Below, piece after piece: positions 1 to 64,000 of a stretch of 64,000 nucleotides of DNA. This DNA comes from Thiomargarita sp. Its GTDB lineage: Bacteria > Pseudomonadota > Gammaproteobacteria > Beggiatoales > Beggiatoaceae. How positions within the stretch are numbered: the first letter of the stretch is position 1; each line of letters starts with the position of its first letter. The position numbers were made by a program, and so were the translations under genes. The notes beneath the pieces are model-generated. The model ran no database searches. It was not told the DNA's origin and saw nothing but the letters and a program-made list of their open reading frames with translations. Where the stretch lies: assembly GCA_020721005.1 (NCBI GenBank), contig DYNP01000001.1, positions 344,994-408,993 on the forward strand, written 5' to 3'.

Positions 1-2
1 AA

Positions 3-80
3 GGTCTCTATCTGGCTTGCATTCATGAAGATAATTTCAGTTTGCAAGTCCCACAGGGATTTGAGGGTAGGGCTTTTTAG
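3..80 (+). CDS. Possible 3' end of a gene entering from upstream
   Basis: Frame 3 is open from the first bases to a TAG at 78-80 and its composition looks protein-like (about 25 residues ending in GFEGRAF). Nothing about function can be said from so short a tail, and another frame is open a little further. It is listed only because an upstream gene probably ends here. Confidence 0.25.
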   Translation, partial: GLYLACIHEDNFSLQVPQGFEGRAF

Positions 81-156
81 TTGTTCAGGGTAAGCAAATT
101 GTTAAATATAAACCGTATTAAGTGATTGAATTTGAAATGGGTGAATAGATTAAAAC

Positions 157-2073
157 GTGAAAATATCCTGCTTAGTAAAACTATTTTTGGGTCTGACAAT
201 GGCTATTGCCCATTTTGTCAAAGCAGAAGTGGTGATTGACAGTAGTTTTGGCGATCAGGAGATTTTTTTGGAGGGTCCAAACTTCCGTATTGAACCTGGT
301 TATGGACAACAGGTAGGGGGTAATTTGTTCCACAGTTTCAGGAATTTTGATTTGAATAAGGGTCAGTCTGCTGTTTTTTTGGGTCCCAATTCTGTTGAAA
401 ATATTGTTGGGCGTATAACTGGAAGTCAACGATCAGTGATTAATGGGGGGATTCGCTCTGACATTCCCCAAGCCAATCTTTACCTAATAAATCCCCATGG
501 TTTTTTACTCGGTCCCAAGGCTAGGTTGGATATTGGGGGCGCCTTTTATTTGAGCACTGCTGATCAACTTCGTTTGGGAACATCGGGTCATTTCAATGCT
601 TCTCAGCCTGAAAACAGCGTGTTGATCAGTGCTCCTCCAACTGCTTTTGGTTTTTTGGACAATACTTCTGCCAAAATTCAAATCGTTGAAAGTGATTTGG
701 GAACTACTCAAAATAGGCGTTTTTCTATTGTGGGGGGCGAAATTCAGGTGGAGGGAGGAAAATTGCGGGCAGTGTCTGGACAAATCAATTTGATTGGAAT
801 TACCTCAAATGGGGAAGTTAAAATCAGTTCCACCGGGTTATTGGTAGATAGCAAAATTTCCTTGGGAAATGTTTCATTAGAAAGGCAAACTACGATTGAT
901 ACCGGTAAGGATGGGGCGGGACATATTTTTATTCGGGGACGAGACTTGATTTTGAATAAGGGAAGTTCCATTATTGCCAATAACAGTGCCAATCCTAACA
1001 CCGGGCTAATTGCTTTGGAAGTGGATAAATTGGATTTGTCTGGAGGAGCTAATATAGACAGTCGCACTTTTGGTCCCGGACAAGGGGGGCAGATTCAGAT
1101 TAGGGTTAAGGGGGAGGCAAAATTGAGTGATGAAAGTACGATTCAATCCAGCACTGATACCAGTGTCAGTGAGGCTGGGAATGCCGGAAATATTGTATTG
1201 GAAGCTGGCTCCTTATTGTTGGAGAACAGCATAATTTCTAGCACCACTGAAAGTTCGGGGCAAGGAGGAGATATTACTTTAAGCCTTCAGAGTGGGATAA
1301 TTTTAACAGAATCGGTGATACAAGCCAGTTCCATTCCCAAGGGAGATTCTGTTTCCAAGGCTGGGAATGCTGGGAGAATTCATATCAGTGCTCAGGATAT
1401 TCGTTTGACAATGGGCAGTAGAATTGATAACAGTACATTTGGGACTGGTTCGGGAGGAAATATCTTTTTAAGTGCCAACCATGAATTACAACAACAGGAT
1501 GCATTTATTTCTGCTGACAGTCAAGGGATTGGTGAAGCAGGTGGCATTGTGATTGAAGCCTTGGCAGTGAATATGTGGAACAGTTATATTTCGACCGCGG
1601 CTAATCAGGCTGATGGAGGCAATATTGTCATGAAGGTGCAGCAACAATTGGCCTTGGAAAACAGTGAAATCAGTGCCACAGTTCAAGGGGGATCTGGGAA
1701 TGGGGGGAATTTGTTGATTAGTAATCCGTTGCAAGTAAATTTGACGCGAAGTCAAATCGTGGCAAATGCCAATCGAGGTAAGGGGGGACTGGTGTTGATT
1801 GTAACCCCTAAATCACCTCGTCTTCTTGAAAATAGTCTTATTGAAGCTTCTTCGGATAAGGGCTTGGATGGGGATGTTAAAATAGATGATCTTGATAATA
1901 TGGACATTGTCACTTTACCCACTGTGTTTTTGGATGCCAGTCATTGGATAAGAGAACACTGTGCTGTTCGTAATGATGCTGATTTAAGTGAATTTATCAT
2001 TGTAGGAAGATATGGCCTACCCAATGCTCCAGAGGATTTACAAAGTTATGTGCCTTCTTTACGAGACCAATAA
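157..2073 (+). CDS. Filamentous haemagglutinin-like exoprotein (two-partner secretion)
   Basis: A secreted adhesin-type protein of 638 residues. It has an N-terminal signal peptide (about residues 1-23) followed by a TPS/haemagglutinin activity domain (about 25-145): the stretch around NPHGFLLGPKARLD corresponds to the NPNGI-type motif that a TpsB/FhaC outer-membrane transporter recognises in this family. The rest (150-600) is glycine-, serine- and asparagine-rich with recurring short strands such as SGQGGDI and GSGGNI, as expected for a right-handed beta-helix. The two Cys positions usual at the end of such proteins are reduced to one (Cys near residue 605). No TpsB partner is in the window. 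It is followed 73 bp later by the exported protease, possibly in the same transcript. Substrate or binding partner unknown. Confidence 0.85.
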   Translation: MKISCLVKLFLGLTMAIAHFVKAEVVIDSSFGDQEIFLEGPNFRIEPGYGQQVGGNLFHSFRNFDLNKGQSAVFLGPNSVENIVGRITGSQRSVINGGIRSDIPQANLYLINPHGFLLGPKARLDIGGAFYLSTADQLRLGTSGHFNASQPENSVLISAPPTAFGFLDNTSAKIQIVESDLGTTQNRRFSIVGGEIQVEGGKLRAVSGQINLIGITSNGEVKISSTGLLVDSKISLGNVSLERQTTIDTGKDGAGHIFIRGRDLILNKGSSIIANNSANPNTGLIALEVDKLDLSGGANIDSRTFGPGQGGQIQIRVKGEAKLSDESTIQSSTDTSVSEAGNAGNIVLEAGSLLLENSIISSTTESSGQGGDITLSLQSGIILTESVIQASSIPKGDSVSKAGNAGRIHISAQDIRLTMGSRIDNSTFGTGSGGNIFLSANHELQQQDAFISADSQGIGEAGGIVIEALAVNMWNSYISTAANQADGGNIVMKVQQQLALENSEISATVQGGSGNGGNLLISNPLQVNLTRSQIVANANRGKGGLVLIVTPKSPRLLENSLIEASSDKGLDGDVKIDDLDNMDIVTLPTVFLDASHWIREHCAVRNDADLSEFIIVGRYGLPNAPEDLQSYVPSLRDQ

Positions 2074-2146
2074 CTTTTTATGGGGGGTTTCCTATCATTT
2101 TGATTAGTAAACCATTTTTAACGTTGTTTTTTACAGAGAATAAGTT

Positions 2147-5100
2147 ATGTCCACACGATCATATTTAAAAAACGTTTTTCAAAAGACCAGGAGACTGCTT
2201 ACCATATTGCTTTTATTGAGCAATCCATTGCTGGCCAATTTCGCATTGGCCAATTGTGATGCCAATCAATGTGTTTATTCCAACATTCCATTTACCAAAG
2301 CTGGTTTTTATGTGGCACAAGTCCGTTTAGAGCCCGGTCGCCAAGAGGGTTTTTGGGGACTGTCAGTCAATACTTCTGGCGGTATAAATACCGGTGGTTT
2401 TAATGCAGGGACCGTGTTGAAGGAAAATGGGCAAGAGCCTGGATTTATGGGATTTTACCTCAATGGTTATGAAAGCGTCAGTTTAACTGCTTATGAGTAT
2501 TCTGGTCAAATTCCTGAAATGACAGTGATGATAGAACGACAAGATTTGGATACCGGAGTACGTTCCATCGTTTATGGTCCCACTTTGATGGGCAATGGTG
2601 GGAATGATGTCACTGATTTATTAGTACCTGGATTTTATGTAGCTTCAGCGGTGAGTCAAGAAGGAAGTGCACGGGGTCGTTTTGGCATTTCTTTATTGGG
2701 AGAAAATTTCACCGGGGGAGTCAATATAGGAGGCTGGATTGATGAATTTACGGGTGATACTGGAGAGGGATTTGGGGCTTTTTATGTAGCCTCTCCTCAA
2801 ACGGTCAATCTCACTTTACTGTTTGGGAACAGCTATGGAGATAAAGGTTCAGGTTTGTTGAATGTTACCGTATTTTACTTAAATCCAGTGACTGAGGAAC
2901 GAGAATTTTACTGGGACAGTAATACTTCGATTTCCCTAAATTCTGCACCTACGGCTCATCCGATCACTTCTTCAGCCAGTGCCGGGGAAACTTTGCAAAT
3001 TAACCTATCGGGCAGCGATCCTGATGGAGACACCTTAGCTTATGAACTTCTGTCCCCAACTGCCAGCGATGCTTATGATTCTGCCTATATTCAAGGCAAT
3101 ATTTTGTATCTACAAATCTCAGCTACTTTCGAGTCCCTTGGCAATACCACTTTAGAATATCGGGTCACTGATGGTCAACAATTCAGCGCTCCAGCCCCGA
3201 TCGTTTTACAAACCAGTTCTCTTGAAGAGCAACCAGGATTGGGTTTAGATTTGACCGATTTACGAACCTATTCTGAAGTTCCACGCAGCTTCTTAAGTGG
3301 CCGATTGTTTGGATCTTCTGGGCTGGCACCAACCTTACCCCCTCGAGTTGACTTAAGTGACAGTTTCCCAATTGCCGGTGATCAAGGCAACCAAGGCAGT
3401 TGTGTTGGCTGGGCCACTGCCTATGCTCTGAAAAGTTATCAGGAACGCATGGAAGAAAATTGGTCCCTACAGACTGCTGATGGTCAACCAGACTATCAAC
3501 ATATTTTCAGTCCCGCTTTTATTTACAATCAAATCAATGGGGGTCAAGATGGAGGCTCTGATCCTTATGAAGCCTTACAACTGATTGTGGAGAAAGGGGC
3601 TGCCACTTGGACCTCCATGCCCTATAATGACCAGGACTATTGGAGTCAGCCCACTGCTACAGCCTCGGCTGAAGCCACTCAATTCAAAGGAGCTGCAGTT
3701 GAAGTGGCTGATGGGACCGTGGCAATCAAAAATGCTTTGGCCAGCCGCTTACCCGTGGTGGCAGGCATTTTCATTTACGATTCCTTCAACTATTTAACTG
3801 GTCAGGATGCAGTGTATAACGATGGCACAACAGTGTGCGAGGAATATCCTGCTTGTGGACATGCAGTCACCATTGTTGGCTATGACGATGACAAATTTGG
3901 GGGAGCGTTCAAAGTCATCAACTCTTGGGGAAAACATTGGGGAGACAATGGCTACTTTTGGTTACCCTATGAATTTGCCAAACGTCCAGCCCCTTGGGGA
4001 GATCAGCAATCCGGTGCAGTTCTCGCCATGTCTTTTCTGCTCAGAGATCAGGACAACACTGGCAGTCCCAACCAAAATCCTATTCCCACTCCCAATCCAA
4101 CTGATGGAGACTTGCCCAATTTGCAGGTAGAAACCTGGTCAGCCTCCTATGATGAACGTCTAGGGGGATCGGGAAGTTTGGAATACAGCATCATCAATAC
4201 TGGCATGGGAACGGTTCCTGCAAATGCAGTGGATGTGAATTTGATGCTGTCCACTGATGCCGATCTGTCAAGCAATGACATTTATGTGGTTTATGAAACT
4301 ATTCCCCTTGATATTGGTCCTGGAGAATCAGTTTATCGAGACCAAGAAAATAACATTCCTTTCTATTTTCCAGACAACATTCCGACCGGTATTTATTACA
4401 TGGGAGTCTGGGTCGACGATTTAAATCGGGTGCCCGAATCCAATGAGTATGACAATATCTCTTTTGGAGAACAAATGGTCAATATCCAAGGTGATTTGCC
4501 TGATCTGGTGGTCAACAGTTGGTATACTGAATGGGATGATTCTGGGACAGGCTCACTGGAATATGAAATTTCTAATCAAGGACTTAGAGCCACTACAGTT
4601 ACAGATTGGGATATCAACTTGGTCCTCAGTGAAGACGACATTATCGGTAATGGGAATGAGAAATTCATATTTTACGAATCCAGCGATTATATTTTACAAC
4701 CTGAAGAATCCGTATATCGCGACACTCAATCTGCAGCTACCTTTCAAGTATATCAAGATGTTTCTGGAGACCCAATTCCAGAAGGTATTTACTACATGGC
4801 TTTATGGGTCGATGATTTAAATCGAGAACAAGAGTCAAATGAGTATAACAACTATTCTTTAGGCGCGGAATTGGTCGTAGTGGGAGAAGATCCCTTTGCC
4901 TCCTTTTTCCGCTCTTCCGAAAAGCATGAGAATTACAATGGCAAGCCTCTACCCAACAAGGTAAAATTGCAAAAAGTTGAACTCTCAACGGGCTCAAATG
5001 GTCAACGTCGAGTTCGATTCTTAGCCGCAGATGAAAAAGCTGGGAATATGACCTTTGATAAACAACAAAGTTCGGTTAATCAAGTCATTTTCCCAACGGC

Positions 5101-5149
5101 CCGACGTCTTGCCCTGCCCAAAAAGGTACAGTATGGGACTGATAAGTAA
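2147..5149 (+). CDS. Exported papain-like cysteine protease with CARDB domains
   Basis: A 1000-residue secreted protein. Order of parts: signal peptide (1-35), a beta-rich N-terminal half, a cadherin/Ig-like segment with GSDPDGDTLAYE (about 290-350), a C1A papain-like catalytic domain (about 400-620), then two tandem CARDB-like domains (about 660-780 and 785-910) that share motifs such as PESNEYDN and QESNEYNN. The catalytic residues are visible: Cys419 in QGSCVGWA, His572 in CGHAVTIVGYDDD and Asn592 in VINSWG. The family cleaves peptides outside the cytoplasm, and CARDB domains usually mediate adhesion. The protein may process or anchor surface proteins such as the exoprotein just upstream (inference). 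Its 3' end overlaps the next gene by 17 bp in another frame. Confidence 0.85.
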   Translation: MSTRSYLKNVFQKTRRLLTILLLLSNPLLANFALANCDANQCVYSNIPFTKAGFYVAQVRLEPGRQEGFWGLSVNTSGGINTGGFNAGTVLKENGQEPGFMGFYLNGYESVSLTAYEYSGQIPEMTVMIERQDLDTGVRSIVYGPTLMGNGGNDVTDLLVPGFYVASAVSQEGSARGRFGISLLGENFTGGVNIGGWIDEFTGDTGEGFGAFYVASPQTVNLTLLFGNSYGDKGSGLLNVTVFYLNPVTEEREFYWDSNTSISLNSAPTAHPITSSASAGETLQINLSGSDPDGDTLAYELLSPTASDAYDSAYIQGNILYLQISATFESLGNTTLEYRVTDGQQFSAPAPIVLQTSSLEEQPGLGLDLTDLRTYSEVPRSFLSGRLFGSSGLAPTLPPRVDLSDSFPIAGDQGNQGSCVGWATAYALKSYQERMEENWSLQTADGQPDYQHIFSPAFIYNQINGGQDGGSDPYEALQLIVEKGAATWTSMPYNDQDYWSQPTATASAEATQFKGAAVEVADGTVAIKNALASRLPVVAGIFIYDSFNYLTGQDAVYNDGTTVCEEYPACGHAVTIVGYDDDKFGGAFKVINSWGKHWGDNGYFWLPYEFAKRPAPWGDQQSGAVLAMSFLLRDQDNTGSPNQNPIPTPNPTDGDLPNLQVETWSASYDERLGGSGSLEYSIINTGMGTVPANAVDVNLMLSTDADLSSNDIYVVYETIPLDIGPGESVYRDQENNIPFYFPDNIPTGIYYMGVWVDDLNRVPESNEYDNISFGEQMVNIQGDLPDLVVNSWYTEWDDSGTGSLEYEISNQGLRATTVTDWDINLVLSEDDIIGNGNEKFIFYESSDYILQPEESVYRDTQSAATFQVYQDVSGDPIPEGIYYMALWVDDLNREQESNEYNNYSLGAELVVVGEDPFASFFRSSEKHENYNGKPLPNKVKLQKVELSTGSNGQRRVRFLAADEKAGNMTFDKQQSSVNQVIFPTARRLALPKKVQYGTDK

Positions 5150-5438
5150 AAGCATCGGTGGGCTGGCTCTGCTATTGTCCATATCGTGCGTGGCCACTCA
5201 ACCCCCATTACCTACGGAAGAGACCCCACAACTAACCCCCTCCAAAAAGGTCAATTTGGGCAATCCAGCCACCCAATATTGTTTGGAACAAGGTTACCAT
5301 TCTGAACCCATTTTGTCCACCTCAGGGATGCCGACAGGTCACCTGTGCATACACCCTGAAACAGGACAAAAATGTGAAGAATGGGCTTATTTTCGTGGAG
5401 AATGTCAACTGGAAAAACTAACAGTTCCTCAACCCTAA
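5133..5438 (+). CDS. DUF333-family lipoprotein
   Basis: A small predicted lipoprotein of about 101 residues. The start chosen is ATG 5133, because it begins a clean lipoprotein signal peptide ending in the lipobox LSISC; an in-frame ATG at 5055 would bury that signal inside a longer leader. The mature part carries the DUF333 signature NPATQYCLEQGY and closing Cys residues (CEEWAYFRGEC). DUF333 proteins are often labelled putative hemolysins, but the biochemical role is not established. The start overlaps the end of the protease gene by 17 bp, which suggests translational coupling. Confidence 0.75.
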   Translation: MGLISKSIGGLALLLSISCVATQPPLPTEETPQLTPSKKVNLGNPATQYCLEQGYHSEPILSTSGMPTGHLCIHPETGQKCEEWAYFRGECQLEKLTVPQP

Positions 5439-5446
5439 AATGGCCA

Positions 5447-5474
5447 GATGGGCAATAAACCAAAGTTGCCCATC
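5447..5474 (+). terminator. Hairpin after the DUF333 gene
   Basis: Perfect 9-bp arms GATGGGCAA / TTGCCCATC with a 10-nt loop, 9 bp past the stop codon. No T-run follows, so it may be a transcript-stabilising stem rather than a true intrinsic terminator. Confidence 0.45.
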
Positions 5475-5535
5475 CTGCCAATACAGAGCATTTTGTCTAG
5501 GGCGTGTCATCAAATCAGCAATTGTAGCTAACGAA

Positions 5536-5582
5536 CTGTGTAGGATGTGCTGAGCGTTTTTTGCGAAGCGCATCAATCGACT
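5536..5582 (+). repeat. 47-bp dispersed repeat, copy 1
   Basis: 45 of 47 bases match 59084-59130. Both copies contain TTTTTTGCGAAGCGCATC. A nearby GGGCGTGTCATCAA (5511-5524) is also shared with the second locus (59164-59177), there on the other side of the repeat. The surrounding 225 bp between the two convergent genes holds no other recognisable feature. Confidence 0.8.
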
Positions 5583-5618
5583 TATACAATTGAAATTATC
5601 CAGCTACAATAGGTTAGG

Positions 5619-5655
5619 GAGGGTGGTTAAAATAATGGGAACTTTATCCACCCTC
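5619..5655 (-). terminator. Hairpin downstream of the DUF4189 gene
   Basis: Arms GAGGGTGG / CCACCCTC lie 9 bp past the end of the minus-strand gene. There is no T-run on either side, so its terminator function is uncertain. Confidence 0.4.
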
Positions 5656-5663
5656 TTAACTGA

Positions 5664-6020
5664 TTAATCCCAATCACACTTGGTTGTTACCAGTTTGCAG
5701 TCTGAACCGCAAGCAGCCATTGCCTTATTGCCGGCTTCACTGCTGCTTTGTCCCTTGGCGGTAACAATAAAAGCATAGTTATCTGTCTTTCTAGCAATCG
5801 ACCCACATTGATTTCTGAAGGTCAGTTCTACTATGCAGTCACTTTTACCGCAACTAGATACTGCGTAATCAGGGGCGGCCGAGCTGCAGCTGTAAGATTC
5901 TGTACCAGCGCCATAATATCCAGTTGTTCTGGAATAGGCAATGCTTGTGCAGGCGTTAGCTATACCCCAAGATAACAGGGTCAAAATGAGGCTGGGAATA
6001 ACTATTTTGTAGTATTTCAT
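5664..6020 (-). CDS. Secreted DUF4189-type small cysteine-rich protein
   Basis: 118 residues from ATG 6020, the start supported by a strong ribosome binding site (GGGAGAAG) just upstream; a longer frame reaching 6161 lacks a signal peptide at its N-terminus. A signal peptide (about 1-21) ends at the A-N-A/C region, then comes a mature domain with about ten cysteines, suggesting disulfides in the periplasm or outside the cell. The layout (AYSRTTGYYG, then SSSEAGNKAMAACG) matches the DUF4189 family, whose function is unknown. It is divergent from the XRE regulator, with about 160 bp between the starts, so that regulator is a candidate controller (inference). Confidence 0.65.
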   Translation of the reverse strand: MKYYKIVIPSLILTLLSWGIANACTSIAYSRTTGYYGAGTESYSCSSAAPDYAVSSCGKSDCIVELTFRNQCGSIARKTDNYAFIVTAKGQSSSEAGNKAMAACGSDCKLVTTKCDWD

Positions 6021-6178
6021 AACTTCTCCCTTGATTTGGTTAAATACATGGACATACAATATTCTGAAAGACAGCGAATTTAAAATGTCGTGCCAAATTT
6101 CAGACTGGGATAGGATAAAAGGTGGAGATAAATTTGTCCACCGATAGCGTTGGTATTTCACCTATAGGAGCATTATTT

Positions 6179-6601
6179 ATGCGAGTGTTTGAAAAAATTA
6201 AATTAATGCGTCAACTCAAAGGGTGGTCACAGGAAGAAGTAGCGCATCGATTGGGCATGTCTAACAGTGGCTACGGTAGCATTGAGCGGGGTGAAACTGA
6301 TGTTAATTTGTCCAGATTAGAAGAAATTGCGAAGATATTTGGGGTGGATTTGGCGGAATTATTTAGCTTGGTTGAACAAAACATCTTTAATTTTGGCGGA
6401 AATCACAGTAACCATTGTCAAAATTGGCATACCCATTCTCCTCCTAATCAGTCATCTTTAGGGCCTGATTTAGAAAAGATGCAGTCTACCAATGAGCAAC
6501 AAGCTAAGGAAATTGAATACCTTAAACAACAAAATGCAGATTTAAGGGAAGTTAATGCCAACCTAAAAGACATGATAAATTTGCTAAAAAAAACCAACTA
6601 A
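6179..6601 (+). CDS. XRE-family transcriptional regulator with C-terminal coiled coil
   Basis: 140 residues from ATG 6179, preceded by AGGAG with 8-nt spacing; an earlier in-frame start at 6122 has no such site. A helix-turn-helix XRE domain covers about residues 4-62 (LKGWSQEEVAHRLGMSNSGY, then IERGETDVNLSRLEEIA). A His/Asn-rich linker (70-95) follows, then a leucine-rich coiled coil (about 99-137) that probably drives oligomerisation. It likely binds DNA near itself and the divergent DUF4189 gene. Its effector is unknown. Confidence 0.8.
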   Translation: MRVFEKIKLMRQLKGWSQEEVAHRLGMSNSGYGSIERGETDVNLSRLEEIAKIFGVDLAELFSLVEQNIFNFGGNHSNHCQNWHTHSPPNQSSLGPDLEKMQSTNEQQAKEIEYLKQQNADLREVNANLKDMINLLKKTN

Positions 6602-6699
6602 AAAAATCATGGCTCAATTGCTATTGGTAAATTACAATTAAATCTATCCAGCCTGAGGAATAAAAGATAACTATTTTTTTCATCATCAGCCTCCTGCTT

Positions 6700-7500
6700 A
6701 TGGGACTATTTGGGGGAATTTTTTACCTTAAGCCAACCCTCAAACTATGGATAATCACAAATTGTAAAAAGTGGATTTTGCAGCCCTTAAGCCGAAAAAA
6801 TAATCTGCGACCCCAGAAGGGGCGGTTTACTCCCGATTTGCCCAATGTCCAACGTTACGGGGGAATCTCCCCAACTGTATTGACTACACAGTATCCAGAA
6901 ATTCGTCAACCTGATCCAGATCCATTTGGTAAATCATTGCCTTATACGGCCACAACTCATTATTTTTCACCGTTAGAGACTGCACTGTTTCATGCTTTGG
7001 AACGTGCCTTACATCAACAACCTTATCGAATTTTTGGCAAAGTTCCTTTGACCCATTTGCTCACCACTTTGCCCAATTTAGACAGTCACACTCAACAATC
7101 GGCTTACGAGCGATTGCAACAAAAACAATTGGATTTTGTGATTTGTCATGCCGACACTTTGGAGGTTAAAGGGGTAGTGCTTGTAGAATCCCGACCTCAT
7201 TCCCCTGCAGGAGATTTACAAAAACGTTTTTTGGAGGCCGCCTTAGCCACCGCTCATATTCCCCTATTAAAAGTTCCCCCTCGTCAAGATTATCCTTTGA
7301 TTCCTCTGCAAAAATTGTTAAAACAAGTGTTGGGCATTCATCTCAAATTAACCAGTGTCCAAGTGTGTCCCCGGTGTGGAGCTCCCTTGAAATCGGCCAC
7401 TGTTTCCAAAGGTGCTGCCCAAGGCCAACGAGTTTGGGTCTGTTCTCATTACCCACAATGTAAAACTGTCCAGGCAATGTTGGGATCAGAAGAATCTTGA
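6700..7500 (+). CDS. DUF2726 protein with C-terminal zinc ribbon
   Basis: 266 residues: a short N-terminal hydrophobic segment (about 1-20), a DUF2726 domain (about 85-215, FSPLETALFHALERAL through FLEAALATAHIPLLKVP) and a C-terminal zinc ribbon of the topoisomerase type (CPRCGAPL ... CSHYPQCK, four cysteines). DUF2726 is related to restriction-endonuclease-like folds and is often found with zinc fingers, so binding or processing of nucleic acid is plausible. No function has been assigned. It stands alone between the regulator and the amidohydrolase. Confidence 0.75.
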   Translation: MGLFGGIFYLKPTLKLWIITNCKKWILQPLSRKNNLRPQKGRFTPDLPNVQRYGGISPTVLTTQYPEIRQPDPDPFGKSLPYTATTHYFSPLETALFHALERALHQQPYRIFGKVPLTHLLTTLPNLDSHTQQSAYERLQQKQLDFVICHADTLEVKGVVLVESRPHSPAGDLQKRFLEAALATAHIPLLKVPPRQDYPLIPLQKLLKQVLGIHLKLTSVQVCPRCGAPLKSATVSKGAAQGQRVWVCSHYPQCKTVQAMLGSEES

Positions 7501-7563
7501 AATTAATTAAAGAGACCACAATAAATTATTTTTCCAAAATTGACACTGTTTGTAGATAAATTC

Positions 7564-8838
7564 ATGCATCGCCGCCAATTCTTAAATTTACTGGCTTTTT
7601 CAACTTTTGGAGGATTGTTAGGGTATGGTACAGATCGCCTTTTGCATTCCAGATATTGGCCAGATGGACATCAGTTTTTAAACGCTTGTCATTCTTCCTT
7701 ATCCTTGGAATTGTTCAACCATGAGGTGGTACTTTCTGCCTTGGAAGGTGTTGATTTGAAACAACTTTGGGATGGGCATGTGCATCTGTTGGGAATGGGC
7801 GATACAGACAGTGGTTGTTGGGTAAATCCCAATTTTCAACATGCCAGTGATATTCGGCAGCGTCTGCAGTTTATGTTTTATCTCAATGCGGCTTGTCTTA
7901 CCCCAGAGCTTTCTCAAGATGAGGGTTATGTAACTCGATTGCAACAATCTGCTTGGAAAAATCGGCTGTTGTTGTTGGCTTTTGATTTTGCTTATAATAA
8001 AAAGGGGGAACGTCTTTTAGAGCGCAGTGCTTTTTACACTCCCAATCATTACGCAGCCCATTTGCATCAGCAATTCCCAAAACAGTTTGAGTGGGTAGCC
8101 TCTATTCATCCTTATCGGTCCGACGCTCTTGAGACTTTGGAATGGGCTTTTCGGCAAGGTGCTCGAGGAATCAAGTGGTTGCCAGCTGCCATGGGTATTG
8201 ATTTGGCAGATCGACAGTGCGAGCCATTTTATCAGGCTTTGGCTCGTTTAGAAATTCCTTTGTTATGTCATGTGGGTGATGAGCAGGCTGTACAGGGAAC
8301 AGCTCAGAAGGAATATGGAAATCCGTTGTTGCTGCGTCATGTTCTCGATCGAGGAGTCAAGGTGGTGGCAGCACATTGCGCCTCATTGGGAAACAGTGTG
8401 GACTTGGATAAGGGAACACAAGGTCCCTTAGTTGAGAATTTTGGATTGTTTCAACGCTTGATGAAAGAGCAACGTTATGAGGGTTTGTTGTTTGGTGATA
8501 TTTCGACAATGACTCACATTAAACGAGTTGAGACCGGGCTGGCTACTGTGTTAAGAGAAGAGGGCTGGCAAGCCCGTTTGCTTTATGGTTCAGATTATCC
8601 TCTATCTGGAATTATCCCTCTGATTTCATTGAAATTTTTGGTGCATTTGGGTTGTCTAAATCAGGAGCAGGCACGGGTTTTGGAACAGTTAAGACATGTT
8701 AACAGTTTGTTGTTTGATTTTGTGCTTAATCGACATGTGCAGGTGGATGGGCATCGATTTGCTCCAGAGGTTTTTCATACCCGCTCTTTTTGGACTGGGG
8801 GGCGTTTTTTTAAGATTATCACTCAGGAATGGTTTTGA
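7564..8838 (+). CDS. Amidohydrolase-family TIM-barrel metal hydrolase, exported
   Basis: 424 residues from ATG 7564; a TTG at 7540 is possible but puts extra residues before the leader. The N-terminus (HRRQFLNLLAF) resembles a Tat-type or lipid-free signal. The metal-binding HxH of the barrel is visible in WDGHVHLLGMGD, followed by further candidate ligands in LLCHVGDE, VVAAHCASLG and LLYGSDYPLSG (terminal Asp). This pattern fits the amidohydrolase_2 group, which contains decarboxylases and lactonases. The substrate is not predictable from sequence. No partner genes are adjacent. Confidence 0.75.
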   Translation: MHRRQFLNLLAFSTFGGLLGYGTDRLLHSRYWPDGHQFLNACHSSLSLELFNHEVVLSALEGVDLKQLWDGHVHLLGMGDTDSGCWVNPNFQHASDIRQRLQFMFYLNAACLTPELSQDEGYVTRLQQSAWKNRLLLLAFDFAYNKKGERLLERSAFYTPNHYAAHLHQQFPKQFEWVASIHPYRSDALETLEWAFRQGARGIKWLPAAMGIDLADRQCEPFYQALARLEIPLLCHVGDEQAVQGTAQKEYGNPLLLRHVLDRGVKVVAAHCASLGNSVDLDKGTQGPLVENFGLFQRLMKEQRYEGLLFGDISTMTHIKRVETGLATVLREEGWQARLLYGSDYPLSGIIPLISLKFLVHLGCLNQEQARVLEQLRHVNSLLFDFVLNRHVQVDGHRFAPEVFHTRSFWTGGRFFKIITQEWF

Positions 8839-9130
8839 GAGTGGTGATGGTTTGATATGGCAAGGTCTGTATAAAATGGTTAAACAGGGTAGGTTGCAGG
8901 GATGACATTCTTTCAAGGGATGTTAGACGCAATTTATCGGGAAGGCGTTTTAATTCTCTTTAAGCAATTGGGAAAAGAATAGGTCTTACTGAATATATAG
9001 GATAGGTTTTGTATAGGTAGGTATTTTTTATAGGTGAGAAATTGATAATTTATGTCTAGACAGTGTCGTCATAAGATGATATAAATGGCAAATTAAGGGT
9101 GTTATAGAATCAAAAAGGGGTTAATGAAGG

Positions 9131-9597
9131 ATGAAAGAGCATAGAAGATACGATATGTCAGATAGAACGTGGGGGCTATTGGAACCGCATTTACTGGGGA
9201 AAAGGGGGAAATGGGGAAGGGTAGCAAAGGATAATCGATTGTTTATAAACGCGATATTTTGGATATTGCGTACCGGAGCTCCTTGGCGAAATTTACCCCC
9301 AGATTATGGGGATTGGAAAAACAGCCATCGCCGTTTTTGCCGATGGAGAGATAAAGGTATTTGGGAGGAGTTGTTAAGTAAATTGATAGATGACCCAGAT
9401 TATGAGTGGTTGTTGATAGATGCTAATCATGTCAAAGTACATCCTCATGCGGTCGGTGCATTAGGAGGCATTCAGGAGGTTATCTACAAAAAAGGGGGCT
9501 CAACATCAAATTCTATCTGTCCGTGGATGCGCATGGTATGCCGCTCGAAGTTATTATGATAATAGGGACCGCTGCAGATTGTTGTAACTTCTTGTGA
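9131..9597 (+). pseudogene. IS5-family transposase remnant, frameshifted and 3'-truncated
   Basis: The first frame (9131-9559) encodes an IS5-type N-terminal half: the DUF4096-like segment RTGAPWRNLPPDYGDWK and the first catalytic Asp in LLIDANHVKVHPHA. At the run AAAAAAGGGGG (about 9489-9499) the homology moves to the -1 frame, which continues as LNIKFYLSVDAHGMPLEV and AADC before a stop at 9595-9597. The remaining half, with the second Asp and the Glu of DDE, is missing. Either a base was lost from the G-run or it is a relic of programmed slippage. Without the C-terminal catalytic half the element cannot be active. Its terminal inverted repeats were not identified. Confidence 0.8.
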
Positions 9598-9614
9598 TGA
9601 TATTGTCTAAATAT

Positions 9615-9638
9615 TGATGGGCTTCCTATCGTCAGTCC
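9615..9638 (+). repeat. Short hairpin repeat, family 2
   Basis: Degenerate copy of the TGATGGGCTTCCCGTTGGTC family. Other copies are at 32952, 39500, 44158, 47936, 56766, 61773 and 61899. Confidence 0.55.
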
Positions 9639-9745
9639 ATTGTACTGGGGTTCTCCCAATGATGCTTTTTTTTCAGCCTTTTTGATGACAAGGACTGACT
9701 GTCCTTACGCAAATTCACTATTACCTCTCATTCTGATGATTCACT

Positions 9746-10120
9746 ATGACCCTAAAAAACCTTTCGCATTTTCAAACTGAGCGGGCTCATCTCAACGATC
9801 TTGTCATGGACTATGCGGGATTGAGCATGAAGCGATTTTATAACTTAGATTCCCAAGTCTATCAAGCCGGTGCTCTCTCTAAAAAAACTAAGGAGTTGCT
9901 GGGACTGACTGCTTCTCTTGTGCTGCGTTGTGATGATTGTGTCCGTTACCACCTTATTCAATGTCAACAGGAAAAAGTCTCTGATCAAGAGCTTGAAGAG
10001 GCTTTGTCTATTGGTCTCATTGTTGGTGGCTCTATTACGATTCCCCATCTACGACGAGCCTTTGAAGCATGGCAAGAATTAACTCAATCCCCTGCCCCCT
10101 CTAATTCATCTCAAACTTGA
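9746..10120 (+). CDS. Carboxymuconolactone decarboxylase/AhpD-like protein
   Basis: 124 residues, a normal length for the CMD family. The redox/catalytic signature is RCDDCVRYHL (a CxxC followed by His), then the helical region LIVGGSITIPHLRRAFEAW. Members with CxxC act as peroxidase-type or alkylhydroperoxidase-related proteins. The sequence does not reveal whether this one is an enzyme or a redox partner. It stands alone between the IS remnant and the flavoprotein. Confidence 0.8.
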   Translation: MTLKNLSHFQTERAHLNDLVMDYAGLSMKRFYNLDSQVYQAGALSKKTKELLGLTASLVLRCDDCVRYHLIQCQQEKVSDQELEEALSIGLIVGGSITIPHLRRAFEAWQELTQSPAPSNSSQT

Positions 10121-10381
10121 ATTAATGGCGCAAAATAAGTGATTTCAAATTATCGCTTAACCATTTCAATCATTCTCGCGATTGGGATATGGTTAAATTG
10201 GGGAATGTTTGTAATAAAGTTACTGATGGAACAGATGCAACTATATGTTGATAGTGGAGTTTCATTTTTAAGAGTGACTGATTTAACTGAAAGCAATAAT
10301 GGAAGCAGGTAGGGTGGCAAGTTTTTTTGCTGACTGGGACTGTTAATTATGATTGATATCTTTTGTTAGCAGAAATGGAAT

Positions 10382-12289
10382 ATGATTATGGCAAATATAA
10401 CAAGAAGGGATTTTTTAAATGGTGTTGCTTTGCTTGGTGCAGGCGCTACAATGGGGTGGCCGTTAAAGATTTTGGCCGCAGGTGATTTAAGTTGGTATTA
10501 TCCTCCTGCTCTAACCGGCATGCGGGGAAATCATGTCGGTTCATTTGAAACTGCACATGCGCTGGCTTGGGCTGGACAGCGGGAGTTTGGCCCGATACAG
10601 GGCGATGTTGAATATTATGATCTTGTTGTAATTGGTGCCGGAATCAGTGGTTTGTCTGCGGCTTGGTTTTATCAGCAAGAAAAGCCCAATGCTGGTATTC
10701 TCATCCTTGATAATCATGATGATTTTGGTGGTCATGCCAAACGCAATGAGTTTGAGGTTGATGGCCATTTTCTGTTGTCTTACGGTGGCACACAGAGTTT
10801 TGATTCTCCATCATCATTCAGCGATGAATCTTTACAGTTATTAAAGGCACTCGGTATTGATTTTGGTAAGTTGGCAGATTTTTATGACAGAGATTTTTTT
10901 GGAAAACATAAGTTATCGCTTGGAATTTTTTATGATGAAAAAACCTTCGGTCAAACACAATTGATCAAAAGCGGATTGCCTACTGCTCGTCTTCAGGCTG
11001 ATTATTCAAAATACTTCATTCCTGGTATTGGAATTGGCCCGGATTTTTTATCAACACTTGAAAGTATACCCTTAAATTCACAACAACGGAAAAAGATAGG
11101 GGAGGTATTTTCGATTTTACCCAAAGCAAAGAGTTATTTTAAAGGTGATACTGGCGAAGAGCGTTTTTTTTCGAAAAATTATGTTCAGTTTTTGTTTGAA
11201 GTCTATGGCATTGAAGATCCTGCATTGATTGCGTTATTAAGCATGTCGTTGGTGGAAGATACCGCCTTAGGAGGAGCTAATGTCAGTCTGCCCGATGCGG
11301 TAGCGGGAGGATTGCCAGGATTGCCGTCGAAAGAATTTTTTGCCGGTTTTTTAGATGAGGAAGACAATAATGAAGGCGAAAACGAGGGGGATGAATATGT
11401 ACATCATTTTCCCGATGGTAACGCTACGCTTGTCCGTATTCTGGTACAGCGGCTGATTCCAGCAGTGGCCCAATTTTCGTCTCCTGAGCAGTGCCTGACG
11501 GCTAAGTTTGATTATCAGGCACTGGATAGAGCTTATAACCCTGTGCGGGTTCGTTTAAACAGTCTGGCGGTGTCTGCTGAAAATAAAAGTGGGGAGACAG
11601 AAGTTACCTATTTGAAAGATGGCAAACTGTACAGTGCCCGCGCACCCCATACCATCATGGCAGGTTGGCACATGATGGCAGCACACATTATTAAAGGGCT
11701 ACCAGTTCAGCAAAAGCGGGCCATGCAGGACAATGTTAAGATACCCCTGGTTTATGCCCAAGTCGCTTTGCGACAATGGAAAGCCATCCAAAGCAGCGGT
11801 GTAGGTGCTGCCTATTGCCCTGGTTCGTGGTTTCAGTATGTCCAGCCCGATTTTCCGGTGGCTATGGGTGATTACAAGCCCAATAGAAGTCCTGACCATC
11901 CGACAGTGCTAACCATGATCCGCATGCCTTGTCCGATGCTGGGTTCAGGTACTCCCGCAGATTTATTCCGCCAAGGGCGATACGAATTGCTGGCGACAAC
12001 GTTTGAAACTTTTGAAAAAAATATTCGGGAGCAGTTGCAGGCAATGTATGGCCCATTCGGCTTTGCGCACCAAAGAGATATTGCTGCAATTACCGTTAAC
12101 AGGTGGTCGCACGGGTTTGTCTACGATGGTGCGGAGTATAAAGGCAAGCCAGCCCATATTACAGCTAGCCAGCGTGTGGGTAACATCCTGATCGCCAACG
12201 CTGACACTTCAGGCAGAGCCTACACTGATGCAGCCATCGATATGGCATGGCAAGCCATTAAGTTAATCAAGGCTCCAGATAAATTATGA
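10382..12289 (+). CDS. Tat-exported FAD-dependent oxidoreductase, spermidine-dehydrogenase-like
   Basis: 635 residues; the alternative start is ATG 10388. The twin-arginine leader is clear (TRRDFLNGVALLGAG), so the folded flavoprotein is probably periplasmic. A Rossmann FAD-binding motif follows (VVIGAGISGLSAAW, about residue 82), then NHDDFGGHAKRNEF. The C-terminal FAD-contact region is VGNILIANADTSGRAYTDAA. Length, Tat leader and architecture match the flavoproteins related to spermidine dehydrogenase, which oxidise amines to aldehydes. Assigning spermidine itself as substrate would be inference. No operon partners are visible. Confidence 0.7.
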   Translation: MIMANITRRDFLNGVALLGAGATMGWPLKILAAGDLSWYYPPALTGMRGNHVGSFETAHALAWAGQREFGPIQGDVEYYDLVVIGAGISGLSAAWFYQQEKPNAGILILDNHDDFGGHAKRNEFEVDGHFLLSYGGTQSFDSPSSFSDESLQLLKALGIDFGKLADFYDRDFFGKHKLSLGIFYDEKTFGQTQLIKSGLPTARLQADYSKYFIPGIGIGPDFLSTLESIPLNSQQRKKIGEVFSILPKAKSYFKGDTGEERFFSKNYVQFLFEVYGIEDPALIALLSMSLVEDTALGGANVSLPDAVAGGLPGLPSKEFFAGFLDEEDNNEGENEGDEYVHHFPDGNATLVRILVQRLIPAVAQFSSPEQCLTAKFDYQALDRAYNPVRVRLNSLAVSAENKSGETEVTYLKDGKLYSARAPHTIMAGWHMMAAHIIKGLPVQQKRAMQDNVKIPLVYAQVALRQWKAIQSSGVGAAYCPGSWFQYVQPDFPVAMGDYKPNRSPDHPTVLTMIRMPCPMLGSGTPADLFRQGRYELLATTFETFEKNIREQLQAMYGPFGFAHQRDIAAITVNRWSHGFVYDGAEYKGKPAHITASQRVGNILIANADTSGRAYTDAAIDMAWQAIKLIKAPDKL

Positions 12290-12681
12290 TTTGTATATAA
12301 TAAAGGTTAACAAAGCACGGCGTTAAACTTTTGAGGAGCAGAACTTGATGAGCACACGGCGCACCGTCATCAAATCACTTAGCCTTTAACAAAACTAATT
12401 TATAAATGCAAACTATATTTTATAAAAAAGTCTGCGTTAATCCTTGCTTAATATCCATTACGCTCATATTATTAAGATTACATTGTCTTATGGTAATAGG
12501 GTACACTTCTACGACCCATCTTTGTTAGACCCCTTGCATAAACAAGTAGGGGCAAATTGCATCCGCCCACAATTAGATTGGATTAAAATGCACGAAGCTC
12601 AACATGACTTTGCCATGCGCAATATTGGCGGAATATGCCGCATTAGCTGGTTCTGTTTACCAAGTAAAACTCACGTAAAAA

Positions 12682-12825
12682 CGTACTGACAAACTTGAGG
12701 AAATGGCACAATAGCGAAATCGATTGCATATTTTGCTAAGACAACGTGAATTCGACGTAAATTTACAGAAGAATCAGAATGTTGTTTTAAATCAGCAAAC
12801 GGAATTAGATTTTTTCAGACGATGA
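12682..12825 (+). pseudogene. Relic of a coiled-coil protein gene
   Basis: One frame reads RTDKLEEMAQ, then a TAG at 12712-12714, then RNRLHILLRQREFDVN and a Gln/Asn-rich continuation to a TGA at 12823-12825. The heptad-like composition (LLRQRE, QQTELDFF) looks like genuine former coding sequence broken by a stop. Parent gene not recognised. Confidence 0.35.
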
Positions 12826-12951
12826 AACAATGGTTTTAGCTGCCTATGCTATTCAAGTACTTAGAAACACTGCTACAAAACCACAAATAATTCATCAAGT
12901 TATCATTTTACTTACATCGAACTCACGTTAAGACATGTCATCAAAGCCCCA

Positions 12952-13028
12952 GTAGAGTGGACGAGCGTCCTTTAAAAGGAGGGGAATTAAAATTTTTAAG
13001 GTGGGTAAAAAACGCTTGCCCACTCTAC
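12952..13028. repeat. Imperfect inverted repeat upstream of ftsH
   Basis: Arms GTAGAGTGGACGAGCGT (12952-12968) and AACGCTTGCCCACTCTAC (13011-13028) pair with few mismatches around a 42-bp loop. It resembles a short nonautonomous element or a long stem. It is 200 bp ahead of ftsH. Confidence 0.55.
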
Positions 13029-13227
13029 CTGGATAATGGACGGACTTATTCATAATTCACCGTTCACTTACCAATTCAGCAACTTCTACTTTTGAAAAAA
13101 AGTAACTCATCCGCAGCGCCTAAACCATTTCAATCCCCACAACTGAGATCCCCAATTTTAACTTGCTTAAACAAGGATCCTATTCACCACACCCAATTAA
13201 ACACACCCATTAAAGAGGCCTATTTTC

Positions 13228-15156
13228 GTGAATGATATGGCAAAAAACCTGCTACTCTGGATAGTCATTGCCTTTGTGCTAATGATGGTATTTAACAACT
13301 TTGGACCCCGAGGTGTTCCAGCCCAAGCCATTGATTACTCCAAATTTATCCTAGACGTACAACAGGGACAAGTGCAAAAAGTTGAAATTGAAGGACGCTC
13401 TATCCGAGGCAAAACCCTCAGCGGACAACACTTTATAACCTACAATCCCGGCGACCCCGGTCTCATTGGTGATCTACTGAAGCACAAAGTCATCATTGAA
13501 TCCCGTCCTCCTGAAGAACAATCCGTTCTCATGCAAATCTTCATCTCCTGGTTCCCCATGCTACTCCTGTTCGGAGTATTGATTTTCTTCATGCGCCAAA
13601 TGCAAGGTGGAGGAGGTCGTGGTGCCCTGTCCTTCGGAAAAAGTAGAGCCCGCATGATCGAAGAAGACCAAGTCAAAATCACTTTTGCCGACGTAGCTGG
13701 CGTTGACGAAGCCAAAGAAGAAGTCACTGAACTCGTCGAATTCCTACGAGACCCAGCCAAATTCCAAAATCTCGGCGGCAAAATTCCCCGAGGTGTCCTC
13801 ATGGTCGGCTCACCTGGGACCGGTAAAACCCTCCTTGCCAAAGCCATCGCCGGTGAAGCCAAAGTTCCCTTCTTCACCATCTCCGGCTCTGACTTCGTCG
13901 AAATGTTTGTTGGAGTTGGCGCCTCAAGAGTCCGAGACATGTTTGAACAAGCCAAAAAACACTCCCCTTGCATCATCTTCATCGACGAAATCGACGCAGT
14001 GGGGCGACACCGAGGCGCCGGTCTCGGCGGCGGTCATGACGAACGCGAACAAACCCTCAACCAACTGCTCGTAGAAATGGACGGCTTTGAAGGCAATGAA
14101 GGCGTCATCGTCATCGCTGCCACCAACCGCCCAGACGTATTAGACCCAGCCCTATTGAGACCGGGACGCTTTGATCGACAAGTAGTAGTGCCTCTGCCTG
14201 ACATTCGTGGTCGAGAACAAATTCTCAAAGTCCACATGCGCAAAGTCCCAATTGCCGACGACGTTAAACCTACAGTCATTGCTCGAGGCACCCCTGGATT
14301 CTCCGGTGCTGACCTGGCCAACCTGGTCAACGAAGCTGCCCTCTTTGCCGCCCGTGGTAATAAACGCCTGGTTAATATGGAAGAATTTGAAAAAGCCAAG
14401 GACAAAATTATGATGGGCACTGAACGTCGATCCATGGTCATGAGCGAAGAAGAAAAACGCCTCACCGCCTATCATGAAGCTGGACATGCCATCGTCGGAC
14501 GCCTCCTGCCCAAACACGATCCAGTCTACAAAGTCAGCATCATTCCCCGTGGCCGTGCCTTGGGCGTCACCATGTTTTTACCCGAAGCCGATCGCCTCAG
14601 CTACAGCAAAGAATTCTTGGAATGCCGAATTGCCTCCATATTTGGGGGACGCATTGCCGAAGAACTGATCTTTGGCTCAGAAGCCGTGACCACCGGAGCC
14701 AGTAATGACATTCAACGCGCCACTGAAATTGCCAGAAACATGGTTACCAAATGGGGACTCTCCGAAAAACTCGGTCCCTTAACCTATGGAGAAGACGATG
14801 GAGAAGTCTTTTTAGGTCATACAGTTACCCAACACAAACTGGTCTCTGACGAAACTGCTCACATCATTGACGAAGAAACCCGCGCCTTCATAGACCGCAG
14901 CTATTCCCGAGCCAAACAACTGCTCAAAGACCACTTGGAAATCTTGCATCTGATGGCAGAAGCCTTGATCAAATATGAGACCATAGACGCTGAACAAATC
15001 GACGACCTCATGGAAGGTAAAGCCCCTCGTCCTCCCAAAGATTGGATAGATCCTGAAGAGAACAACGGCTCCACTCACAAAACAAATGGAGTAGAAGTCG
15101 GTGAACTCAAAACCAAAAAAAATGGGAAAATTGGAGGACCTGCCAGCACTCATTAA
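13228..15156 (+). CDS. ftsH: ATP-dependent zinc metalloprotease FtsH
   Basis: 642 residues, normal length. It is an inner-membrane AAA+ protease that degrades membrane and regulatory proteins. Visible features: TM1 (about 7-23), a periplasmic domain, TM2 (about 106-122), Walker A GSPGTGKT (194-201), Walker [12 protein letters not shown] (250-260), the second region of homology around RPGRFDRQV (312-320) and the zinc site HEAGH (417-421). GTG 13228 is used because GAGG lies 9 nt upstream; the ATG three codons later is equally possible. Walker A has Ser where most FtsH have Pro (GPPGTGKT); the ATP-binding GxxGxGKT core is kept. The usual rlmE (ftsJ) upstream neighbour is absent. Confidence 0.97.
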
Positions 15157-15323
15157 TTAAACTCTGACACCAATCAGATCACCAAAACCACTCAGATATG
15201 CCCCTTTCTCATGCTGCAAAGTCAGCTATATAGAATGGGGCAAAACATCCTTCCCACCCATGGCAAAATACTGAGCAACCCAACAAAAGTTGCTCACCCC
15301 ACCTGGCTTGGCTTGCCGCATCC

Positions 15324-16925
15324 ATGCCCATTATCAAACTAACCAACGCCAAAATTTATGATCCCATTCAGGGTAAAAATGGAATCCTCGAAGACCTATT
15401 TATCCAACACGGTCGACTCATTCCCCCCCAAACCCCAATCCACTTAGAATATGATTTACAAGGAAAAGTGGTCATGGCTGGAGGCATTGATCTACATACT
15501 CACATTGGCAGCGCCCAAGTCAATTTAGCCCGAATTCTCCTTCCAAGCTATTCCGGTCCCCCCTTAATTCCCCCAGTTCGAGACATCGGTTATCGGTATG
15601 CTGAAATGGGATACACCCACGTTGTGGAACCTGCCCTATTCCCATGCAATGCCCGTCAAACCTATGCTGCATTACAGAGTATTCCCATTCTTGACAAAAG
15701 CACCTTTGTCTTGGTCGGCCAAGATGAATTCTTACTCAATCTCCTTAGAAATCAAGCCCCTCAAACCCAACTCAACGATTACATTGCCTGGCTAGTCAAC
15801 TCCACCGCTGCCATTGGCGTAAAAATCGTCAATCCCGGCAATGTACCTGCCTTTCAATTTCACCAACGCCCCCTTGAATTGGACGAAATCAATCCCCACT
15901 GCGGTATTACACCTCGCCAAATCCTCACTCGCATCGCCCAAACAGTAGCCGAATTACAACTGCCTCACCCCTTACACCTTCACGCCTGTAATCTGGGAAT
16001 GCCTGGCAATATCACCACCACCTTAAACACTCTGGCTGCCCTAGAAGGCTGGCCCGTCCACCTAACCCATATCCAATTCCACAGCTATGGTCAAGAAGGT
16101 CCCCAGGGGTTTTCCTCAGGAGCACTTCAATTAGTTACCCAACTGCACCAACACCCAGAAATCACCGTGGACGTTGGGCAACTCCTATTTGGGCAAACCA
16201 TCACCTTATCTGCTGACACTCAAGCCCAATTTCAACACCGTTCCCAAAGCTATCCCCGGCACCATTGGGCACACTGGAACTTTGAAGGTCAAGGCGGTTG
16301 TGGCATCCTACCTTTTCGCTACCGCAACCAAAATTTTATCAACGCTTTACAATGGGTTATCGGTTTAGAAATCTTCCTCCTATTAGAAAACCCATGGCAA
16401 GTGGTGCTGACCACTGATTCCCCCAATGGCGCCCCATTTACCAGCTACCCCCATCTCATCCGCTTACTGATGGATGCCCCTTTTCGGGCCGAGAAATTAG
16501 CCGAGCTGCCTCCTTTAGTAGTAGAAAATAGCCTATTGAAAGAACTCAAACGAGAATATTCCCTTTACGAAATTGCCATTCTCACCCGATCTGCTCCCGC
16601 CCGATTACTGAATTGTAAGGACAAAGGTCATTTGGGAATTGGAGCAATTGCCGACTTGGTTGTCTATACGGAACAAACCGACAAAGAAGCCATGTTTTCC
16701 CAACCCGATTATGTGTTCAAGCGAGGAGAATGTGTGGTCAAACGAGGACAAATTATCCAAACAGTGGCAGGCAGCGTGTGGATGGCAGAGCCCAATTTTG
16801 ATCCCCATATCGAACGACAATTGGCTGCTCATTTTTCTCAACACCATTCTCTGCGTTTGGACAATTTCAAACTCAGTTCAAATGAGCGAGCCCGCTTATC
16901 GCATCCAAAGCCAGATCATTACTAA
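15324..16925 (+). CDS. fhcA: Formylmethanofuran dehydrogenase/formyltransferase-hydrolase subunit A
   Basis: 533 residues matching FwdA/FhcA, an amidohydrolase-fold subunit. In archaea it belongs to formylmethanofuran dehydrogenase; in methylotrophic bacteria FhcABCD converts formyl-H4MPT to formate. Diagnostic segments are GGIDLHTHIGSAQVNLAR (metal-binding HTH), YRYAEMGYTHVVEPAL, GVKIVNPGN, LHLHACNLGMPGNITTTL, HLTHIQFHSYG and VLTTDSPNGAPF. The subunits FhcB, C and D, which normally sit next to it, are not in the window. It may function with genes elsewhere or have been displaced. The last codons run directly into a repeat element whose left terminus supplies the TAA stop. Confidence 0.88.
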   Translation: MPIIKLTNAKIYDPIQGKNGILEDLFIQHGRLIPPQTPIHLEYDLQGKVVMAGGIDLHTHIGSAQVNLARILLPSYSGPPLIPPVRDIGYRYAEMGYTHVVEPALFPCNARQTYAALQSIPILDKSTFVLVGQDEFLLNLLRNQAPQTQLNDYIAWLVNSTAAIGVKIVNPGNVPAFQFHQRPLELDEINPHCGITPRQILTRIAQTVAELQLPHPLHLHACNLGMPGNITTTLNTLAALEGWPVHLTHIQFHSYGQEGPQGFSSGALQLVTQLHQHPEITVDVGQLLFGQTITLSADTQAQFQHRSQSYPRHHWAHWNFEGQGGCGILPFRYRNQNFINALQWVIGLEIFLLLENPWQVVLTTDSPNGAPFTSYPHLIRLLMDAPFRAEKLAELPPLVVENSLLKELKREYSLYEIAILTRSAPARLLNCKDKGHLGIGAIADLVVYTEQTDKEAMFSQPDYVFKRGECVVKRGQIIQTVAGSVWMAEPNFDPHIERQLAAHFSQHHSLRLDNFKLSSNERARLSHPKPDHY

Positions 16926-17130
16926 ACCTCTTGCAAAAGTAAATGATGTGATAAAGATGAGATAGGAAAAAATAAAAGGGAAATCCCCGTTGGGGTGGAG
17001 GCTTTAGCCGAAGTGGAGGTTCTAGAAAGTACCTTGGAGTGGAGGCTTTAGCCGGTCAGCGGTTGGCCTTTGCAATTTGTGTATGTAGGGGGATGCCTAC
17101 GGCTGACCGGCTAAAGCCTCCACTCCAACG
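16923..17130. repeat. Palindromic repeat element, family 1 (copy A)
   Basis: The left end TAAACCTCTTGCAAAAG (16923-16939) is one of the family terminal repeats (consensus TAGACCTCTTGCAAAAG) with one substitution. Internal arms GGAGTGGAGGCTTTAGCCGG (17036-17055) and its inverse (17113-17132 region) enclose a loop containing TTTGCAATTTGTGTATG. A partial unit lies at about 16993-17012. The right terminal repeat is missing, so this copy is truncated. It overlaps the stop codon of fhcA. Confidence 0.8.
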
Positions 17131-17160
17131 CCTCTTAACCAATGGACAACTCTCATTTTT

Positions 17161-18174
17161 TCATGATTGCATACTTTTTCCTTCCTCATCAGCAGCAGTA
17201 TCAGCAACAATCAGTCCTCGAATAGCCGCGATACCTTGTCCCCCATGAGCCCAAGCCTGTGGCAGATCTGACAAAGTCATGCCGCCCAAGGCAAAAATTG
17301 GGCACTTGGCAAACTCGGTCAATTGGAAAAATTGCCGCCATCCCAAAGATTTAGCTTCTGGATGGGAATGAGTAAATTTAACTGGACTTAACACTCCAAA
17401 ATCCAAATTGAGGCGATTGGCCTGTAAAATATCAGTTAAAGTGTGACAGGAAGCCGCTACCAATTGGGATTTGTCTAAAGGACGTTGGGAATATTGAAAT
17501 AAGCGTTGACTGTTCAAATGCACCCCATGAGCCCCAATAGCTGGCACCCATATTGGATCCGCATTGATCAACAAACGGGCTTGATACTGTGTACATAAAG
17601 TCAGCACTTTTTGGGCACAATAGCAAAATTCTGAATGTGAAGGCAGTTTAGCCCGGAATTGCACCAAACTAATGATTCGTTCCGCCAATGTTTTTTCCAA
17701 CTGATAAAAAAAATTAAGATCTTGCAAAGATGTTGGAGAAGGAGTGACGAAATACAGGCTGGGTAATTGTAACGCCTTGATAATTGGATAATTGGCAGCA
17801 GGGAATGGATTATGTGCCAATTCAGAAAGCAGAGACCATTTTAAGTCCTGAGACTCCTTTCCCCACACTTGCCCAGACCATCGTTCCACTTCCCAAACAT
17901 CCAATAAAATGGTTTTTTGGGGATAAGCATGAGTGATTCGGATCAACGGCCGTGCCTGTTGTACTTGCACATTCACCTCTTCAAACAATTCTCGTTGCAA
18001 AGTTTGGAAAGGACTTTCTTGGGCTTCCTGTTTTCCACCAGGAAATTCCCAAAGATTGCCTTGGTCTACATGAGAAGGACGCCGTCCCAACAAAATTTTG
18101 CCAGCATGGTCTCTTATGACTCCGGCGACTACATTTACAATGGAAGAATGAGTAAGATTGGGCATGATGGTCAT
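17161..18174 (-). CDS. Nudix hydrolase fused to thiamine-phosphate-synthase-like domain
   Basis: 337 residues from ATG 18174 (a TTG one codon earlier is possible). The N-terminal Nudix domain (about 10-130, MutT-like) has a complete Nudix box from 47 to 69 (GGKQEAQESPF, RELFEEVNVQ), so hydrolysis of an oxidised nucleotide is likely. The C-terminal domain (about 140-330) resembles ThiE/TenI TIM barrels: LINADPIWVPAIGAHGVHL and FALGGMTLSDL. Such fusions are common in gammaproteobacteria; the ThiE-like half may not make thiamine phosphate. Its ATG shares one base with the TGA of dsrS (TGATG), so the pair is translationally coupled. Confidence 0.88.
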   Translation of the reverse strand: MTIMPNLTHSSIVNVVAGVIRDHAGKILLGRRPSHVDQGNLWEFPGGKQEAQESPFQTLQRELFEEVNVQVQQARPLIRITHAYPQKTILLDVWEVERWSGQVWGKESQDLKWSLLSELAHNPFPAANYPIIKALQLPSLYFVTPSPTSLQDLNFFYQLEKTLAERIISLVQFRAKLPSHSEFCYCAQKVLTLCTQYQARLLINADPIWVPAIGAHGVHLNSQRLFQYSQRPLDKSQLVAASCHTLTDILQANRLNLDFGVLSPVKFTHSHPEAKSLGWRQFFQLTEFAKCPIFALGGMTLSDLPQAWAHGGQGIAAIRGLIVADTAADEEGKSMQS

Positions 18175-19343
18175 CAAGGGCAGGTGAATTGATCAGATTG
18201 CGGGGAAGTGGCTTGTCGAAGAAGAGTGCATTGTGCTAAAATCGGCGTTAAAGTCGGGGCGAGTTTTTTGCGCATTAGGCTGCCAATGGCGGAACTTTGC
18301 GAGAAAACTGGTTGTACGATAGAGTAATTGAGCCCAGACAATACCGCGGCAGCTTGAAGCGTGGTGTGCAGTTGGGGCATTGTGATTAATATTTGGCGTT
18401 TTTCCACAGAATAAGCGTCTAAACAGGTGGGGCAGATATGAGTGGCTTGTTCCAATAAACTGATGATATTCATTTGGTTATGATAGGTGGGAGGACGACA
18501 TGGGGCAAAGTAATGGGCCATGATTTCAAATAGGCGATTGACCACATCTTGATTGGCAGGTTTATTCAACACTTTTTCACAGGTCTCAACAAAGGTTTGA
18601 CCGCTGGCTGAGGTCAATTTGATCAGCAGTTGCGCCAAACGATTGTTCTGTTCAGCTAAAAAGTTAAGTTGTTGATAAATAAGTGGAAAATCCGCTCTGG
18701 GAAGTGAGGGGAATGGTAAATTTTCCGGCAAAGTGGCAAGAAAGCCAACGAGATAAGTGGCTTTGGTTCGACCTTTGTGCCATAATTGTAGACGGGTTTC
18801 CTCATTCAATAATTGACCTTGTAACACCAGCCGCACGGATTCAATAATCGCTGCCGGTTCCTCCTCAAAAGGCAGGTAATCAATGAGATAGTGAGCCAAT
18901 TCCCGACCCAATTCATTGTGCACAATGCTGGATTGACGCAATAGACTGCGGGCCGTTGCCGCTTCAGGTAAACACCACCAAGCGCGTTTGGCCAATTCCG
19001 GGTTTAAATTGGCAGCATTGACCACAGCCAAAGCAGCGGCAGGTTCGCCTAACATCAACAAGCGTTCCAAATTGTCTTCCTTGGCTTGGCCCATTTGATT
19101 CCAACGTCTGAGGTAAGTTGGATATCCTCCTGGAGTGGATAAAATGCGTTCTGCAATCATTTCTCGGATTTTGCGCAGGTAATATTCATCGCGGCTGGTG
19201 GGATGGAGTTGAATTTTGGCTATTCCCTGTTCAGACAGGGCATAAACAGTCATTTTGGATTCATCAATGCGCAGGGCTTGAATGGGGTTGGCTAATAATA
19301 CATTCAAACGCAAATTGTCTTCTGGGGTCAGTTCGATGGACAT
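18174..19343 (-). CDS. dsrS: Sulfur-oxidation associated protein DsrS-like
   Basis: 389 residues. The N-terminal pattern (TPEDNLRLNVLLAN, IDESKM, YLRRWNQMGQ, LLMLGEPAAALAVV, RAWWCLPEAATARSLL) matches my recollection of the cytoplasmic DsrS family found in reverse-Dsr sulfur oxidisers and some relatives. The biochemical role of DsrS is unknown; it influences efficient oxidation of stored sulfur in Allochromatium. It is normally the last gene of the dsr cluster, but here it is about 28 kb from dsrA, coupled to the Nudix/ThiE-like gene and divergent from gspF with 34 bp between the starts. A homology search would decide the name. Confidence 0.65.
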   Translation of the reverse strand: MSIELTPEDNLRLNVLLANPIQALRIDESKMTVYALSEQGIAKIQLHPTSRDEYYLRKIREMIAERILSTPGGYPTYLRRWNQMGQAKEDNLERLLMLGEPAAALAVVNAANLNPELAKRAWWCLPEAATARSLLRQSSIVHNELGRELAHYLIDYLPFEEEPAAIIESVRLVLQGQLLNEETRLQLWHKGRTKATYLVGFLATLPENLPFPSLPRADFPLIYQQLNFLAEQNNRLAQLLIKLTSASGQTFVETCEKVLNKPANQDVVNRLFEIMAHYFAPCRPPTYHNQMNIISLLEQATHICPTCLDAYSVEKRQILITMPQLHTTLQAAAVLSGLNYSIVQPVFSQSSAIGSLMRKKLAPTLTPILAQCTLLRQATSPQSDQFTCP

Positions 19344-19377
19344 GGTTTGGTTTTCACATAAGGTAAGTGTTTGATAT

Positions 19378-20577
19378 ATGAGTGCTTTTGAGTATGTAGC
19401 TTTGGATAGTCAGGGGAATACCAAAAAAGGAGTTTTAGAAGGTGATACTCCACGACAAATTCGACAACAGTTGCGGGAACAAGGATTGACTCCTTTAAAT
19501 TTGGAAGAAGTGACGCGACCACATCGCAAATCACATTCCACTCGAATCAGTTCCACAGAATTGACCTTATTCACTCGACAATTGGCCACCTTGAGTCATT
19601 CCGGGTTGACACTGGAAGAAGCTTTGCGGGCCGTGGCTGATCAAAGTGATAAGTCCCGTTTGAAAAGTATGGTATTGGCAGTGCGTTCCAAAGTATCTGA
19701 AGGTCACAGTTTAGCGGAAGGTTTGCGGCAATTTCCCAGCGTGTTTTCCGAATTGTATTGTGCCACAGTGGCTGCCGGCGAGCAAACTGGGCATTTGGAA
19801 GTGGTTTTAGAACGTTTGGCAAATTATACCGAAAATCGACATTATTTGCGTCAAAAAATCGGCTTAGCCTTATTTTACCCCTTGCTGTTGACCTTGGTTG
19901 CCTTGTTGATTGTTATCGGATTATTGACTTACGTAGTGCCCCAAGTTATCGAAGTGTTTGTGCGCTTGCATCAAGAATTGCCTTGGTTGACCCGGGCTTT
20001 GATCAAGATCAGCGATTTTTTACAAACTCAAGGGGGACTGTTGATCATATTGATTGTCCTGTCGATATTCACGGTTCGACACGCCATGAAACGCCCCCCT
20101 TTTTTGTTATTTTGGCACGGTTTGCTTTTAAAGTTGCCGCTGATTGCTCGTTTGGAAAAAAGCAGTCAAGTGGCTCAAATGACTCGGACTTTGAGCATTC
20201 TGGTGGCCAGTGGAGTGCCGCTGTTGGATGCTTTACACATGACTTCTCAAGTGATTTCTAATCGCGTGTTGCGCCGAGCTTTGGTGACTGCCACAGAAAG
20301 AGTGCGAGAAGGCAGTGGCTTAAAAAATGCGCTCAGCCATAGTGGTCTCTTTCCAGCCATGACTTTGCATCTGATTGCAAATGGGGAAAGCACCGGGCAA
20401 TTGGAAGGGATGTTGGAGCGAGCAGCCATTTTACAGGAACGAGAGTTAGAGACGCTCATTCAGTTATTGCTCAGCCTATTTGAGCCATTATTGATTTTGG
20501 TTATGGGGGGAGTTGTGTTGCTAATTGTATTGGCAATTCTCTTGCCCATTTTTGAGATTAACCAATTGATTCGATGA
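19378..20577 (+). CDS. gspF: Type II secretion/type IV pilus inner-membrane platform protein
   Basis: 399 residues, the usual length for GspF. The conserved N-terminus FEYVALDSQGNTKKGVLEGD is followed by two T2SF domains (about 70-195 and 275-395), each with the family signatures (LFTRQLATLSHSGLTLEEAL, then MTRTLSILVASGVPLLDAL). Three membrane segments lie at about 165-190, 220-240 and 370-395. It forms the inner-membrane platform that couples the secretion ATPase to pseudopilus assembly. GspF rather than PilC is favoured by the N-terminus. The rest of the gsp operon is not adjacent, though gspH and gspI occur 12-14 kb away. Confidence 0.9.
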   Translation: MSAFEYVALDSQGNTKKGVLEGDTPRQIRQQLREQGLTPLNLEEVTRPHRKSHSTRISSTELTLFTRQLATLSHSGLTLEEALRAVADQSDKSRLKSMVLAVRSKVSEGHSLAEGLRQFPSVFSELYCATVAAGEQTGHLEVVLERLANYTENRHYLRQKIGLALFYPLLLTLVALLIVIGLLTYVVPQVIEVFVRLHQELPWLTRALIKISDFLQTQGGLLIILIVLSIFTVRHAMKRPPFLLFWHGLLLKLPLIARLEKSSQVAQMTRTLSILVASGVPLLDALHMTSQVISNRVLRRALVTATERVREGSGLKNALSHSGLFPAMTLHLIANGESTGQLEGMLERAAILQERELETLIQLLLSLFEPLLILVMGGVVLLIVLAILLPIFEINQLIR

Positions 20578-20613
20578 TCAATTTTTTGTTTAAACTTTAT
20601 AGGAGTTAAGTAC

Positions 20614-21780
20614 ATGCTGTCTTGTCCACGCGAAGTGATTACCTCGTTTCGTCCAATTCCCTTGGAAGTTCCAGAGGGAATGGCAGCCAATGAATTTTTT
20701 AACAGTGCCGAGAATTTAAATGATTTGGTGCACAACAATGGGTTATTGGTCAATCCAGAGAATTTATTGCTTTATCGTAAAGCATTGGGACACAGTAATG
20801 AGTTTGACACTTCAATCATTTATAACACCTCTCAGACGATTTTAAATCCCTTGGGGAGACCGGTGCGCCGCACTCAAGTGCCTGATCAGGTCAAATCAAT
20901 TTGGAATCGTATGAATCAGATTCTCATTGAGTACATGGTTGAGCAGTATCCTGATCCCAATGAAGCTTTACTGTTGGCAGGGGAGGCCAGTTTAGATGCC
21001 ACGTGGCCATTGACATCAGCCGGCGTGCCCAGCATTCGTATGTTGCATAACCACTTCATGGTATTCAAGAAATCTGTGTTATCTCAAGCTCAAGTGGCTG
21101 ATGAGAACAATCCCAATCTTACTGATGGTGGACAACACAGTTTGTTTCAGGCTTATATGCGAGAAGTGTATCGAGAATTTTTTGATCAGGCTTTGAGTTT
21201 GAGAGTTCTTAAGCCAATTCGAGATGAAGAATCGCGGTTGGAATTGACTGGCTATCCACAAGGTTTGCCCTGTTGGGAAATTCAGGGGGGAATTAAGGCT
21301 TTACGGGACATTCGATTTTGGCGCGAGTATGATGATATTCTCAAAGGTTTTTTGGATTTTTATCGCACTTTTTTCCAGCAGGTATCGACTCGCAATGCGC
21401 CCATGTTACCTGATGTGTATTTTTCTTGGGCAGTGGAACACATTCTGTTATTTAACCATGATTTTTTGAGAACAGCGAAAAAAGTTAGGGATCGGTGTAT
21501 TCAGGATGCCAAATATGCCAATGCCATTCGTTGGCAACCGGCTTTTAAACAATTGATTTATCGACATGATTCTGGAAAGTGGTTAGTTACAATCAGTCAA
21601 AATTCGATTGGGAATGCCATCACAGAGTTGTTAGGAGTGGTGGTGAAACGAGTGCCCGATACAGCCAGTTATGAACAGTTTGAACCCCGTTTATTGGAAC
21701 ATTTGTTTGAAGTGCGTCGGCGTCTGATAGAAGCAGATTTGGGTTCCGGATTGGCAACTCCTTATTGGGGAGTTGAGTAG
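20614..21780 (+). CDS. Conserved-looking hypothetical protein of unknown family
   Basis: 388 residues with a good AGGAG site upstream and only 36 bp after gspF, so probably co-transcribed. It is soluble, with no signal or membrane segment and no family that I recognise. Segments that look conserved are LDATWPLTSAGVPSIRMLHN, NHFMVF, GYPQGLPCWEIQGGIKALRD and DVYFSWAVEHILLFN; they contain a His-Asn-His cluster (HNHF, about residue 149) and several Trp and aromatic residues. An HNH- or HIT-like active site is one conceivable reading of HNHF but nothing else supports it. Left as unknown. Confidence 0.6.
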   Translation: MLSCPREVITSFRPIPLEVPEGMAANEFFNSAENLNDLVHNNGLLVNPENLLLYRKALGHSNEFDTSIIYNTSQTILNPLGRPVRRTQVPDQVKSIWNRMNQILIEYMVEQYPDPNEALLLAGEASLDATWPLTSAGVPSIRMLHNHFMVFKKSVLSQAQVADENNPNLTDGGQHSLFQAYMREVYREFFDQALSLRVLKPIRDEESRLELTGYPQGLPCWEIQGGIKALRDIRFWREYDDILKGFLDFYRTFFQQVSTRNAPMLPDVYFSWAVEHILLFNHDFLRTAKKVRDRCIQDAKYANAIRWQPAFKQLIYRHDSGKWLVTISQNSIGNAITELLGVVVKRVPDTASYEQFEPRLLEHLFEVRRRLIEADLGSGLATPYWGVE

Positions 21781-21862
21781 GTGGTATTTTGGAAGGATGG
21801 ATGGTAAAATAAATTGTCGGTTTTTGTTGCCGATTCAACTTAATTTAAGGAGAATTTTTAGG

Positions 21863-22486
21863 ATGCATTTGATATTAAAACGGTTTTTTATCCAGTTATC
21901 GCCCTGTTTTTTGGGAATCTTAAGTGTTTTTTTGATCAGCATGAGTGCTTGTGATAAACCATCTCCTTCAACGGTTTCCTCCTCTTCTGTAAAGGAGCAA
22001 GTGGTAGAGGGTGAAGAATCTACCGCAACCTCCAAAGAAGTGTCATGGGACAGTCTCAAAGACAAAGCAGGTAGTGGACTTACTGAAGCGGGTGCATTGT
22101 GGGACAGTGTTAAAGATAAGACGGGGAATGGTCTCACGGAAATTAAAGAGTGGTCAACGGGTCAATTGGATAAGAGTTTGGGAGAATTTGCGAAAGTGAT
22201 CCCCGTGATCAAGGAGGCAGGTTTTGAGACTTCAGAGATTGCGGTGACCATGGGTTTGATCCCCAAATTAAGTTTGGAGTTTAAACGGGTTAAGGTGCTC
22301 AGTGCAGAAGAGCAAGCGAAGCTTTTGAAGTTGCATGAGAACGAGAAGATGTTGTCTTATCTTTTGGGGTCATTATTCAAGGTGCACAGCTTGCAGTTTG
22401 GTAAGTATCAGGTGACCGCTGCAGAAATTGCATTGACTGTGCCTCCGACTACAACTGTGAAGTTGGTGCCGGAGGATTCTCTCTAG
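21863..22486 (+). CDS. Predicted lipoprotein of unknown function
   Basis: 207 residues from ATG 21863, chosen because AAGGAGAA lies 9 nt upstream and a lipoprotein signal starts here (hydrophobic stretch ending SMSAC). A longer frame back to 21773 has no such signal. The mature part is charged and acidic, with two near-repeats SWDSLKDKAGSGLTEAGALW and SVKDKTGNGLTE, then a folded C-terminal region. No family recognised. It follows the unknown 388-residue gene closely and may belong to the gspF transcript. Confidence 0.6.
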   Translation: MHLILKRFFIQLSPCFLGILSVFLISMSACDKPSPSTVSSSSVKEQVVEGEESTATSKEVSWDSLKDKAGSGLTEAGALWDSVKDKTGNGLTEIKEWSTGQLDKSLGEFAKVIPVIKEAGFETSEIAVTMGLIPKLSLEFKRVKVLSAEEQAKLLKLHENEKMLSYLLGSLFKVHSLQFGKYQVTAAEIALTVPPTTTVKLVPEDSL

Positions 22487-22510
22487 TCAGTGAATTGCCG
22501 ACAGTGCTGT

Positions 22511-23635
22511 TTAGATCAACACCAGGTTGTCCCGGTGTATCAGTTCGGGTTCGTCAATATAGCCGAGAATGGCTTGAATTTTGTCGGTGGGACAACGTAG
22601 AATTTTGCGGGTTTCTTCGGCATTGTAATTGATCAGTCCCCGGGCAATTTCTTGTCCATCCGGTCCCAAACAGACAACCATTTCCCCACGTCCAAATTGT
22701 CCTTCTACATCTACAACTCCAATGGGAAGTAAGCTTCTGCCTGAATAACGTAACACTTTAACTGCTCCTTCGTCCAATTGGAGTTGGCCGCGCATTTTCA
22801 GGTGCGAGGCTAGCCATTGTTTACGGGCTGCCATTGGGTGTTCATTTGGAAGTAATAGGGTGCCGAGTCGTTCTCCTTGGGCAATTTTTAAGAGTCCCTC
22901 GGGAATTCTGCCCGATACGATAAGGGTAGCAGTACCAGAGCGGGCGGCGCGTCCGGCAGCCCGAATTTTAGTGATCATACCTCCTCTTCCCAAAGCGCCT
23001 CCGGTATCACCTGCCATAGCAGCTAATTTGGGATCGTTGGCATATCCTTCTTCCACCAAATTGGCTTGGGGATCTAGACGCGGGTCACGTTCAAATAATC
23101 CTTGTTGGTCGGTTAAAATGATGAATAAATCGGCTTCAATCAGGTTGGCAATTAAGCCTGCAAGGGTGTCATTGTCGCCAAATCGAATTTCTTCTGTGGC
23201 CACGGTGTCATTTTCGTTGATAACGGGAATGACTTTAAGTTCAATCAGAGTACGCAGAGTGCTGCGGGCATTTAGGTAGCGTTGTCGATTGGCTAAGTCT
23301 TCATGAGTTAGAAGAATTTGAGCGGTAGCCAGTTGATGTTGTTGAAAAAAAGTTTCATAGGCTTGTACCATGCCCATTTGTCCAACGGCTGCAGCCGCTT
23401 GAAGCTTGTATAATTCAGAGGGACGTTTATTCCAACTCAGACGTTTCATGCCTTCTGCGACTGCTCCTGAAGAGACCAAAACGATTTCTTTTCCTTGTTG
23501 AGACAACTTTGCCATTTGAGCGACCCAGCTTTCAATAGCTACTTTATCCAATCCTCGTCCTTCATTGGTAAGCAGAGCACTTCCAATTTTAATAACCCAA
23601 CGTTTTGTTTGTCCAAGTGGTTGACGTGTATTCAT
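22511..23635 (-). CDS. proB: Glutamate 5-kinase
   Basis: 374 residues, the full length for the two-domain form. ProB phosphorylates glutamate in the first step of proline synthesis. The kinase domain shows [50 protein letters not shown] (substrate loop) and [13 protein letters not shown]. The last hundred residues (about 275-374, [19 protein letters not shown]) are a PUA domain. Regulation by proline is expected from the family. It is usually next to obgE and rpl genes; here it stands alone and convergent with the lipoprotein gene. Confidence 0.96.
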
Positions 23636-23830
23636 ATCATTAATGAGTGGTTGTGAATTGACAAGAGAGCTTCCGCAGTCAACAATAATCGGGATGCTCT
23701 TTATAATCCCGCAATCATTGTGTAATTGATATTGATTTTCATCGCGGATTTACCTTAAGCAACCACAAGAAAAGGGTTTTCGCTCTTGTGGTTGCGTAAA
23801 ATAAATGGTTTATTCAAGAGAGAATTGACG

Positions 23831-25378
23831 ATGATTTGCCGGGTCAATGTTATTCCCCCCCCAATTTTTGTTTTTTCTAGGACTCTTTCAGATAAAATGA
23901 ATAACTTTCATAACAATATGTCTCTTGAGCAACAAGAGTATGAGCATTTTCGGCAAGAATTAAAACGCAAGCAAGCGGTTTTAAATTCCATCAGTGAAGC
24001 TCTCTCTCAATTTATTACTGATGTGGACCCTCGTATCCTATTTGACAAATTATTGACCGATATTCTTGCCATTTTGCACAGCGAATATGGATTTATCGGA
24101 GAAGTATTTCATACTCTAAAAGGAGAACCATTTTTAAAAACTCATGCCATTACCAATATTGCTTGGGATGAGGAAACTCGAACTTTTTATGAGACAAACA
24201 AGTTAACGGGTTTGGAATTTTATAATCTCAAATCTCTGTTTGGAGAAGTATTGGTTACCGGGCAAGCAGTCATCGCCAACCATCCTGCCACTGATCCAAG
24301 ACGAATTGGTATTCCCTTCGGACATCCCCCTTTAAATGCCTTTTTGGGACTGCCGTTTTATAAGGAACAACGGTTAATTGGTATGGTGGGCGTGGCCAAT
24401 CGACCCGGGGGATATGATGAGCACATTGTACAAGAAATGCAACCGATTTTACTGACTTGTGCCAACATTATTTCGGCCTACCAACAACGCAAGCAGTCAG
24501 CCAAAGAGTTACATGACAATCATTCCCTAAACGCAGAATTGGAACGCCGGGTTACTTTGAGAACTGAAGAATTATTACAGGCCAATCAAGAAATTTCACG
24601 TCTCAATGTTCAATTGACTGCTGAAAATTCCCGCATGAGCACAGAGTTAGAAGTGGCCAGACGGTTGCAAGAAATGGTACTTCCCAATCGGGAAGAATTG
24701 GATAAAATCACATTTTTGGATATTGCCACTTTTGTGGAACCAGCGGCTGAGGTAGGTGGGGACTATTATGACATTTTACAAGAGGGACCCCGGGTTAAAA
24801 TTGCCATCGGGGATGTGACCGGACATGGTTTAGACAGTGGAGTGTTGATGTTGATGGTACAAACCGCAGTTCGCACTTTGTTGACCAATGGTACCTCAAA
24901 TCCACAAACTTTTTTAACTTCACTCAATCAGGTCGTTTACGGAAATTTGCGTCGCTTCAATATGGATAAAAATCTCACATTTTGCCTATTGGATTACCTG
25001 AGAGGAGAATTGCGCATCAGTGGGCAACATGAGGACATTCTCGTCCTCCGAAATAATCACGAAATTCAACGGATAGACACGCTTAACTTGGGATTTATGA
25101 TCGGTTTGCGCCCAGATATCAGTGCCTTTTTGGGCCAAGAAACTTGTTATTTAGAAGTTGGAGAAGGAATTGTTTTATACACCGATGGGATTACCGAGGC
25201 CCAAGATGAACAAGAAGAAGTGTATGGCGTTGAAAGGTTGGTCGAAGTCATTAGGCAACATCATTCCCAAAATGCCATCATTCTCCAACAAGCTATAATT
25301 GAGGATGTCAAACGTCATATTGGCCAACAAAAAGTATTGGATGACATTACCCTGTTGGTAGTTAAACGTCTTGAATAA
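23831..25378 (+). CDS. GAF-domain PP2C (SpoIIE/RsbU-type) phosphatase
   Basis: 515 residues from ATG 23831 (AGAGAGA upstream); other in-frame starts at 23897 and 23918 are possible. A GAF sensor domain covers about 40-215 (FDKLLTDILAILHSEYGFIG to FLGLPFYKEQRLIGMVGVAN). A coiled-coil linker follows (about 225-280), then a PP2C/SpoIIE phosphatase domain (about 300-515) with the metal-binding acidic motifs VGGDYYDI, IGDVTGHGLDSG, LYTDGITEA and VLDDITLLVVK. The family dephosphorylates anti-sigma antagonists or response regulators in partner-switching pathways. No partner gene lies nearby. A perfect inverted repeat (around 23758-23795) lies ahead of the gene and a terminator follows it. Confidence 0.88.
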   Translation: MICRVNVIPPPIFVFSRTLSDKMNNFHNNMSLEQQEYEHFRQELKRKQAVLNSISEALSQFITDVDPRILFDKLLTDILAILHSEYGFIGEVFHTLKGEPFLKTHAITNIAWDEETRTFYETNKLTGLEFYNLKSLFGEVLVTGQAVIANHPATDPRRIGIPFGHPPLNAFLGLPFYKEQRLIGMVGVANRPGGYDEHIVQEMQPILLTCANIISAYQQRKQSAKELHDNHSLNAELERRVTLRTEELLQANQEISRLNVQLTAENSRMSTELEVARRLQEMVLPNREELDKITFLDIATFVEPAAEVGGDYYDILQEGPRVKIAIGDVTGHGLDSGVLMLMVQTAVRTLLTNGTSNPQTFLTSLNQVVYGNLRRFNMDKNLTFCLLDYLRGELRISGQHEDILVLRNNHEIQRIDTLNLGFMIGLRPDISAFLGQETCYLEVGEGIVLYTDGITEAQDEQEEVYGVERLVEVIRQHHSQNAIILQQAIIEDVKRHIGQQKVLDDITLLVVKRLE

Positions 25379-25423
25379 GTTACCAGTAACCGTTTGCCCA
25401 TAAAATGATTGCTGACAACCAAC

Positions 25424-25465
25424 CGTCTATTCTCTTCTCTAAAGAGGAGAATGAGACGATTTTTT
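25424..25465 (+). terminator. Intrinsic terminator after the GAF/PP2C gene
   Basis: The stem pairs CGTCT+ATTCTCTTC with GAGGAGAAT+AGACG (one unpaired G, one G-T pair) around TCTAAA, directly followed by ATTTTTT. It lies 46 bp after the stop codon. Confidence 0.75.
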
Positions 25466-25469
25466 ACGC

Positions 25470-26393
25470 TCAATTGGCCAAAGTAACTTCATTCTCAATC
25501 AAAAAAGTGGCTGCCACTGCCTTCTTGGTGGGACAAGGTTGATGAGTTAAAATAGCCAACAGGGAGATAATTTTTTCCCGCATTTCCCGACGATCAACAA
25601 TCAAATCCACTACGCCATGTTTTAACAAAAACTCACTGCGTTGAAAACCTTCGGGTAAGGTTTCACGCACAGTTTGTTCAATCACTCGGGGACCGGCAAA
25701 ACCAATCAAAGCGTTGGGCTCTGCTATGTTGATGTCGCCTAACATGGCCAAACTGGCAGAAACACCTCCCATAGTAGGATCGGTCAATACTGAAATAAAT
25801 GGTAAACCGTGTTGAGTCAATCGGTTCAAAGCGGCACTGGTTTTAGCCATTTGCATGAGTGAGAACAAAGCTTCTTGCATGCGTGCTCCACCACTGGCAG
25901 AAAAGCAGACAAAGGGAATATGTTCTTCAATAGCAACATTAATTCCTCGCATAAAACGTTCCCCGACCACTCCTCCCATTGACCCCCCCATAAATTCAAA
26001 TTCAAAGGCGGCAACCACCAATGGAAAACCCAACACTTGCCCATGCATTACCAATAAGGCATCTTTTTCTCCAGTCGCTTTTTGGGCTTGCAGCAAACGG
26101 TCTTTATACTTTTTACTGTCTCTAAACTTAAGTCGATCAAAGGGCAACAATTCGGTGCCAATCTCCTGAAAAGGATCGGGGTCTAAAAAGCCATTTAATC
26201 TCTGACGCGCACTGATACGAAGATGATGATTACATTTGGGACACACATTTAAATTACGATCCAATTCTACTCGATATAAAACAGCTTCACAAATTGGACA
26301 CTTGCTCCAAACTCCTTCTGGAACTGTATGCTTACTTTTTTTCCCATCTGTACGAATTCGGGAAGGTAACAATTTTTCAAACCAACTGCTCAT
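25470..26393 (-). CDS. accD: Acetyl-CoA carboxylase carboxyltransferase beta subunit
   Basis: 307 residues, normal length. With AccA it transfers CO2 from biotin to acetyl-CoA to make malonyl-CoA for fatty acids. The zinc ribbon is complete (Cys32, Cys35, Cys51, Cys54 in CPICE and CPKCNHH), followed by the crotonase-fold domain with [11 protein letters not shown] and [17 protein letters not shown]. The common gammaproteobacterial order trpA-accD is kept, but a repeat element of 233 bp separates the two genes here. folC, the usual next gene, is not downstream. Confidence 0.97.
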
Positions 26394-26537
26394 ATTTTTT
26401 ATTTTCCAAGGAAGTTAGTTAATCTTGTGTCTGAATCAAAATGTTCCCTTTGTCTGAATCAGAATTTTCAGAATTATGAAATTTTCAAAATGTCTCATGG
26501 GTAAAATTATGCACGGATTATTCTGAAAATTCTATAA

Positions 26538-26770
26538 TAGATCTCTTGCAAAAGTGTGCGATAATGAAAAGATGAGTAAGGTGGGCTACAGCACTACAGC
26601 ACTTTAACCGGAGTGGAGGCTTTAGCCGGTCAATGGTCGGCATCTTGCAAGGACCGACCGCTTACCGGCTAAAGCCTCCACTCCAAGGACGCTTGCTGAC
26701 CGGCTAAAGCCTCCACTCCAAAGACGTTTTACACCCTACAGAGCTCTATATGACTTTTGCAAGAGGTCTA
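26538..26770. repeat. Palindromic repeat element, family 1 (copy B, between trpA and accD)
   Basis: Complete termini: TAGATCTCTTGCAAAAG (26538-26554) and CTTTTGCAAGAGGTCTA (26754-26770), 16 of 17 paired. Internal units are one forward GGAGTGGAGGCTTTAGCCGG (26613-26632) and two inverse copies. The loop between the first arms is shorter than in the other copies and lacks the TTTGCAATTTGTG core. The remaining parts of the 417-bp intergenic region show nothing else. Confidence 0.85.
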
Positions 26771-26810
26771 ATCCTGTAAATTCTGATGCAGACAAAGGGA
26801 ATATTCCGAT

Positions 26811-27611
26811 TTAGAATTGATCCATAGCTTGACGAAGTCCTTTTAGGAAATTGCCCACTTCTTGAAGCAAATTTTCGGGGGGAGTTGATTCAATTAGACT
26901 TACCAAGGCACTGCCCACCACCACTCCATCGCTGAAGCGCGCAACTTGAGCTGCAGTTTGGGCATTTTTTATACCAAATCCCACCCCTATTGGAAGGTTT
27001 GTACATTGCCGAATGAGGTTGAGTTTATCTGCCACAGCCTGAATGTCTAAATCTGCACTTCCAGTAACCCCCTTAAGAGAGATGTAATATAAATATCCTC
27101 TGGCTTGGGCAGCGATACATTTGATACGTTCTATAGTGGTAGTTGGGGACAGTAAGAAAATGGGATCGATGGCATGTTTTTTCAACGATTCAAGCATTTC
27201 ATGGGCTTCTTCTGGAGGTAAATCCACCGTTAAGAGACCATCAACTCCAACTTGAGCTGCAGCGGTCAAAAAAGTTTCATAACCCATGATTTCTATTGGA
27301 TTAAGGTAACCCATGAGAACCACTGGAGTGGTGGAATTCTGTTGCCGAAATAGGGCAATGTTTTCCAAAATAATGGGTAAATGAGTGCCTGCCGCCAAGG
27401 CTCTTTCGTTGGCTCTTTGAATAATGGGACCATCTGCCATAGGATCAGAAAAAGGGACCCCAAGTTCAATAATGTCAGCACCAAAGTTTACCAAAGTGTG
27501 CATTAAAGGTACGATCAGGTTAGGACTGGGGTCTCCTGCAGTTATAAAGGGAATAAGGGCCACACGTTTTTGGGAACGTAATTTTTCAAAGCAGCGGGTC
27601 AGGCGTGTCAT
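26811..27611 (-). CDS. trpA: Tryptophan synthase alpha chain
   Basis: 266 residues, the usual length. It cleaves indole-3-glycerol phosphate and passes indole to TrpB. The catalytic residues are Glu49 and Asp60 in IIELGVPFSDPMADGP; GYLNPI, the loop region LLSPTTTIERI, TGS at the phosphate site and GFGIKN are also visible. trpB is not on either side, since the M16 peptidases lie upstream. The gene lies on the same strand as accD. Confidence 0.97.
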   Translation of the reverse strand: MTRLTRCFEKLRSQKRVALIPFITAGDPSPNLIVPLMHTLVNFGADIIELGVPFSDPMADGPIIQRANERALAAGTHLPIILENIALFRQQNSTTPVVLMGYLNPIEIMGYETFLTAAAQVGVDGLLTVDLPPEEAHEMLESLKKHAIDPIFLLSPTTTIERIKCIAAQARGYLYYISLKGVTGSADLDIQAVADKLNLIRQCTNLPIGVGFGIKNAQTAAQVARFSDGVVVGSALVSLIESTPPENLLQEVGNFLKGLRQAMDQF

Positions 27612-27716
27612 GTTTTTGGCCTATTGGGTGAAAAAGTGGGGCAAGTTTGGTTGGGTCTTAGTCTTTATCAGTGGGCATGTTAAGTTTATGTTGCGTGCCC
27701 AAATTTTATTGTTAAG

Positions 27717-29030
27717 TTATTTGGGAGTACTTTCTCCCAGTGTCACGGTGATCAAGTGGTTTAAATTCAAGTGTTTCTGAAAGGCGGTTTGGATATCTTT
27801 CAAAGTCAGCGCTTCAATTTTTTGAGAATAGGTTTGTAAGTAATCTAAGGGCAATTCATAGAAGCCAATGGTGGACAGGTAAGAGAGAATTTTACCGTTG
27901 CTGGCGATTCGAGCTGGAAATTGACCGGTAATGGATTGTTTGGCTTTTTGCAATTCTTCTGCAGAAGGCCCTTTTTCGACGAATTTGCGCAATTTTTCTG
28001 TCATCAATTGTAAAGCCAGTGGAGTTTGATCGGTGCGGGTTTGTAGATTGGCTAAAAATACCCCGGTTTCTTTTTGAGGGTAGAAGTAACTGTATACGCT
28101 GTAAGCAAGGCCACGTTGTTCTCGAATTTCTTCTGCAAGTTGAGAAACGAGACCGTTGCCTCCCAAAATGTAGTTGCCCAGGTAGAGAGCAAAATAGTCC
28201 GGGTCGGATCGAGGAACCCCCAAATGACCCAGTATCAGGTGAGTTTGGGTGCTGGGATGATCCAGATGCAGGGTTTGTGGCTCAGTCAGTGGAGGTACTT
28301 TGGGAATGGGAGGCAATGGTTCTCCAGTGGGTAAAGCACTGGCCAGTTGATGGGCTATTTTCTCAGCGGTTTCTCGATCCAAAGCGCCCACCATGGCGAT
28401 CAGGGCATTGTTGGCAGTGTAATGGCGTTGATAGAAGCGTTTTAGATCGGCTGGAGTCAGTGCAGCAATGCTTTCCGGAGTGCCGCCGACGGGACTGGCA
28501 TAGGGATGTTGTCCATAAACAGTTTGGTAAAAGGCTTTTTCTATTTTGGAATCAGGTTGTTGGTCTTGCCATTTCAGTCGTGTCAATTGTTGTTGTTGAA
28601 CCCGAGCAAATGGGGTTTGTGCAAATTCTGCCTGACTGAGCATTAGGCGTAAAGTGTTCAGGGCGATGGACAGGGGTTCGGCATCGTTAAGGCTGCGTAA
28701 ACTGATTGAAGCACTGTCGCGATCGCTTGACAGACTGAGTTGGGCACCCACATCGTCCAATTTTTCGGCCAGTTGTTCAGCTGACAGTCCCCCGGCACCT
28801 TCATTAAGCAGTTGATTGGTCAGATAGGCTAATCCGGGCTGTCCTTGGTCTCGAACGCTGCCTGCTCCAAAGGTGCATTCAAGGTCAATCATGGGCAGTT
28901 CCGGGGCGGCTACAAAGTAAACTCGTGTTCCATTGTCTGTGGTCCAATGTTGAATTTCGGGAATTGCCGGGCTGGCGGTGGCCAATAGGTAACTTAATGG
29001 GATCAAAAGGTGTTTGAGAAGTGAATTCAT
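27717..29030 (-). CDS. M16-family peptidase, non-catalytic partner subunit
   Basis: 437 residues with a signal peptide (1-21). The zinc-binding HxxEH box is absent: the corresponding region reads LAYLTNQLLNEGA. The substrate-clamping C-terminal half is intact (NNALIAMVGALD, NYILGGNGLVSQLAEEIREQ, RGLAYSVYSYF). In two-component M16 systems one subunit holds the zinc and the other closes the chamber, which fits this pair. Its start overlaps the end of the catalytic gene by 4 bp, so both are made together. Likely periplasmic, degrading or processing peptides. Confidence 0.88.
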   Translation of the reverse strand: MNSLLKHLLIPLSYLLATASPAIPEIQHWTTDNGTRVYFVAAPELPMIDLECTFGAGSVRDQGQPGLAYLTNQLLNEGAGGLSAEQLAEKLDDVGAQLSLSSDRDSASISLRSLNDAEPLSIALNTLRLMLSQAEFAQTPFARVQQQQLTRLKWQDQQPDSKIEKAFYQTVYGQHPYASPVGGTPESIAALTPADLKRFYQRHYTANNALIAMVGALDRETAEKIAHQLASALPTGEPLPPIPKVPPLTEPQTLHLDHPSTQTHLILGHLGVPRSDPDYFALYLGNYILGGNGLVSQLAEEIREQRGLAYSVYSYFYPQKETGVFLANLQTRTDQTPLALQLMTEKLRKFVEKGPSAEELQKAKQSITGQFPARIASNGKILSYLSTIGFYELPLDYLQTYSQKIEALTLKDIQTAFQKHLNLNHLITVTLGESTPK

Positions 29031-30421
29031 GAATGAGTTTCTCCAGCAGCCGCTTTTGGCTTAGAAGGGGGTGATTTTGATTCGGTAGTTAAGGGTAAGG
29101 GTTCTAAAATACCTACGGTCAGGAAATCGTCTATCAGGTATTTTTGAGCCACAGTTTGAATTTGTTCCGCAGTGACTTCAGCAATGCGGGCTAAGTATTG
29201 TTCTGACAGGGACCAGCTGAGTCCACTGGTTTCCAGGAGACCAATCTTCATGCCTTGATAGAAAAGGGAATCTCGCTCATAGACTTCTGAAGCCCGCAAC
29301 AAAGTTTTTACGCGTGCCAATTCTTCGGGTTTAACGGGTTGGGTTTGCAAGAGTGCAATTTGTTCTCGTAGGCTTTTTTCTACCTGTTCAATGGTTTTAC
29401 CTTCTGCAGGCGTGGCAGAGAATGTGAACAGAGAGGGAAGACGTTCTCCAGAATCATAACCGGCGGAAATAAAGCTGGCGACTTGTTGGTCTCGAACGAG
29501 ATAACGATTTAAACGGGCAGAGTCCCCTCCATCTAAAAGATAGGACAATACTTCCAAGGCATAAACTTCCCATTCCTGTCCGCTGGGAATATGAGGCAAG
29601 GCGGGAACTTTGTAACCCATGAGTAGACTGGGCAGTTTAGCTGGACGTTTGACGGTGATTCTTTTGATGCCTTGTTGCTCAGGTTCTGGTCTATGTACTG
29701 GAGGGGTAAGCTGGCTGGGTTTGAGGGGGCCAAAGTGTTGTGTGGCCAATTCGAGCACAGCTTGGGGGTCAACGTCACCTACAACCACGACAATGGCATT
29801 GTTAGGGGCATACCATTGTTCATACCATTGTTGTAAATCACTGAGTTTCATGTTCTCAATATCACTCATCCAGCCAATAATGGGATTTCGATAGGGACTA
29901 ACTTGATAGGCAGTGGCTGAGAATTGTTCATAAAAAAAACTGCTGGGATTGTCTTCTGTACGAGTTCGACGTTCTTCAGCCACCACTGCGCGTTCTTTGA
30001 CAAATTCGGTTTCAGTCAGTACTAAATTGCGCATGCGGTCAGCTTCCAGTTCAAAACTGATGGGCAGGCGAGTTTTTTCCAGGGTTTGAAAGTAGGCAGT
30101 GTAGTCGGATCCGGTAAAGGCATTTTCTGTGGCACCTTGTACGTCCATAATGCGAGAAAATTCCCCTGCCGGGTATTTTTGGGTGCCCTTGAACATCATG
30201 TGTTCAAGGAGGTGAGAGAGTCCAGTTTTTCCTTCGTTTTCATAGCTGTTCCCAATTTTATACCAAACTTGGCTGACTACGATGGGAGCTCGATGATCTT
30301 CTTTAACGATGAGTTTTAGACCATTTTCCAATTTAAATTCATGAACTTGATAGGTTGAAGCCAATAGGGGAGGTATCCAACTGCAGAATACCAATCCTAC
30401 AATGACTAGGTAACGTGGCAT
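29027..30421 (-). CDS. M16-family zinc peptidase, catalytic subunit
   Basis: 464 residues with a signal peptide (1-22). The inverted zinc motif HLLEH is at residues 70-74 (LSHLLEHMMFKGT), and the further Glu ligand is expected in the ERAVVAEERRTR region. The C-terminal half carries NNAIVVVVGDVD and LLDGGDSARLNRYLV. A Pro/Lys-rich tail ends the protein. The family (pitrilysin-like, often called PqqL-like or YmxG-like) degrades short peptides in the envelope. It forms an operon with the inactive partner just downstream. Confidence 0.92.
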   Translation of the reverse strand: MPRYLVIVGLVFCSWIPPLLASTYQVHEFKLENGLKLIVKEDHRAPIVVSQVWYKIGNSYENEGKTGLSHLLEHMMFKGTQKYPAGEFSRIMDVQGATENAFTGSDYTAYFQTLEKTRLPISFELEADRMRNLVLTETEFVKERAVVAEERRTRTEDNPSSFFYEQFSATAYQVSPYRNPIIGWMSDIENMKLSDLQQWYEQWYAPNNAIVVVVGDVDPQAVLELATQHFGPLKPSQLTPPVHRPEPEQQGIKRITVKRPAKLPSLLMGYKVPALPHIPSGQEWEVYALEVLSYLLDGGDSARLNRYLVRDQQVASFISAGYDSGERLPSLFTFSATPAEGKTIEQVEKSLREQIALLQTQPVKPEELARVKTLLRASEVYERDSLFYQGMKIGLLETSGLSWSLSEQYLARIAEVTAEQIQTVAQKYLIDDFLTVGILEPLPLTTESKSPPSKPKAAAGETHS

Positions 30422-30485
30422 TATTTTAGTCCTCTTGATTAGGGTAAAACTTCAGGTAAAGTTACTTTAGGGGAGTTAATTTGTA

Positions 30486-30582
30486 ATTAAGTAGTAACAA
30501 GTGAAAGAATGGCCAACTGGGTCAGGGACTTCCATGAATAAGGCTCTGGAAGTCGCTTTTTCTTACCTGTTACTTCTTAAGG
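30486..30582 (+). terminator. Intrinsic-terminator-like nested hairpin on the plus strand
   Basis: The inner stem GACTTCCA (30527-30534) / TGGAAGTC (30547-30554) is followed directly by GCTTTTTCTT. Outer imperfect arms around AAGTAGTAACA and TGTTACTTCTT extend it to about 90 nt. The T-run is on the plus strand, although both flanking genes are minus, so it may end a small plus-strand RNA or belong to a mobile hairpin. Confidence 0.45.
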
Positions 30583-30664
30583 AGAATTTAAGAATTGAAT
30601 TGTCGTTCAATTATAGCATTGATTGCATCAGTTTGGGAAGGGTATGATCTGAGAATAATTGGAA

Positions 30665-31405
30665 TCAATTTGGAACGCGGTCAAATTTGAGGATGCTGTC
30701 GATTTTGCGTTTGATTTGGCAATACTTGTTTGCAGTTTTTTCCCAGCCAGATTCTTGGTGAATGAATTGGTAAGCAGACTCAAGTTGAGTGCGATATTCA
30801 TACAGTACCACTGGCTCTAATTCCGCCATTATAAAAGCGGCGTAATAGATTCCTAAGCGATTGGATTTGTTCATTTCCTTGAGATAGAGTTCCAGTAAGT
30901 CCCGTTGAGTTTGTTCGGTGGTGTACTCCACGTTATTCATTAATATAGAAAATCCTTCAAATCTGTCCGTGGAATTACGAGAAAGAGTTTTATGCAAGGC
31001 AGATCGTAAAAACCTGTCTTCCAAGGGTTTTTCTGAAGTTTTACATTCATTTTCTTCTTCCAAAGATAGAAATGACAAAGCGGATTGTTCTGATTTTTGT
31101 AAAAAATTGGGCTGAGTTAATTGTCCAGACAATTTTTTGATTTTTTGTTGACCTTCCTCAACTTGAATTGACAATCGAGCATTTTCACGTTCCAATAATA
31201 GACGTCTTTCACTTTCTTCTTGGAATTGTAGTTGTAATGTGTTGATTTCTTTGAGTAAAGGTTTGTGTCGTGTTTCCAATTGAATTAAAAAATAGGAATA
31301 CACGGTGTAAATAAATGCCAACATTACAATGGTTGTACACACTGAATTGACGATTTTAGGTAGATAGTCAGTGGGTTGAATTTTTAGAGGTTCTGAAACG
31401 TTCAT
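30665..31405 (-). CDS. Inner-membrane protein with cytoplasmic/periplasmic coiled coil, unknown
   Basis: 246 residues. One membrane segment (about 16-38) is followed by a coiled coil (about 42-95, rich in Glu, Gln and Leu), a charged linker and an alpha-helical C-terminal domain (about 140-240, e.g. RDLLELYLKEMNKSNRLGIY). No known family recognised. It stands alone, with 243 bp before the M16 pair. A scaffold or signalling role would be a guess. Confidence 0.6.
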   Translation of the reverse strand: MNVSEPLKIQPTDYLPKIVNSVCTTIVMLAFIYTVYSYFLIQLETRHKPLLKEINTLQLQFQEESERRLLLERENARLSIQVEEGQQKIKKLSGQLTQPNFLQKSEQSALSFLSLEEENECKTSEKPLEDRFLRSALHKTLSRNSTDRFEGFSILMNNVEYTTEQTQRDLLELYLKEMNKSNRLGIYYAAFIMAELEPVVLYEYRTQLESAYQFIHQESGWEKTANKYCQIKRKIDSILKFDRVPN

Positions 31406-31716
31406 TGAGTCACCTGGTTAGTCCTTCTTAATGTCAGTACTTAGGTAACATACAACAATTATGCCAATTTTAACGGTTTGTTTATCTTCACTTTTTACCA
31501 TTTTTTTCAGTACGTTGTTCAGCAGGTGAAGATATCAGGCTTTAATGTTATATTAATCGTTTCTGGCTAAAAAAGTCAACTTGTAACGTTAAAAAACAAT
31601 AATGGGGGTTCACTGAAGGAATATTCACCGCGTTATCCTCGGAATAACGCGGAATTTTGAGTCGGGAATTAGGAGTGGGATTTATTGGTAAGTCAGTGTC
31701 GAGTCACTGAGTTAAG
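31406..31716. other. 311-bp intergenic region with one strong hairpin
   Basis: Contains a perfect 9-bp stem CCGCGTTAT / ATAACGCGG (31628-31652, 7-nt loop), which lies past the end of the gspH-gspI-DUF4124 group and may stop or protect that transcript, although no T-run follows on the minus strand. The rest is AT-rich and probably holds the promoter of the coiled-coil gene. No coding signal. Confidence 0.5.
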
Positions 31717-32349
31717 TTAATCATCTTGTGCACAGAATTGATCGAAATAGCTTTGTAATTCTGAAATTTTAGTTTGACGCTCTTCTTCCCCCAAGGGAAT
31801 GTATTTTTCAGGATTTTCAGGATCAGGGACCAAGAGGTCGGTTTTGGTGGTCAAATCAGTTAGGCTGGCTTGTACCTTTTCACATTTCGAGGGGGGAGTG
31901 GGTGCGGTTTCGGAGAGTGCAGAATTTTCAGGAGTCTCGTTGGTCTCAGTGCCCTGATCTTTTAAGGTGTCTTGACAATTGGCCTGTAGATAGGTTTCTG
32001 CCGCCATCATTTTCTGTTCCCGAGTTTCCTTGCTCATGGGTATAAATTTTCCAGGCTCTTCTGGATCTGGGAACATCATGTTGGAAGCACTTTTAAGATT
32101 TTGCAGTTCTTGTTGGGCTTTTTGACAACTGTCCAACAACAGTTGTTGTTGAGGAGTCAATTTGGGAGGATCGACTTCTCCGCTGGAAATGGAATTGAGA
32201 CGGGGTTGTACCGGTTGAGCTTCAACTCCAGGAGGAGGTGTTTGGGTGTATTGTAGATTACCGTCTTCGTCCACCCATTGATACAGGGTGGCTAAAGCAT
32301 TAGAGTTAAATAATAGGAGGAGAATGGATGAGAGGAGAAATGATTTCAT
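31717..32349 (-). CDS. DUF4124-domain periplasmic protein with internal duplication
   Basis: 210 residues from ATG 32349 (alternative ATG 32364). After a signal peptide (1-20) comes the DUF4124 domain (LYQWVDEDGNLQYTQTPPPG, about 21-45). The remainder contains two related modules, each with PDPExPxKxIP followed by a helical segment ending in a cysteine (MFPDPEEPGKFIPM and LVPDPENPEKYIPL). DUF4124 proteins are periplasmic and poorly understood. The gene follows gspI by 48 bp and probably shares its transcript. Confidence 0.75.
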   Translation of the reverse strand: MKSFLLSSILLLLFNSNALATLYQWVDEDGNLQYTQTPPPGVEAQPVQPRLNSISSGEVDPPKLTPQQQLLLDSCQKAQQELQNLKSASNMMFPDPEEPGKFIPMSKETREQKMMAAETYLQANCQDTLKDQGTETNETPENSALSETAPTPPSKCEKVQASLTDLTTKTDLLVPDPENPEKYIPLGEEERQTKISELQSYFDQFCAQDD

Positions 32350-32397
32350 TAAGTGGTTACTCATTGAGGTTAAAGGGATGTACAAAGAGGGTTAGAG

Positions 32398-32757
32398 TTA
32401 CTGAGGGGCAGCAATGAAGCCGGTTAGCAAACTTAAAGGTTGGGCGGTTTTGGGTTGATCGGAGACGGTTAATTCTAAACGTTTCAATTCTGGATCTACA
32501 GTTGTTTTTACTTGTAAGTGCCAATACCAGGTTCGATTGGCCATTTCGGTACTGCCTTCTTGATGACCCAATGTTGGCCATTGACGTTTGACCTGTATTT
32601 CAGTTAAAATATTCATGGCTACCCAATGAGCCAAAGTTTTGTCCCGTAAATATCGACTGTTGTCAACTGTAACACTGGCTGTTTTCAAAGCTGCAGCCAG
32701 GCTGAGAGCCAGTATAATCAACGCAATTAAAACTTCTAACAGTGTGAAGCCTTGCAT
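32398..32757 (-). CDS. gspI: Type II secretion minor pseudopilin GspI
   Basis: 119 residues, a normal length for GspI. The prepilin start is almost at the N-terminus (MQG/FTLLEVLIAL), giving a mature protein that begins with F-T-L-L-E after cleavage by the prepilin peptidase. The hydrophobic helix covers 4-24, and the globular part has the GspI patterns VAMNILTEIQVKRQW and WYWHLQVKTT. Minor pseudopilins GspI, J and K form the tip of the pseudopilus. gspJ and gspK are not present here. Confidence 0.82.
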   Translation of the reverse strand: MQGFTLLEVLIALIILALSLAAALKTASVTVDNSRYLRDKTLAHWVAMNILTEIQVKRQWPTLGHQEGSTEMANRTWYWHLQVKTTVDPELKRLELTVSDQPKTAQPLSLLTGFIAAPQ

Positions 32758-33080
32758 TCTATTTTAATTCCCAGGTGGGATGGAGAATTTTTTGTCGTTG
32801 CCCACTTTGTTGTTTAAAATTGAGGTATTATAACCCCGCTTAGATCCACTGACTTCCTGGTCAAGGAGGGGTTGACGGAGATTGCACGTCCTCATTATAA
32901 TTACTTGCAAGAAGGAAGGAGGCTGTTGTTTACCTTAACGAGAATCACGATTGATGAGTTTCTCGTTGGTCAGCCTTTCTTATCAGTACTTCTCTCCTTA
33001 AGAAGTAGAACAGGAAGTGGTTCTAAGCGATTTCAGCCCTTCCTACTTGTACCTATTAATCTACCCATGAAATAGGTTTA
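32758..33080. other. 323-bp spacer between gspH and gspI with a family 2 repeat
   Basis: gspH and gspI are normally packed together, but this gap separates them. It contains a degenerate copy of the TGATGGGCTTCCCGTTGGTC hairpin repeat (32952-32981) and several short AGGAGGGGTT-type runs. An open frame on the plus strand (32872-33075) has repeat-derived composition and is not considered a gene. Confidence 0.55.
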
Positions 33081-33623
33081 CTATAAGTCTAAGTTGATTG
33101 GGTGTACGGTTAATTGTCCAACTAAGTCGCCCGTGATCTGATAAGCGATTGTTTTTTGAATATGCAGCACAATGTTAAAAGGAGTCCATTCTCCACTGGA
33201 TAATATCAACAGTTGGGGCTGACAAAGGGTACATTGGGGTTCTAAATTGACCTGGTTGCCTTCTATGCTCAATTGCAATTGCATGCCCATTGGTAACGAA
33301 TGAAAAAATCCGGTATTTTCAGACGCCAGGGGGTGCCAATTTGAGGAAGACAACGATCGGAAACCAGATTGAAAATTAAAAGTTGGGGGCTGCCACTGAT
33401 AGAATCGATAATTATTCTGGGTGAACGCAACCCCCAATTCTTGAACTTGCCCGATGGCTTGTTGACTGGCCAATTCTAATAAGGCGGCTAACCGCCGGGC
33501 TTCCTGTCGCAACTGTCCGGCTTGTCCCCCATCGCCAATTGACAGGGTGGCAAAAGTTAAAATGACCGCTATAATAGCCAGCACAATTAAGACTTCTATA
33601 AGCGTAAAGCCCAGTTTGGACAC
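33081..33623 (-). CDS. gspH: Type II secretion minor pseudopilin GspH
   Basis: 180 residues. The prepilin cleavage site follows MSKLG, leaving FTLIEVLIVLAIIAVILTFA as the conserved start of the mature protein. The globular region includes LRQEARRLAALLELASQQA, a typical GspH segment. GspH (also XcpU) is a minor pseudopilin associated with the pseudopilus tip. It is divergent from the SH3b protein with 66 bp between the starts. Confidence 0.82.
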   Translation of the reverse strand: MSKLGFTLIEVLIVLAIIAVILTFATLSIGDGGQAGQLRQEARRLAALLELASQQAIGQVQELGVAFTQNNYRFYQWQPPTFNFQSGFRSLSSSNWHPLASENTGFFHSLPMGMQLQLSIEGNQVNLEPQCTLCQPQLLILSSGEWTPFNIVLHIQKTIAYQITGDLVGQLTVHPINLDL

Positions 33624-33689
33624 TAAAATGACCTCAAGGACTGATCACTAACCTTCATTATCCCTACCTAAATTTGAGGACCTTGTTAT

Positions 33690-34667
33690 ATGCCTATTGC
33701 CCCGATACTTATCTTAATCATAGGGTTGTTCCCTGTTTTAACTTTACAAGCTCAGGATCAAGATGATCCAGTTATCAATGCTCAGCATAAATCTATTGTG
33801 GGTATTGTGTCAACGACTGGCTCTCCACTCAGAGTTCGAAAAAGCCAAAATACTCAAGCCGAAGTTATTGCTAAGTTGGAAAATGGAGCGCCAGTAAGAG
33901 TACTTAGTGTGGACAATACCTGGTACACCGTCCAATTAGAGGATGGACGTAAAGGGTATGCCTTTGGAAAATATATCAAAATGGAGGATGAGTATGGAAT
34001 TGTTGCCACCACAGAGAATACTTCTTTAAATGTCAAAGAGAGCGACCATAAAGGGAGTTCCACCATTGCTACGTTAGAAAATGGTGCCCAAGTCCAAATT
34101 CTAGCAGAAACTTCCAATGGTTGGTATCAGATCAGATCGAAGGATGGCACCGAGGGCTATGTTGATCGCAAACACATTAAAAAGCAAGCAACTCCAGACT
34201 CCTCTAAAAGACCATTATCTACTGAAACTCGAGAAATATCAACCACTCGGTCAGCTAGAGTAGTCACTAATGGAGGTGCTCTACAAATCCGCACCGAGCC
34301 CAATGGAAAGATCATTACCAGTGTTGAGAACCAGTCTATAGTTGAAGTTATAAAGTCTCAAGGAGACTGGTATTATGTACGTTTGCCGGATGAAACTACC
34401 GGATTTGCCTATTCTCAATACTTGGTATTGTTAGAAGACGCGTTAGAAGACGCCGAAAACAACATTGGTTATGCCACGGTGGTTACTAAAAGTCAGCCTC
34501 TCAACGTTCGAGAAAGCCCCCAAATCGGGGCTAAAGTTGTAAGTGCCGTGGCCAAAGGACAGAAGGTGGAAGTTTTAGAAATCATGGGGAATTGGTACAA
34601 AATTCGAACTGCCGATGACATTGAAGGTTATGCCAGTGCCCACTATTTAAGTTATGTTCCCAATTGA
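33690..34667 (+). CDS. Exported protein with four bacterial SH3 domains
   Basis: 325 residues. A signal peptide (1-22) precedes four SH3b repeats of about 65 residues (roughly 30-92, 97-160, 178-240 and 262-324), each with the pattern LNVRES...KVVSAVAKGQKVEVLE..WYKIRTADDIEGYASAHYL (motif split). SH3b domains bind peptidoglycan or peptides in the envelope, and no catalytic domain is attached. The ccoS gene follows 18 bp later. Confidence 0.82.
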   Translation: MPIAPILILIIGLFPVLTLQAQDQDDPVINAQHKSIVGIVSTTGSPLRVRKSQNTQAEVIAKLENGAPVRVLSVDNTWYTVQLEDGRKGYAFGKYIKMEDEYGIVATTENTSLNVKESDHKGSSTIATLENGAQVQILAETSNGWYQIRSKDGTEGYVDRKHIKKQATPDSSKRPLSTETREISTTRSARVVTNGGALQIRTEPNGKIITSVENQSIVEVIKSQGDWYYVRLPDETTGFAYSQYLVLLEDALEDAENNIGYATVVTKSQPLNVRESPQIGAKVVSAVAKGQKVEVLEIMGNWYKIRTADDIEGYASAHYLSYVPN

Positions 34668-34685
34668 TAATAAGGAAGATCAACT

Positions 34686-34865
34686 TTGGAAGTCATTTAC
34701 CTACTCATTCCCGTTTCCTTGGCCTTGGTTGCTGCCATCATAGGGACCCTTGTTTGGGCAATTCGTTCCGGTCAATTTGACGACTTGGAAGGTCCTGCCC
34801 ATGCCATACTGATGGATGACGACTCCTCTGAACTAAAAACCAAAGTTTCGGAACTCAAGAGTTAA
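34686..34865 (+). CDS. ccoS: cbb3-type cytochrome oxidase assembly protein CcoS
   Basis: 59 residues, missed by a standard long-ORF screen. It starts at TTG 34686 behind AAGGAAG (7-nt spacing) and ends with TAA at 34863-34865. The translated sequence has a single membrane helix (IYLLIPVSLALVAAIIGTLV) followed by the hallmark WAIRSGQFDDLEGPAHAIL and an acidic end. CcoS is needed to insert cofactors into cbb3 oxidases. In most bacteria it is next to ccoI/ccoG in the cco cluster; here it is alone after the SH3b gene. Confidence 0.88.
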   Translation: MEVIYLLIPVSLALVAAIIGTLVWAIRSGQFDDLEGPAHAILMDDDSSELKTKVSELKS

Positions 34866-34881
34866 AACTTGTTCTATCCAT

Positions 34882-35590
34882 TAGACCTCTTGCAAAAGCA
34901 TGCGATCATGAAAAAATGAGAGTTGCCCCTCCGTTAAGAAACGTTGGAGTGGAGGCTTTAGCTGGTAAGCTGGAGTGGAGGCTTTAGCCGGTAGGCTGGA
35001 GTAGAGGCTTTAGCCGGTAGGCTGGAGTAGAGGCTTTAGCCGGTGGGCTGGAGTGAAGGCTTTAGCCGGTAGGCTGGAGTGGAGGCTTTAGCCGGTAAGT
35101 CCTTGGGCTGAAGGCTTTAGCCGGTAAGCGGTAGGTCCTTGCAATTTGTGTATGTGGAGTGATGCCTACGGCTGACCGGCTAAAGCCTCCACTCCAAGGA
35201 CTTACCGGCTAAAGCCTCCAGTCCAAGGACCTATCGGCTAAAGCCTCCAGCCCAAGGACTTACCGGCTAAAACCTCCAGCCCAAGGACTTACCAGCTAAA
35301 GCCTCCAGTCCAAGGACTTACCGGCTAAAGCCTCCACTCCAAGGACTTACCGGCTAAAGCCTCCAGTCCAAGGACCTATCGGCTAAAGCCTCCAGTCCAA
35401 GGACTTACCGGCTAAAGCCTCTACTCCAAGGACCTATCGGCTAAAGCCTCCACTCCAAGGACTTACCGGCTAAAGCCTCCAGTCCAAGGACCTACCGCTT
35501 ACCGGCTAAAGCTTCCACTCTAACGGGGATTTCCCTTTTATCCTTTCGTATCTCATCTTTATCGCATCATTTACTTTTGCAAGAGGTCTA
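34882..35590. repeat. Expanded palindromic repeat element, family 1 (copy C)
   Basis: Exact terminal inverted repeats TAGACCTCTTGCAAAAG (34882-34898) and its complement (35574-35590). The left half contains about seven forward units of GGAGTGGAGGCTTTAGCCGG type spaced about 30 bp apart. The centre has the TTGCAATTTGTGTATG core (about 35139-35154), and the right half contains about twelve inverse units separated by CTTACCGG/CCTATCGG-type spacers. It fills the 796-bp gap between ccoS and the next gene. Confidence 0.88.
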
Positions 35591-35661
35591 TTAACTATAG
35601 GAGTGCAAGTTCTGCCACAACCTGCACCCCAGAATGTTCAATTACTCCGCGGAAAATCACT

Positions 35662-35889
35662 ATGTCCAATCTCACTCGAAAGGATGTCCACGTCATCATT
35701 TACCTCATTGATACCACCATCTTAAAGGGCACGGTGGTCGTTGATCGCAACTTGCGATTGTCCGATATGCTGAACAATCACAATAAAACCTTTATCGTGC
35801 TCACTGATTATCAAAGCACCCATCACATTCTCAATAAACGTCATATAGTCAAAGTCATTGAAGTTGACAGTTTGGAACTTGAAGAATAA
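35662..35889 (+). CDS. Small conserved-type protein (DUF6812-like), unknown
   Basis: 75 residues, no signal or membrane segment. The layout (VHVIIYLIDTTILKGTVVVD, RLSDMLNN, FIVLTD, ILNKRHIVKVIEV) resembles small beta-rich proteins that I associate with DUF6812, which typically carry RLSDxLN and LNKxHI elements. Function unknown. It ends 8 bp before tamA, suggesting a shared transcript. Confidence 0.6.
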   Translation: MSNLTRKDVHVIIYLIDTTILKGTVVVDRNLRLSDMLNNHNKTFIVLTDYQSTHHILNKRHIVKVIEVDSLELEE

Positions 35890-35897
35890 TCTGCCCA

Positions 35898-37709
35898 ATG
35901 CTTTATTTTTTAAAACAATTGATTTGGGGAATTTCTCTGCTCCTTATTCCCTTGAGTTTACTGCTCCCCGCTCTTCAAGCTGAATCCCTGCAAGTTGATC
36001 TCATATTTCAAGATATCACCAATAATCAATCAATTAAAGAATTGCGTGAGAATGCCCTTAGTTATCTCAGCCTTGAACAACAAAAACATCACCCCCACTT
36101 ATCTGCCAAACGCATTGAACGCCTTCATCAGCAAGCCCCTGCTGAAATTCAACAAGCTTTACAACCTTTTGGTTATTACCAGTCCACAGTGCAAGCTCAG
36201 CTGATCCCACCTTCTTCAACTCAGGATAAATGGCGTGCTGTTTATACTGTCATTCCTGGTCCTCCTTTGATCTTAAATAAAATCAATATTCAACTGCTCG
36301 GCGATGCCCAACAAGACCCGGCTTTTGAAACCTTGTTGGCTCATTTACCTATCAAAACTGGCAAAATTCTTCATCATTCTGACTATGAAAAAGCCAAGCA
36401 ACAATTGCGATCCTTGGCTCAAGAAAGAGGCTATTTTGATGCTGAATTCACCCAGCAACAAATTCTCATTGAAAAATCGACTTTCACTGCACATGTACAA
36501 ATTACTTTGGACAGTCAACATCGTTATCGATTTGGAGAAGTGACTTTTAACCAATCTTGGTTGAATGACAATGTGTTGCAACGTCATTTGACCTTTAAAC
36601 CCGGAGATTTTTATACCGTTAATCAAATGCTTGCCCTAAAAAATAACTTGATTGGCAGCGATTATTTTGAACAAGTGGATGTGGAACGGGTATTAGAAGC
36701 AGTCACTGAAGACTATCGCATTCCTATTCAAATTACTTTGACTCCCAAAAAACGCAGCTCTTATCCCTTCCGCATTGGTTACGGTACAGATACTGGGATA
36801 CGCGGAAGTTTGGGATGGGAACGACGTTACGTTAATCGACGCGGTCATCGTCTAAAATCCAAAATTGAATGGTCAGAAATTCGGCAAGGTGCTGTGGCTA
36901 ACTATCTAATCCCATTGGGTGAATTCCAGGAAGACAACTTGACGCTGAGTTTGAGTTATCGAGGTGAAAATACAGACACCAGTGACAGTCAATTGTTTAA
37001 AATTGGTCCCAGCCTATATCAGGCACGCTCTATTTGGGGATTTGATCTTCGGGAGATTTTGGGCATAGAATATCGCAATGAAATTTATACAATTGGTACC
37101 AACGAGATTGGTCATTCCAAATTGCTAATGCCCCATGCCAGTTGGTCTTATTTGGAAGCCGATGACCGTATTAACCCCCAAAATGGTTATAAAATACAAT
37201 TTGATCTGCGAGGAGCAATGAATGGTCTGGGTTCAAACACTTCTTTTCTACAAGGACGCGCCAGTCTCACTGTCATTCGACAACTTATTGAACAAGGACG
37301 CTTGATCACTCGAGGTGAATTTGGCTACAGTTTTATTAGCTTACTCAACGGTGAATTCCATGATCTGCCACCTTCAATCCGCTTCTTTGCGGGAGGAGAT
37401 CGCAGTGTGCGAGGTTATGACTACCAAGCTCTTGGTCCCAAAAATCCTCGTGGAGAAGTCATTGGCGGCAAACATCTGCTGGTTGGCAGTGTAGAATATG
37501 AGCACCGCATTTTCAAAAATTGGAGTGTAGCCGCCTTTTATGACCTGGGCAATGCTTTCAATGAACCCTCTGAACCTCTGAAACAAGGCCCCGGTCTTGG
37601 ACTACGCTGGCACTCACCAGTGGGGCCAATTCGCATAGATATTGCAAGTGCCATTAATGAAAGGGAAACCCCTTGGCGCCTCCATATCAGCGTGGGTCCC
37701 GACCTATAA
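35898..37709 (+). CDS. tamA: Translocation and assembly module outer-membrane protein TamA
   Basis: 603 residues, Omp85 superfamily. A signal peptide (1-28) is followed by POTRA domains (about 30-270; the N-terminal part includes LQPFGYYQSTVQAQLI, typical of TamA) and a 16-strand barrel. The barrel shows GYGTDTGIRGSLGWERRYVN and the conserved RFFAGGDRSVRGYDYQALGP near the lid loop. TamA works with inner-membrane TamB to place certain autotransporters and lipids in the outer membrane. tamB normally follows, but a LOG-family gene follows here. Confidence 0.88.
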   Translation: MLYFLKQLIWGISLLLIPLSLLLPALQAESLQVDLIFQDITNNQSIKELRENALSYLSLEQQKHHPHLSAKRIERLHQQAPAEIQQALQPFGYYQSTVQAQLIPPSSTQDKWRAVYTVIPGPPLILNKINIQLLGDAQQDPAFETLLAHLPIKTGKILHHSDYEKAKQQLRSLAQERGYFDAEFTQQQILIEKSTFTAHVQITLDSQHRYRFGEVTFNQSWLNDNVLQRHLTFKPGDFYTVNQMLALKNNLIGSDYFEQVDVERVLEAVTEDYRIPIQITLTPKKRSSYPFRIGYGTDTGIRGSLGWERRYVNRRGHRLKSKIEWSEIRQGAVANYLIPLGEFQEDNLTLSLSYRGENTDTSDSQLFKIGPSLYQARSIWGFDLREILGIEYRNEIYTIGTNEIGHSKLLMPHASWSYLEADDRINPQNGYKIQFDLRGAMNGLGSNTSFLQGRASLTVIRQLIEQGRLITRGEFGYSFISLLNGEFHDLPPSIRFFAGGDRSVRGYDYQALGPKNPRGEVIGGKHLLVGSVEYEHRIFKNWSVAAFYDLGNAFNEPSEPLKQGPGLGLRWHSPVGPIRIDIASAINERETPWRLHISVGPDL

Positions 37710-37775
37710 ATAGGTCCCCCTTTGGAAGAAATTCCAACTCACAACCTCATTTCACACCCCAATGGTTTCTCAACT

Positions 37776-38486
37776 ATGACTCAGGATTCCCCTCGCAGTT
37801 TTGCCCAACGTCCCCCTAAAAATCAAGATTTTACCCAAGAATCTTGGAAAATTTTCCGCATCATGGCCGAATTTGTCGAAGGTTTTGAACAACTGGCCAA
37901 CATTGTACCTTCAGTAACTCTATTTGGATCCTCTCGATTTGCTCCTGACCATCCTTATTCAATTTTGGCGGAACAAATTGCCTATGACCTTTCAGAAGCC
38001 GGGTTTTCCGTAGTTACTGGAGGGGGACCTGGGATTATGGAAGCAGCCAATAAGGGTGCTTTTCGCGGACATTCCCCCAGCATCGGTTTAAATGTCCAAC
38101 TTCCTCATGAGCAACGGGCCAACACTTACCAAGATATCAGCCTGCATTTTCGTTACTTTTTTGTACGAAAAGTCATGTTGGTTAAACAGGCTTCTGCTTA
38201 CATCATTTTACCAGGAGGATTTGGCACCCTGGACGAACTTTTTGAAGTCATCACCCTGACTCAAACCAATAAAACTCGGCGCCGGCCCATTATCTTGGTT
38301 GGGGAAACCTTTTGGCAAGGGTTAATCACCTGGATGCGAGAATCTCTCCTCAGCCACCAAACAATCAGTTCAGAAGATATCAACCTGCTCACCGTCACCG
38401 ATGATCCTAAAAAGATCTTGGAAATTCTTTTCAGCTACTCGGAAGGTCATGACTTGACTCAGCAACCTGGTTTATTTTACCTTTAA
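37776..38486 (+). CDS. LOG-family (TIGR00730) Rossmann-fold protein
   Basis: 236 residues from ATG 37776; a TTG start at 37722 would add 18 residues. Both family motifs are present: VVTGGGPGIMEAANKGA and ILPGGFGTLDELFE. LOG proteins of this type are nucleotide-binding phosphoribohydrolases acting on AMP-like compounds, known for cytokinin activation in plants, though bacterial relatives often act on other nucleotides. It is 66 bp after tamA and 24 bp before thrB. Confidence 0.85.
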   Translation: MTQDSPRSFAQRPPKNQDFTQESWKIFRIMAEFVEGFEQLANIVPSVTLFGSSRFAPDHPYSILAEQIAYDLSEAGFSVVTGGGPGIMEAANKGAFRGHSPSIGLNVQLPHEQRANTYQDISLHFRYFFVRKVMLVKQASAYIILPGGFGTLDELFEVITLTQTNKTRRRPIILVGETFWQGLITWMRESLLSHQTISSEDINLLTVTDDPKKILEILFSYSEGHDLTQQPGLFYL

Positions 38487-38510
38487 CTTTAGACTCCCCA
38501 CACCCCATTT

Positions 38511-39440
38511 ATGTCCGTTTATACACCTATTGAACGCACCCAATTAGAAGAATTTTTACACCAGTATCGAGTAGGAAAACTCACTCACTTTCAAGGAATT
38601 ACTGCGGGCATTGAAAATACCAACTACTTTGTCAGCACCACTTTGGGAGAATATGTTCTCACTTTATTTGAACAATACACGGCCCCAGAATTACCCTTCT
38701 TTTTAGAATTTATGGCTTATGTGGCAGAATATGAAATTCCCAGTGCCCATCCAATTGCTGATAATACGGGGAATTATCTCAGTATCTTGAATGGCAAACC
38801 GGCTGCATTGGTAAAACGTCTAAAAGGACAAGCAGTTATCCATCCCAATCCTCAACAATGTCAAAACATTGGTTGTATATTGGGTTACATGCATACCATC
38901 AGTCCCCATTTTCCCCAACGCCGTAAAAACGACCGTGGTCCCCATTGGTGGAAAGCCACTGCGGATCGAGTGTTTCCTCACCTGGAAAAATCAGATGCTC
39001 AGTTATTACAAACGGAATTGGATTTTCAAGCCACTCATCGTTATCTAGATTTGCCCCGGGGAATTATTCACGCGGACTTATTTCGAGACAATGCTTTATT
39101 TGAAGGCAATAAATTATCGGGAGTGATTGATTTTTATTATGCCTGCCACGATGTTTTACTATATGATGTGGCGGTAACAGTCAACGATTGGTGCAGTTTG
39201 GAGAATGGCCATTTGGATTCAGTGCGCTTGCAGGCAATGTTAGATGGGTATTATAGTCAACGAGATTTTACTCAACTGGAACATCAGGTGTGGCCGATTT
39301 TACTGAGAGCAGCTGCTCTGCGATTTTGGTTATCTCGTCTACAAGACTGGCATTTTCCACGACCTGGAGAAATTACTCATCGTAAAGATCCTCATGAATT
39401 TCGGAATATTTTGCAAGCCAGAATTCATTCTCTTCCTTAA
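38511..39440 (+). CDS. thrB: Homoserine kinase, APH-type
   Basis: 309 residues of the aminoglycoside-phosphotransferase fold used as homoserine kinase (ThrB1) in many proteobacteria. Features are ITAGIENTNYFVST, the catalytic loop GIIHADLFRDNALFEGNKL (Asp in HADLFRDN) and IDFYYACHD, which corresponds to the DFG-like metal site. It phosphorylates homoserine in threonine synthesis. No other threonine genes are adjacent. Confidence 0.93.
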   Translation: MSVYTPIERTQLEEFLHQYRVGKLTHFQGITAGIENTNYFVSTTLGEYVLTLFEQYTAPELPFFLEFMAYVAEYEIPSAHPIADNTGNYLSILNGKPAALVKRLKGQAVIHPNPQQCQNIGCILGYMHTISPHFPQRRKNDRGPHWWKATADRVFPHLEKSDAQLLQTELDFQATHRYLDLPRGIIHADLFRDNALFEGNKLSGVIDFYYACHDVLLYDVAVTVNDWCSLENGHLDSVRLQAMLDGYYSQRDFTQLEHQVWPILLRAAALRFWLSRLQDWHFPRPGEITHRKDPHEFRNILQARIHSLP

Positions 39441-39449
39441 TCTTCCCTA

Positions 39450-39475
39450 CCCCCCTTTGGAAAAGAGGGGGGGGG
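39450..39475 (+). terminator. GC-run hairpin after thrB
   Basis: A C6 run and a G-run flank TTTGGAAAAGA, then GATATTTTG. It resembles C/G-run hairpins at 47884-47906 and 55475-55494 and near 61850-61875, so it may be a repeat rather than a dedicated terminator. Confidence 0.45.
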
Positions 39476-39499
39476 ATATTTTGTCTGAATCAACGCGAT

Positions 39500-39530
39500 T
39501 GATGGGCTTCCCGTTGGTAAGCGTATCCTA
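39500..39530 (+). repeat. Short hairpin repeat, family 2
   Basis: TGATGGGCTTCCCGTTGGTA, followed by AGCGTATCCTA. The surrounding 286 bp hold AGGAGGG-type runs (CTTACCAAGGAGG occurs twice), and the plus-strand frame across them is not considered coding. Confidence 0.65.
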
Positions 39531-39726
39531 TGTGTGCCTTACCAAGGAGGGGTTATTCAGTTCTCCTCCTTACCAAGGAGGGATTAGGAGGGTCTAAGCG
39601 TGGGTAGGTCTCAAAATTTGGTTTGGGATTTTGGAAGGGAAAGCAGGACTCTCCTCCCCCTTAATAAGGGAGGGCAGGTAGTGTAGAGTTGGATTCTATC
39701 GATCCCTTTGGAGAGGTAAATGAATG

Positions 39727-40062
39727 CTATCTTTGGTTCAAAGCATGATCCGCTTGCACTTGCAACAGAGTCATCATACAATGATGCAAATCTTCATATT
39801 CATATATGCCAGTACCGTATTGCTCTACTGAATTATAGAAAAACTGACAACGGTAGCGCTGAGCCGCAGTTTTGAAAATTACGAAGTGAACTGTGTCGGC
39901 TCGCCAATATACAGTGGGACAAAAGGTCAGTCGCGGAGCGGTGGGTTCCAGTCTCAATTCACTGTCCGCCAGTTCAATTTCAATGTCTGAGTGGTACCGT
40001 TTTTTAAGTATTTGTCTGACCAGGATGAGTTCTTGATCGTCAAAGTCTGGAATAGAGTCCAT
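39727..40062 (-). CDS. Hypothetical protein
   Basis: 111 residues; soluble, no signal, no recognised domain. Its acidic N-terminus (MDSIPDFDDQELILVRQI) and the central LTFCPTVYWRADTVHFVIFK suggest a small alpha/beta fold. An upstream GGAAAA stretch could serve as its ribosome site. It lies alone, divergent from aprBA. Coding status rests on a clean frame and reasonable composition. Confidence 0.5.
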   Translation of the reverse strand: MDSIPDFDDQELILVRQILKKRYHSDIEIELADSELRLEPTAPRLTFCPTVYWRADTVHFVIFKTAAQRYRCQFFYNSVEQYGTGIYEYEDLHHCMMTLLQVQADHALNQR

Positions 40063-40469
40063 AGATTGTTTTCCTTTTGGTTTAATGGAGGGTAAGCACA
40101 GTTTGTTCAGTTAAGATCCTTCCTCATAAGAAGAATTAAGTTTTAACAGATACAACATTCATAAATTATACTTTTCCTTCCACAAATAAATAAATTATTT
40201 TTATAGTGAGTTTTAAAAATTAACTTGGCATTTAATCCAATTATCCATTAAGATAGGCACATCGCTGGTCTTAAATAGTCTACCACTTTTGTCATTATCT
40301 TTTGCAAATTGATGAGTAAGGAAAAGAGAGTATTGAGACGGCGTTATGCTTCATATTAGAATTGGGAATTGAAAAAGTTTTTTTCGATAAAGTTCACTCT
40401 GCTATCTACTGCAATAGTATGAGTTGCTTGAACTAACTTGCAGTTAATATCCGAAGGAGGAAACCCATA
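40063..40469. promoter_or_regulatory. 407-bp leader upstream of aprB
   Basis: No gene. A possible sigma-70 type promoter is TTGGCA (40225-40230), 18 bp, TAAGAT (40249-40254), which would leave a leader of about 200 nt. A strong ribosome site GAAGGAGG stands just ahead of aprB. Promoter position is a guess from sequence only. Confidence 0.35.
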
Positions 40470-40934
40470 ATGCCTACGTATGTACGTACTGAGAAGTGCG
40501 ATGGTTGCAAAGGTCAAGATAAAACCGCTTGCATGTACATTTGCCCCCATGACTTGATGAAATTGGACAAAGACGGATCTGAAACTGGCCATGCGATGAA
40601 GTCATTCAACCAAGAACCTGAGCAATGCTGGGAATGCTACTCTTGCGTTAAGATTTGTCCTCAAAATGCTATTGAAGTTCGTCACTATGCTGATATCGTC
40701 CCCTTGGGAGCATCTGTACAGCCATTACGTGGTAGTGATTCCATCATGTGGACCATCAAATTCCGCAATGGTGTCATGAAGCGCTTCAAATTCCCCATTC
40801 GTACTACCCCTGAAGGGTCTATTGAACCTTACGCCGGCAAGCCAAAACCTGTCTTAAGCGATCTGGATAAGCCCGGACTTTTCACCATGAGCAGTAATCT
40901 GAGAGGCGATAAGAGTCAACTTATTCGTCTTTAA
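40470..40934 (+). CDS. aprB: Adenylylsulfate (APS) reductase beta subunit
   Basis: 154 residues, normal length. It carries two [4Fe-4S] clusters: Cys10, 13, 21 and 25 (CDGCKGQDKTACMYIC, the first group) and Cys53, 56, 59 and 63 (CWECYSCVKIC). It passes electrons to or from AprA's FAD; in sulfur oxidisers the complex works in reverse, turning sulfite plus AMP into APS. The C-terminal extension (about 90-154) wraps AprA in the known structures. Strong ribosome site; 77 bp ahead of aprA. Confidence 0.97.
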   Translation: MPTYVRTEKCDGCKGQDKTACMYICPHDLMKLDKDGSETGHAMKSFNQEPEQCWECYSCVKICPQNAIEVRHYADIVPLGASVQPLRGSDSIMWTIKFRNGVMKRFKFPIRTTPEGSIEPYAGKPKPVLSDLDKPGLFTMSSNLRGDKSQLIRL

Positions 40935-41011
40935 AGGACGATTTCAGGGTCATCTTACTGAAAAGTATGATGAAAAGACAATTTCACACATATCAAATTT
41001 AGGTAATGAAC

Positions 41012-42928
41012 ATGGCAGAAGGAACATTTGGTAATCCGCAAATCATTGAAGAAGAAGTCGATCTATTACTCATCGGTGGCGGTATGGCTGCTTGCGGTTG
41101 TGCTTATGAGTTAATGCGTTGGATCGAAGGTACTAATCTCAAAGTCAAGCTTATTGACAAAGCCGCCATGGATCGCTCTGGCGCTGTTGCTCAAGGGCTT
41201 TCCGCAATTAACACCTATTTGGGCGATCAAGATCCTGCCGACTATGCTAGAATGGTTGCCAACGACTTGATGGGAATTACTCGTGACGATTTGGCTTATG
41301 ACTTGGGACGTCACGTTGATGATTCCGTCCATTTATTTGAAGAATGGGGACTGCCCATTTGGAAACAGCCTGGTGATGAGGGCAAGCCTTTAAAAGATGG
41401 GGGTAAGCCCGTCCGTTCTGGTAAATGGCAAATCATGATCAACGGTGAATCCTACAAGTGGATTGTTGCTGAAGCTGCCAAGAAAGCCTTAGGCACTGAC
41501 AACATTCAAGAGCGGGTTTTCATTGTCAAACTCATCAACGATAAGAACGATCCCAGCCGCGCTTCAGGCGCCATTGGCTTCTCCGTACGTGAACATAAAT
41601 TGTATGTCTACAAATTCAAAGCCTGTTTACTGGCTGCTGGCGGTTGCGTCAATATCTTCCGTCCACGCTCCGTAGGTGAAGGTACTGGTCGCGCTTGGTA
41701 TCCCGTATGGAATGCCGGCTCTACCTATGCAATGGCTGCTGAAGCCGGTGCAGAACTCACCATGATGGAAAATCGTTTCGTCCCTGCTCGTTTCAAAGAC
41801 GGTTACGGTCCAGTCGGCGCCTGGTTCCTCCTCTTTAAAGCCAAAGCCACCAATGCTTTGGGGGAAGATTATCTCACTAAGAACAAGTCCTTACTCGATC
41901 AATACCCTCCTTATGGACAAGCTGCAGTGCCTGCCAGCTGCTTACGTAATCACGTCATGATGCACGAAATGAAAGCAGGACGTGGACCCATCTATATGGA
42001 CACTCCAACTGCTTTGGCTAAGTTGGCTGAAACCATGACTCCCAAAGAAATCAAACACTTGGAAGCGGAAGCCTGGGAAGACTTCTTAGACATGTGTATT
42101 GGTCAAGCCGGCGTGTGGGCAGGTGAAAACATCGAACCCGAAAAGAAAGCTTCTGAATTGATGCCCACCGAACCTTATCTGCTCGGCTCTCACTCTGGAT
42201 GCTGCGGAATTTGGGTCTCTGGTCCTACCGATGTGGGTGCTCCTTCCGAATGGTCTTGGGGCTACCGTTCCATGACTACCGTCAAAGGACTATTTACTGC
42301 CGGTGACGGTGTGGGCGCTTCTGGTCACAAATTCTCTTCTGGTTCTCATGCTGAAGGACGCTTGGCTGCCAAAGGCATGTTGAAGTTCGTACTGGATAAT
42401 AAGGATTGGAAGCCGGAATTGGATACTTCAGTACAAGAATTGGTCGACGAAATCTATCGCCCCGTCCGTAACTTCTTGGAATTCAAAGATTACAGCACTG
42501 CGATCGACGTCAACCCCAACTATATCACCCCAAGAATGTTACAATTCCGTCTCCAAAAGATCATGGATGAGTATTGTGCAGGAGTTGCCACTTGGTATCA
42601 AACCAACGCGCACATGTTACAAGTCTGCGAAGACAAACTGGAAATGCTCAAGGAAGATTCCTTGAAAATGCGGGCTAAAGACCTCCACGAGTTGCTCCGG
42701 GCTTGGGAAAACTACCACCGGATCATTACCGCGGAAGCTCACATGAAGCACATTCAATTCCGCGAAGAAAGCCGTTATCCTGGCTTCTACTATCGTATGG
42801 ATTTCAACAAAGTTGATGAAGAAAACTGGAAATGCTTTGTTAATTCCACCTACGACAGAAAAGCCAAGAAGTGGAGTCTCAAGAAAGTTCCTCATGTTGA
42901 TCTTGTCAGCAAACCCACTGCTAAGTAA
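41012..42928 (+). CDS. aprA: Adenylylsulfate (APS) reductase alpha subunit
   Basis: 638 residues from ATG 41012 (AGG upstream; ATG 41006 also possible). It is an FAD flavoprotein of the fumarate-reductase type. The dinucleotide motif is LLLIGGGMAACGCAYELM, followed by the FAD/substrate segments SGAVAQGLSAINTYLGDQD and AGDGVGASGHKFSSGSHAEG. It catalyses AMP-dependent sulfite oxidation to APS in sulfur oxidisers. Neither aprM nor qmoABC, the usual quinone-linked partners, is adjacent; a terminator follows directly. Confidence 0.97.
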   Translation: MAEGTFGNPQIIEEEVDLLLIGGGMAACGCAYELMRWIEGTNLKVKLIDKAAMDRSGAVAQGLSAINTYLGDQDPADYARMVANDLMGITRDDLAYDLGRHVDDSVHLFEEWGLPIWKQPGDEGKPLKDGGKPVRSGKWQIMINGESYKWIVAEAAKKALGTDNIQERVFIVKLINDKNDPSRASGAIGFSVREHKLYVYKFKACLLAAGGCVNIFRPRSVGEGTGRAWYPVWNAGSTYAMAAEAGAELTMMENRFVPARFKDGYGPVGAWFLLFKAKATNALGEDYLTKNKSLLDQYPPYGQAAVPASCLRNHVMMHEMKAGRGPIYMDTPTALAKLAETMTPKEIKHLEAEAWEDFLDMCIGQAGVWAGENIEPEKKASELMPTEPYLLGSHSGCCGIWVSGPTDVGAPSEWSWGYRSMTTVKGLFTAGDGVGASGHKFSSGSHAEGRLAAKGMLKFVLDNKDWKPELDTSVQELVDEIYRPVRNFLEFKDYSTAIDVNPNYITPRMLQFRLQKIMDEYCAGVATWYQTNAHMLQVCEDKLEMLKEDSLKMRAKDLHELLRAWENYHRIITAEAHMKHIQFREESRYPGFYYRMDFNKVDEENWKCFVNSTYDRKAKKWSLKKVPHVDLVSKPTAK

Positions 42929-42946
42929 AGTTTAATACTCAAGTTA

Positions 42947-42994
42947 AAGGGGTGATTCCGGCATTTTAGGAGTGTCGGATTGCCCCCTTTTTTT
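42947..42994 (+). terminator. Intrinsic terminator after aprA
   Basis: Stem around GGGGTGATTCCGGCA and TGTCGGATTGCCCCC, followed by TTTTTTT at 42988-42994. Very clear, about 20 bp past the stop. Confidence 0.85.
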
Positions 42995-43144
42995 AAGTTC
43001 AGGTTCTGCTGATTCCCTCAATAAATTTTCCTTATCTACAGTTTTGCAGCTCAAACTGTTCGTAATTCAAGGGGGTAACCTTGACTCATTGGCAGGCATC
43101 ACCCTCTCAAGTCCCACTACAACAATATCCCATAAGGTATAATT

Positions 43145-43594
43145 ATGCTGGTAAAAGACATTATGACCCGCGCTGTTAAAACCATCACTCCCGACACTCG
43201 CTTACAAGAAGTCGCTTCCATCATGTGCCTCAATCGCTTCAGTGGCCTGCCCGTGGTCAATGAAGAAGGAGAATTGCTGGGCATTTTAGCGGAACGCGAT
43301 GTATTGCGTTACCTATTCCCAGATCTGCGGGAATTGATGGAAGGCACTGCCAGCATTGACTTTGAAAGCATGGAAAATGAATATAAAAAAATCCTGCCCC
43401 TGAAAACTGAAGAATTAATGAGTCACAGCGTTATCGCCGTTTCCCCAGAGATTCCTATTCTAAAAGCCGTCTCCATCATGGCCAAAAACAATTTCCGGCG
43501 CATTCCGGTGGCCGAAGGGAAAAAATTGGTGGGCATGATCAGTCTGGGCGACATTCATCGGGCAATATTCATGAAGGGATTCACAGGAAATTGA
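43145..43594 (+). CDS. Protein with a pair of CBS domains
   Basis: 149 residues, two CBS domains only: about 1-60 (VKDIMTRAVKTITPDTRLQE, ending ILAERDVLRYL) and about 85-145 (TEELMSHSVIAVSPEIPILK, GMISLGDIHRAIF). Such stand-alone pairs bind adenine nucleotides and often regulate nearby enzymes. Its place directly after aprBA, whose substrates include AMP and APS, makes adenylate sensing an attractive but unproven idea. Transcribed separately, as a terminator lies between. Confidence 0.85.
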   Translation: MLVKDIMTRAVKTITPDTRLQEVASIMCLNRFSGLPVVNEEGELLGILAERDVLRYLFPDLRELMEGTASIDFESMENEYKKILPLKTEELMSHSVIAVSPEIPILKAVSIMAKNNFRRIPVAEGKKLVGMISLGDIHRAIFMKGFTGN

Positions 43595-43683
43595 AGGCCT
43601 CCCTCACGCCGCTCTTTCCAATCCCCTTTTTCATTCCTATTGTTTTCCACCGCACACACACTTCTCAAAATTCTTCCTATAAA

Positions 43684-43709
43684 ACAAGGGGTAGCAACCC
43701 CTTGTCTTT
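43684..43709 (+). terminator. Probable terminator after the CBS gene
   Basis: ACAAGGGG / CCCCTTGT with a 6-nt loop, then CTTTG. About 90 bp past the stop codon. Confidence 0.55.
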
Positions 43710-43850
43710 GTATACTTTATATCGCGTATTTACTGCTGTAGGTGCTAAATTACCGATTGCCATTCGCTCACTTCTCTCTAAAATCATATAACGCTCCACA
43801 AATCCCACTAGCCGATTTTAAACTGACGAGATTTGGCTGCTTGTTTTCAA

Positions 43851-44055
43851 TAGATATCCAGCAAAAGAATGGGATAATGAAAAAGAGTTGCCCACCCTAC
43901 CATTATCCTCCACCTAGTTAAAGTACATTGGAGTGGAGGCTTTAGCCGGTCAACGGTAGGCGCCTGCAATTTGTATGTGTGGGGTGATGCCTACTGCTGG
44001 CCGGCTAAAGCCTCCACTCCAATTTATCGCATCATTATACTTTTACAAGAGGTCT
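43851..44055. repeat. Palindromic repeat element, family 1 (copy D)
   Basis: Worn termini TAGATATCCAGCAAAAG and CTTTTACAAGAGGTCT. A single pair of long arms (GGAGTGGAGGCTTTAGCCGG at 43931-43950 and its inverse at about 44001-44020) flanks a loop with GCAATTTGTATGTG. The remainder of the 581-bp gap between convergent genes holds the CBS terminator and one family 2 repeat. Confidence 0.8.
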
Positions 44056-44157
44056 GATGAGAATCAGTGAAGTTTTGAGGAATAATACCCCCTTAAGGGT
44101 TATTATTTCTATGTTACGGTAAAAGGGTTATTCCCCTCTTTGAAAAAAGTGGGAGAT

Positions 44158-44190
44158 TGATGGGCTTTCCTATTGTCAATCCATCTTAGG
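44158..44190 (+). repeat. Short hairpin repeat, family 2
   Basis: TGATGGGCTTTCCTATTGTC followed by AATCCATCTTAGG. It overlaps the last codons of the SDR gene on the other strand. Confidence 0.6.
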
Positions 44191-44928
44191 TAATTCAAAA
44201 GCTTGGCCAGTGATTCCTCGGCTGTCTGGTCCAATAAGGTATAAGTACAAAGTTCGTAAAACTTCTGGAGTAGGCAGGGTCATAGGATCTTCACCAGGAT
44301 AGGCAATGGCTCGTAAAGCAGTGCGTATGGCGCCTGGGTTGATACTGTTGACCCGTATCGAGGAATTTTCAAGTTCATCGGCCAGCACCTGCATTAATCC
44401 TTCAAGACCCCATTTAGAGACAGCATAACCTCCCCAATAAGCCTTGCCTTGTTTAGCCACATTGGATGAAGTGAAGAGAATACTGGCATCTGCCGAGTGG
44501 GAAAGTAAGGGGAGGCAGGCCTTGGTCAACAAGAAGGGAGCGTGTAAATTGACCTGCATGATGCGATACCATAATTCTACTGAATGATGTTGAATGGGGC
44601 TGAGGGTGCCCAATAAAGCCGCATTGTGCAGCAGTCCATCCAATCGCCCAAATTCATTAATCAAAGTGGTCGTGAGAACATCATAATCCTGCAAGGTAGC
44701 ACTCTCCAAATTCATTGGATAAATGGCAGGTTGAGGTCCATTCTGCTGTTCAATTTCATCGTAAAGGGTTTCTAATTTCCGCAAGGACCTTCCCAATAGG
44801 ATAACTGTTGCTCCCAGTTTTGCAAATTCCAAAGCCATATAGCGGCCAATGCCACTGCCAGCGCCGGTGATCAAAATAATTCGCCCTGTCAACAAGTTAT
44901 CTGTGGGCTGATAATCGTGCATAATCAT
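44176..44928 (-). CDS. SDR-family oxidoreductase, YciK-like
   Basis: 250 residues; the start may be the second ATG (44922), giving a YciK-like beginning. Classical SDR features: cofactor motif TGAGSGIG (about 20-27), NAA (about 97-99), catalytic Ser in SSNVAKQGK and YAVSK (Tyr-xxx-Lys). The overall pattern (LLTGRIILITGAG, LHNAALLGTLSPI, VLADELENSSIRVNSINPGA) matches YciK of enterobacteria, of unknown substrate. The C-terminal end overlaps a dispersed repeat, which supplies part of its coding sequence. Confidence 0.85.
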   Translation of the reverse strand: MIMHDYQPTDNLLTGRIILITGAGSGIGRYMALEFAKLGATVILLGRSLRKLETLYDEIEQQNGPQPAIYPMNLESATLQDYDVLTTTLINEFGRLDGLLHNAALLGTLSPIQHHSVELWYRIMQVNLHAPFLLTKACLPLLSHSADASILFTSSNVAKQGKAYWGGYAVSKWGLEGLMQVLADELENSSIRVNSINPGAIRTALRAIAYPGEDPMTLPTPEVLRTLYLYLIGPDSRGITGQAFELPKMD

Positions 44929-45001
44929 AAAGTAATGTTTCCAAAAAGTGGGACTTGATTTTGGTCAGGGATATTGATTTGATTTTTCAATCGTTCCCTT
45001 A

Positions 45002-45913
45002 TCAATCCATTTTTATCCGATCGTAAAAACGCATGCGATATAACAAACGTTTCTGTTGAGGATTGAGGCTGTCGGTAAAACCACTGCGATTGTGTAAGAT
45101 GTTGTTACAAATAATCCCCTCGTTAGCTGATAGACAATAGCGAAAAACCATATCTTGAGTTAAAATAGACATCAAAGTTTGAATGGCAGCAGTCACTTTA
45201 GGATGGGATTTCCACTGTATATGACGGGTTCTGGCAGTATAACGCATGTGCAAATGCCCTTGGGGAGCAATTGAAAACACCGGCCCTGTTTGAGCGGCTC
45301 GAATCAACAAAGTTCCCTCTTGATTGGCAGGAATGGTCATCACATCAGGTAACATCAAAGCGTCTACATACTCCGGATTTATATCCCGCAATTTTATGTA
45401 GGCCAACTCGTGATCATACAACTGATTTTCTCCTCCTTTCAATGCCGGATGCACACAATGAATCAAAAACGCATGCACCTGGCACTCTGGAGAATTATAA
45501 TACCCATCAGTATGCCAATTTAGCGGATGATTGGTATAAGGAATATACTCTTGAGTTCCTAAAGCGGGGGATACCTGTAATGCAGTAACTCCGTCTTCAT
45601 CAGCGCCCAGATTGTGATCCAAGTGATGCAAACCCAACTGAGCAGTTAAAGCCTGTAAAACAAACTTATCCACTTGGATTTTTGGACTGAGAAAGCGATA
45701 AATTGCGAAATTAGTTTTGCGACAGTGACTTAATAACTGCTGTTTTTCCAATTCTGACAACTGATAAGGATCAACAATAGGCACAATTAAGCCATTAATA
45801 TCAATTGGATAATCAGCCAATTTGGAAGAGCGCCACAATTTATATTCCAAAGTATTATCCACATGGAATGGACTGGCTGAAGTGGCATGAGCTGTTGAAG
45901 GAGTATGTTCCAT
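45002..45913 (-). CDS. TauD/TfdA-family Fe(II)/2-oxoglutarate dioxygenase
   Basis: 303 residues. The 2-His-1-carboxylate iron site is recognisable from WHTDGYYNSPE (HxD) and the distal His/Arg region near the end (NNILHNRSGFTD). Family members oxidise taurine, alkylsulfates or other small acids. Next to sulfur genes, release of sulfite from an organosulfonate is conceivable, but no supporting genes (transporter, desulfonase partner) are present. A 73-bp gap separates it from the SDR gene on the same strand. Confidence 0.8.
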   Translation of the reverse strand: MEHTPSTAHATSASPFHVDNTLEYKLWRSSKLADYPIDINGLIVPIVDPYQLSELEKQQLLSHCRKTNFAIYRFLSPKIQVDKFVLQALTAQLGLHHLDHNLGADEDGVTALQVSPALGTQEYIPYTNHPLNWHTDGYYNSPECQVHAFLIHCVHPALKGGENQLYDHELAYIKLRDINPEYVDALMLPDVMTIPANQEGTLLIRAAQTGPVFSIAPQGHLHMRYTARTRHIQWKSHPKVTAAIQTLMSILTQDMVFRYCLSANEGIICNNILHNRSGFTDSLNPQQKRLLYRMRFYDRIKMD

Positions 45914-46529
45914 AATTTTAAGATAACGAATGTTGTGAATAAACCACGAAAGTGGTGAATAAGCGACTTGTATTGTTGATCAAACTGCTATACCATTAAA
46001 TCCTAATCCCTTTCCCACTTTCAGTAGAGAAGACTCCGTAGAAAAGCGTCTGCCCTCCTCATCTGAGGAAAAAACAGGGAAAGTCAGTCAATAAAAACAA
46101 TTCATTCTCCCGTTTTCTTACCTATAGACGTAATTTAATCCCTGATCAGAACCTAGGAAGAAAAAATAACTTGACGAAATTTTTCTAAATCACTATTTTA
46201 GTAGATAGTGATGAACAAGAAATGCTGCAACGCAAAAAAAAGCGCCCCACAACAGACCCCATTATACGTAATTATTCTGGACAGCGGAAGACCACCCCCC
46301 AGCTTAACCCAAGGGAGAATAAGGGAAGCGTATCCTGCTTTCTGCTATTCTCTACAAAACAAGCAACAGCTGGAGGTTCATTTCCTTCAAAATGGGGAAG
46401 GGCAACAGGACACAAAATAACACAACCCTGAATAAAAACTCGCACCATCCTACCCCATAAACAACCCAAGTGATTGTCAATCTCTGGCCAGTTGACAATC
46501 ACCTGTCTAAACCAAAGGAGAGTTAACTC
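45914..46529. promoter_or_regulatory. 616-bp dsrA upstream region with promoter and stem-loops
   Basis: A good sigma-70-like candidate is TTGACG (46171-46176), 17 bp, TATTTT (46194-46199). It would give a leader of about 330 nt that contains a stem-loop at 46315-46352 (GAGAATA / TATTCTC with further internal pairing) and a perfect 11-bp inverted repeat GTGATTGTCAA / TTGACAATCAC (46470-46480 and 46492-46502). The latter lies 28 bp before the dsrA start and just ahead of its AAAGGAGAG ribosome site. Short plus-strand frames here are not considered genes. Confidence 0.5.
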
Positions 46530-47789
46530 ATGAGCAAACCCCTGCATAATACCCCGATGCTTGATCAATTGGAAGGCGGCCCTTGGCCCAGTTTCATCAC
46601 CGGCATCAAACGGCTAGCCACCGATGAAGGTAAATCCTACCAACCCATGATGATCGACCTCTTGGGACAACTCGAACACTCCTATCAAACTCGTAAAGGA
46701 TATTGGAAGGGCGGCACCATCGGCGTCATTGGCTATGGCGGTGGCGTTATTCCTCGTTTCTCAGAAGTTGCCAGTCAATTCCCCGCCTCCAAAGAATTTC
46801 ATACCTTACGCATTCAACCCCCTGCAGGAATGCACTACAACACCGCCCTCATTCGTCAACTCTGCGACGTTTGGGAAAAACACGGCTCTGGACTCATTGC
46901 CTTCCACGGTCAAAGTGGTGACATCATGTTCCAAGGCACCACCAGTGACAACGTTCAGTCTGCCTTTGACGAACTCAATGAAATGGGTTTTGACCTGGGC
47001 GGCGCGGGTCCAGCAGTACGCACTGGCATGTCTTGTGTTGGAGCAGCCCGCTGTGAGCAATCCTGCGCTAATGAACAAAAAGTTCTGCGCACCCTCGTCA
47101 ACAACTTCCTAGACGACATGCACCGTCCTGCTTTGCCATATAAATTCAAATTCAAAGTCTCTGGCTGTCCCAATGACTGCATGAACTCTATTGAGCGGGC
47201 AGATATGGCCATCATCGGCACCTGGCGGGATGACATGAAAGTTGACCAAGCCGAAGTCAAAACCTTTGTGAGCAAGAAAAGTCGCAAGTATGTCATCGAC
47301 AATGTTATCAGTCGTTGCCCAACTCACGCCCTATCACTGAATGACGACGATAGCTTGGCCGTTGACAATCGCAACTGCGTGCGTTGTATGCACTGCATTA
47401 ACGTCATGACCAAAGCCCTTTCCGTCGGCGATGACAAGGGAATCACCGTTTTAATGGGTGGCAAGCGCACCCTCAAAATTGGCGACCTGATGGGCACCGT
47501 CATCATACCCTTCATGAAACTCGAAACTCAAGCTGACTACGATCGGCTACGTGGTATTGCCGAAGCCACCATTGAATTCTTTGCAGAAAACGCCCTCGAG
47601 CATGAACGCACCGGAGAAATGATAGAACGTATTGGACTCGTCAATTTCCTCGAAGGAATTGGAGTCGACGTTGATCCCAACATGATCTCCGAACCTCGCC
47701 AATGCTCTTACGTCAGAACTGACACCTGGGACGAAGAAGCTGAAAAATGGTTTACCCGTAAAGCTGAACAACAAGCCGCCGCCACCTGA
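46530..47789 (+). CDS. dsrA: Reverse dissimilatory sulfite reductase alpha subunit
   Basis: 419 residues, normal length. It binds siroheme and [4Fe-4S] through Cys169 and Cys175 (CVGAARC) and Cys213 and Cys217 (CPNDC). A ferredoxin domain sits at about 270-305 (CPTHALSL, CVRCMHCINVM). With DsrB it oxidises sulfur-bound sulfide equivalents, delivered on DsrC, to sulfite in stored-sulfur oxidisers. First gene of the cluster, good ribosome site AAAGGAGAG. The partner dsrB is unusually far away (281 bp). Confidence 0.98.
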   Translation: MSKPLHNTPMLDQLEGGPWPSFITGIKRLATDEGKSYQPMMIDLLGQLEHSYQTRKGYWKGGTIGVIGYGGGVIPRFSEVASQFPASKEFHTLRIQPPAGMHYNTALIRQLCDVWEKHGSGLIAFHGQSGDIMFQGTTSDNVQSAFDELNEMGFDLGGAGPAVRTGMSCVGAARCEQSCANEQKVLRTLVNNFLDDMHRPALPYKFKFKVSGCPNDCMNSIERADMAIIGTWRDDMKVDQAEVKTFVSKKSRKYVIDNVISRCPTHALSLNDDDSLAVDNRNCVRCMHCINVMTKALSVGDDKGITVLMGGKRTLKIGDLMGTVIIPFMKLETQADYDRLRGIAEATIEFFAENALEHERTGEMIERIGLVNFLEGIGVDVDPNMISEPRQCSYVRTDTWDEEAEKWFTRKAEQQAAAT

Positions 47790-48070
47790 GAGAATAACCC
47801 TTGAGAGGCAAGGATTAACCACCCCTAACCCCTCCTTTATCCGGAGTGGAGGCTTTAGCCGGAAAGGAAGGGAAATTCAACGGCCCCCTTTTTTTTCCAA
47901 AGGGGGGGGTTGGGGGGGTATGAGGAAATACTATTAAGATAGGCTGACCACAGAAAGCCTATCAATCGCGGATTTATCAAAACTTCAACGGGCCTGACTG
48001 CCTGCTTCAGATCAGACCCCGCCGTTAATAACATAAACAACTATCTATCAACCACTTTGGAGGAAACACT
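47790..48070. other. 281-bp dsrA-dsrB spacer filled with repeat fragments
   Basis: Contains a solo family 1 arm GGAGTGGAGGCTTTAGCCGG (47842-47861), a C/G-run hairpin (CCCCCTTT / AAAGGGGG, 47884-47906) and an inverse family 2 repeat (47936-47970, reading AAAGCCTATCAATCGCG). The hairpin and G-runs end about 100 bp before dsrB. dsrA and dsrB are normally nearly adjacent. Confidence 0.75.
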
Positions 48071-49138
48071 ATGCCACCCCGCATGCCCATAGAAAGCGGA
48101 GTACCCGATCCCTTCCAGTATATGCACCCCATCATGGTCAGAAACTACGGTGCTTGGAAACATCATGAACGTCCTCGTCCTGGGGTACTTTGTCACACCT
48201 CAAAAAATGGCGAACAAATTTGGACCATTCGGGCTGGAACTCAACGCCAAATGGACGTTTATACCATCCGTAAACTCTGCGACATTGCCGACCAATACGC
48301 TGAAGGTTACGTGCGATTTACCATTCGCAGCAACATTGAATTCATGGTCAGTCAAGAAAGCAAAGTGGCCCCCCTCATTGATAAACTTACTCAAGAAGGA
48401 TTTCCTGTCGGTGGAACCGGACCCTCAGTCAGCATGATTGCCCACACCCAAGGCTGGTTACACTGCGACATTCCCGGCACTGACGCTTCTGGTGTGGTCA
48501 AAGCCCTTATGGATGAACTCTATGAAGAATTCATTCGGGAAGACATGCCCAACCGCGTTCATATCACCACTTCCTGCTGTCAAATCAACTGTGGCGGTCA
48601 GGGGGATATCGCCATCAACATTCAACACACCAAACCCCCCAAGATCAACCATGACCTCGTCGCCAACGTTTGCGAACGCCCTTCAGTCGTCGCCCGTTGT
48701 CCCGTTGCCGCTATTCGTCCCGCTTTAGTCAACGGCAAACCCTCGTTAGAGGTTGATGAGAAAAAATGTATCTGCTGTGGCGCCTGCTATCCTCCCTGTC
48801 CTCCCATGCAAATCAACGATCCCGAACACTCCAAACTGGCCATTTGGGTCGGCGGTAACCATTCCAATGCCCGCAGCAAACCCAGTTTTCAAAAGCTCGT
48901 CGCTGCCGGTATACCCAATAATCCCCCTCGGTGGCCAGAAGCCGCTGCCATCGTCAAGAAGATCCTGCGGGTTTATAAAGAGGATGCTCGGGATTGGGAA
49001 CGACTTTCTGACTGGGTCGCCCGCATTGGATGGCCTCGGTTCTTTGAACTCACCGAATTGCCCTTCACCAAATTCCACATAGACAACTGGCGTGGAGCAA
49101 GACGCAGTCTCAATGCCTCCACGCATATACGCTTCTAA
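48071..49138 (+). CDS. dsrB: Reverse dissimilatory sulfite reductase beta subunit
   Basis: 355 residues, normal length. The siroheme-cluster region reads TTSCCQINCGGQGD (Cys169, 170 and 174), with the partner segment HTQGWLHCDIPGTDASG (Cys132). A ferredoxin domain follows (CPVAAIRP then CICCGACYPPCPPM, about 217-252). It forms the active alpha2beta2 enzyme with DsrA. It starts behind TTGGAGGA and is followed by structured DNA before dsrE. Confidence 0.98.
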   Translation: MPPRMPIESGVPDPFQYMHPIMVRNYGAWKHHERPRPGVLCHTSKNGEQIWTIRAGTQRQMDVYTIRKLCDIADQYAEGYVRFTIRSNIEFMVSQESKVAPLIDKLTQEGFPVGGTGPSVSMIAHTQGWLHCDIPGTDASGVVKALMDELYEEFIREDMPNRVHITTSCCQINCGGQGDIAINIQHTKPPKINHDLVANVCERPSVVARCPVAAIRPALVNGKPSLEVDEKKCICCGACYPPCPPMQINDPEHSKLAIWVGGNHSNARSKPSFQKLVAAGIPNNPPRWPEAAAIVKKILRVYKEDARDWERLSDWVARIGWPRFFELTELPFTKFHIDNWRGARRSLNASTHIRF

Positions 49139-49151
49139 CCTTAACAACCGA

Positions 49152-49232
49152 TCTTCCCCACCCTTTTCAAAACTAAAGATCAGCTCAACTTGATCGGGGA
49201 AGAATTCCACAATCAGGAGGAATATCCTCCTG
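49152..49232 (+). promoter_or_regulatory. Two stem-loops in the dsrB-dsrE gap
   Basis: Outer stem TCTTCCCC (49152-49159) / GGGGAAGA (49196-49203), then a compact hairpin CAGGAGGAATATCCTCCTG (49214-49232) with 8-bp arms and 3-nt loop. The latter would bury a GGAGG sequence. Their position between dsrB and dsrE suggests processing or control of the relative amounts of the genes. Confidence 0.55.
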
Positions 49233-49266
49233 AGAATAGAGACATTGGAATCAACAAGGAATAACT

Positions 49267-49659
49267 ATGAAATTTGGTATCTTAGTTAACGAAGGACCTT
49301 ATCAACACCAAGCCTCAGACTCCGCCTATCACTTTACTAAAGCGGCCTTGGAAAAGGGACATGAAATATTTCGCGTCTTTTTCTACCATGATGGAGTCAA
49401 TAATGGTACTCGGCTCACTGTGCCTCCTCAAGACGACCGCAATGTCATCAACCGCTGGTCAGAACTCGCTAAGCAGTATAATTTGGATCTGGTCGTCTGC
49501 ATTGCAGCCGCGCAAAGACGGGGTATTCTCGACGAAAATGAAGCCAAACGTCAGGGTAAGGACGCTTACAATTTAGCTGACGGATTTAGAATATCCGGTT
49601 TGGGACAACTGATTGAAGCCGGCATTCAGTCTGATCGGTTAATCGTATTTGGTGATTAA
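49267..49659 (+). CDS. dsrE: Sulfurtransferase DsrE
   Basis: 130 residues, as expected. The reactive cysteine is Cys78 (LDLVVCIAAAQRRG), the position reported to carry persulfide in this family. DsrE2F2H2 is a soluble hexamer that passes sulfur to DsrC; the TusBCD proteins of enterobacteria are its homologues. Preceded by AAGGAATAA. Followed by dsrF after 37 bp. Confidence 0.96.
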   Translation: MKFGILVNEGPYQHQASDSAYHFTKAALEKGHEIFRVFFYHDGVNNGTRLTVPPQDDRNVINRWSELAKQYNLDLVVCIAAAQRRGILDENEAKRQGKDAYNLADGFRISGLGQLIEAGIQSDRLIVFGD

Positions 49660-49696
49660 ACATTAAGGAAGGATACACAAAAGAGGAATAAAACCA

Positions 49697-50080
49697 ATGG
49701 AAGAATCAGGCGCCATCAAAAAATTTATGTACCTCAATCGCAAAGCTCCTTATGGGACCATTTATGCTTTGGAATCCCTGGAAGTCGTGCTTATTGGGGC
49801 TGCATTTGATCAAGAAGTCAGTCTTGCGTTTGTCGATGATGGGGTATACCAACTCAAGAAAGACCAAAAAACTACCGTCAATTCAGGTATTGGAATGAAG
49901 GATTTTTCCAAAACTTATCGGGCTCTTGAAGACTATGACATCGATAAGCTTTACGTCGAAAAACGGTCCATGGAAGCTAGGGGATTACGGGAAGAAGACT
50001 TTATCGTCCCAGTTCAAATCATCGACTCCGCCCAACTCTCTGCGCTCATGGCTCAACAAGACGTAATACTTAGCTTCTGA
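49697..50080 (+). CDS. dsrF: Sulfur relay protein DsrF
   Basis: 127 residues; recognised by the DsrE-like fold and order (EESGAIKKFMYLNRKAPYGT, LIGAAFDQEVSLAFVDDGVY, NSGIGMKDFSKTYRALEDYD). It is a structural subunit of DsrEFH and lacks a catalytic cysteine: no Cys is present at all in this protein. It begins 37 bp after dsrE and ends 14 bp before dsrH. Confidence 0.95.
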   Translation: MEESGAIKKFMYLNRKAPYGTIYALESLEVVLIGAAFDQEVSLAFVDDGVYQLKKDQKTTVNSGIGMKDFSKTYRALEDYDIDKLYVEKRSMEARGLREEDFIVPVQIIDSAQLSALMAQQDVILSF

Positions 50081-50094
50081 ACAAGGAACTCGTC

Positions 50095-50397
50095 ATGCTA
50101 CACATCGTTAACAAATCCCCCTTTGACAGGAACTCTTTACAAAGTTGTCTCCGTCTCGCCCAACCCAATGACGCCATCCTCATGTATGAAGATGGTATCT
50201 ATGCTGCATTTAAGGGCACAGTGATTGAGAATGACATTCAGACTACACTATCAAAGTGTAAGATGTATGTACTAAAACCCGACTTTGAAGCTCGGGGGAT
50301 GAATGAAGGAAATGTAATCCCCGGAATTCAGTCGGTCAGTTATAGTGAGTTCGTTGACCTCACAGTACAATACTCTCCAGTACAAGCTTGGCTGTAA
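50095..50397 (+). CDS. dsrH: Sulfur relay protein DsrH
   Basis: 100 residues. N-terminal MLHIVNKSPFDRNSLQSCLR contains Cys18, the counterpart of the conserved DsrH cysteine; IESVS-type later parts read EGNVIPGIQSVSYSEFVDLT. Third subunit of the DsrEFH hexamer. A possible terminator-like stem follows the stop codon (50405-50433). Confidence 0.95.
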   Translation: MLHIVNKSPFDRNSLQSCLRLAQPNDAILMYEDGIYAAFKGTVIENDIQTTLSKCKMYVLKPDFEARGMNEGNVIPGIQSVSYSEFVDLTVQYSPVQAWL

Positions 50398-50404
50398 AAA
50401 AAAC

Positions 50405-50433
50405 CTGACTCAGTTTCCCAAGTCAGATCTTTT
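50405..50433 (+). terminator. Stem with T-tract between dsrH and dsrC
   Basis: CTGACT (50405-50410) / AGTCAG (50421-50426) with a 10-nt loop, then ATCTTTT. Weak (6 bp) but well placed to reduce read-through into dsrC. Confidence 0.4.
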
Positions 50434-50491
50434 AGAAGGGGGTCAATAGTCCATATTTGGCGGATTGATAGGATCTGCCTATTTATAAGGT

Positions 50492-50521
50492 TTGACCTCG
50501 TCCTTTCTATGATCGTATTCA
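50492..50521 (+). promoter_or_regulatory. Candidate internal promoter of dsrC
   Basis: TTGACC (50492-50497), 18-bp spacer, TATTCA (50516-50521), 28 bp ahead of the dsrC start. A constitutive internal promoter of dsrC has been described in Allochromatium vinosum; this match is weak at -10. Confidence 0.3.
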
Positions 50522-50549
50522 CTCAACTCAACAAAGAAGGTAAAGAAAA

Positions 50550-50882
50550 ATGGCAATAGAAGTCAATGGAAAAACCGTAGAACTTGATGAAGAAGGTTAT
50601 TTGGTTAACCTCTCTGACTGGAGTAAAGAAGCTGCTCAAATGTTGGCGGATCAAGACAATTTAAAGCTGACCGACAGTCATTGGGAAGTGATCACGTTTT
50701 TGCGGGATTACTATGATGAGTACCAAATTGCTCCAGCGGTACGGGTATTGACCAAAGCCATCAGTAAGAAACTGGGTCCAGACAAGGGCAGCAGTAAGTA
50801 TCTTTACGAACTCTTCCCTTATGGACCAGCCAAGCAAGCCTGTCGCTTTGCTGGACTTCCAAAACCAACTGGTTGCGTCTAA
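50550..50882 (+). CDS. dsrC: Sulfur carrier protein DsrC
   Basis: 110 residues, TusE/DsrC family. The two reactive cysteines of true DsrC are both present: Cys98 in KQACRFAG and the penultimate Cys109 in the C-terminal arm (PKPTGCV), so it can carry the trisulfide or persulfide substrate of DsrAB. Usually the most abundant Dsr protein. It has its own candidate promoter and is followed by a strong stem-loop. Confidence 0.97.
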   Translation: MAIEVNGKTVELDEEGYLVNLSDWSKEAAQMLADQDNLKLTDSHWEVITFLRDYYDEYQIAPAVRVLTKAISKKLGPDKGSSKYLYELFPYGPAKQACRFAGLPKPTGCV

Positions 50883-50905
50883 AAAGTGCATTTCATACGA
50901 ATAAA

Positions 50906-50941
50906 AAGCGAATCAATTCAAGAAATTGAATCGATTCGCTT
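50906..50941 (+). terminator. 16-bp stem-loop after dsrC
   Basis: Arms AAGCGAATCAATTCAA (50906-50921) and TTGAATCGATTCGCTT (50926-50941) pair with one A-C mismatch around a GAAA tetraloop. No long T-run follows, so transcript stabilisation or partial termination is as likely as full termination. This would raise dsrC RNA over dsrM. Confidence 0.6.
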
Positions 50942-51021
50942 GCTTAACCTAACTGGAACGAACCGGGCGAAACTAAGCCTTAATTTGCGCTTTTTTACCT
51001 AGCCATTCAGACTGACTTACC

Positions 51022-51062
51022 TTGTCCCAAAGTGTAACCCCAACTTGTGCACTTTGGGACAA
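51022..51062 (+). promoter_or_regulatory. Perfect 13-bp inverted repeat ahead of dsrM
   Basis: TTGTCCCAAAGTG (51022-51034) and CACTTTGGGACAA (51050-51062), 15-nt loop, 22 bp before the dsrM start. Could be a transcript hairpin or an operator. Confidence 0.6.
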
Positions 51063-51083
51063 TATCAATAATGAGAACACGTT

Positions 51084-51848
51084 ATGGGATTCCTAACCAG
51101 CTTCTTTGCAGTTTGGTTTTATATTGCAACACTGATTCTAATCGGAGGAGTGGCCTACAAAATTTACACTTATGCTACTACTCCGTCTCCACTTAAAATA
51201 CCCACCATGCCAGCCCCCCTCAACAGCACTGGGGTTGCACTTCGTTTAGGTACAGAAGTGGGATTGTTCGCCAGCCTATTCCGATCCAACAAATGGATTT
51301 GGCTATTTGGAATCATCTTCCATGTCGCCCTGTTACTCGTAATCCTGCGTCATATACGTTATTTTATAGACCCCGTATGGACTTGGGTAGTGTTAATTCA
51401 ACCTTTCGGCAAGTATGCCGGATTTGCCATGGTCGTGGGACTGTTGGGACTGCTAGCTAGACGCATCATAGTAGAAAGAATACGTTATATCAGTCAGCCC
51501 TCTGACTACCTCATCCTTATTCTCCTCCTGATCATAGGGGCCAGCGGACTGATGACCACCTTTTTAGCGCATACTGATGTTGTACAATTCAAAGCCTTCA
51601 CCCTGGGGCTGCTCACCTTTAACTGGCAACCCCTGCCTATTGACAGAACCCTACTTGTTCACCTGACTGCCGTTAACCTACTCATGATGATCTTTCCCTT
51701 CAGCAAGTTAATACATGCCATTGGCATCTTCTTCAGTCCTACGCGTAATCAGGTTGACAACTCCCGAGAAAAACGACATCTTGCCCCCTGGGCCAAGGCT
51801 CAATTTGAATCCACGCACCCCAGCCCTTCTCCCCAAACCACCAATTAA
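51084..51848 (+). CDS. dsrM: Membrane b-type cytochrome DsrM
   Basis: 254 residues, NarI-like diheme cytochrome b. Five membrane segments (about 5-30, 72-92, 105-130, 150-168 and 190-212); probable haem-ligand histidines include His80 and His90 in the second segment (IIFHVALLLVILRHIRYF) and others in the later helices. DsrM anchors DsrK and exchanges electrons with quinones in the DsrMKJOP complex. Nine bases separate it from dsrK. Confidence 0.95.
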   Translation: MGFLTSFFAVWFYIATLILIGGVAYKIYTYATTPSPLKIPTMPAPLNSTGVALRLGTEVGLFASLFRSNKWIWLFGIIFHVALLLVILRHIRYFIDPVWTWVVLIQPFGKYAGFAMVVGLLGLLARRIIVERIRYISQPSDYLILILLLIIGASGLMTTFLAHTDVVQFKAFTLGLLTFNWQPLPIDRTLLVHLTAVNLLMMIFPFSKLIHAIGIFFSPTRNQVDNSREKRHLAPWAKAQFESTHPSPSPQTTN

Positions 51849-51857
51849 GGGAATATT

Positions 51858-53345
51858 ATGGCCAGTAACGTAGAATTTAAAATTCCCGCCCTTCGTCCCT
51901 ATCCAGAAATTCCCGCCTTACAACCCGATGCCATGCAGAGCAAAGGTCCCTTTGTGGCCAAGCCAGTCATGCAAACCCCTTTGGGCTTTCCTGGAGAATT
52001 GGTAGAAAACTGGCAGGAAAAAGCCATCGAAAAAATGGGCGAACTCCTCAAAAAATACCGCAGTCTACAAGTCTACTTAGACAGCTGTGTAAAATGCGGA
52101 GCCTGTACTGACAAGTGCCACTACTTTATTGGCACTCAAGACCCCAAAAACATGCCGGTTGCCCGTCAAGATTTACTCCGCCAAGTCTACAGACGCTACA
52201 TGACCCTCTCCGGAAAAGTAGTGCCGAAATGGGTCGGTGCCAAAGACCTTACAAGAGAAGTGTTAGACGACTGGTACAACTACTACCATCAATGCTCCCA
52301 ATGCCGTCGCTGCTCAGTATTTTGCCCCTACGGAATTGACACCGCCGAAATCTCCATGGCCGCTCGAGAAATCATGGACTGCATTGGACTCGGTCAAAAA
52401 TACTGTAACGAAATCATTGGCAAAGTTTACAAAATTGGCAATAATTTGGGATTGCCGGAACCTGCTTTGGCTGATACCTTAAATGGACTCGAAGAAGACG
52501 TAAAACTCGATACGGGGGTCGATGTAAAATTTCCCTTGGATCAAGAAGGAGTCGAAGTCCTGCTGGTTACACCTTCCGCTGACTTTTTTGCGGAACCCCA
52601 TATTGACGGATTAATCGGCTATGCCAAGGTATTCCACCAAGCCGGTATCTCCTGGACCCTCAGTTCTTATGCCTCAGAAGCCGGTAACTTTGGCATGTTC
52701 ATTGGCAGCTACGACAATATGCGACGCATCTCCCAACGCATACGCAAAGCTGCCTTGGACCTCAAAGTAAAACGTATAGTATTTGGCGAATGTGGCCATG
52801 CTTGGCGGGTAGCCTACAGCTTTCTCAACACCTTAGCCGGACCCTTTGACTTCCTAGACCCCAAATACCCTGTTCCCCAACACATCTGTGAGTTTACCTA
52901 CGACCTTATACAACGCAAAGCCTTGCGTCTGGACAAAACAGCCAATGACCAACGTCGGGTCACCTTCCATGACTCCTGTAACGTAGCCAGAGCCTCTCGT
53001 ATGGGTACCATACCAGGTGGACAATTCATCATACCCCGTGCCGTCATCAAAGCCAGCTGCAACCACTATTACGACATGCCCGCAGACACCATTCACGACC
53101 AAACCTTCTGCTGTGGTGGAGGAGGCGGACTCTTGACCGATGACCTCATAGAACTCCGGATCAAAGGAGCGCTGCCCCGCATGGAAGCCCTTAAGTACGT
53201 TATTGACCACCATGGAGTCACCCATATGGCAGCCATCTGTGCCATCTGCAAGAGCCAGTTCACTAAAGTACTTCCCTACTATGGATTTGAAATGGACAAA
53301 ATAGTCAGCGTTCACCAACTGGTGAGTAACGCCATAGTACTATAA
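51858..53345 (+). CDS. dsrK: HdrD-like iron-sulfur protein DsrK
   Basis: 495 residues. Two [4Fe-4S] sites are formed by Cys77, 80, 83, 87 (CVKCGACTDKC) and Cys146, 149, 152, 156 (CSQCRRCSVFC). The CCG-type domains that bind the special catalytic cluster are visible as FHDSCNVARAS and FCCGGGGGLL. DsrK is believed to interact with DsrC and pass electrons to DsrM. Cytoplasmic, membrane-attached through DsrM. Confidence 0.96.
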   Translation: MASNVEFKIPALRPYPEIPALQPDAMQSKGPFVAKPVMQTPLGFPGELVENWQEKAIEKMGELLKKYRSLQVYLDSCVKCGACTDKCHYFIGTQDPKNMPVARQDLLRQVYRRYMTLSGKVVPKWVGAKDLTREVLDDWYNYYHQCSQCRRCSVFCPYGIDTAEISMAAREIMDCIGLGQKYCNEIIGKVYKIGNNLGLPEPALADTLNGLEEDVKLDTGVDVKFPLDQEGVEVLLVTPSADFFAEPHIDGLIGYAKVFHQAGISWTLSSYASEAGNFGMFIGSYDNMRRISQRIRKAALDLKVKRIVFGECGHAWRVAYSFLNTLAGPFDFLDPKYPVPQHICEFTYDLIQRKALRLDKTANDQRRVTFHDSCNVARASRMGTIPGGQFIIPRAVIKASCNHYYDMPADTIHDQTFCCGGGGGLLTDDLIELRIKGALPRMEALKYVIDHHGVTHMAAICAICKSQFTKVLPYYGFEMDKIVSVHQLVSNAIVL

Positions 53346-53470
53346 CCCCTAAACGGATGTTATAATCTACTGAATAATAACCTCCTCTCATCATATTCAT
53401 TATCACAACCCTATAATCACAAAACAACCTGACAAAATCCTAATTCTTAAAGAACACCACAGGAGAAAAT

Positions 53471-55462
53471 ATGTCTACCCCAGCCCACAAACAAACAGCA
53501 CCGACTGAAAACCTGACATTTCGACGCTTTAAAGAAGGAGACACCCGTCCGGAAGTGTGGAGAGAACAAATCTTCCAAGCGAGCTGGAGTCACAAATGCC
53601 CAACCTACGTCCACAGAACCCCGCCCTGTCAAGGAAGCTGTCCATCTGGAGAAGACATTCGCGGCTGGCTGGGTATTGCCCGAGGCATGGAAAAACCTCC
53701 CGTCGGAACTGATTGGCAGGAATACGCTTTCCAACGATCCACCCATGCCAACCCGTTTCCCTCCGTAATGGGCAGAGTCTGCCCGGCACCCTGTCAAACC
53801 GGCTGCAATCGCAACGTAGTTGAAGACTACGTAGGTATCAATGCCGTAGAACAATTCATCGGCGACACCGCCCTTCAAAAAAACTACAAACTCGCCGCCC
53901 CTGGACCTGACAGCGGCAAACGGATTGCCATCATTGGCGGCGGTCCGGCGGGTCTCTCAGCGGCCTATCAACTGCGTCGTCGTGGACATGCCTGTACAGT
54001 TTTCGATGATCACCCCCAATTGGGAGGCATGATGATGTACGGTATCCCTGGCTATCGCGTACCTCGTGACGTGCTACAGGGAGAGATTCAACGCATTTTA
54101 GATCTGGGAGTCGAAGTACGATTCAATACTCGAGTCGGCAAAGACATCAGCATTGCGGACTTGGAACAACAATTTGACGCCATACTGTGGGCCATTGGCT
54201 GCAAATCCGGTCGACGTCTACCAGTCCCCAACTCTGACGCCCCTAACTGTGTGTCCGGAGTTGACTTCTTAGAAGAATTTAATTCCCAACAAAAACATGC
54301 AGTTCCCAAAAAAGTAGTAGTAGTTGGAGGAGGAGATACCTCAATTGACGTGGCTTCAGTTGCCCGTCGTCTGGGCTATAACTATGTGGCTGCCGATCAA
54401 GTAAAAGACACCGGTCATGACAACGTCTCAGAAGGTTCGGAAATTGGCTACGTTGCTCACGATGCTGCCCTTTTAGGTATCCGCGAAGGGGCTGACGTCA
54501 CTCTCACCTCCTTGTTTCCAATTCAAAACATGACTGCCGCCGAACATGAAGTCCAGGATTCCCTGCGTGAAGGAGTTAAAATTCATGACAGCGTTGTACC
54601 CTTAGAGGTTATAATCGATGCCGAAGGTCGGGCCACCGGGTTGAAGATGGCGAAATGTACGCTAGATAAAAAGGGAATTCCCACTGCCATTGCTGGTACT
54701 GAATATGTTATTGACGCTGATCTGATTGTATCTGCCATTGGTCAATACGGGGATTTGGGGATGGGTTTGGAGGAATTAAATAATGGTCGTGGCTTCATTG
54801 AGGCAGACCCATTTTACCAAGTCAAAGGACGCAAGGGCCACTTTGTTGCCGGCGACATTATTAAGCCTCATTTGCTCACGACTGCCATTGGTCACGGCGC
54901 TATCGTAGCTGACACCATCGATCGTTACTTCCAACAAACAGAACAGGTCAAACGTCCCAAGGTTGACGTGCGTCACTTTAATTTGTTGGCTAAGTTGCAT
55001 GAAGCGGATTTAGCGCCGGAAGAATTTGTTGCCGAGGCCTTGGAAGATCTGCGGGGTACTGCCTCTGCTAAGTTTGCAGTTCACAATTACGAGGATCGCT
55101 CGAGTATGGAGGTAGTGGCGCCCACGGCTTTATTCTTGGGGCATTTTGGATTCACACCTCGCAATCTCCGCACTGATATTCCAGTTTCTGCAGAAGAGGT
55201 TATCGGACATTTCAAGGAACGTATGCAAGGTTTGGATGAGCGCCAAGCGGTTCAGGAAGCGAAACGTTGCATGAGTTGCGGACTTTGCTTTGAATGCGAC
55301 AATTGTGTGATTTTCTGCCCGCAAGAAGCAGTGAAAAAAACGCCGAAGAAGGAAGCGACGACCGGACGTTACGTCTATACAGACTACTCCCGTTGTATCG
55401 GTTGCCACATCTGCGCCGACGTTTGCCCCACGGGGTATATCAATATGGGTTTAGGCGAATAA
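53471..55462 (+). CDS. dsrL: NAD(P)H:acceptor iron-sulfur flavoprotein DsrL
   Basis: 663 residues, GltD-like. N-terminal cluster region TPPCQGSCPSGEDIRGWL and CPAPCQTGC; FAD motif IAIIGGGPAGLSAAYQLRRR (about 152-171); NAD(P)H motif VVVVGGGDTSIDVASVARRL. Typical of DsrL, a C-terminal two-cluster ferredoxin domain (CMSCGLCFECDNCVIFC and CIGCHICADVC) ends the protein. In sulfur oxidisers it accepts electrons from DsrAB and reduces NAD+. The coding composition changes slightly toward the 3' part, from C-rich third positions to a more mixed pattern. Confidence 0.96.
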   Translation: MSTPAHKQTAPTENLTFRRFKEGDTRPEVWREQIFQASWSHKCPTYVHRTPPCQGSCPSGEDIRGWLGIARGMEKPPVGTDWQEYAFQRSTHANPFPSVMGRVCPAPCQTGCNRNVVEDYVGINAVEQFIGDTALQKNYKLAAPGPDSGKRIAIIGGGPAGLSAAYQLRRRGHACTVFDDHPQLGGMMMYGIPGYRVPRDVLQGEIQRILDLGVEVRFNTRVGKDISIADLEQQFDAILWAIGCKSGRRLPVPNSDAPNCVSGVDFLEEFNSQQKHAVPKKVVVVGGGDTSIDVASVARRLGYNYVAADQVKDTGHDNVSEGSEIGYVAHDAALLGIREGADVTLTSLFPIQNMTAAEHEVQDSLREGVKIHDSVVPLEVIIDAEGRATGLKMAKCTLDKKGIPTAIAGTEYVIDADLIVSAIGQYGDLGMGLEELNNGRGFIEADPFYQVKGRKGHFVAGDIIKPHLLTTAIGHGAIVADTIDRYFQQTEQVKRPKVDVRHFNLLAKLHEADLAPEEFVAEALEDLRGTASAKFAVHNYEDRSSMEVVAPTALFLGHFGFTPRNLRTDIPVSAEEVIGHFKERMQGLDERQAVQEAKRCMSCGLCFECDNCVIFCPQEAVKKTPKKEATTGRYVYTDYSRCIGCHICADVCPTGYINMGLGE

Positions 55463-55474
55463 CTCCTTACTTTG

Positions 55475-55494
55475 CCCCCCCTTTTTCAGGGGGG
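55475..55494 (+). repeat. C/G-run hairpin between dsrL and dsrJ
   Basis: CCCCCC and GGGGGG flank CTTTTTCA. It belongs to the same style of hairpin seen at 39450, 47884 and 61850. It may act on the transcript or merely be a repeat. Confidence 0.5.
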
Positions 55495-55519
55495 AAATCA
55501 GCCACCAGGAGAATCAATT

Positions 55520-55972
55520 TTGAACCACAAACTTTTCCTACTACTTGCCCTGGTTTACTTCAGCTTGGGTGTTCTCACTGTCGGGCATGCAGAAGATTCT
55601 TTTATTGCTCTGCCCACTCCTCCCAAAGCCAGGGGTCCTTATTCTCCAACTCAAGCCTGCGTAGCCCCCATTCCAGAAATTCGTCGTTTTCACGGACAGT
55701 ACTTAAAGCATCAACGGAATGATACTATGCACCGAGGTATTCGTACTTCACAACACAGTTTGGTGGCGTGTATCAATTGCCACGTTGTTCCGGATGAGCA
55801 AGGACAATTCCCAAATGTCCAAAATACCGACCACTTTTGTCAAAGTTGTCATTCCTACGCTGCAGTCAATCTCGATTGTTTTCAATGCCATGCCAGTCAG
55901 CCAGACTTTCCAGTTGCGGATTTGAGTGAGTTGAAACCAGAAGTTCTTTATACTCCAACTACTACAAGATAG
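55520..55972 (+). CDS. dsrJ: Triheme cytochrome c DsrJ
   Basis: 150 residues from TTG 55520, which is preceded by CAGGAGAA and starts a signal/anchor helix (HKLFLLLALVYFSLGVL); a longer frame from 55472 would have no leader. Three haem-binding CxxCH motifs: CINCH (84-88), CQSCH (107-111) and CFQCH (120-124). Cys47 is a candidate distal ligand of the unusual haem reported for this family. Periplasmic subunit of DsrMKJOP. The following dsrO starts 900 bp later because of inserted repeats. Confidence 0.95.
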   Translation: MNHKLFLLLALVYFSLGVLTVGHAEDSFIALPTPPKARGPYSPTQACVAPIPEIRRFHGQYLKHQRNDTMHRGIRTSQHSLVACINCHVVPDEQGQFPNVQNTDHFCQSCHSYAAVNLDCFQCHASQPDFPVADLSELKPEVLYTPTTTR

Positions 55973-56872
55973 TTTAAACGGGATTCTTTTGTGCAATCTG
56001 AGGAATAACATTCCTTAAAAGTATGTTATCCCTACATTACAGCAGATGTAGGACGGACTGCCGAGAGGCCTATTGTTGGAGCTATCCATTAGTAACTTGA
56101 AAAGTATTGCTGGGCTTTTCAGTTGAAATACCTTGGAGTGGAGGCTTTAGCCGGTCAGCCGTAGGCATCACCCCGCACACACAAGTTGCAAAGCGCCTAC
56201 CGCTGGCCGGCTAAAGCCTCCACTCCAGTGGGAATTCCTCTCTCTAAATAATATGTTGCAAGAGTATAGGATAATGAAAAGATGAAAGTTACCCACCCTA
56301 CCATTATCCCTCCATAAGTTGAAATACCTTGGAGTGGAGGCTTTAGCCGGCCGGCGATAGGCGATTTGCAACTTGTGTGTACGGGGTGATGTCTACGGCT
56401 GACTGGCTAAAGCCTCCACTCCAGTGGGAATTTCCCTCTCTAAATAATATGTTGCAAGAGTATAGGATAATGAAAAGATGAAAGTTGCCCACCCTACCAT
56501 TATCCCTCCATAAATTGAAATACCTTGGAGTGGAGGCTTTAGCCGGCCGGCGGTAGGCGCTTTGCAATTTGTGTGTGCGGGTTGATGCCTACGGCTGACT
56601 GGCTAAAGCCTCCACTCCAGTGGGAATTTCCTTCTCTGAATAATATGGCTGGATTTGGGTGGGTAACGGTAAAGCGGTTGCCCCCTCTACCATTAGACTT
56701 TTAGCAATTTTATTTTTTCGTATCTCATCTTTATCGCATCATTTTCTTTTGCAAGAGGTTTATTATTGGGCTTTCTGTGGGTGAGCCCCTCCTACATATG
56801 CTGCAGTCAGTAATTTCGCTGTTGTATTATTTTTAGAGCAGCAAGTCATTTAATCAATTGGAGAGATGTGTG
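55973..56872. other. 900-bp dsrJ-dsrO gap with triplicated palindromic element
   Basis: Holds the copy E of the family 1 element. The three units start (TTGGAGTGGAGGC) at 56134, 56329 and 56525, a period of 195-196 bp. Between units lie near-identical pieces with AATAATATGTTGCAAGAG and CCACCCTACCATTATCC. The right terminal repeat is CTTTTGCAAGAGGTTTA (56747-56763), and a worn family 2 repeat follows (about 56766-56795). Minus-strand frames within the units are not genes. Confidence 0.85.
56128..56763. repeat. Palindromic repeat element, family 1 (copy E, inside the dsr operon)
   Basis: Three tandem units with forward arms GGAGTGGAGGCTTTAGCCGG and inverse arms. In unit 1 the loop runs in the opposite direction to units 2 and 3 (and to copies A, C and D): CCCGCACACACAAGTTGCAA in unit 1 against TTGCAACTTGTGTGTACGGG in unit 2. 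Confidence 0.85.
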
Positions 56873-57619
56873 ATGAAAGAGTACCCTCCGAATCAATCGC
56901 TTCAGCGTCGTGATTTTTTAAAAACAACTGCCGTGATCGCCGGCATTACTTTGGCTCCAGGAATTTTATTGCACCGTTTTTCCCAAGCCAAAGCCCTCGA
57001 TCAAGCGGTCACTGCTGAGCAACGATGGGGAATGTTGGTGGATACCCACCGTTGTCGCAGTGATTGTGAAGAGTGTGTAAAGGCATGTAAAACTGAGCAT
57101 GGGATCACTGAACAGGTGCGTCCAGAAATCGCTTCGCAGTGGATACGTAAAGTAGAAGTTCGCAATCGACAAACTGGTAAGGAGTATTCTTTGCCAGTGT
57201 TTTGTCAGCATTGTGAGCATCCCCCTTGTGCTGATGTCTGTCCCACTGGAGCTTCATTTAAAAGGGCGGATGGTATTGTGTTGGTGGATAAGCATATTTG
57301 CATTGGTTGTCGTTACTGTATGATGGCTTGTCCTTATAAGGCGCGTTCCTTGGTGCATGAAACTTTAGAGCAGCAAAAATCTTACTCCCCAAGGGGTAAG
57401 GGTACTGTGGAGGCCTGCACTTTGTGCGTACATAGGGTAGATCGCGGTGAACCGCCGGCTTGTGTTGAAGCCTGTCAACGGTCCGGACATCAGGCGTTGT
57501 TATTTGGAGACCTTAATGATCCGAGCAGTGAGATTAGCCGAAAATTGGCGGATATACACAGTTCAGTTTTGCGCCCCGATTTGGATTTAAATCCGGGTGT
57601 GCGTTATCAGGGAATTTAG
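56873..57619 (+). CDS. dsrO: Periplasmic iron-sulfur protein DsrO
   Basis: 248 residues from ATG 56873 with GGAG upstream; a TTG start five codons earlier is less likely. The Tat leader RRDFLKTTAVIAGITLAPG is followed by four cluster-binding regions: CRSDCEECVKAC, CQHCEHPPCADVC, CIGCRYCMMAC and CTLCVHR...CVEAC. It passes electrons between DsrJ and the membrane protein DsrP. Confidence 0.95.
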   Translation: MKEYPPNQSLQRRDFLKTTAVIAGITLAPGILLHRFSQAKALDQAVTAEQRWGMLVDTHRCRSDCEECVKACKTEHGITEQVRPEIASQWIRKVEVRNRQTGKEYSLPVFCQHCEHPPCADVCPTGASFKRADGIVLVDKHICIGCRYCMMACPYKARSLVHETLEQQKSYSPRGKGTVEACTLCVHRVDRGEPPACVEACQRSGHQALLFGDLNDPSSEISRKLADIHSSVLRPDLDLNPGVRYQGI

Positions 57620-57783
57620 ATCACTTTTAGTAAGTAAAGGTGTGGCTGCGTAGAATTACCCCTACTCCCTGCCTTAGCAAGGATGAGAGTTGTGTCCGTC
57701 CTGTCTTTATGAGCAGGGGCAAAAGGTGAGCTGTCACAAAAAGTTAAGGGTCTTGGATTTTATCACTCACTCATGATTGTTGG

Positions 57784-59010
57784 ATGTGTAACGCTATGAA
57801 AAATATCACTTATCAGACCTTGGAGGGTAAAAGTCCAGGGTTTTATGGACTGTTAGCAGGAGCTGGATTTTTTATTTTGTTGGGTTTGTTTGCGGCTTAT
57901 AATATGGAACATCATGGCCATAGCATCACAGGGATGAATAACCAGATTGTATGGGGTTTGCCGCATGTCTTTGCGATTTTCCTGATTTTGGCAGCTTCTG
58001 GAGTATTAAACGTCGCCTCCATCAGTTCAGTGTTCAAAAAAACTTTTTATCATCCCCTTTCTCGTTTATCCGCCTTACTGGCAATTACTTTACTGATTGG
58101 GGGGTTATCCGTGTTGGTATTAGATTTGGGACGTCCCGACCGTCTAATTGTGGCTATGACCACTTATAATTTCAAATCTATTTTCGCGTGGAATATTTTC
58201 CTCTACAATGGGTTTTTGGTTGTAGTTGGGGTTTATCTTTGGTTCATGATGGAAAGGCGGATGGAATGTTATTATCCTAAAGCAGGATTGGTTGCCTTCC
58301 TGTGGCGCCTGATTTTAACCACTGGTACAGGCTCCATTTTTGGCTTTCTGGTCGCTCGAGAGGCTTACAATGCTGCCCTGCTCGCACCCCTGTTTATTTC
58401 TCTCTCTTTGGGATTGGGACTTGCAGTATTTCTTGTGGTATTGGTGATTGATTGTTGGGAAACTCATTGTCCGATAGGCGAGGGGACTTTGCACCGGCCC
58501 AAAACTTTGTTGGGAGTCTTCATCGGCAGCACATTTTACTTCGTAATGATATACCACCTCACTAATTTGTACATCACTCAACAACATGGGGTTGAGTCCT
58601 TTATCCTCTGGAGTGGGGGAATTTATACCTTCCTATTCTGGGTAGGGTATTTGGCAGTTGGCACTATTTTGCCCCTGATTTTACTCTATCACCCTCGCTT
58701 CAATACAACCCGTAACAGTATCCTCATAGCCTCTCTGCTGGTTATCCTCGGTGGCTTCTCACTGCTCTACGTATTTATCATTGGTGGACAAGCCTATCCG
58801 CTGCAAATATTTCCCGGGATGGAAGTACTCAGCTCCGGTTTCTTCGATCAAGCGGCAGTGCATTCCTATCTCCCCAGTCATTGGGAAATTATGTTGGGAT
58901 TCACTGGCGTAGGTATTGCCATACTGACTACTGTATTGGCTTTGAGAATCTTGCCCTTTTTACCGCGCAGTTTAGCAGATACAGAAGTTGATCCCATGTT
59001 TCAGGACTGA
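57784..59010 (+). CDS. dsrP: NrfD-like membrane protein DsrP
   Basis: 408 residues (alternative ATG 57796). About ten membrane segments, with GNHYxx-free helices and the NrfD signatures DLGRPDRLIVAMTTYNFKSI and FSAWN-like FAWNIFLYNGF. It is the quinone-facing membrane subunit that works with DsrO and DsrJ. The last dsr gene of the window: dsrN and dsrR do not follow. Confidence 0.95.
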   Translation: MCNAMKNITYQTLEGKSPGFYGLLAGAGFFILLGLFAAYNMEHHGHSITGMNNQIVWGLPHVFAIFLILAASGVLNVASISSVFKKTFYHPLSRLSALLAITLLIGGLSVLVLDLGRPDRLIVAMTTYNFKSIFAWNIFLYNGFLVVVGVYLWFMMERRMECYYPKAGLVAFLWRLILTTGTGSIFGFLVAREAYNAALLAPLFISLSLGLGLAVFLVVLVIDCWETHCPIGEGTLHRPKTLLGVFIGSTFYFVMIYHLTNLYITQQHGVESFILWSGGIYTFLFWVGYLAVGTILPLILLYHPRFNTTRNSILIASLLVILGGFSLLYVFIIGGQAYPLQIFPGMEVLSSGFFDQAAVHSYLPSHWEIMLGFTGVGIAILTTVLALRILPFLPRSLADTEVDPMFQD

Positions 59011-59057
59011 GTCGCTCAATTCATTGGTTGTACCACTTCATGTGCAACACCTATTGT

Positions 59058-59185
59058 AACGTGAATTCGATATAAGCACAGTTCTGTGTAGGATGTGCTG
59101 AGTGTTTTTTGCGAAGCGCATCCATCGACTGCACATCCCACAGAGGCTCTTTTTTGGCGCATTGGGGCGTGTCATCAATTCACGA
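59058..59185 (+). repeat. 47-bp repeat copy 2 within a larger bordered unit
   Basis: The repeat proper is 59084-59130. AACGTGAATTCGATATAA (59058-59075) on the left resembles the sequences at 12743 and 12912; GGGCGTGTCATCAATTCACG on the right (59164-59183) is shared in part with 5511. CGTGAATT and AATTCACG form inverted ends, suggesting a small nonautonomous element. Confidence 0.6.
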
Positions 59186-59207
59186 TACACCCTAAAAAAT
59201 CAAGTCA

Positions 59208-59831
59208 ATGGGAAGCAAGATGCAACAGGCACATTCAGTAGTCACAGGATTCTCGCTACACTTGCCATCTGGCGGTTTGCAGGCGAACGGCGATAACTTC
59301 TTTGAATTTTGTCAGATTAACCGTGATTATCGCATCGAACGCAGTGCTGAAGGAGAAATTTTAATTATGTCCCCAACAGGCGGAGAAACCGGTTATCGTA
59401 ACACCAATTTAGTAATAGATTTGGGTATTTGGGCACGACGCGACCAAACCGGCATCGTGTTCGATTCCTCTACTGGTTTTATTCTACCTAATGGTGCGAT
59501 CCGTTCTCCTGATGTCGCTTGGGTGAAGCGTGATCGTTTGGCCCAACTGCTCCCGCAACAAAAAAAACGCTTTTTACCCCTGGCCCCAGATTTTTTGATT
59601 GAATTGGCTTCCCCAAGTGACAGTATCAGCGCATTACAAGATAAAATGCACGAATATCTGGCAAATGCTGTCTCCTTAGCCTGGTTGTTAGTGCCCGAAG
59701 AACGCCGCGCCTTTGTTTATCAAGCGCAAACCGCGCCGCTGTGTTTGGATAGTCCCAACCAACTAGACGGCGCGCCGCTGTTGTCCGGTTTTGTGTTAGA
59801 TTTACAGCGAATATGGAACGTGGAATTTTGA
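59208..59831 (+). CDS. Uma2-family (DUF820) putative endonuclease-fold protein
   Basis: 207 residues, usual length. Family pattern: FFEFCQINRDYRIERSAEGE, ILIMSPTGGETG, SPDVAWVKRDRL (Asp of the PD-(D/E)xK fold), DFLIELASPSDS, and KMHEYLANAVSLAWLLVP. The Uma2 family, frequent in cyanobacteria and filamentous sulfur bacteria, has a restriction-like fold but no established activity. Preceded by a repeat and probably part of accessory DNA. The downstream 195 bp to rplM holds no gene. Confidence 0.88.
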   Translation: MGSKMQQAHSVVTGFSLHLPSGGLQANGDNFFEFCQINRDYRIERSAEGEILIMSPTGGETGYRNTNLVIDLGIWARRDQTGIVFDSSTGFILPNGAIRSPDVAWVKRDRLAQLLPQQKKRFLPLAPDFLIELASPSDSISALQDKMHEYLANAVSLAWLLVPEERRAFVYQAQTAPLCLDSPNQLDGAPLLSGFVLDLQRIWNVEF

Positions 59832-60026
59832 GATAAGCCTGTCTTGCACAGCGTTGCCAACTGCGCAAAAATCGTCCCTCAAATATTTGCCATTTTGACC
59901 ACGCAGCTTACCGCGCAGCGGTTTACTACTTTGTTCCGTTCAACGTCATTAAATTCATGCAGCATTCTTGACAAGTTGCTTGAAAACCTATAAAATTCAC
60001 CGCTTTACTAAATGGAGTAGAAGGGA

Positions 60027-60464
60027 GTGAAAACGTTTACCGCCACCCCACAAACTGTCAAACGAGAATGGTTTGTGGTGGATGCTGAAAATCAAGTGCT
60101 GGGCCGCTTGGCCAGTGAAGTCGCCAAACGGCTGCGTGGCAAGCATAAGCCAGAATATACCCCACACGTCGATACTGGGGATTATATTATTATCATCAAC
60201 GCTGATAAGGTACATGTGACTGGCCGCAAGGAGACTGCCAAGATGTATTATCATCACAGCGGTTATCCTGGAGGTCTGAAATCCAAGCGTTTGGACAAGA
60301 TGCGTCAAGAAACTCCGGAACGTATACTTGAAATTGCGATAAAAGGTATGTTACCCAAAGGACCGTTGGGGCGTGATATGTTTCGCAAACTCAAAGTTTA
60401 TCGCGGCGTTGAACATAAACATGTTGCTCAACAACCCACTGTTTTAAAACTCACTGGAAAATAA
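60027..60464 (+). CDS. rplM: 50S ribosomal protein L13
   Basis: 145 residues; GTG start at 60027 behind GGAG. Matches L13 throughout ([51 protein letters not shown]). Binds 23S rRNA early in 50S assembly. Standard operon with rpsI, 11 bp apart. Confidence 0.98.
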
Positions 60465-60475
60465 CGAGTTAACTC

Positions 60476-60868
60476 ATGATAGAAACCCAATATTATGGAA
60501 CTGGTCGACGCAAAAGCTCAACTGCCAGGGTATTTTTGAAACGGGGCGAGGGTAAAATCACCGTCAATCAGTTGGACTTAGATAAGTATTTTGGGCGTGA
60601 AACCGCTCGTATGGTTGTCCGGCAACCCTTACAAGTTGTTGACATGCTCTCCACATTTGACATCTATGTTACTGTAGAAGGTGGTGGCAATACGGGACAG
60701 GCCGGGGCTATTCGACATGGTTTGGCGAGGGCACTGATCAACTACGATGAATCTCTGCGCTCTCCTCTGCGCAAGGCCGGTTTTGTGACTAGAGACGCTA
60801 GAGAAGTGGAACGGAAAAAGATTGGCTTACACAAAGCCCGTAAACGTCCACAATACTCGAAACGTTAA
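60476..60868 (+). CDS. rpsI: 30S ribosomal protein S9
   Basis: 130 residues. The S9 signature [20 protein letters not shown] and the basic C-terminal tail ending QYSKR, which reaches the P-site tRNA, are present. Co-transcribed with rplM; terminated by the hairpin at 60918-60948. Confidence 0.98.
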
Positions 60869-60917
60869 CGCCGAGCCCTACTTGATTGCTTCGTAACCCG
60901 ATGGGAAACCACTTTAT

Positions 60918-60948
60918 CCCCTTATAACCTGACACTGTAAGGGGTTTT
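60918..60948 (+). terminator. Intrinsic terminator after rplM-rpsI
   Basis: CCCCTTA (60918-60924) / TAAGGGG (60938-60944) followed by TTTT. It ends five bases before the tRNA-Gln gene. Confidence 0.7.
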
Positions 60949-60952
60949 ACAC

Positions 60953-61023
60953 TGGGGGATCGTCTAGCGGTAGGACAGTGGACTCTGACTCCATCAACCC
61001 AGGTTCGAATCCTGGTCCCCCAG
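60953..61023 (+). tRNA. tRNA-Gln (anticodon CUG)
   Basis: Complete cloverleaf by eye: acceptor TGGGGGA / TCCCCCA, D arm GTCT / GGAC, anticodon arm with loop CTCTGAC (anticodon 60985-60987, CTG), T arm CCAGG / CCTGG with loop TTCGAAT and discriminator G. The CCA end is not encoded. It directly follows the rpsI terminator. Confidence 0.93.
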
Positions 61024-61069
61024 CAAACCGCTTTCCCACTGAAATCTGATAACCAACCCATGACAACCA

Positions 61070-61726
61070 GTGGCCAATTTCAACACCCACCTCATCCTAT
61101 CCACTACCCTCAGCACCGCTCTGGCAGCGGGTCTCCTGTCTGGGCAACTCATCACCTTCCCCGCCACTCCCTTACTTATCCTGTTGGGCACCCTGGCTGG
61201 AATACTACCAGACCTTGACCTTCCCCATTCTGTACCGAACCGCCTCTTCTTTGCTCTACTGTCTTTGCTGGCTACTTTATCGATCGTTCTCTATCCTCCT
61301 TATCCCCTACCCATTTGGCTATTGCTTCTACTCAGTATTCCCACTTATCTTCTGATTGAGTATATCAGCAGTCACCTATTCGACAAATTCACTGTACATC
61401 GGGGCAATTTCCATTCCCTACTGGCTGCTGCCTGCTGCGCCTTGGGCACCACGGCCCTACTATTTCACGCCTTCTCTCTATCGGCAAGCACCGCTTGGTT
61501 AGCTGGGGGTATTACACTTTCAACTTACCTTGCCCACTGTTTAACTGACGAATTTTCCAGCATCAACTTTCGACAATGGCGACTCAAATCCTCATTTGGG
61601 ACTGCTTGTAAACTTTTCAGTCTTCGTTACAAAATATCTACCCTACTCCTCATGCTAATGACCGGAATTGCCTTTTATGCCACTCCTCCCTTCTCTGAGA
61701 TTAGTACCTTGATGAAGTCATTATAA
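61070..61726 (+). CDS. DUF457/YdjM-like membrane-bound metal-dependent hydrolase
   Basis: 218 residues from GTG 61070; the beginning ANFNTHL is typical of the family. Several membrane segments alternate with conserved motifs: GILPDLDLPHS (metal-binding Asp/His), HRGNFHSLLAA and HCLTDEFSS. E. coli YdjM is a LexA-regulated member; the true substrate is unknown. No LexA box was noticed. Confidence 0.82.
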   Translation: MANFNTHLILSTTLSTALAAGLLSGQLITFPATPLLILLGTLAGILPDLDLPHSVPNRLFFALLSLLATLSIVLYPPYPLPIWLLLLLSIPTYLLIEYISSHLFDKFTVHRGNFHSLLAAACCALGTTALLFHAFSLSASTAWLAGGITLSTYLAHCLTDEFSSINFRQWRLKSSFGTACKLFSLRYKISTLLLMLMTGIAFYATPPFSEISTLMKSL

Positions 61727-61772
61727 CGTAGGAATGCGTCCCATGCATCACTCTGTAACTTTAGTATATCGT

Positions 61773-61803
61773 AGGATGGGCTGACTAACGGGAAGCCCAT
61801 CAC
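61773..61803 (-). repeat. Short hairpin repeat, family 2
   Basis: Reads TGATGGGCTTCCCGTTAGTC on the minus strand. This copy shows the dyad best: GATGGGCT and AGCCCATC can pair. Confidence 0.7.
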
Positions 61804-61898
61804 TCGCCTGTAGCCCCCCTTACCCCACTTGATAAGGAGAGAAGAACTCAACAGTACCCCCCCTTTTTTCAAGGGAGGGTTAAAGAGAACATGGTAAG

Positions 61899-61929
61899 AT
61901 GGGCTTCCCGTTGGTCAACCTATCCTACC
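61899..61929 (+). repeat. Short hairpin repeat, family 2
   Basis: GATGGGCTTCCCGTTGGTCA, then ACCTATCCTACC. Lies 95 bp after the previous, opposite copy. A C-run/G-run hairpin fragment stands between them. Confidence 0.7.
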
Positions 61930-62011
61930 TGTATTCATCATAATAAAGAGGACTGTTCAATATCCCCCATCGTCTGTCTTAACTCCACAACCCCCCTTGG
62001 AAGAAATCACC

Positions 62012-63142
62012 ATGCAACAGCATATTGTTATACTCGGTGCCGGCTTTGCTGGACTGACCGCCCTCAAAACTCTACGCAAACGGGGCTATCGCGACCTCAT
62101 CACCCTCGTTTCTCCCCATCCCACTTTATTCTATTATCCCAGCCTCATTTGGGTACCGATGGGACTGAAAACCGAACAAGATCTGACCGTCCCTTTAGAT
62201 AAATTTTTCAAACGTTATCAAGTTACCTACCATCAAGGGCAAGTGGAAGAAATTAATCCCCATGCCCATACCCTCCAAACCAGTTCAGGATCGCTCACTT
62301 TTGATGGCTTGATCATTGCCACCGGCAGTCGTTTTATCAAAAAACTGCCCGGCATTGAACACATCTTCATTCCCTGTGAAGGCTATGCCCCAGTCCAAGC
62401 CTACACTGAAAAACTGCGCCAGCTCACTCAAGGCACCCTCGCATTTGGCTTTGCCGCCAACCCATTTGAACCGGCTGCCATGCGGGGCGGTCCCATTTTT
62501 GAATTCATGTTGGGTCTCGACACCTGGTTGCGTCAACAAAACCGTCGCAACCAATTCAAATTCCTCTTCTTTAGCCCAGCCAAAACTCCCGGGCAACGTT
62601 TGGGGGAAGACGCAGTCACTGCCATTTTGGGAGAAATGCACAATCTCAACATTGAAACTTATCTGGGGCACAAACTCACCGGATTTGACGCTCACACCAT
62701 TCACACGGAAGGCGGAGACATTCACAGTGACCTCACCTTATTCATGCCCGGACTTACAGCCCCAGAATGGGTGGCTAAAAGCTCATTCTCCCTATCAGAA
62801 GGTGGTTTTATCAAAGCGAATGAATACTGCCAAGTCCTGGGTTTTAAAAATATTTATGTGGCGGGTGACACTGGCAGTTTCCCTGGTCCCGACTGGTTGC
62901 CCAAACAGGCCCATGTTGCCGATTTGCAAGCTGCTGCTGCGGCTACCAATCTACTTAATGAATTCAAAAAACGACCGGTGGATCAAAAATTCAGCGCCGA
63001 ACTGATCTGCATCATTGACACTTATAACAGCGGTTTACTGGTCTATCGCGATCCCAAACGGGCGCTGCTCAGTCCCAAATCCAAACTATTTCATCAGGCC
63101 AAACGCTTCTTTGAATGGTATTACTTACGAGCCTATCGGTAA
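62012..63142 (+). CDS. SQR/FCSD-like FAD oxidoreductase
   Basis: 376 residues from ATG 62012. FAD-binding ILGAGFAGLTALKTLRKRG and the second contact ATGSRF, then the C-terminal VAGDTGSFPGPDW and FEWYYLRAYR. Overall it resembles sulfide:quinone oxidoreductases and related NAD(P)/FAD proteins. Cysteines are only Cys122, Cys273 and Cys333. The region matching the first essential SQR cysteine reads AAMRGGPIFEF and has none, whereas Cys333 (ELICIIDTYNSG) fits the second. Sulfide oxidation is therefore uncertain. Followed by aguB after 12 bp. Confidence 0.75.
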   Translation: MQQHIVILGAGFAGLTALKTLRKRGYRDLITLVSPHPTLFYYPSLIWVPMGLKTEQDLTVPLDKFFKRYQVTYHQGQVEEINPHAHTLQTSSGSLTFDGLIIATGSRFIKKLPGIEHIFIPCEGYAPVQAYTEKLRQLTQGTLAFGFAANPFEPAAMRGGPIFEFMLGLDTWLRQQNRRNQFKFLFFSPAKTPGQRLGEDAVTAILGEMHNLNIETYLGHKLTGFDAHTIHTEGGDIHSDLTLFMPGLTAPEWVAKSSFSLSEGGFIKANEYCQVLGFKNIYVAGDTGSFPGPDWLPKQAHVADLQAAAAATNLLNEFKKRPVDQKFSAELICIIDTYNSGLLVYRDPKRALLSPKSKLFHQAKRFFEWYYLRAYR

Positions 63143-63154
63143 TCACAACCGCCC

Positions 63155-64000
63155 ATGACAACTGCCCTCACTTTAGCTGCCATTCAAATGGCCTGCAGTT
63201 GGGACCTTACAGCTAACCTTGATCAAGCCGAAGCTGCCGTTGTTCAAGCCGCTCAACAAGGCGCCCAACTGATTTTGCTGCCAGAACTCTTTGAAACTCC
63301 TTACTTTTGTAAGGAACAAAATTCCAGTTATTTCGAGTTGGCAAAACCAGCCACTGATCATCCCACTTTAACACGCTTCAGTCGATTGGCAGCCCAATTG
63401 AAAGTGGTGTTGCCACTCAGTTTTTTCGAGCAATCTCAGCAAGTTTATTACAACTCAGTCATGATTATAGACGCCGATGGGAAACAACTGGGAATTTATC
63501 GAAAGACTCATATTCCCGATGGTCCCGGTTATCAAGAAAAATTTTATTTTTCCCCAGGAGATACCGGTTTTAAAGTGTGGAATACGTGTTATGCCAAAAT
63601 TGGAGTTGGGATTTGTTGGGACCAATGGTTTCCCGAAAGTGCCAGGATCATGGCTCTGCAAGGCGCTGAGCTGCTTTGTTACCCCACTGCCATTGGTTCT
63701 GAGCCCACAGAGCCTGATCTGGATTCTGCCAGTCATTGGCAACGAGTTATGCAAGGACATGCTGCAGCCAATCTGATGCCGCTTGTGGCAGCAAATCGAG
63801 TGGGCACAGAGAACGCTGATCCGCATACTCTCACCTTTTACGGGAGCTCATTTATTGCCGACGCCACCGGTTCTTTAGTGACACAAGCCGATCGCCAAAC
63901 GGAAATGACAATTCAGGCAACCTTCAACCTTGCTGAGTTACGAGCCCAACGGATCAATTGGGGCGTGTTTCGGGATCGGCGTCCCAGTCAATATCGCCCA
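63155..64000 (+). CDS. aguB: N-carbamoylputrescine amidase, 5' part (runs off the window)
   Basis: The first 282 residues, in frame to the window end. Nitrilase-superfamily catalytic triad: Glu44 (LLPELFETPYF), Lys117 (YRKTHIPDGPGYQEKFYF) and Cys154 (GVGICWDQWFP). The sequence around DGPGYQEKFYFSPGD and GSEPTEPDLDSASHWQ fits AguB, which releases putrescine from N-carbamoylputrescine in the arginine-to-putrescine pathway. Its usual partner aguA is expected just beyond the window. It probably shares a transcript with the SQR-like gene, though no metabolic link is evident. Confidence 0.9.
   Translation, partial: MTTALTLAAIQMACSWDLTANLDQAEAAVVQAAQQGAQLILLPELFETPYFCKEQNSSYFELAKPATDHPTLTRFSRLAAQLKVVLPLSFFEQSQQVYYNSVMIIDADGKQLGIYRKTHIPDGPGYQEKFYFSPGDTGFKVWNTCYAKIGVGICWDQWFPESARIMALQGAELLCYPTAIGSEPTEPDLDSASHWQRVMQGHAAANLMPLVAANRVGTENADPHTLTFYGSSFIADATGSLVTQADRQTEMTIQATFNLAELRAQRINWGVFRDRRPSQYRP

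Follow-up and report, generated by a model that had tools for sequence, protein, structure and literature searches.

Structure of the repeat element

How does a short element without a gene come to be filled with copies of a palindromic unit, pointing one way to the left of a core and the other way to its right? The question is raised by a locus in the window, by which we mean the whole 64,000-nucleotide stretch analyzed here (C67:344994-408993, from a host genome of 4.05 Mb in 133 contigs). A first-pass annotation had described a MITE-like element at 34882-35590, and this observation was confirmed as real. The element comprises 707 bp (34883-35589). Both ends are perfect 16-bp inverted repeats, AGACCTCTTGCAAAAG, located at 34883-34898 on the plus strand and at 35574-35589 on the minus strand, and each is flanked on the outside by ATT (34880-34882 and 35590-35592), the two copies of a target-site duplication. 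The ends had been given as perfect over 17 bp; they are indeed perfect and inverse, but they measure 16 bp, the 17th base being part of the duplication.

The interior is built from a 20-bp unit, present in 7 forward and 12 inverse copies around a core of 51 bp. The left arm (34946-35124, plus strand) holds the forward units, mostly with a period of 26 bp (five start-to-start steps of 26 bp and one of 29 bp), and the right arm (35176-35521, minus strand) holds the inverse units, mostly with a period of 29 bp (ten steps of 29 bp and a last one of 36 bp). The core spacer occupies 35125-35175, and the innermost plus and minus unit starts are 71 bp apart. The total of 19 agrees with the roughly twenty units, forward on the left and inverse on the right, that had been announced, and the absence of an ORF was borne out as well, since none of ≥40 aa overlaps the element. 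We consider it highly probable that the element is a composite, with an IS5-type MITE outside, a founder REP doublet inside, and arms that were expanded locus by locus after insertion.

Copies in the window and in the genome

The inverted ends recur, as had been proposed. In the window, the 17-mer end gave 8 matches at ≤3 mismatches vs. 0.27 expected. In the whole genome there were 82 exact 17-mers (reversed control 0), 84 exact 16-mers, 234 16-mer ends at ≤2 mismatches (control 1) and 1,312 copies of the 20-bp unit at ≤3 mismatches (control 0).

Five loci of the window had been listed as sharing their termini. This holds for the one described above and for that at 26538, a second complete element of 231 bp (26539-26769) with three units and the flanks AAT/AAT. 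It holds only in part for the others. The third element (43852-44055, 204 bp) contains one REP doublet with 71-bp spacing between the flanks AAT and GAT, but its left end has 4 mismatches. The partial element at 16924-17126 consists of a left end (1 mismatch) and three units, its right end being unrecognised at ≤3 mismatches. At 56135-56761 there are three REP doublets, mostly in a 196-bp tandem repeat, and only a right end (56746-56762, 1 mismatch). A sixth cluster is a lone unit on the plus strand (47843-47862), near which a MITE end was absent at ≤3 mismatches.

All six unit clusters of the window are located outside ORFs of ≥100 aa, which make up 83% of its length; none of 20,000 random placements reproduced this. 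Four of the five tandem-repeat rows of the window belong to these elements. Within 56195-56647, a whole REP doublet with its linker forms the 196-bp tandem unit (2.3 copies by TRF), an amplification on a larger scale than the arm arrays. At the partial element on the left of the window, the ORF at 15324-16925 closes with a TAA stop codon (16923-16925) that runs across the outer edge of the left MITE end (T + AAACC), and the 3′ limit of this ORF thus appears to result from the insertion.

In the stretches fetched from the genome, 53 paired elements were found (both ends at ≤4 mismatches, at least one unit); they came mainly from places with an exact end, and the sample therefore favours intact ends. 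Their lengths ranged from 190 to 788 bp and their units from 1 to 19 per element, the copy at 34882 being the largest by unit number. The amplification of units inside the element, which had been called unusual, is thus real and common in this genome.

Target-site duplication and origin of the outer ends

The outside of the composite is a MITE. This assignment rests on identical 3-bp flanks and on a complete IS5-family element from Nostoc, described below, whose ends are almost identical; the design proposed by the first-pass annotation was correct in this respect. The 3-bp flanks were identical in 39 of the 53 paired elements, 38 of them ANT, and random pairing of the flanks gave a mean of 18.1 and never reached 39 in 100,000 permutations. 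The duplication therefore has a constant length, and the element is short, non-coding (ORFs were examined for the 34883 element only) and bounded by terminal inverted repeats. The ends had also been described as TA-bordered. TA is present on either side because the duplication is ANT; a duplication of TA alone was rejected, since among the 43 elements with ANT on both flanks the middle base was equal in 38 vs. 18.6 expected.

Relatives from other genera of the family or class were searched for the exact 16-mer. Among 57 genomes, including the host, it occurred only in the host, in G019 (three copies) and in G033 (three copies). In G033, each of the three copies sits at the end of a contig, where it directly follows the C-terminus of an IS5-like transposase, and in G019 one of the three adjoins a decayed piece of the same type of transposase peptide. 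A plasmid search with the IS5-like transposase peptide (109 records) led to the full-length transposon that had been suggested as a check. This element, on plasmid p057_H of Nostoc sp. C057 (L148 711-1664), is 954 bp long, has AGACCTCTTGCAAAAA at both ends and is flanked by AAT/AAT. Its transposase matched the NCBIfam IS5 family model NF033581 with 182 bits (cut-off 140). Its ends share 15 of 16 bases with those of the Thiomargarita element, which differs from it in being non-autonomous. The other three elements inspected, one from Geminocystis and two from Acinetobacter, had similar but less exact ends. No match was obtained in a phage search with one 709-bp element or in a plasmid search with one 204-bp element, and a literature search for the end strings yielded nothing relevant, only a paper on a human gene.

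An autonomous parent with these ends was not found in the host genome, either by a PF01609 profile search or by a peptide search, which gave no match. A PF01609 match on contig 95 was considered as the parent and rejected because it has other ends. The ISL2 group is known for ANT target duplications, and the MITE ends presumably belong to this group of IS5. The outer part is a non-autonomous miniature element that shares the ends and the 3-bp ANT duplication of an IS5-family group, and both features point to an IS5-type DDE transposase acting in trans. Such an enzyme would have moved the element and is probably no longer encoded in the host genome, although the failure to find a matching transposase there weighs against mobilisation in trans.

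The inner unit is a REP

What the first-pass annotation overlooked is the nature of the inner unit, a palindrome of the REP type. The inside of the composite is a GGAGT-tagged REP with the unit GGAGTGGAGGCTTTAGCCGG, usually arranged as an inverted doublet. It is a short palindrome with a conserved GGAG tag, a high copy number and an intergenic location, and a gene for a REP-associated tyrosine transposase (RAYT, model NF047646) is present in the genome. Its stem is short: the mini-stem of a single unit has three pairs and is ordinary for its composition (z −0.76), an argument against a strong REP hairpin. For the 91-bp doublet in the 43852 element, a fold of −35.3 kcal/mol (z −11) was predicted. 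The spacing between the starts of a plus unit and the following minus unit was 71 bp in 33 of 56 pairs. The doublet is a REPIN-like hairpin, of the type handled by RAYTs, which are HUH enzymes.

Stem pair 10-17 was almost invariant in the host genome (G-C in 427 of 435 units, A-C in 6 and a G-T wobble in 2). In 39 Chloroflexi units from 19 stretches (L202, which overlaps L072, was left out) it was G-C in 26 and C-G in 13, and none was uncompensated. This swap is a compensated change, as the stem predicts. At least one C-C at this pair was seen among the units of G408; like the eight exceptions in the host, it is uncompensated and speaks against the REP reading.

The unit occurs in more than one phylum. 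At ≤2 mismatches it was detected in only two of 42 genomes of the family, the host (1,228 matches) and G007 (1,523), and at ≤1 mismatch in three of 369 genomes of the class. Two of these three had a single match each, probably by chance, since reversed controls also gave single matches. The exact 20-mer is present in at least the following further hosts: among the matches listed, 11 of 70 stretches belonged to Chloroflexi and three to a Thiomargarita MAG. The idea that the unit is private to the host genome was therefore rejected, and so was chance as a source of the matches, the reversed controls being 0. In five Chloroflexi genomes the degenerate unit occurred 12, 141, 420, 102, and 42 times (reversed control 0). 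The string GGCTTTAGCC matched a REP paper in the literature, in the accessible text of which the matching REP is that of Haemophilus influenzae.

Association with RAYT genes

The RAYT gene of the host (C67:44727-45125, outside the window) scored 108 bits against NF047646 (cut-off 80). Two more RAYT matches were counted in the genome; a 113-aa frame on C104, with 86 bits, is one of the two. No unit flanks the host RAYT gene, nor the partial Y1/RAYT matches L208 and L209. In four of five Chloroflexi genomes, the unit adjoins one RAYT gene each, with 17 units in G409, 8 in G411 and 3 in G410, and in G407 with 4 units of a variant that has 2 mismatches; the units are located on both sides of the gene in three of these genomes and on one side only in G411. 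The host RAYT is 35–39% identical to these four. Units were absent beside the other Chloroflexi RAYTs L201, L205, and L219 (from G407, G409, and G411) and beside L206 and L207 of G408. One of these, L201 (G411:C149:17200-18768), is a second RAYT of the Caldilineales genome G411, and the palindromes on its flanks belong to another family (TAACGGCTTCAGCCGTTA and others). Just upstream of the host RAYT (L210) there is one palindrome, AACGGCTAAAGCCGTTAC, similar to those of L201.

The seven nearest relatives of the host RAYT within the family (L154, L155, L156, L157, L158, L159, and L167, from related genera) are flanked by other palindromes starting with GGAGT, and the six of them that were compared are 52–58% identical to it. 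The unit-rich genome G007 has only two RAYTs, which fall on a distant branch (28–29% identical). The RAYT tree comprised 29 hand-chosen members of 67 RAYT-like ORFs, some of the 67 being duplicates, and its deep forks are weak or open; flanks were compared for 13 chosen RAYTs. Judging from the GGAGT palindromes beside the family RAYTs and the unit beside the Chloroflexi RAYTs, a REP with a GGAGT tag seems to characterise this branch of RAYTs, although the lack of units beside the host RAYT and the distant RAYTs of G007 speak against it. The flanks of the family RAYTs suggest a GGAG-tagged counterpart of the GTAG REPs. Judged by its relatives, the host RAYT may be the cognate enzyme of the unit.

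Growth of the arrays

The array period varied with the locus. Periods of 26, 36, 18, and 43–44 bp were the commonest, and a period of 29 bp occurred only in the 34883 element among the 53. The 36-bp unit extends the REP by the adjoining 16 bp of hairpin arm and terminates in CCTT, letters that often stand before a unit. A slip between CCTTG in the arm and CCTTG before the unit would give such a 36-bp unit. The linkers of the 26-bp units (13 arrays, 66 units) had an identity of 0.88 within vs. 0.61 between arrays, and those of the 36-bp units (7 arrays, 29 units) 0.87 within vs. 0.76 between; neither difference was reached in 2,000 permutations. Because linkers are alike within arrays, the arrays were homogenised locally, after insertion. 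The founder would already have held the doublet and been amplified together with it, and the arms of single copies would have become tandem arrays, the likeliest process being slippage during replication, or else unequal recombination, at short repeats such as CCTTG and TTGGAGT.

A considerably less probable mechanism is growth driven by RAYT, in which the tyrosine transposase cleaves single-stranded DNA beside the GGAG tag and joins units, with no passive slippage. The host genome has a RAYT, and unit arrays adjoin the Chloroflexi RAYTs. Among the arm units other than the first, TT precedes 168 of 202 listed (the top 25 four-letter words) and CCTT precedes 75, which places the junctions at a fixed site before GGAG. 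The REPtron substrates had CT or CA cleavage sites next to the tag in the available part of their description (PMC8266576), which we counted in favour of this mechanism. However, TT also precedes the first arm units (98 of 102 listed), so the same junction follows from copying of the local sequence. Slippage also explains why the 36-bp linkers end in CCTT like the hairpin arm, and at 56135-56761 a 196-bp segment with a whole doublet was repeated as well. Slippage or unequal recombination thus remains the preferred reading of array growth.

A second set of ends around the same REP

In G007, the doublet is enclosed in another way. The G007 count covered 20 stretches from the unit listing and 56 stretches of the same MAG among the matches listed. 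None of 57 doublets inspected had an IS5-type end within 200 bp. Instead, a different inverted end, TGCCATTAAGTTAAGG, was located within 60 bp of 31 of the 57, and on both sides of 18, where the enclosed stretches measured 137–150 bp. This end occurred 101 times in the G007 stretches vs. 3 in the reversed control. In the host genome, doublets had an IS5-type end in 73 of 91 cases and a TGCCATTAAGTTAAGG end in two, in a sample partly chosen by end. An autonomous parent of the TGCCATTAAGTTAAGG ends was not found within the stretches searched.

The TGCCATTAAGTTAAGG ends also enclose other palindromes, namely a GTAG-tagged pair in the G007 MAG (L122 5316-5434) and a GGAGTCC-type pair in a Thiomargarita MAG (L083 2312-2428). 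Several TGCCATTAAGTTAAGG copies are themselves flanked by unit halves. Such ends may serve as a common frame for cargo of the REP type; alternatively, palindromes may insert into the tips of hairpins.

We put forward, as a speculation that is more likely wrong than right, a relay of two engines. The HUH-type REP doublet would use DDE-type MITEs as interchangeable vehicles, with IS5-type ends here and TGCCATTAAGTTAAGG ends in another genus, and RAYT would keep adding arm units; the REP 20-mer would have stayed identical across phyla, and its RAYT would have diverged to <40% identity.

Origin of the composite

Another explanation is that the MITEs came first and that REP doublets, mobile on their own, entered them in many separate events. 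The TGCCATTAAGTTAAGG ends at 31 of 57 G007 doublets, and their use around other palindromes, would fit this proposal, as would an end-blind sample of the host genome. This sample comprised 30 unit clusters holding an exact unit on contigs 11, 20, 22, and 44, of which 26 had a plus-minus doublet, 19 at least one MITE end (≤4 mismatches) and six both. The remaining 11 of 30 clusters had no MITE end, and some doublets may therefore have spread or survived without the MITE. However, insertion into pre-existing MITEs should leave empty ones, and these are almost absent. The fetched stretches contained 113 distinct ends at ≤1 mismatch, one of them too near the end of its stretch, and a unit (≤5 mismatches) was located ≤260 bp away from 111 of the other 112. 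This suggested that the units were part of the amplified founder. In addition, the 71-bp spacing is common to 33 of the 56 plus-minus pairs, for which one founder composite is the simpler account. Repeated independent insertion is thus quite unlikely, and a single founder that was amplified with its doublet is favoured. The one IS5-type end without a nearby unit (L263 306) has a GTAGGGTGGATAA stretch in its interior instead.

It is very unlikely that the arrays are functional hairpin RNAs or transcription terminators maintained by selection. The first-pass annotation had suggested that the two halves could fold into a long cruciform or RNA, and the DNA of the 34882 copy does have a strong predicted fold (−241.6 kcal/mol, z −24.6, 20 shuffles); its position is intergenic. 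The hairpin potential follows from the inverted arrays, however, and the RNA part of the suggestion found no evidence. A scan of the window with Rfam gave a single match, a tRNA, and none in the element. Between 34600 and 35950, one terminator-like site was detected vs. 1.8 expected, and none of three promoter-like sites lies inside the element. Moreover, the unit number varies from 1 to 19 between copies.

An assembly artefact can practically be dismissed: although the genome is in 133 contigs and repeats are prone to collapse, collapse shortens arrays and cannot make them, the copies differ in flanks, linkers, and period, and the contig that holds the element is 454 kb long and ends about 74 kb away from it.

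Comparison with known systems

The closest precedent is BrickBuilt, with 464/PgRS, of Porphyromonas gingivalis. According to the portion of the report that was available (PMC4596501), BrickBuilt is MITE-like and intergenic, with IS5-type ends (GAGACCTTTGCA) and a minisatellite (23 or 41 nt) of variable repeat number, and the present element likewise encloses a tandem array within IS5-type ends. BrickBuilt has 19 copies, each with one direct-repeat block between a leader and a tail, whereas the arms are inverted here. The same portion gives matches of the BrickBuilt repeat in P. gingivalis and P. gulae only and does not call it a REP; the present unit, in contrast, is a REP with copies in more than one phylum. 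The duplications of BrickBuilt are irregular, whereas ANT is regular here. The ATR/ISNme1 elements of Neisseria, with IS5-type ends and a reported association with REP2 (PMC4596501, same portion), are likened to the present element by description only.

In REPINs and REP doublets with RAYT, two inverted REPs also form a hairpin, as described in the accessible sections of two papers (PMC3116915; PMC2817692). The first of these gives a spacing of 71 bp for the GI doublet of P. fluorescens SBW25, which is the commonest spacing here too, and also mentions clusters and tandem arrays of REPs in P. fluorescens (PMC3116915, accessible sections). Compared with REPINs as described there, the present doublet is located within DDE-type inverted ends, has a GGAG tag rather than GTAG or GTGG, and has a short mini-stem. 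GTAG-tagged repeats are known in Chloroflexi, and the word GGAG gave no match in the searchable part of that paper (PMC3733652).

Candidatus Thiomargarita nelsonii, a giant sulfur bacterium, has many palindromic MITEs, one of which is fused with a group I intron; its hupL MITE has a 19-bp inverted repeat and a 10-bp direct repeat, and the accessible part of the source does not mention REP arrays (PMC4853749). The openly readable literature searched, seen partly as excerpts, yielded no MITE that encloses a REP doublet. The element joins three known kinds, namely an IS5-type MITE, a REPIN-like doublet and a minisatellite.

As a rule, MITEs and REPs are kept apart as two classes of small bacterial repeats whose transposing enzymes are unrelated. 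This genome combines them in at least 53 paired copies and, by the count of ends, perhaps in over a hundred. Each of the two unrelated mobile systems is less unusual by itself than one nested in the other. The same REP is fused differently in a second genus, which provides a testable case of one selfish repeat as the cargo of another, and the 1 to 19 units per element within one genome are a natural series for the start and growth of a bacterial minisatellite.
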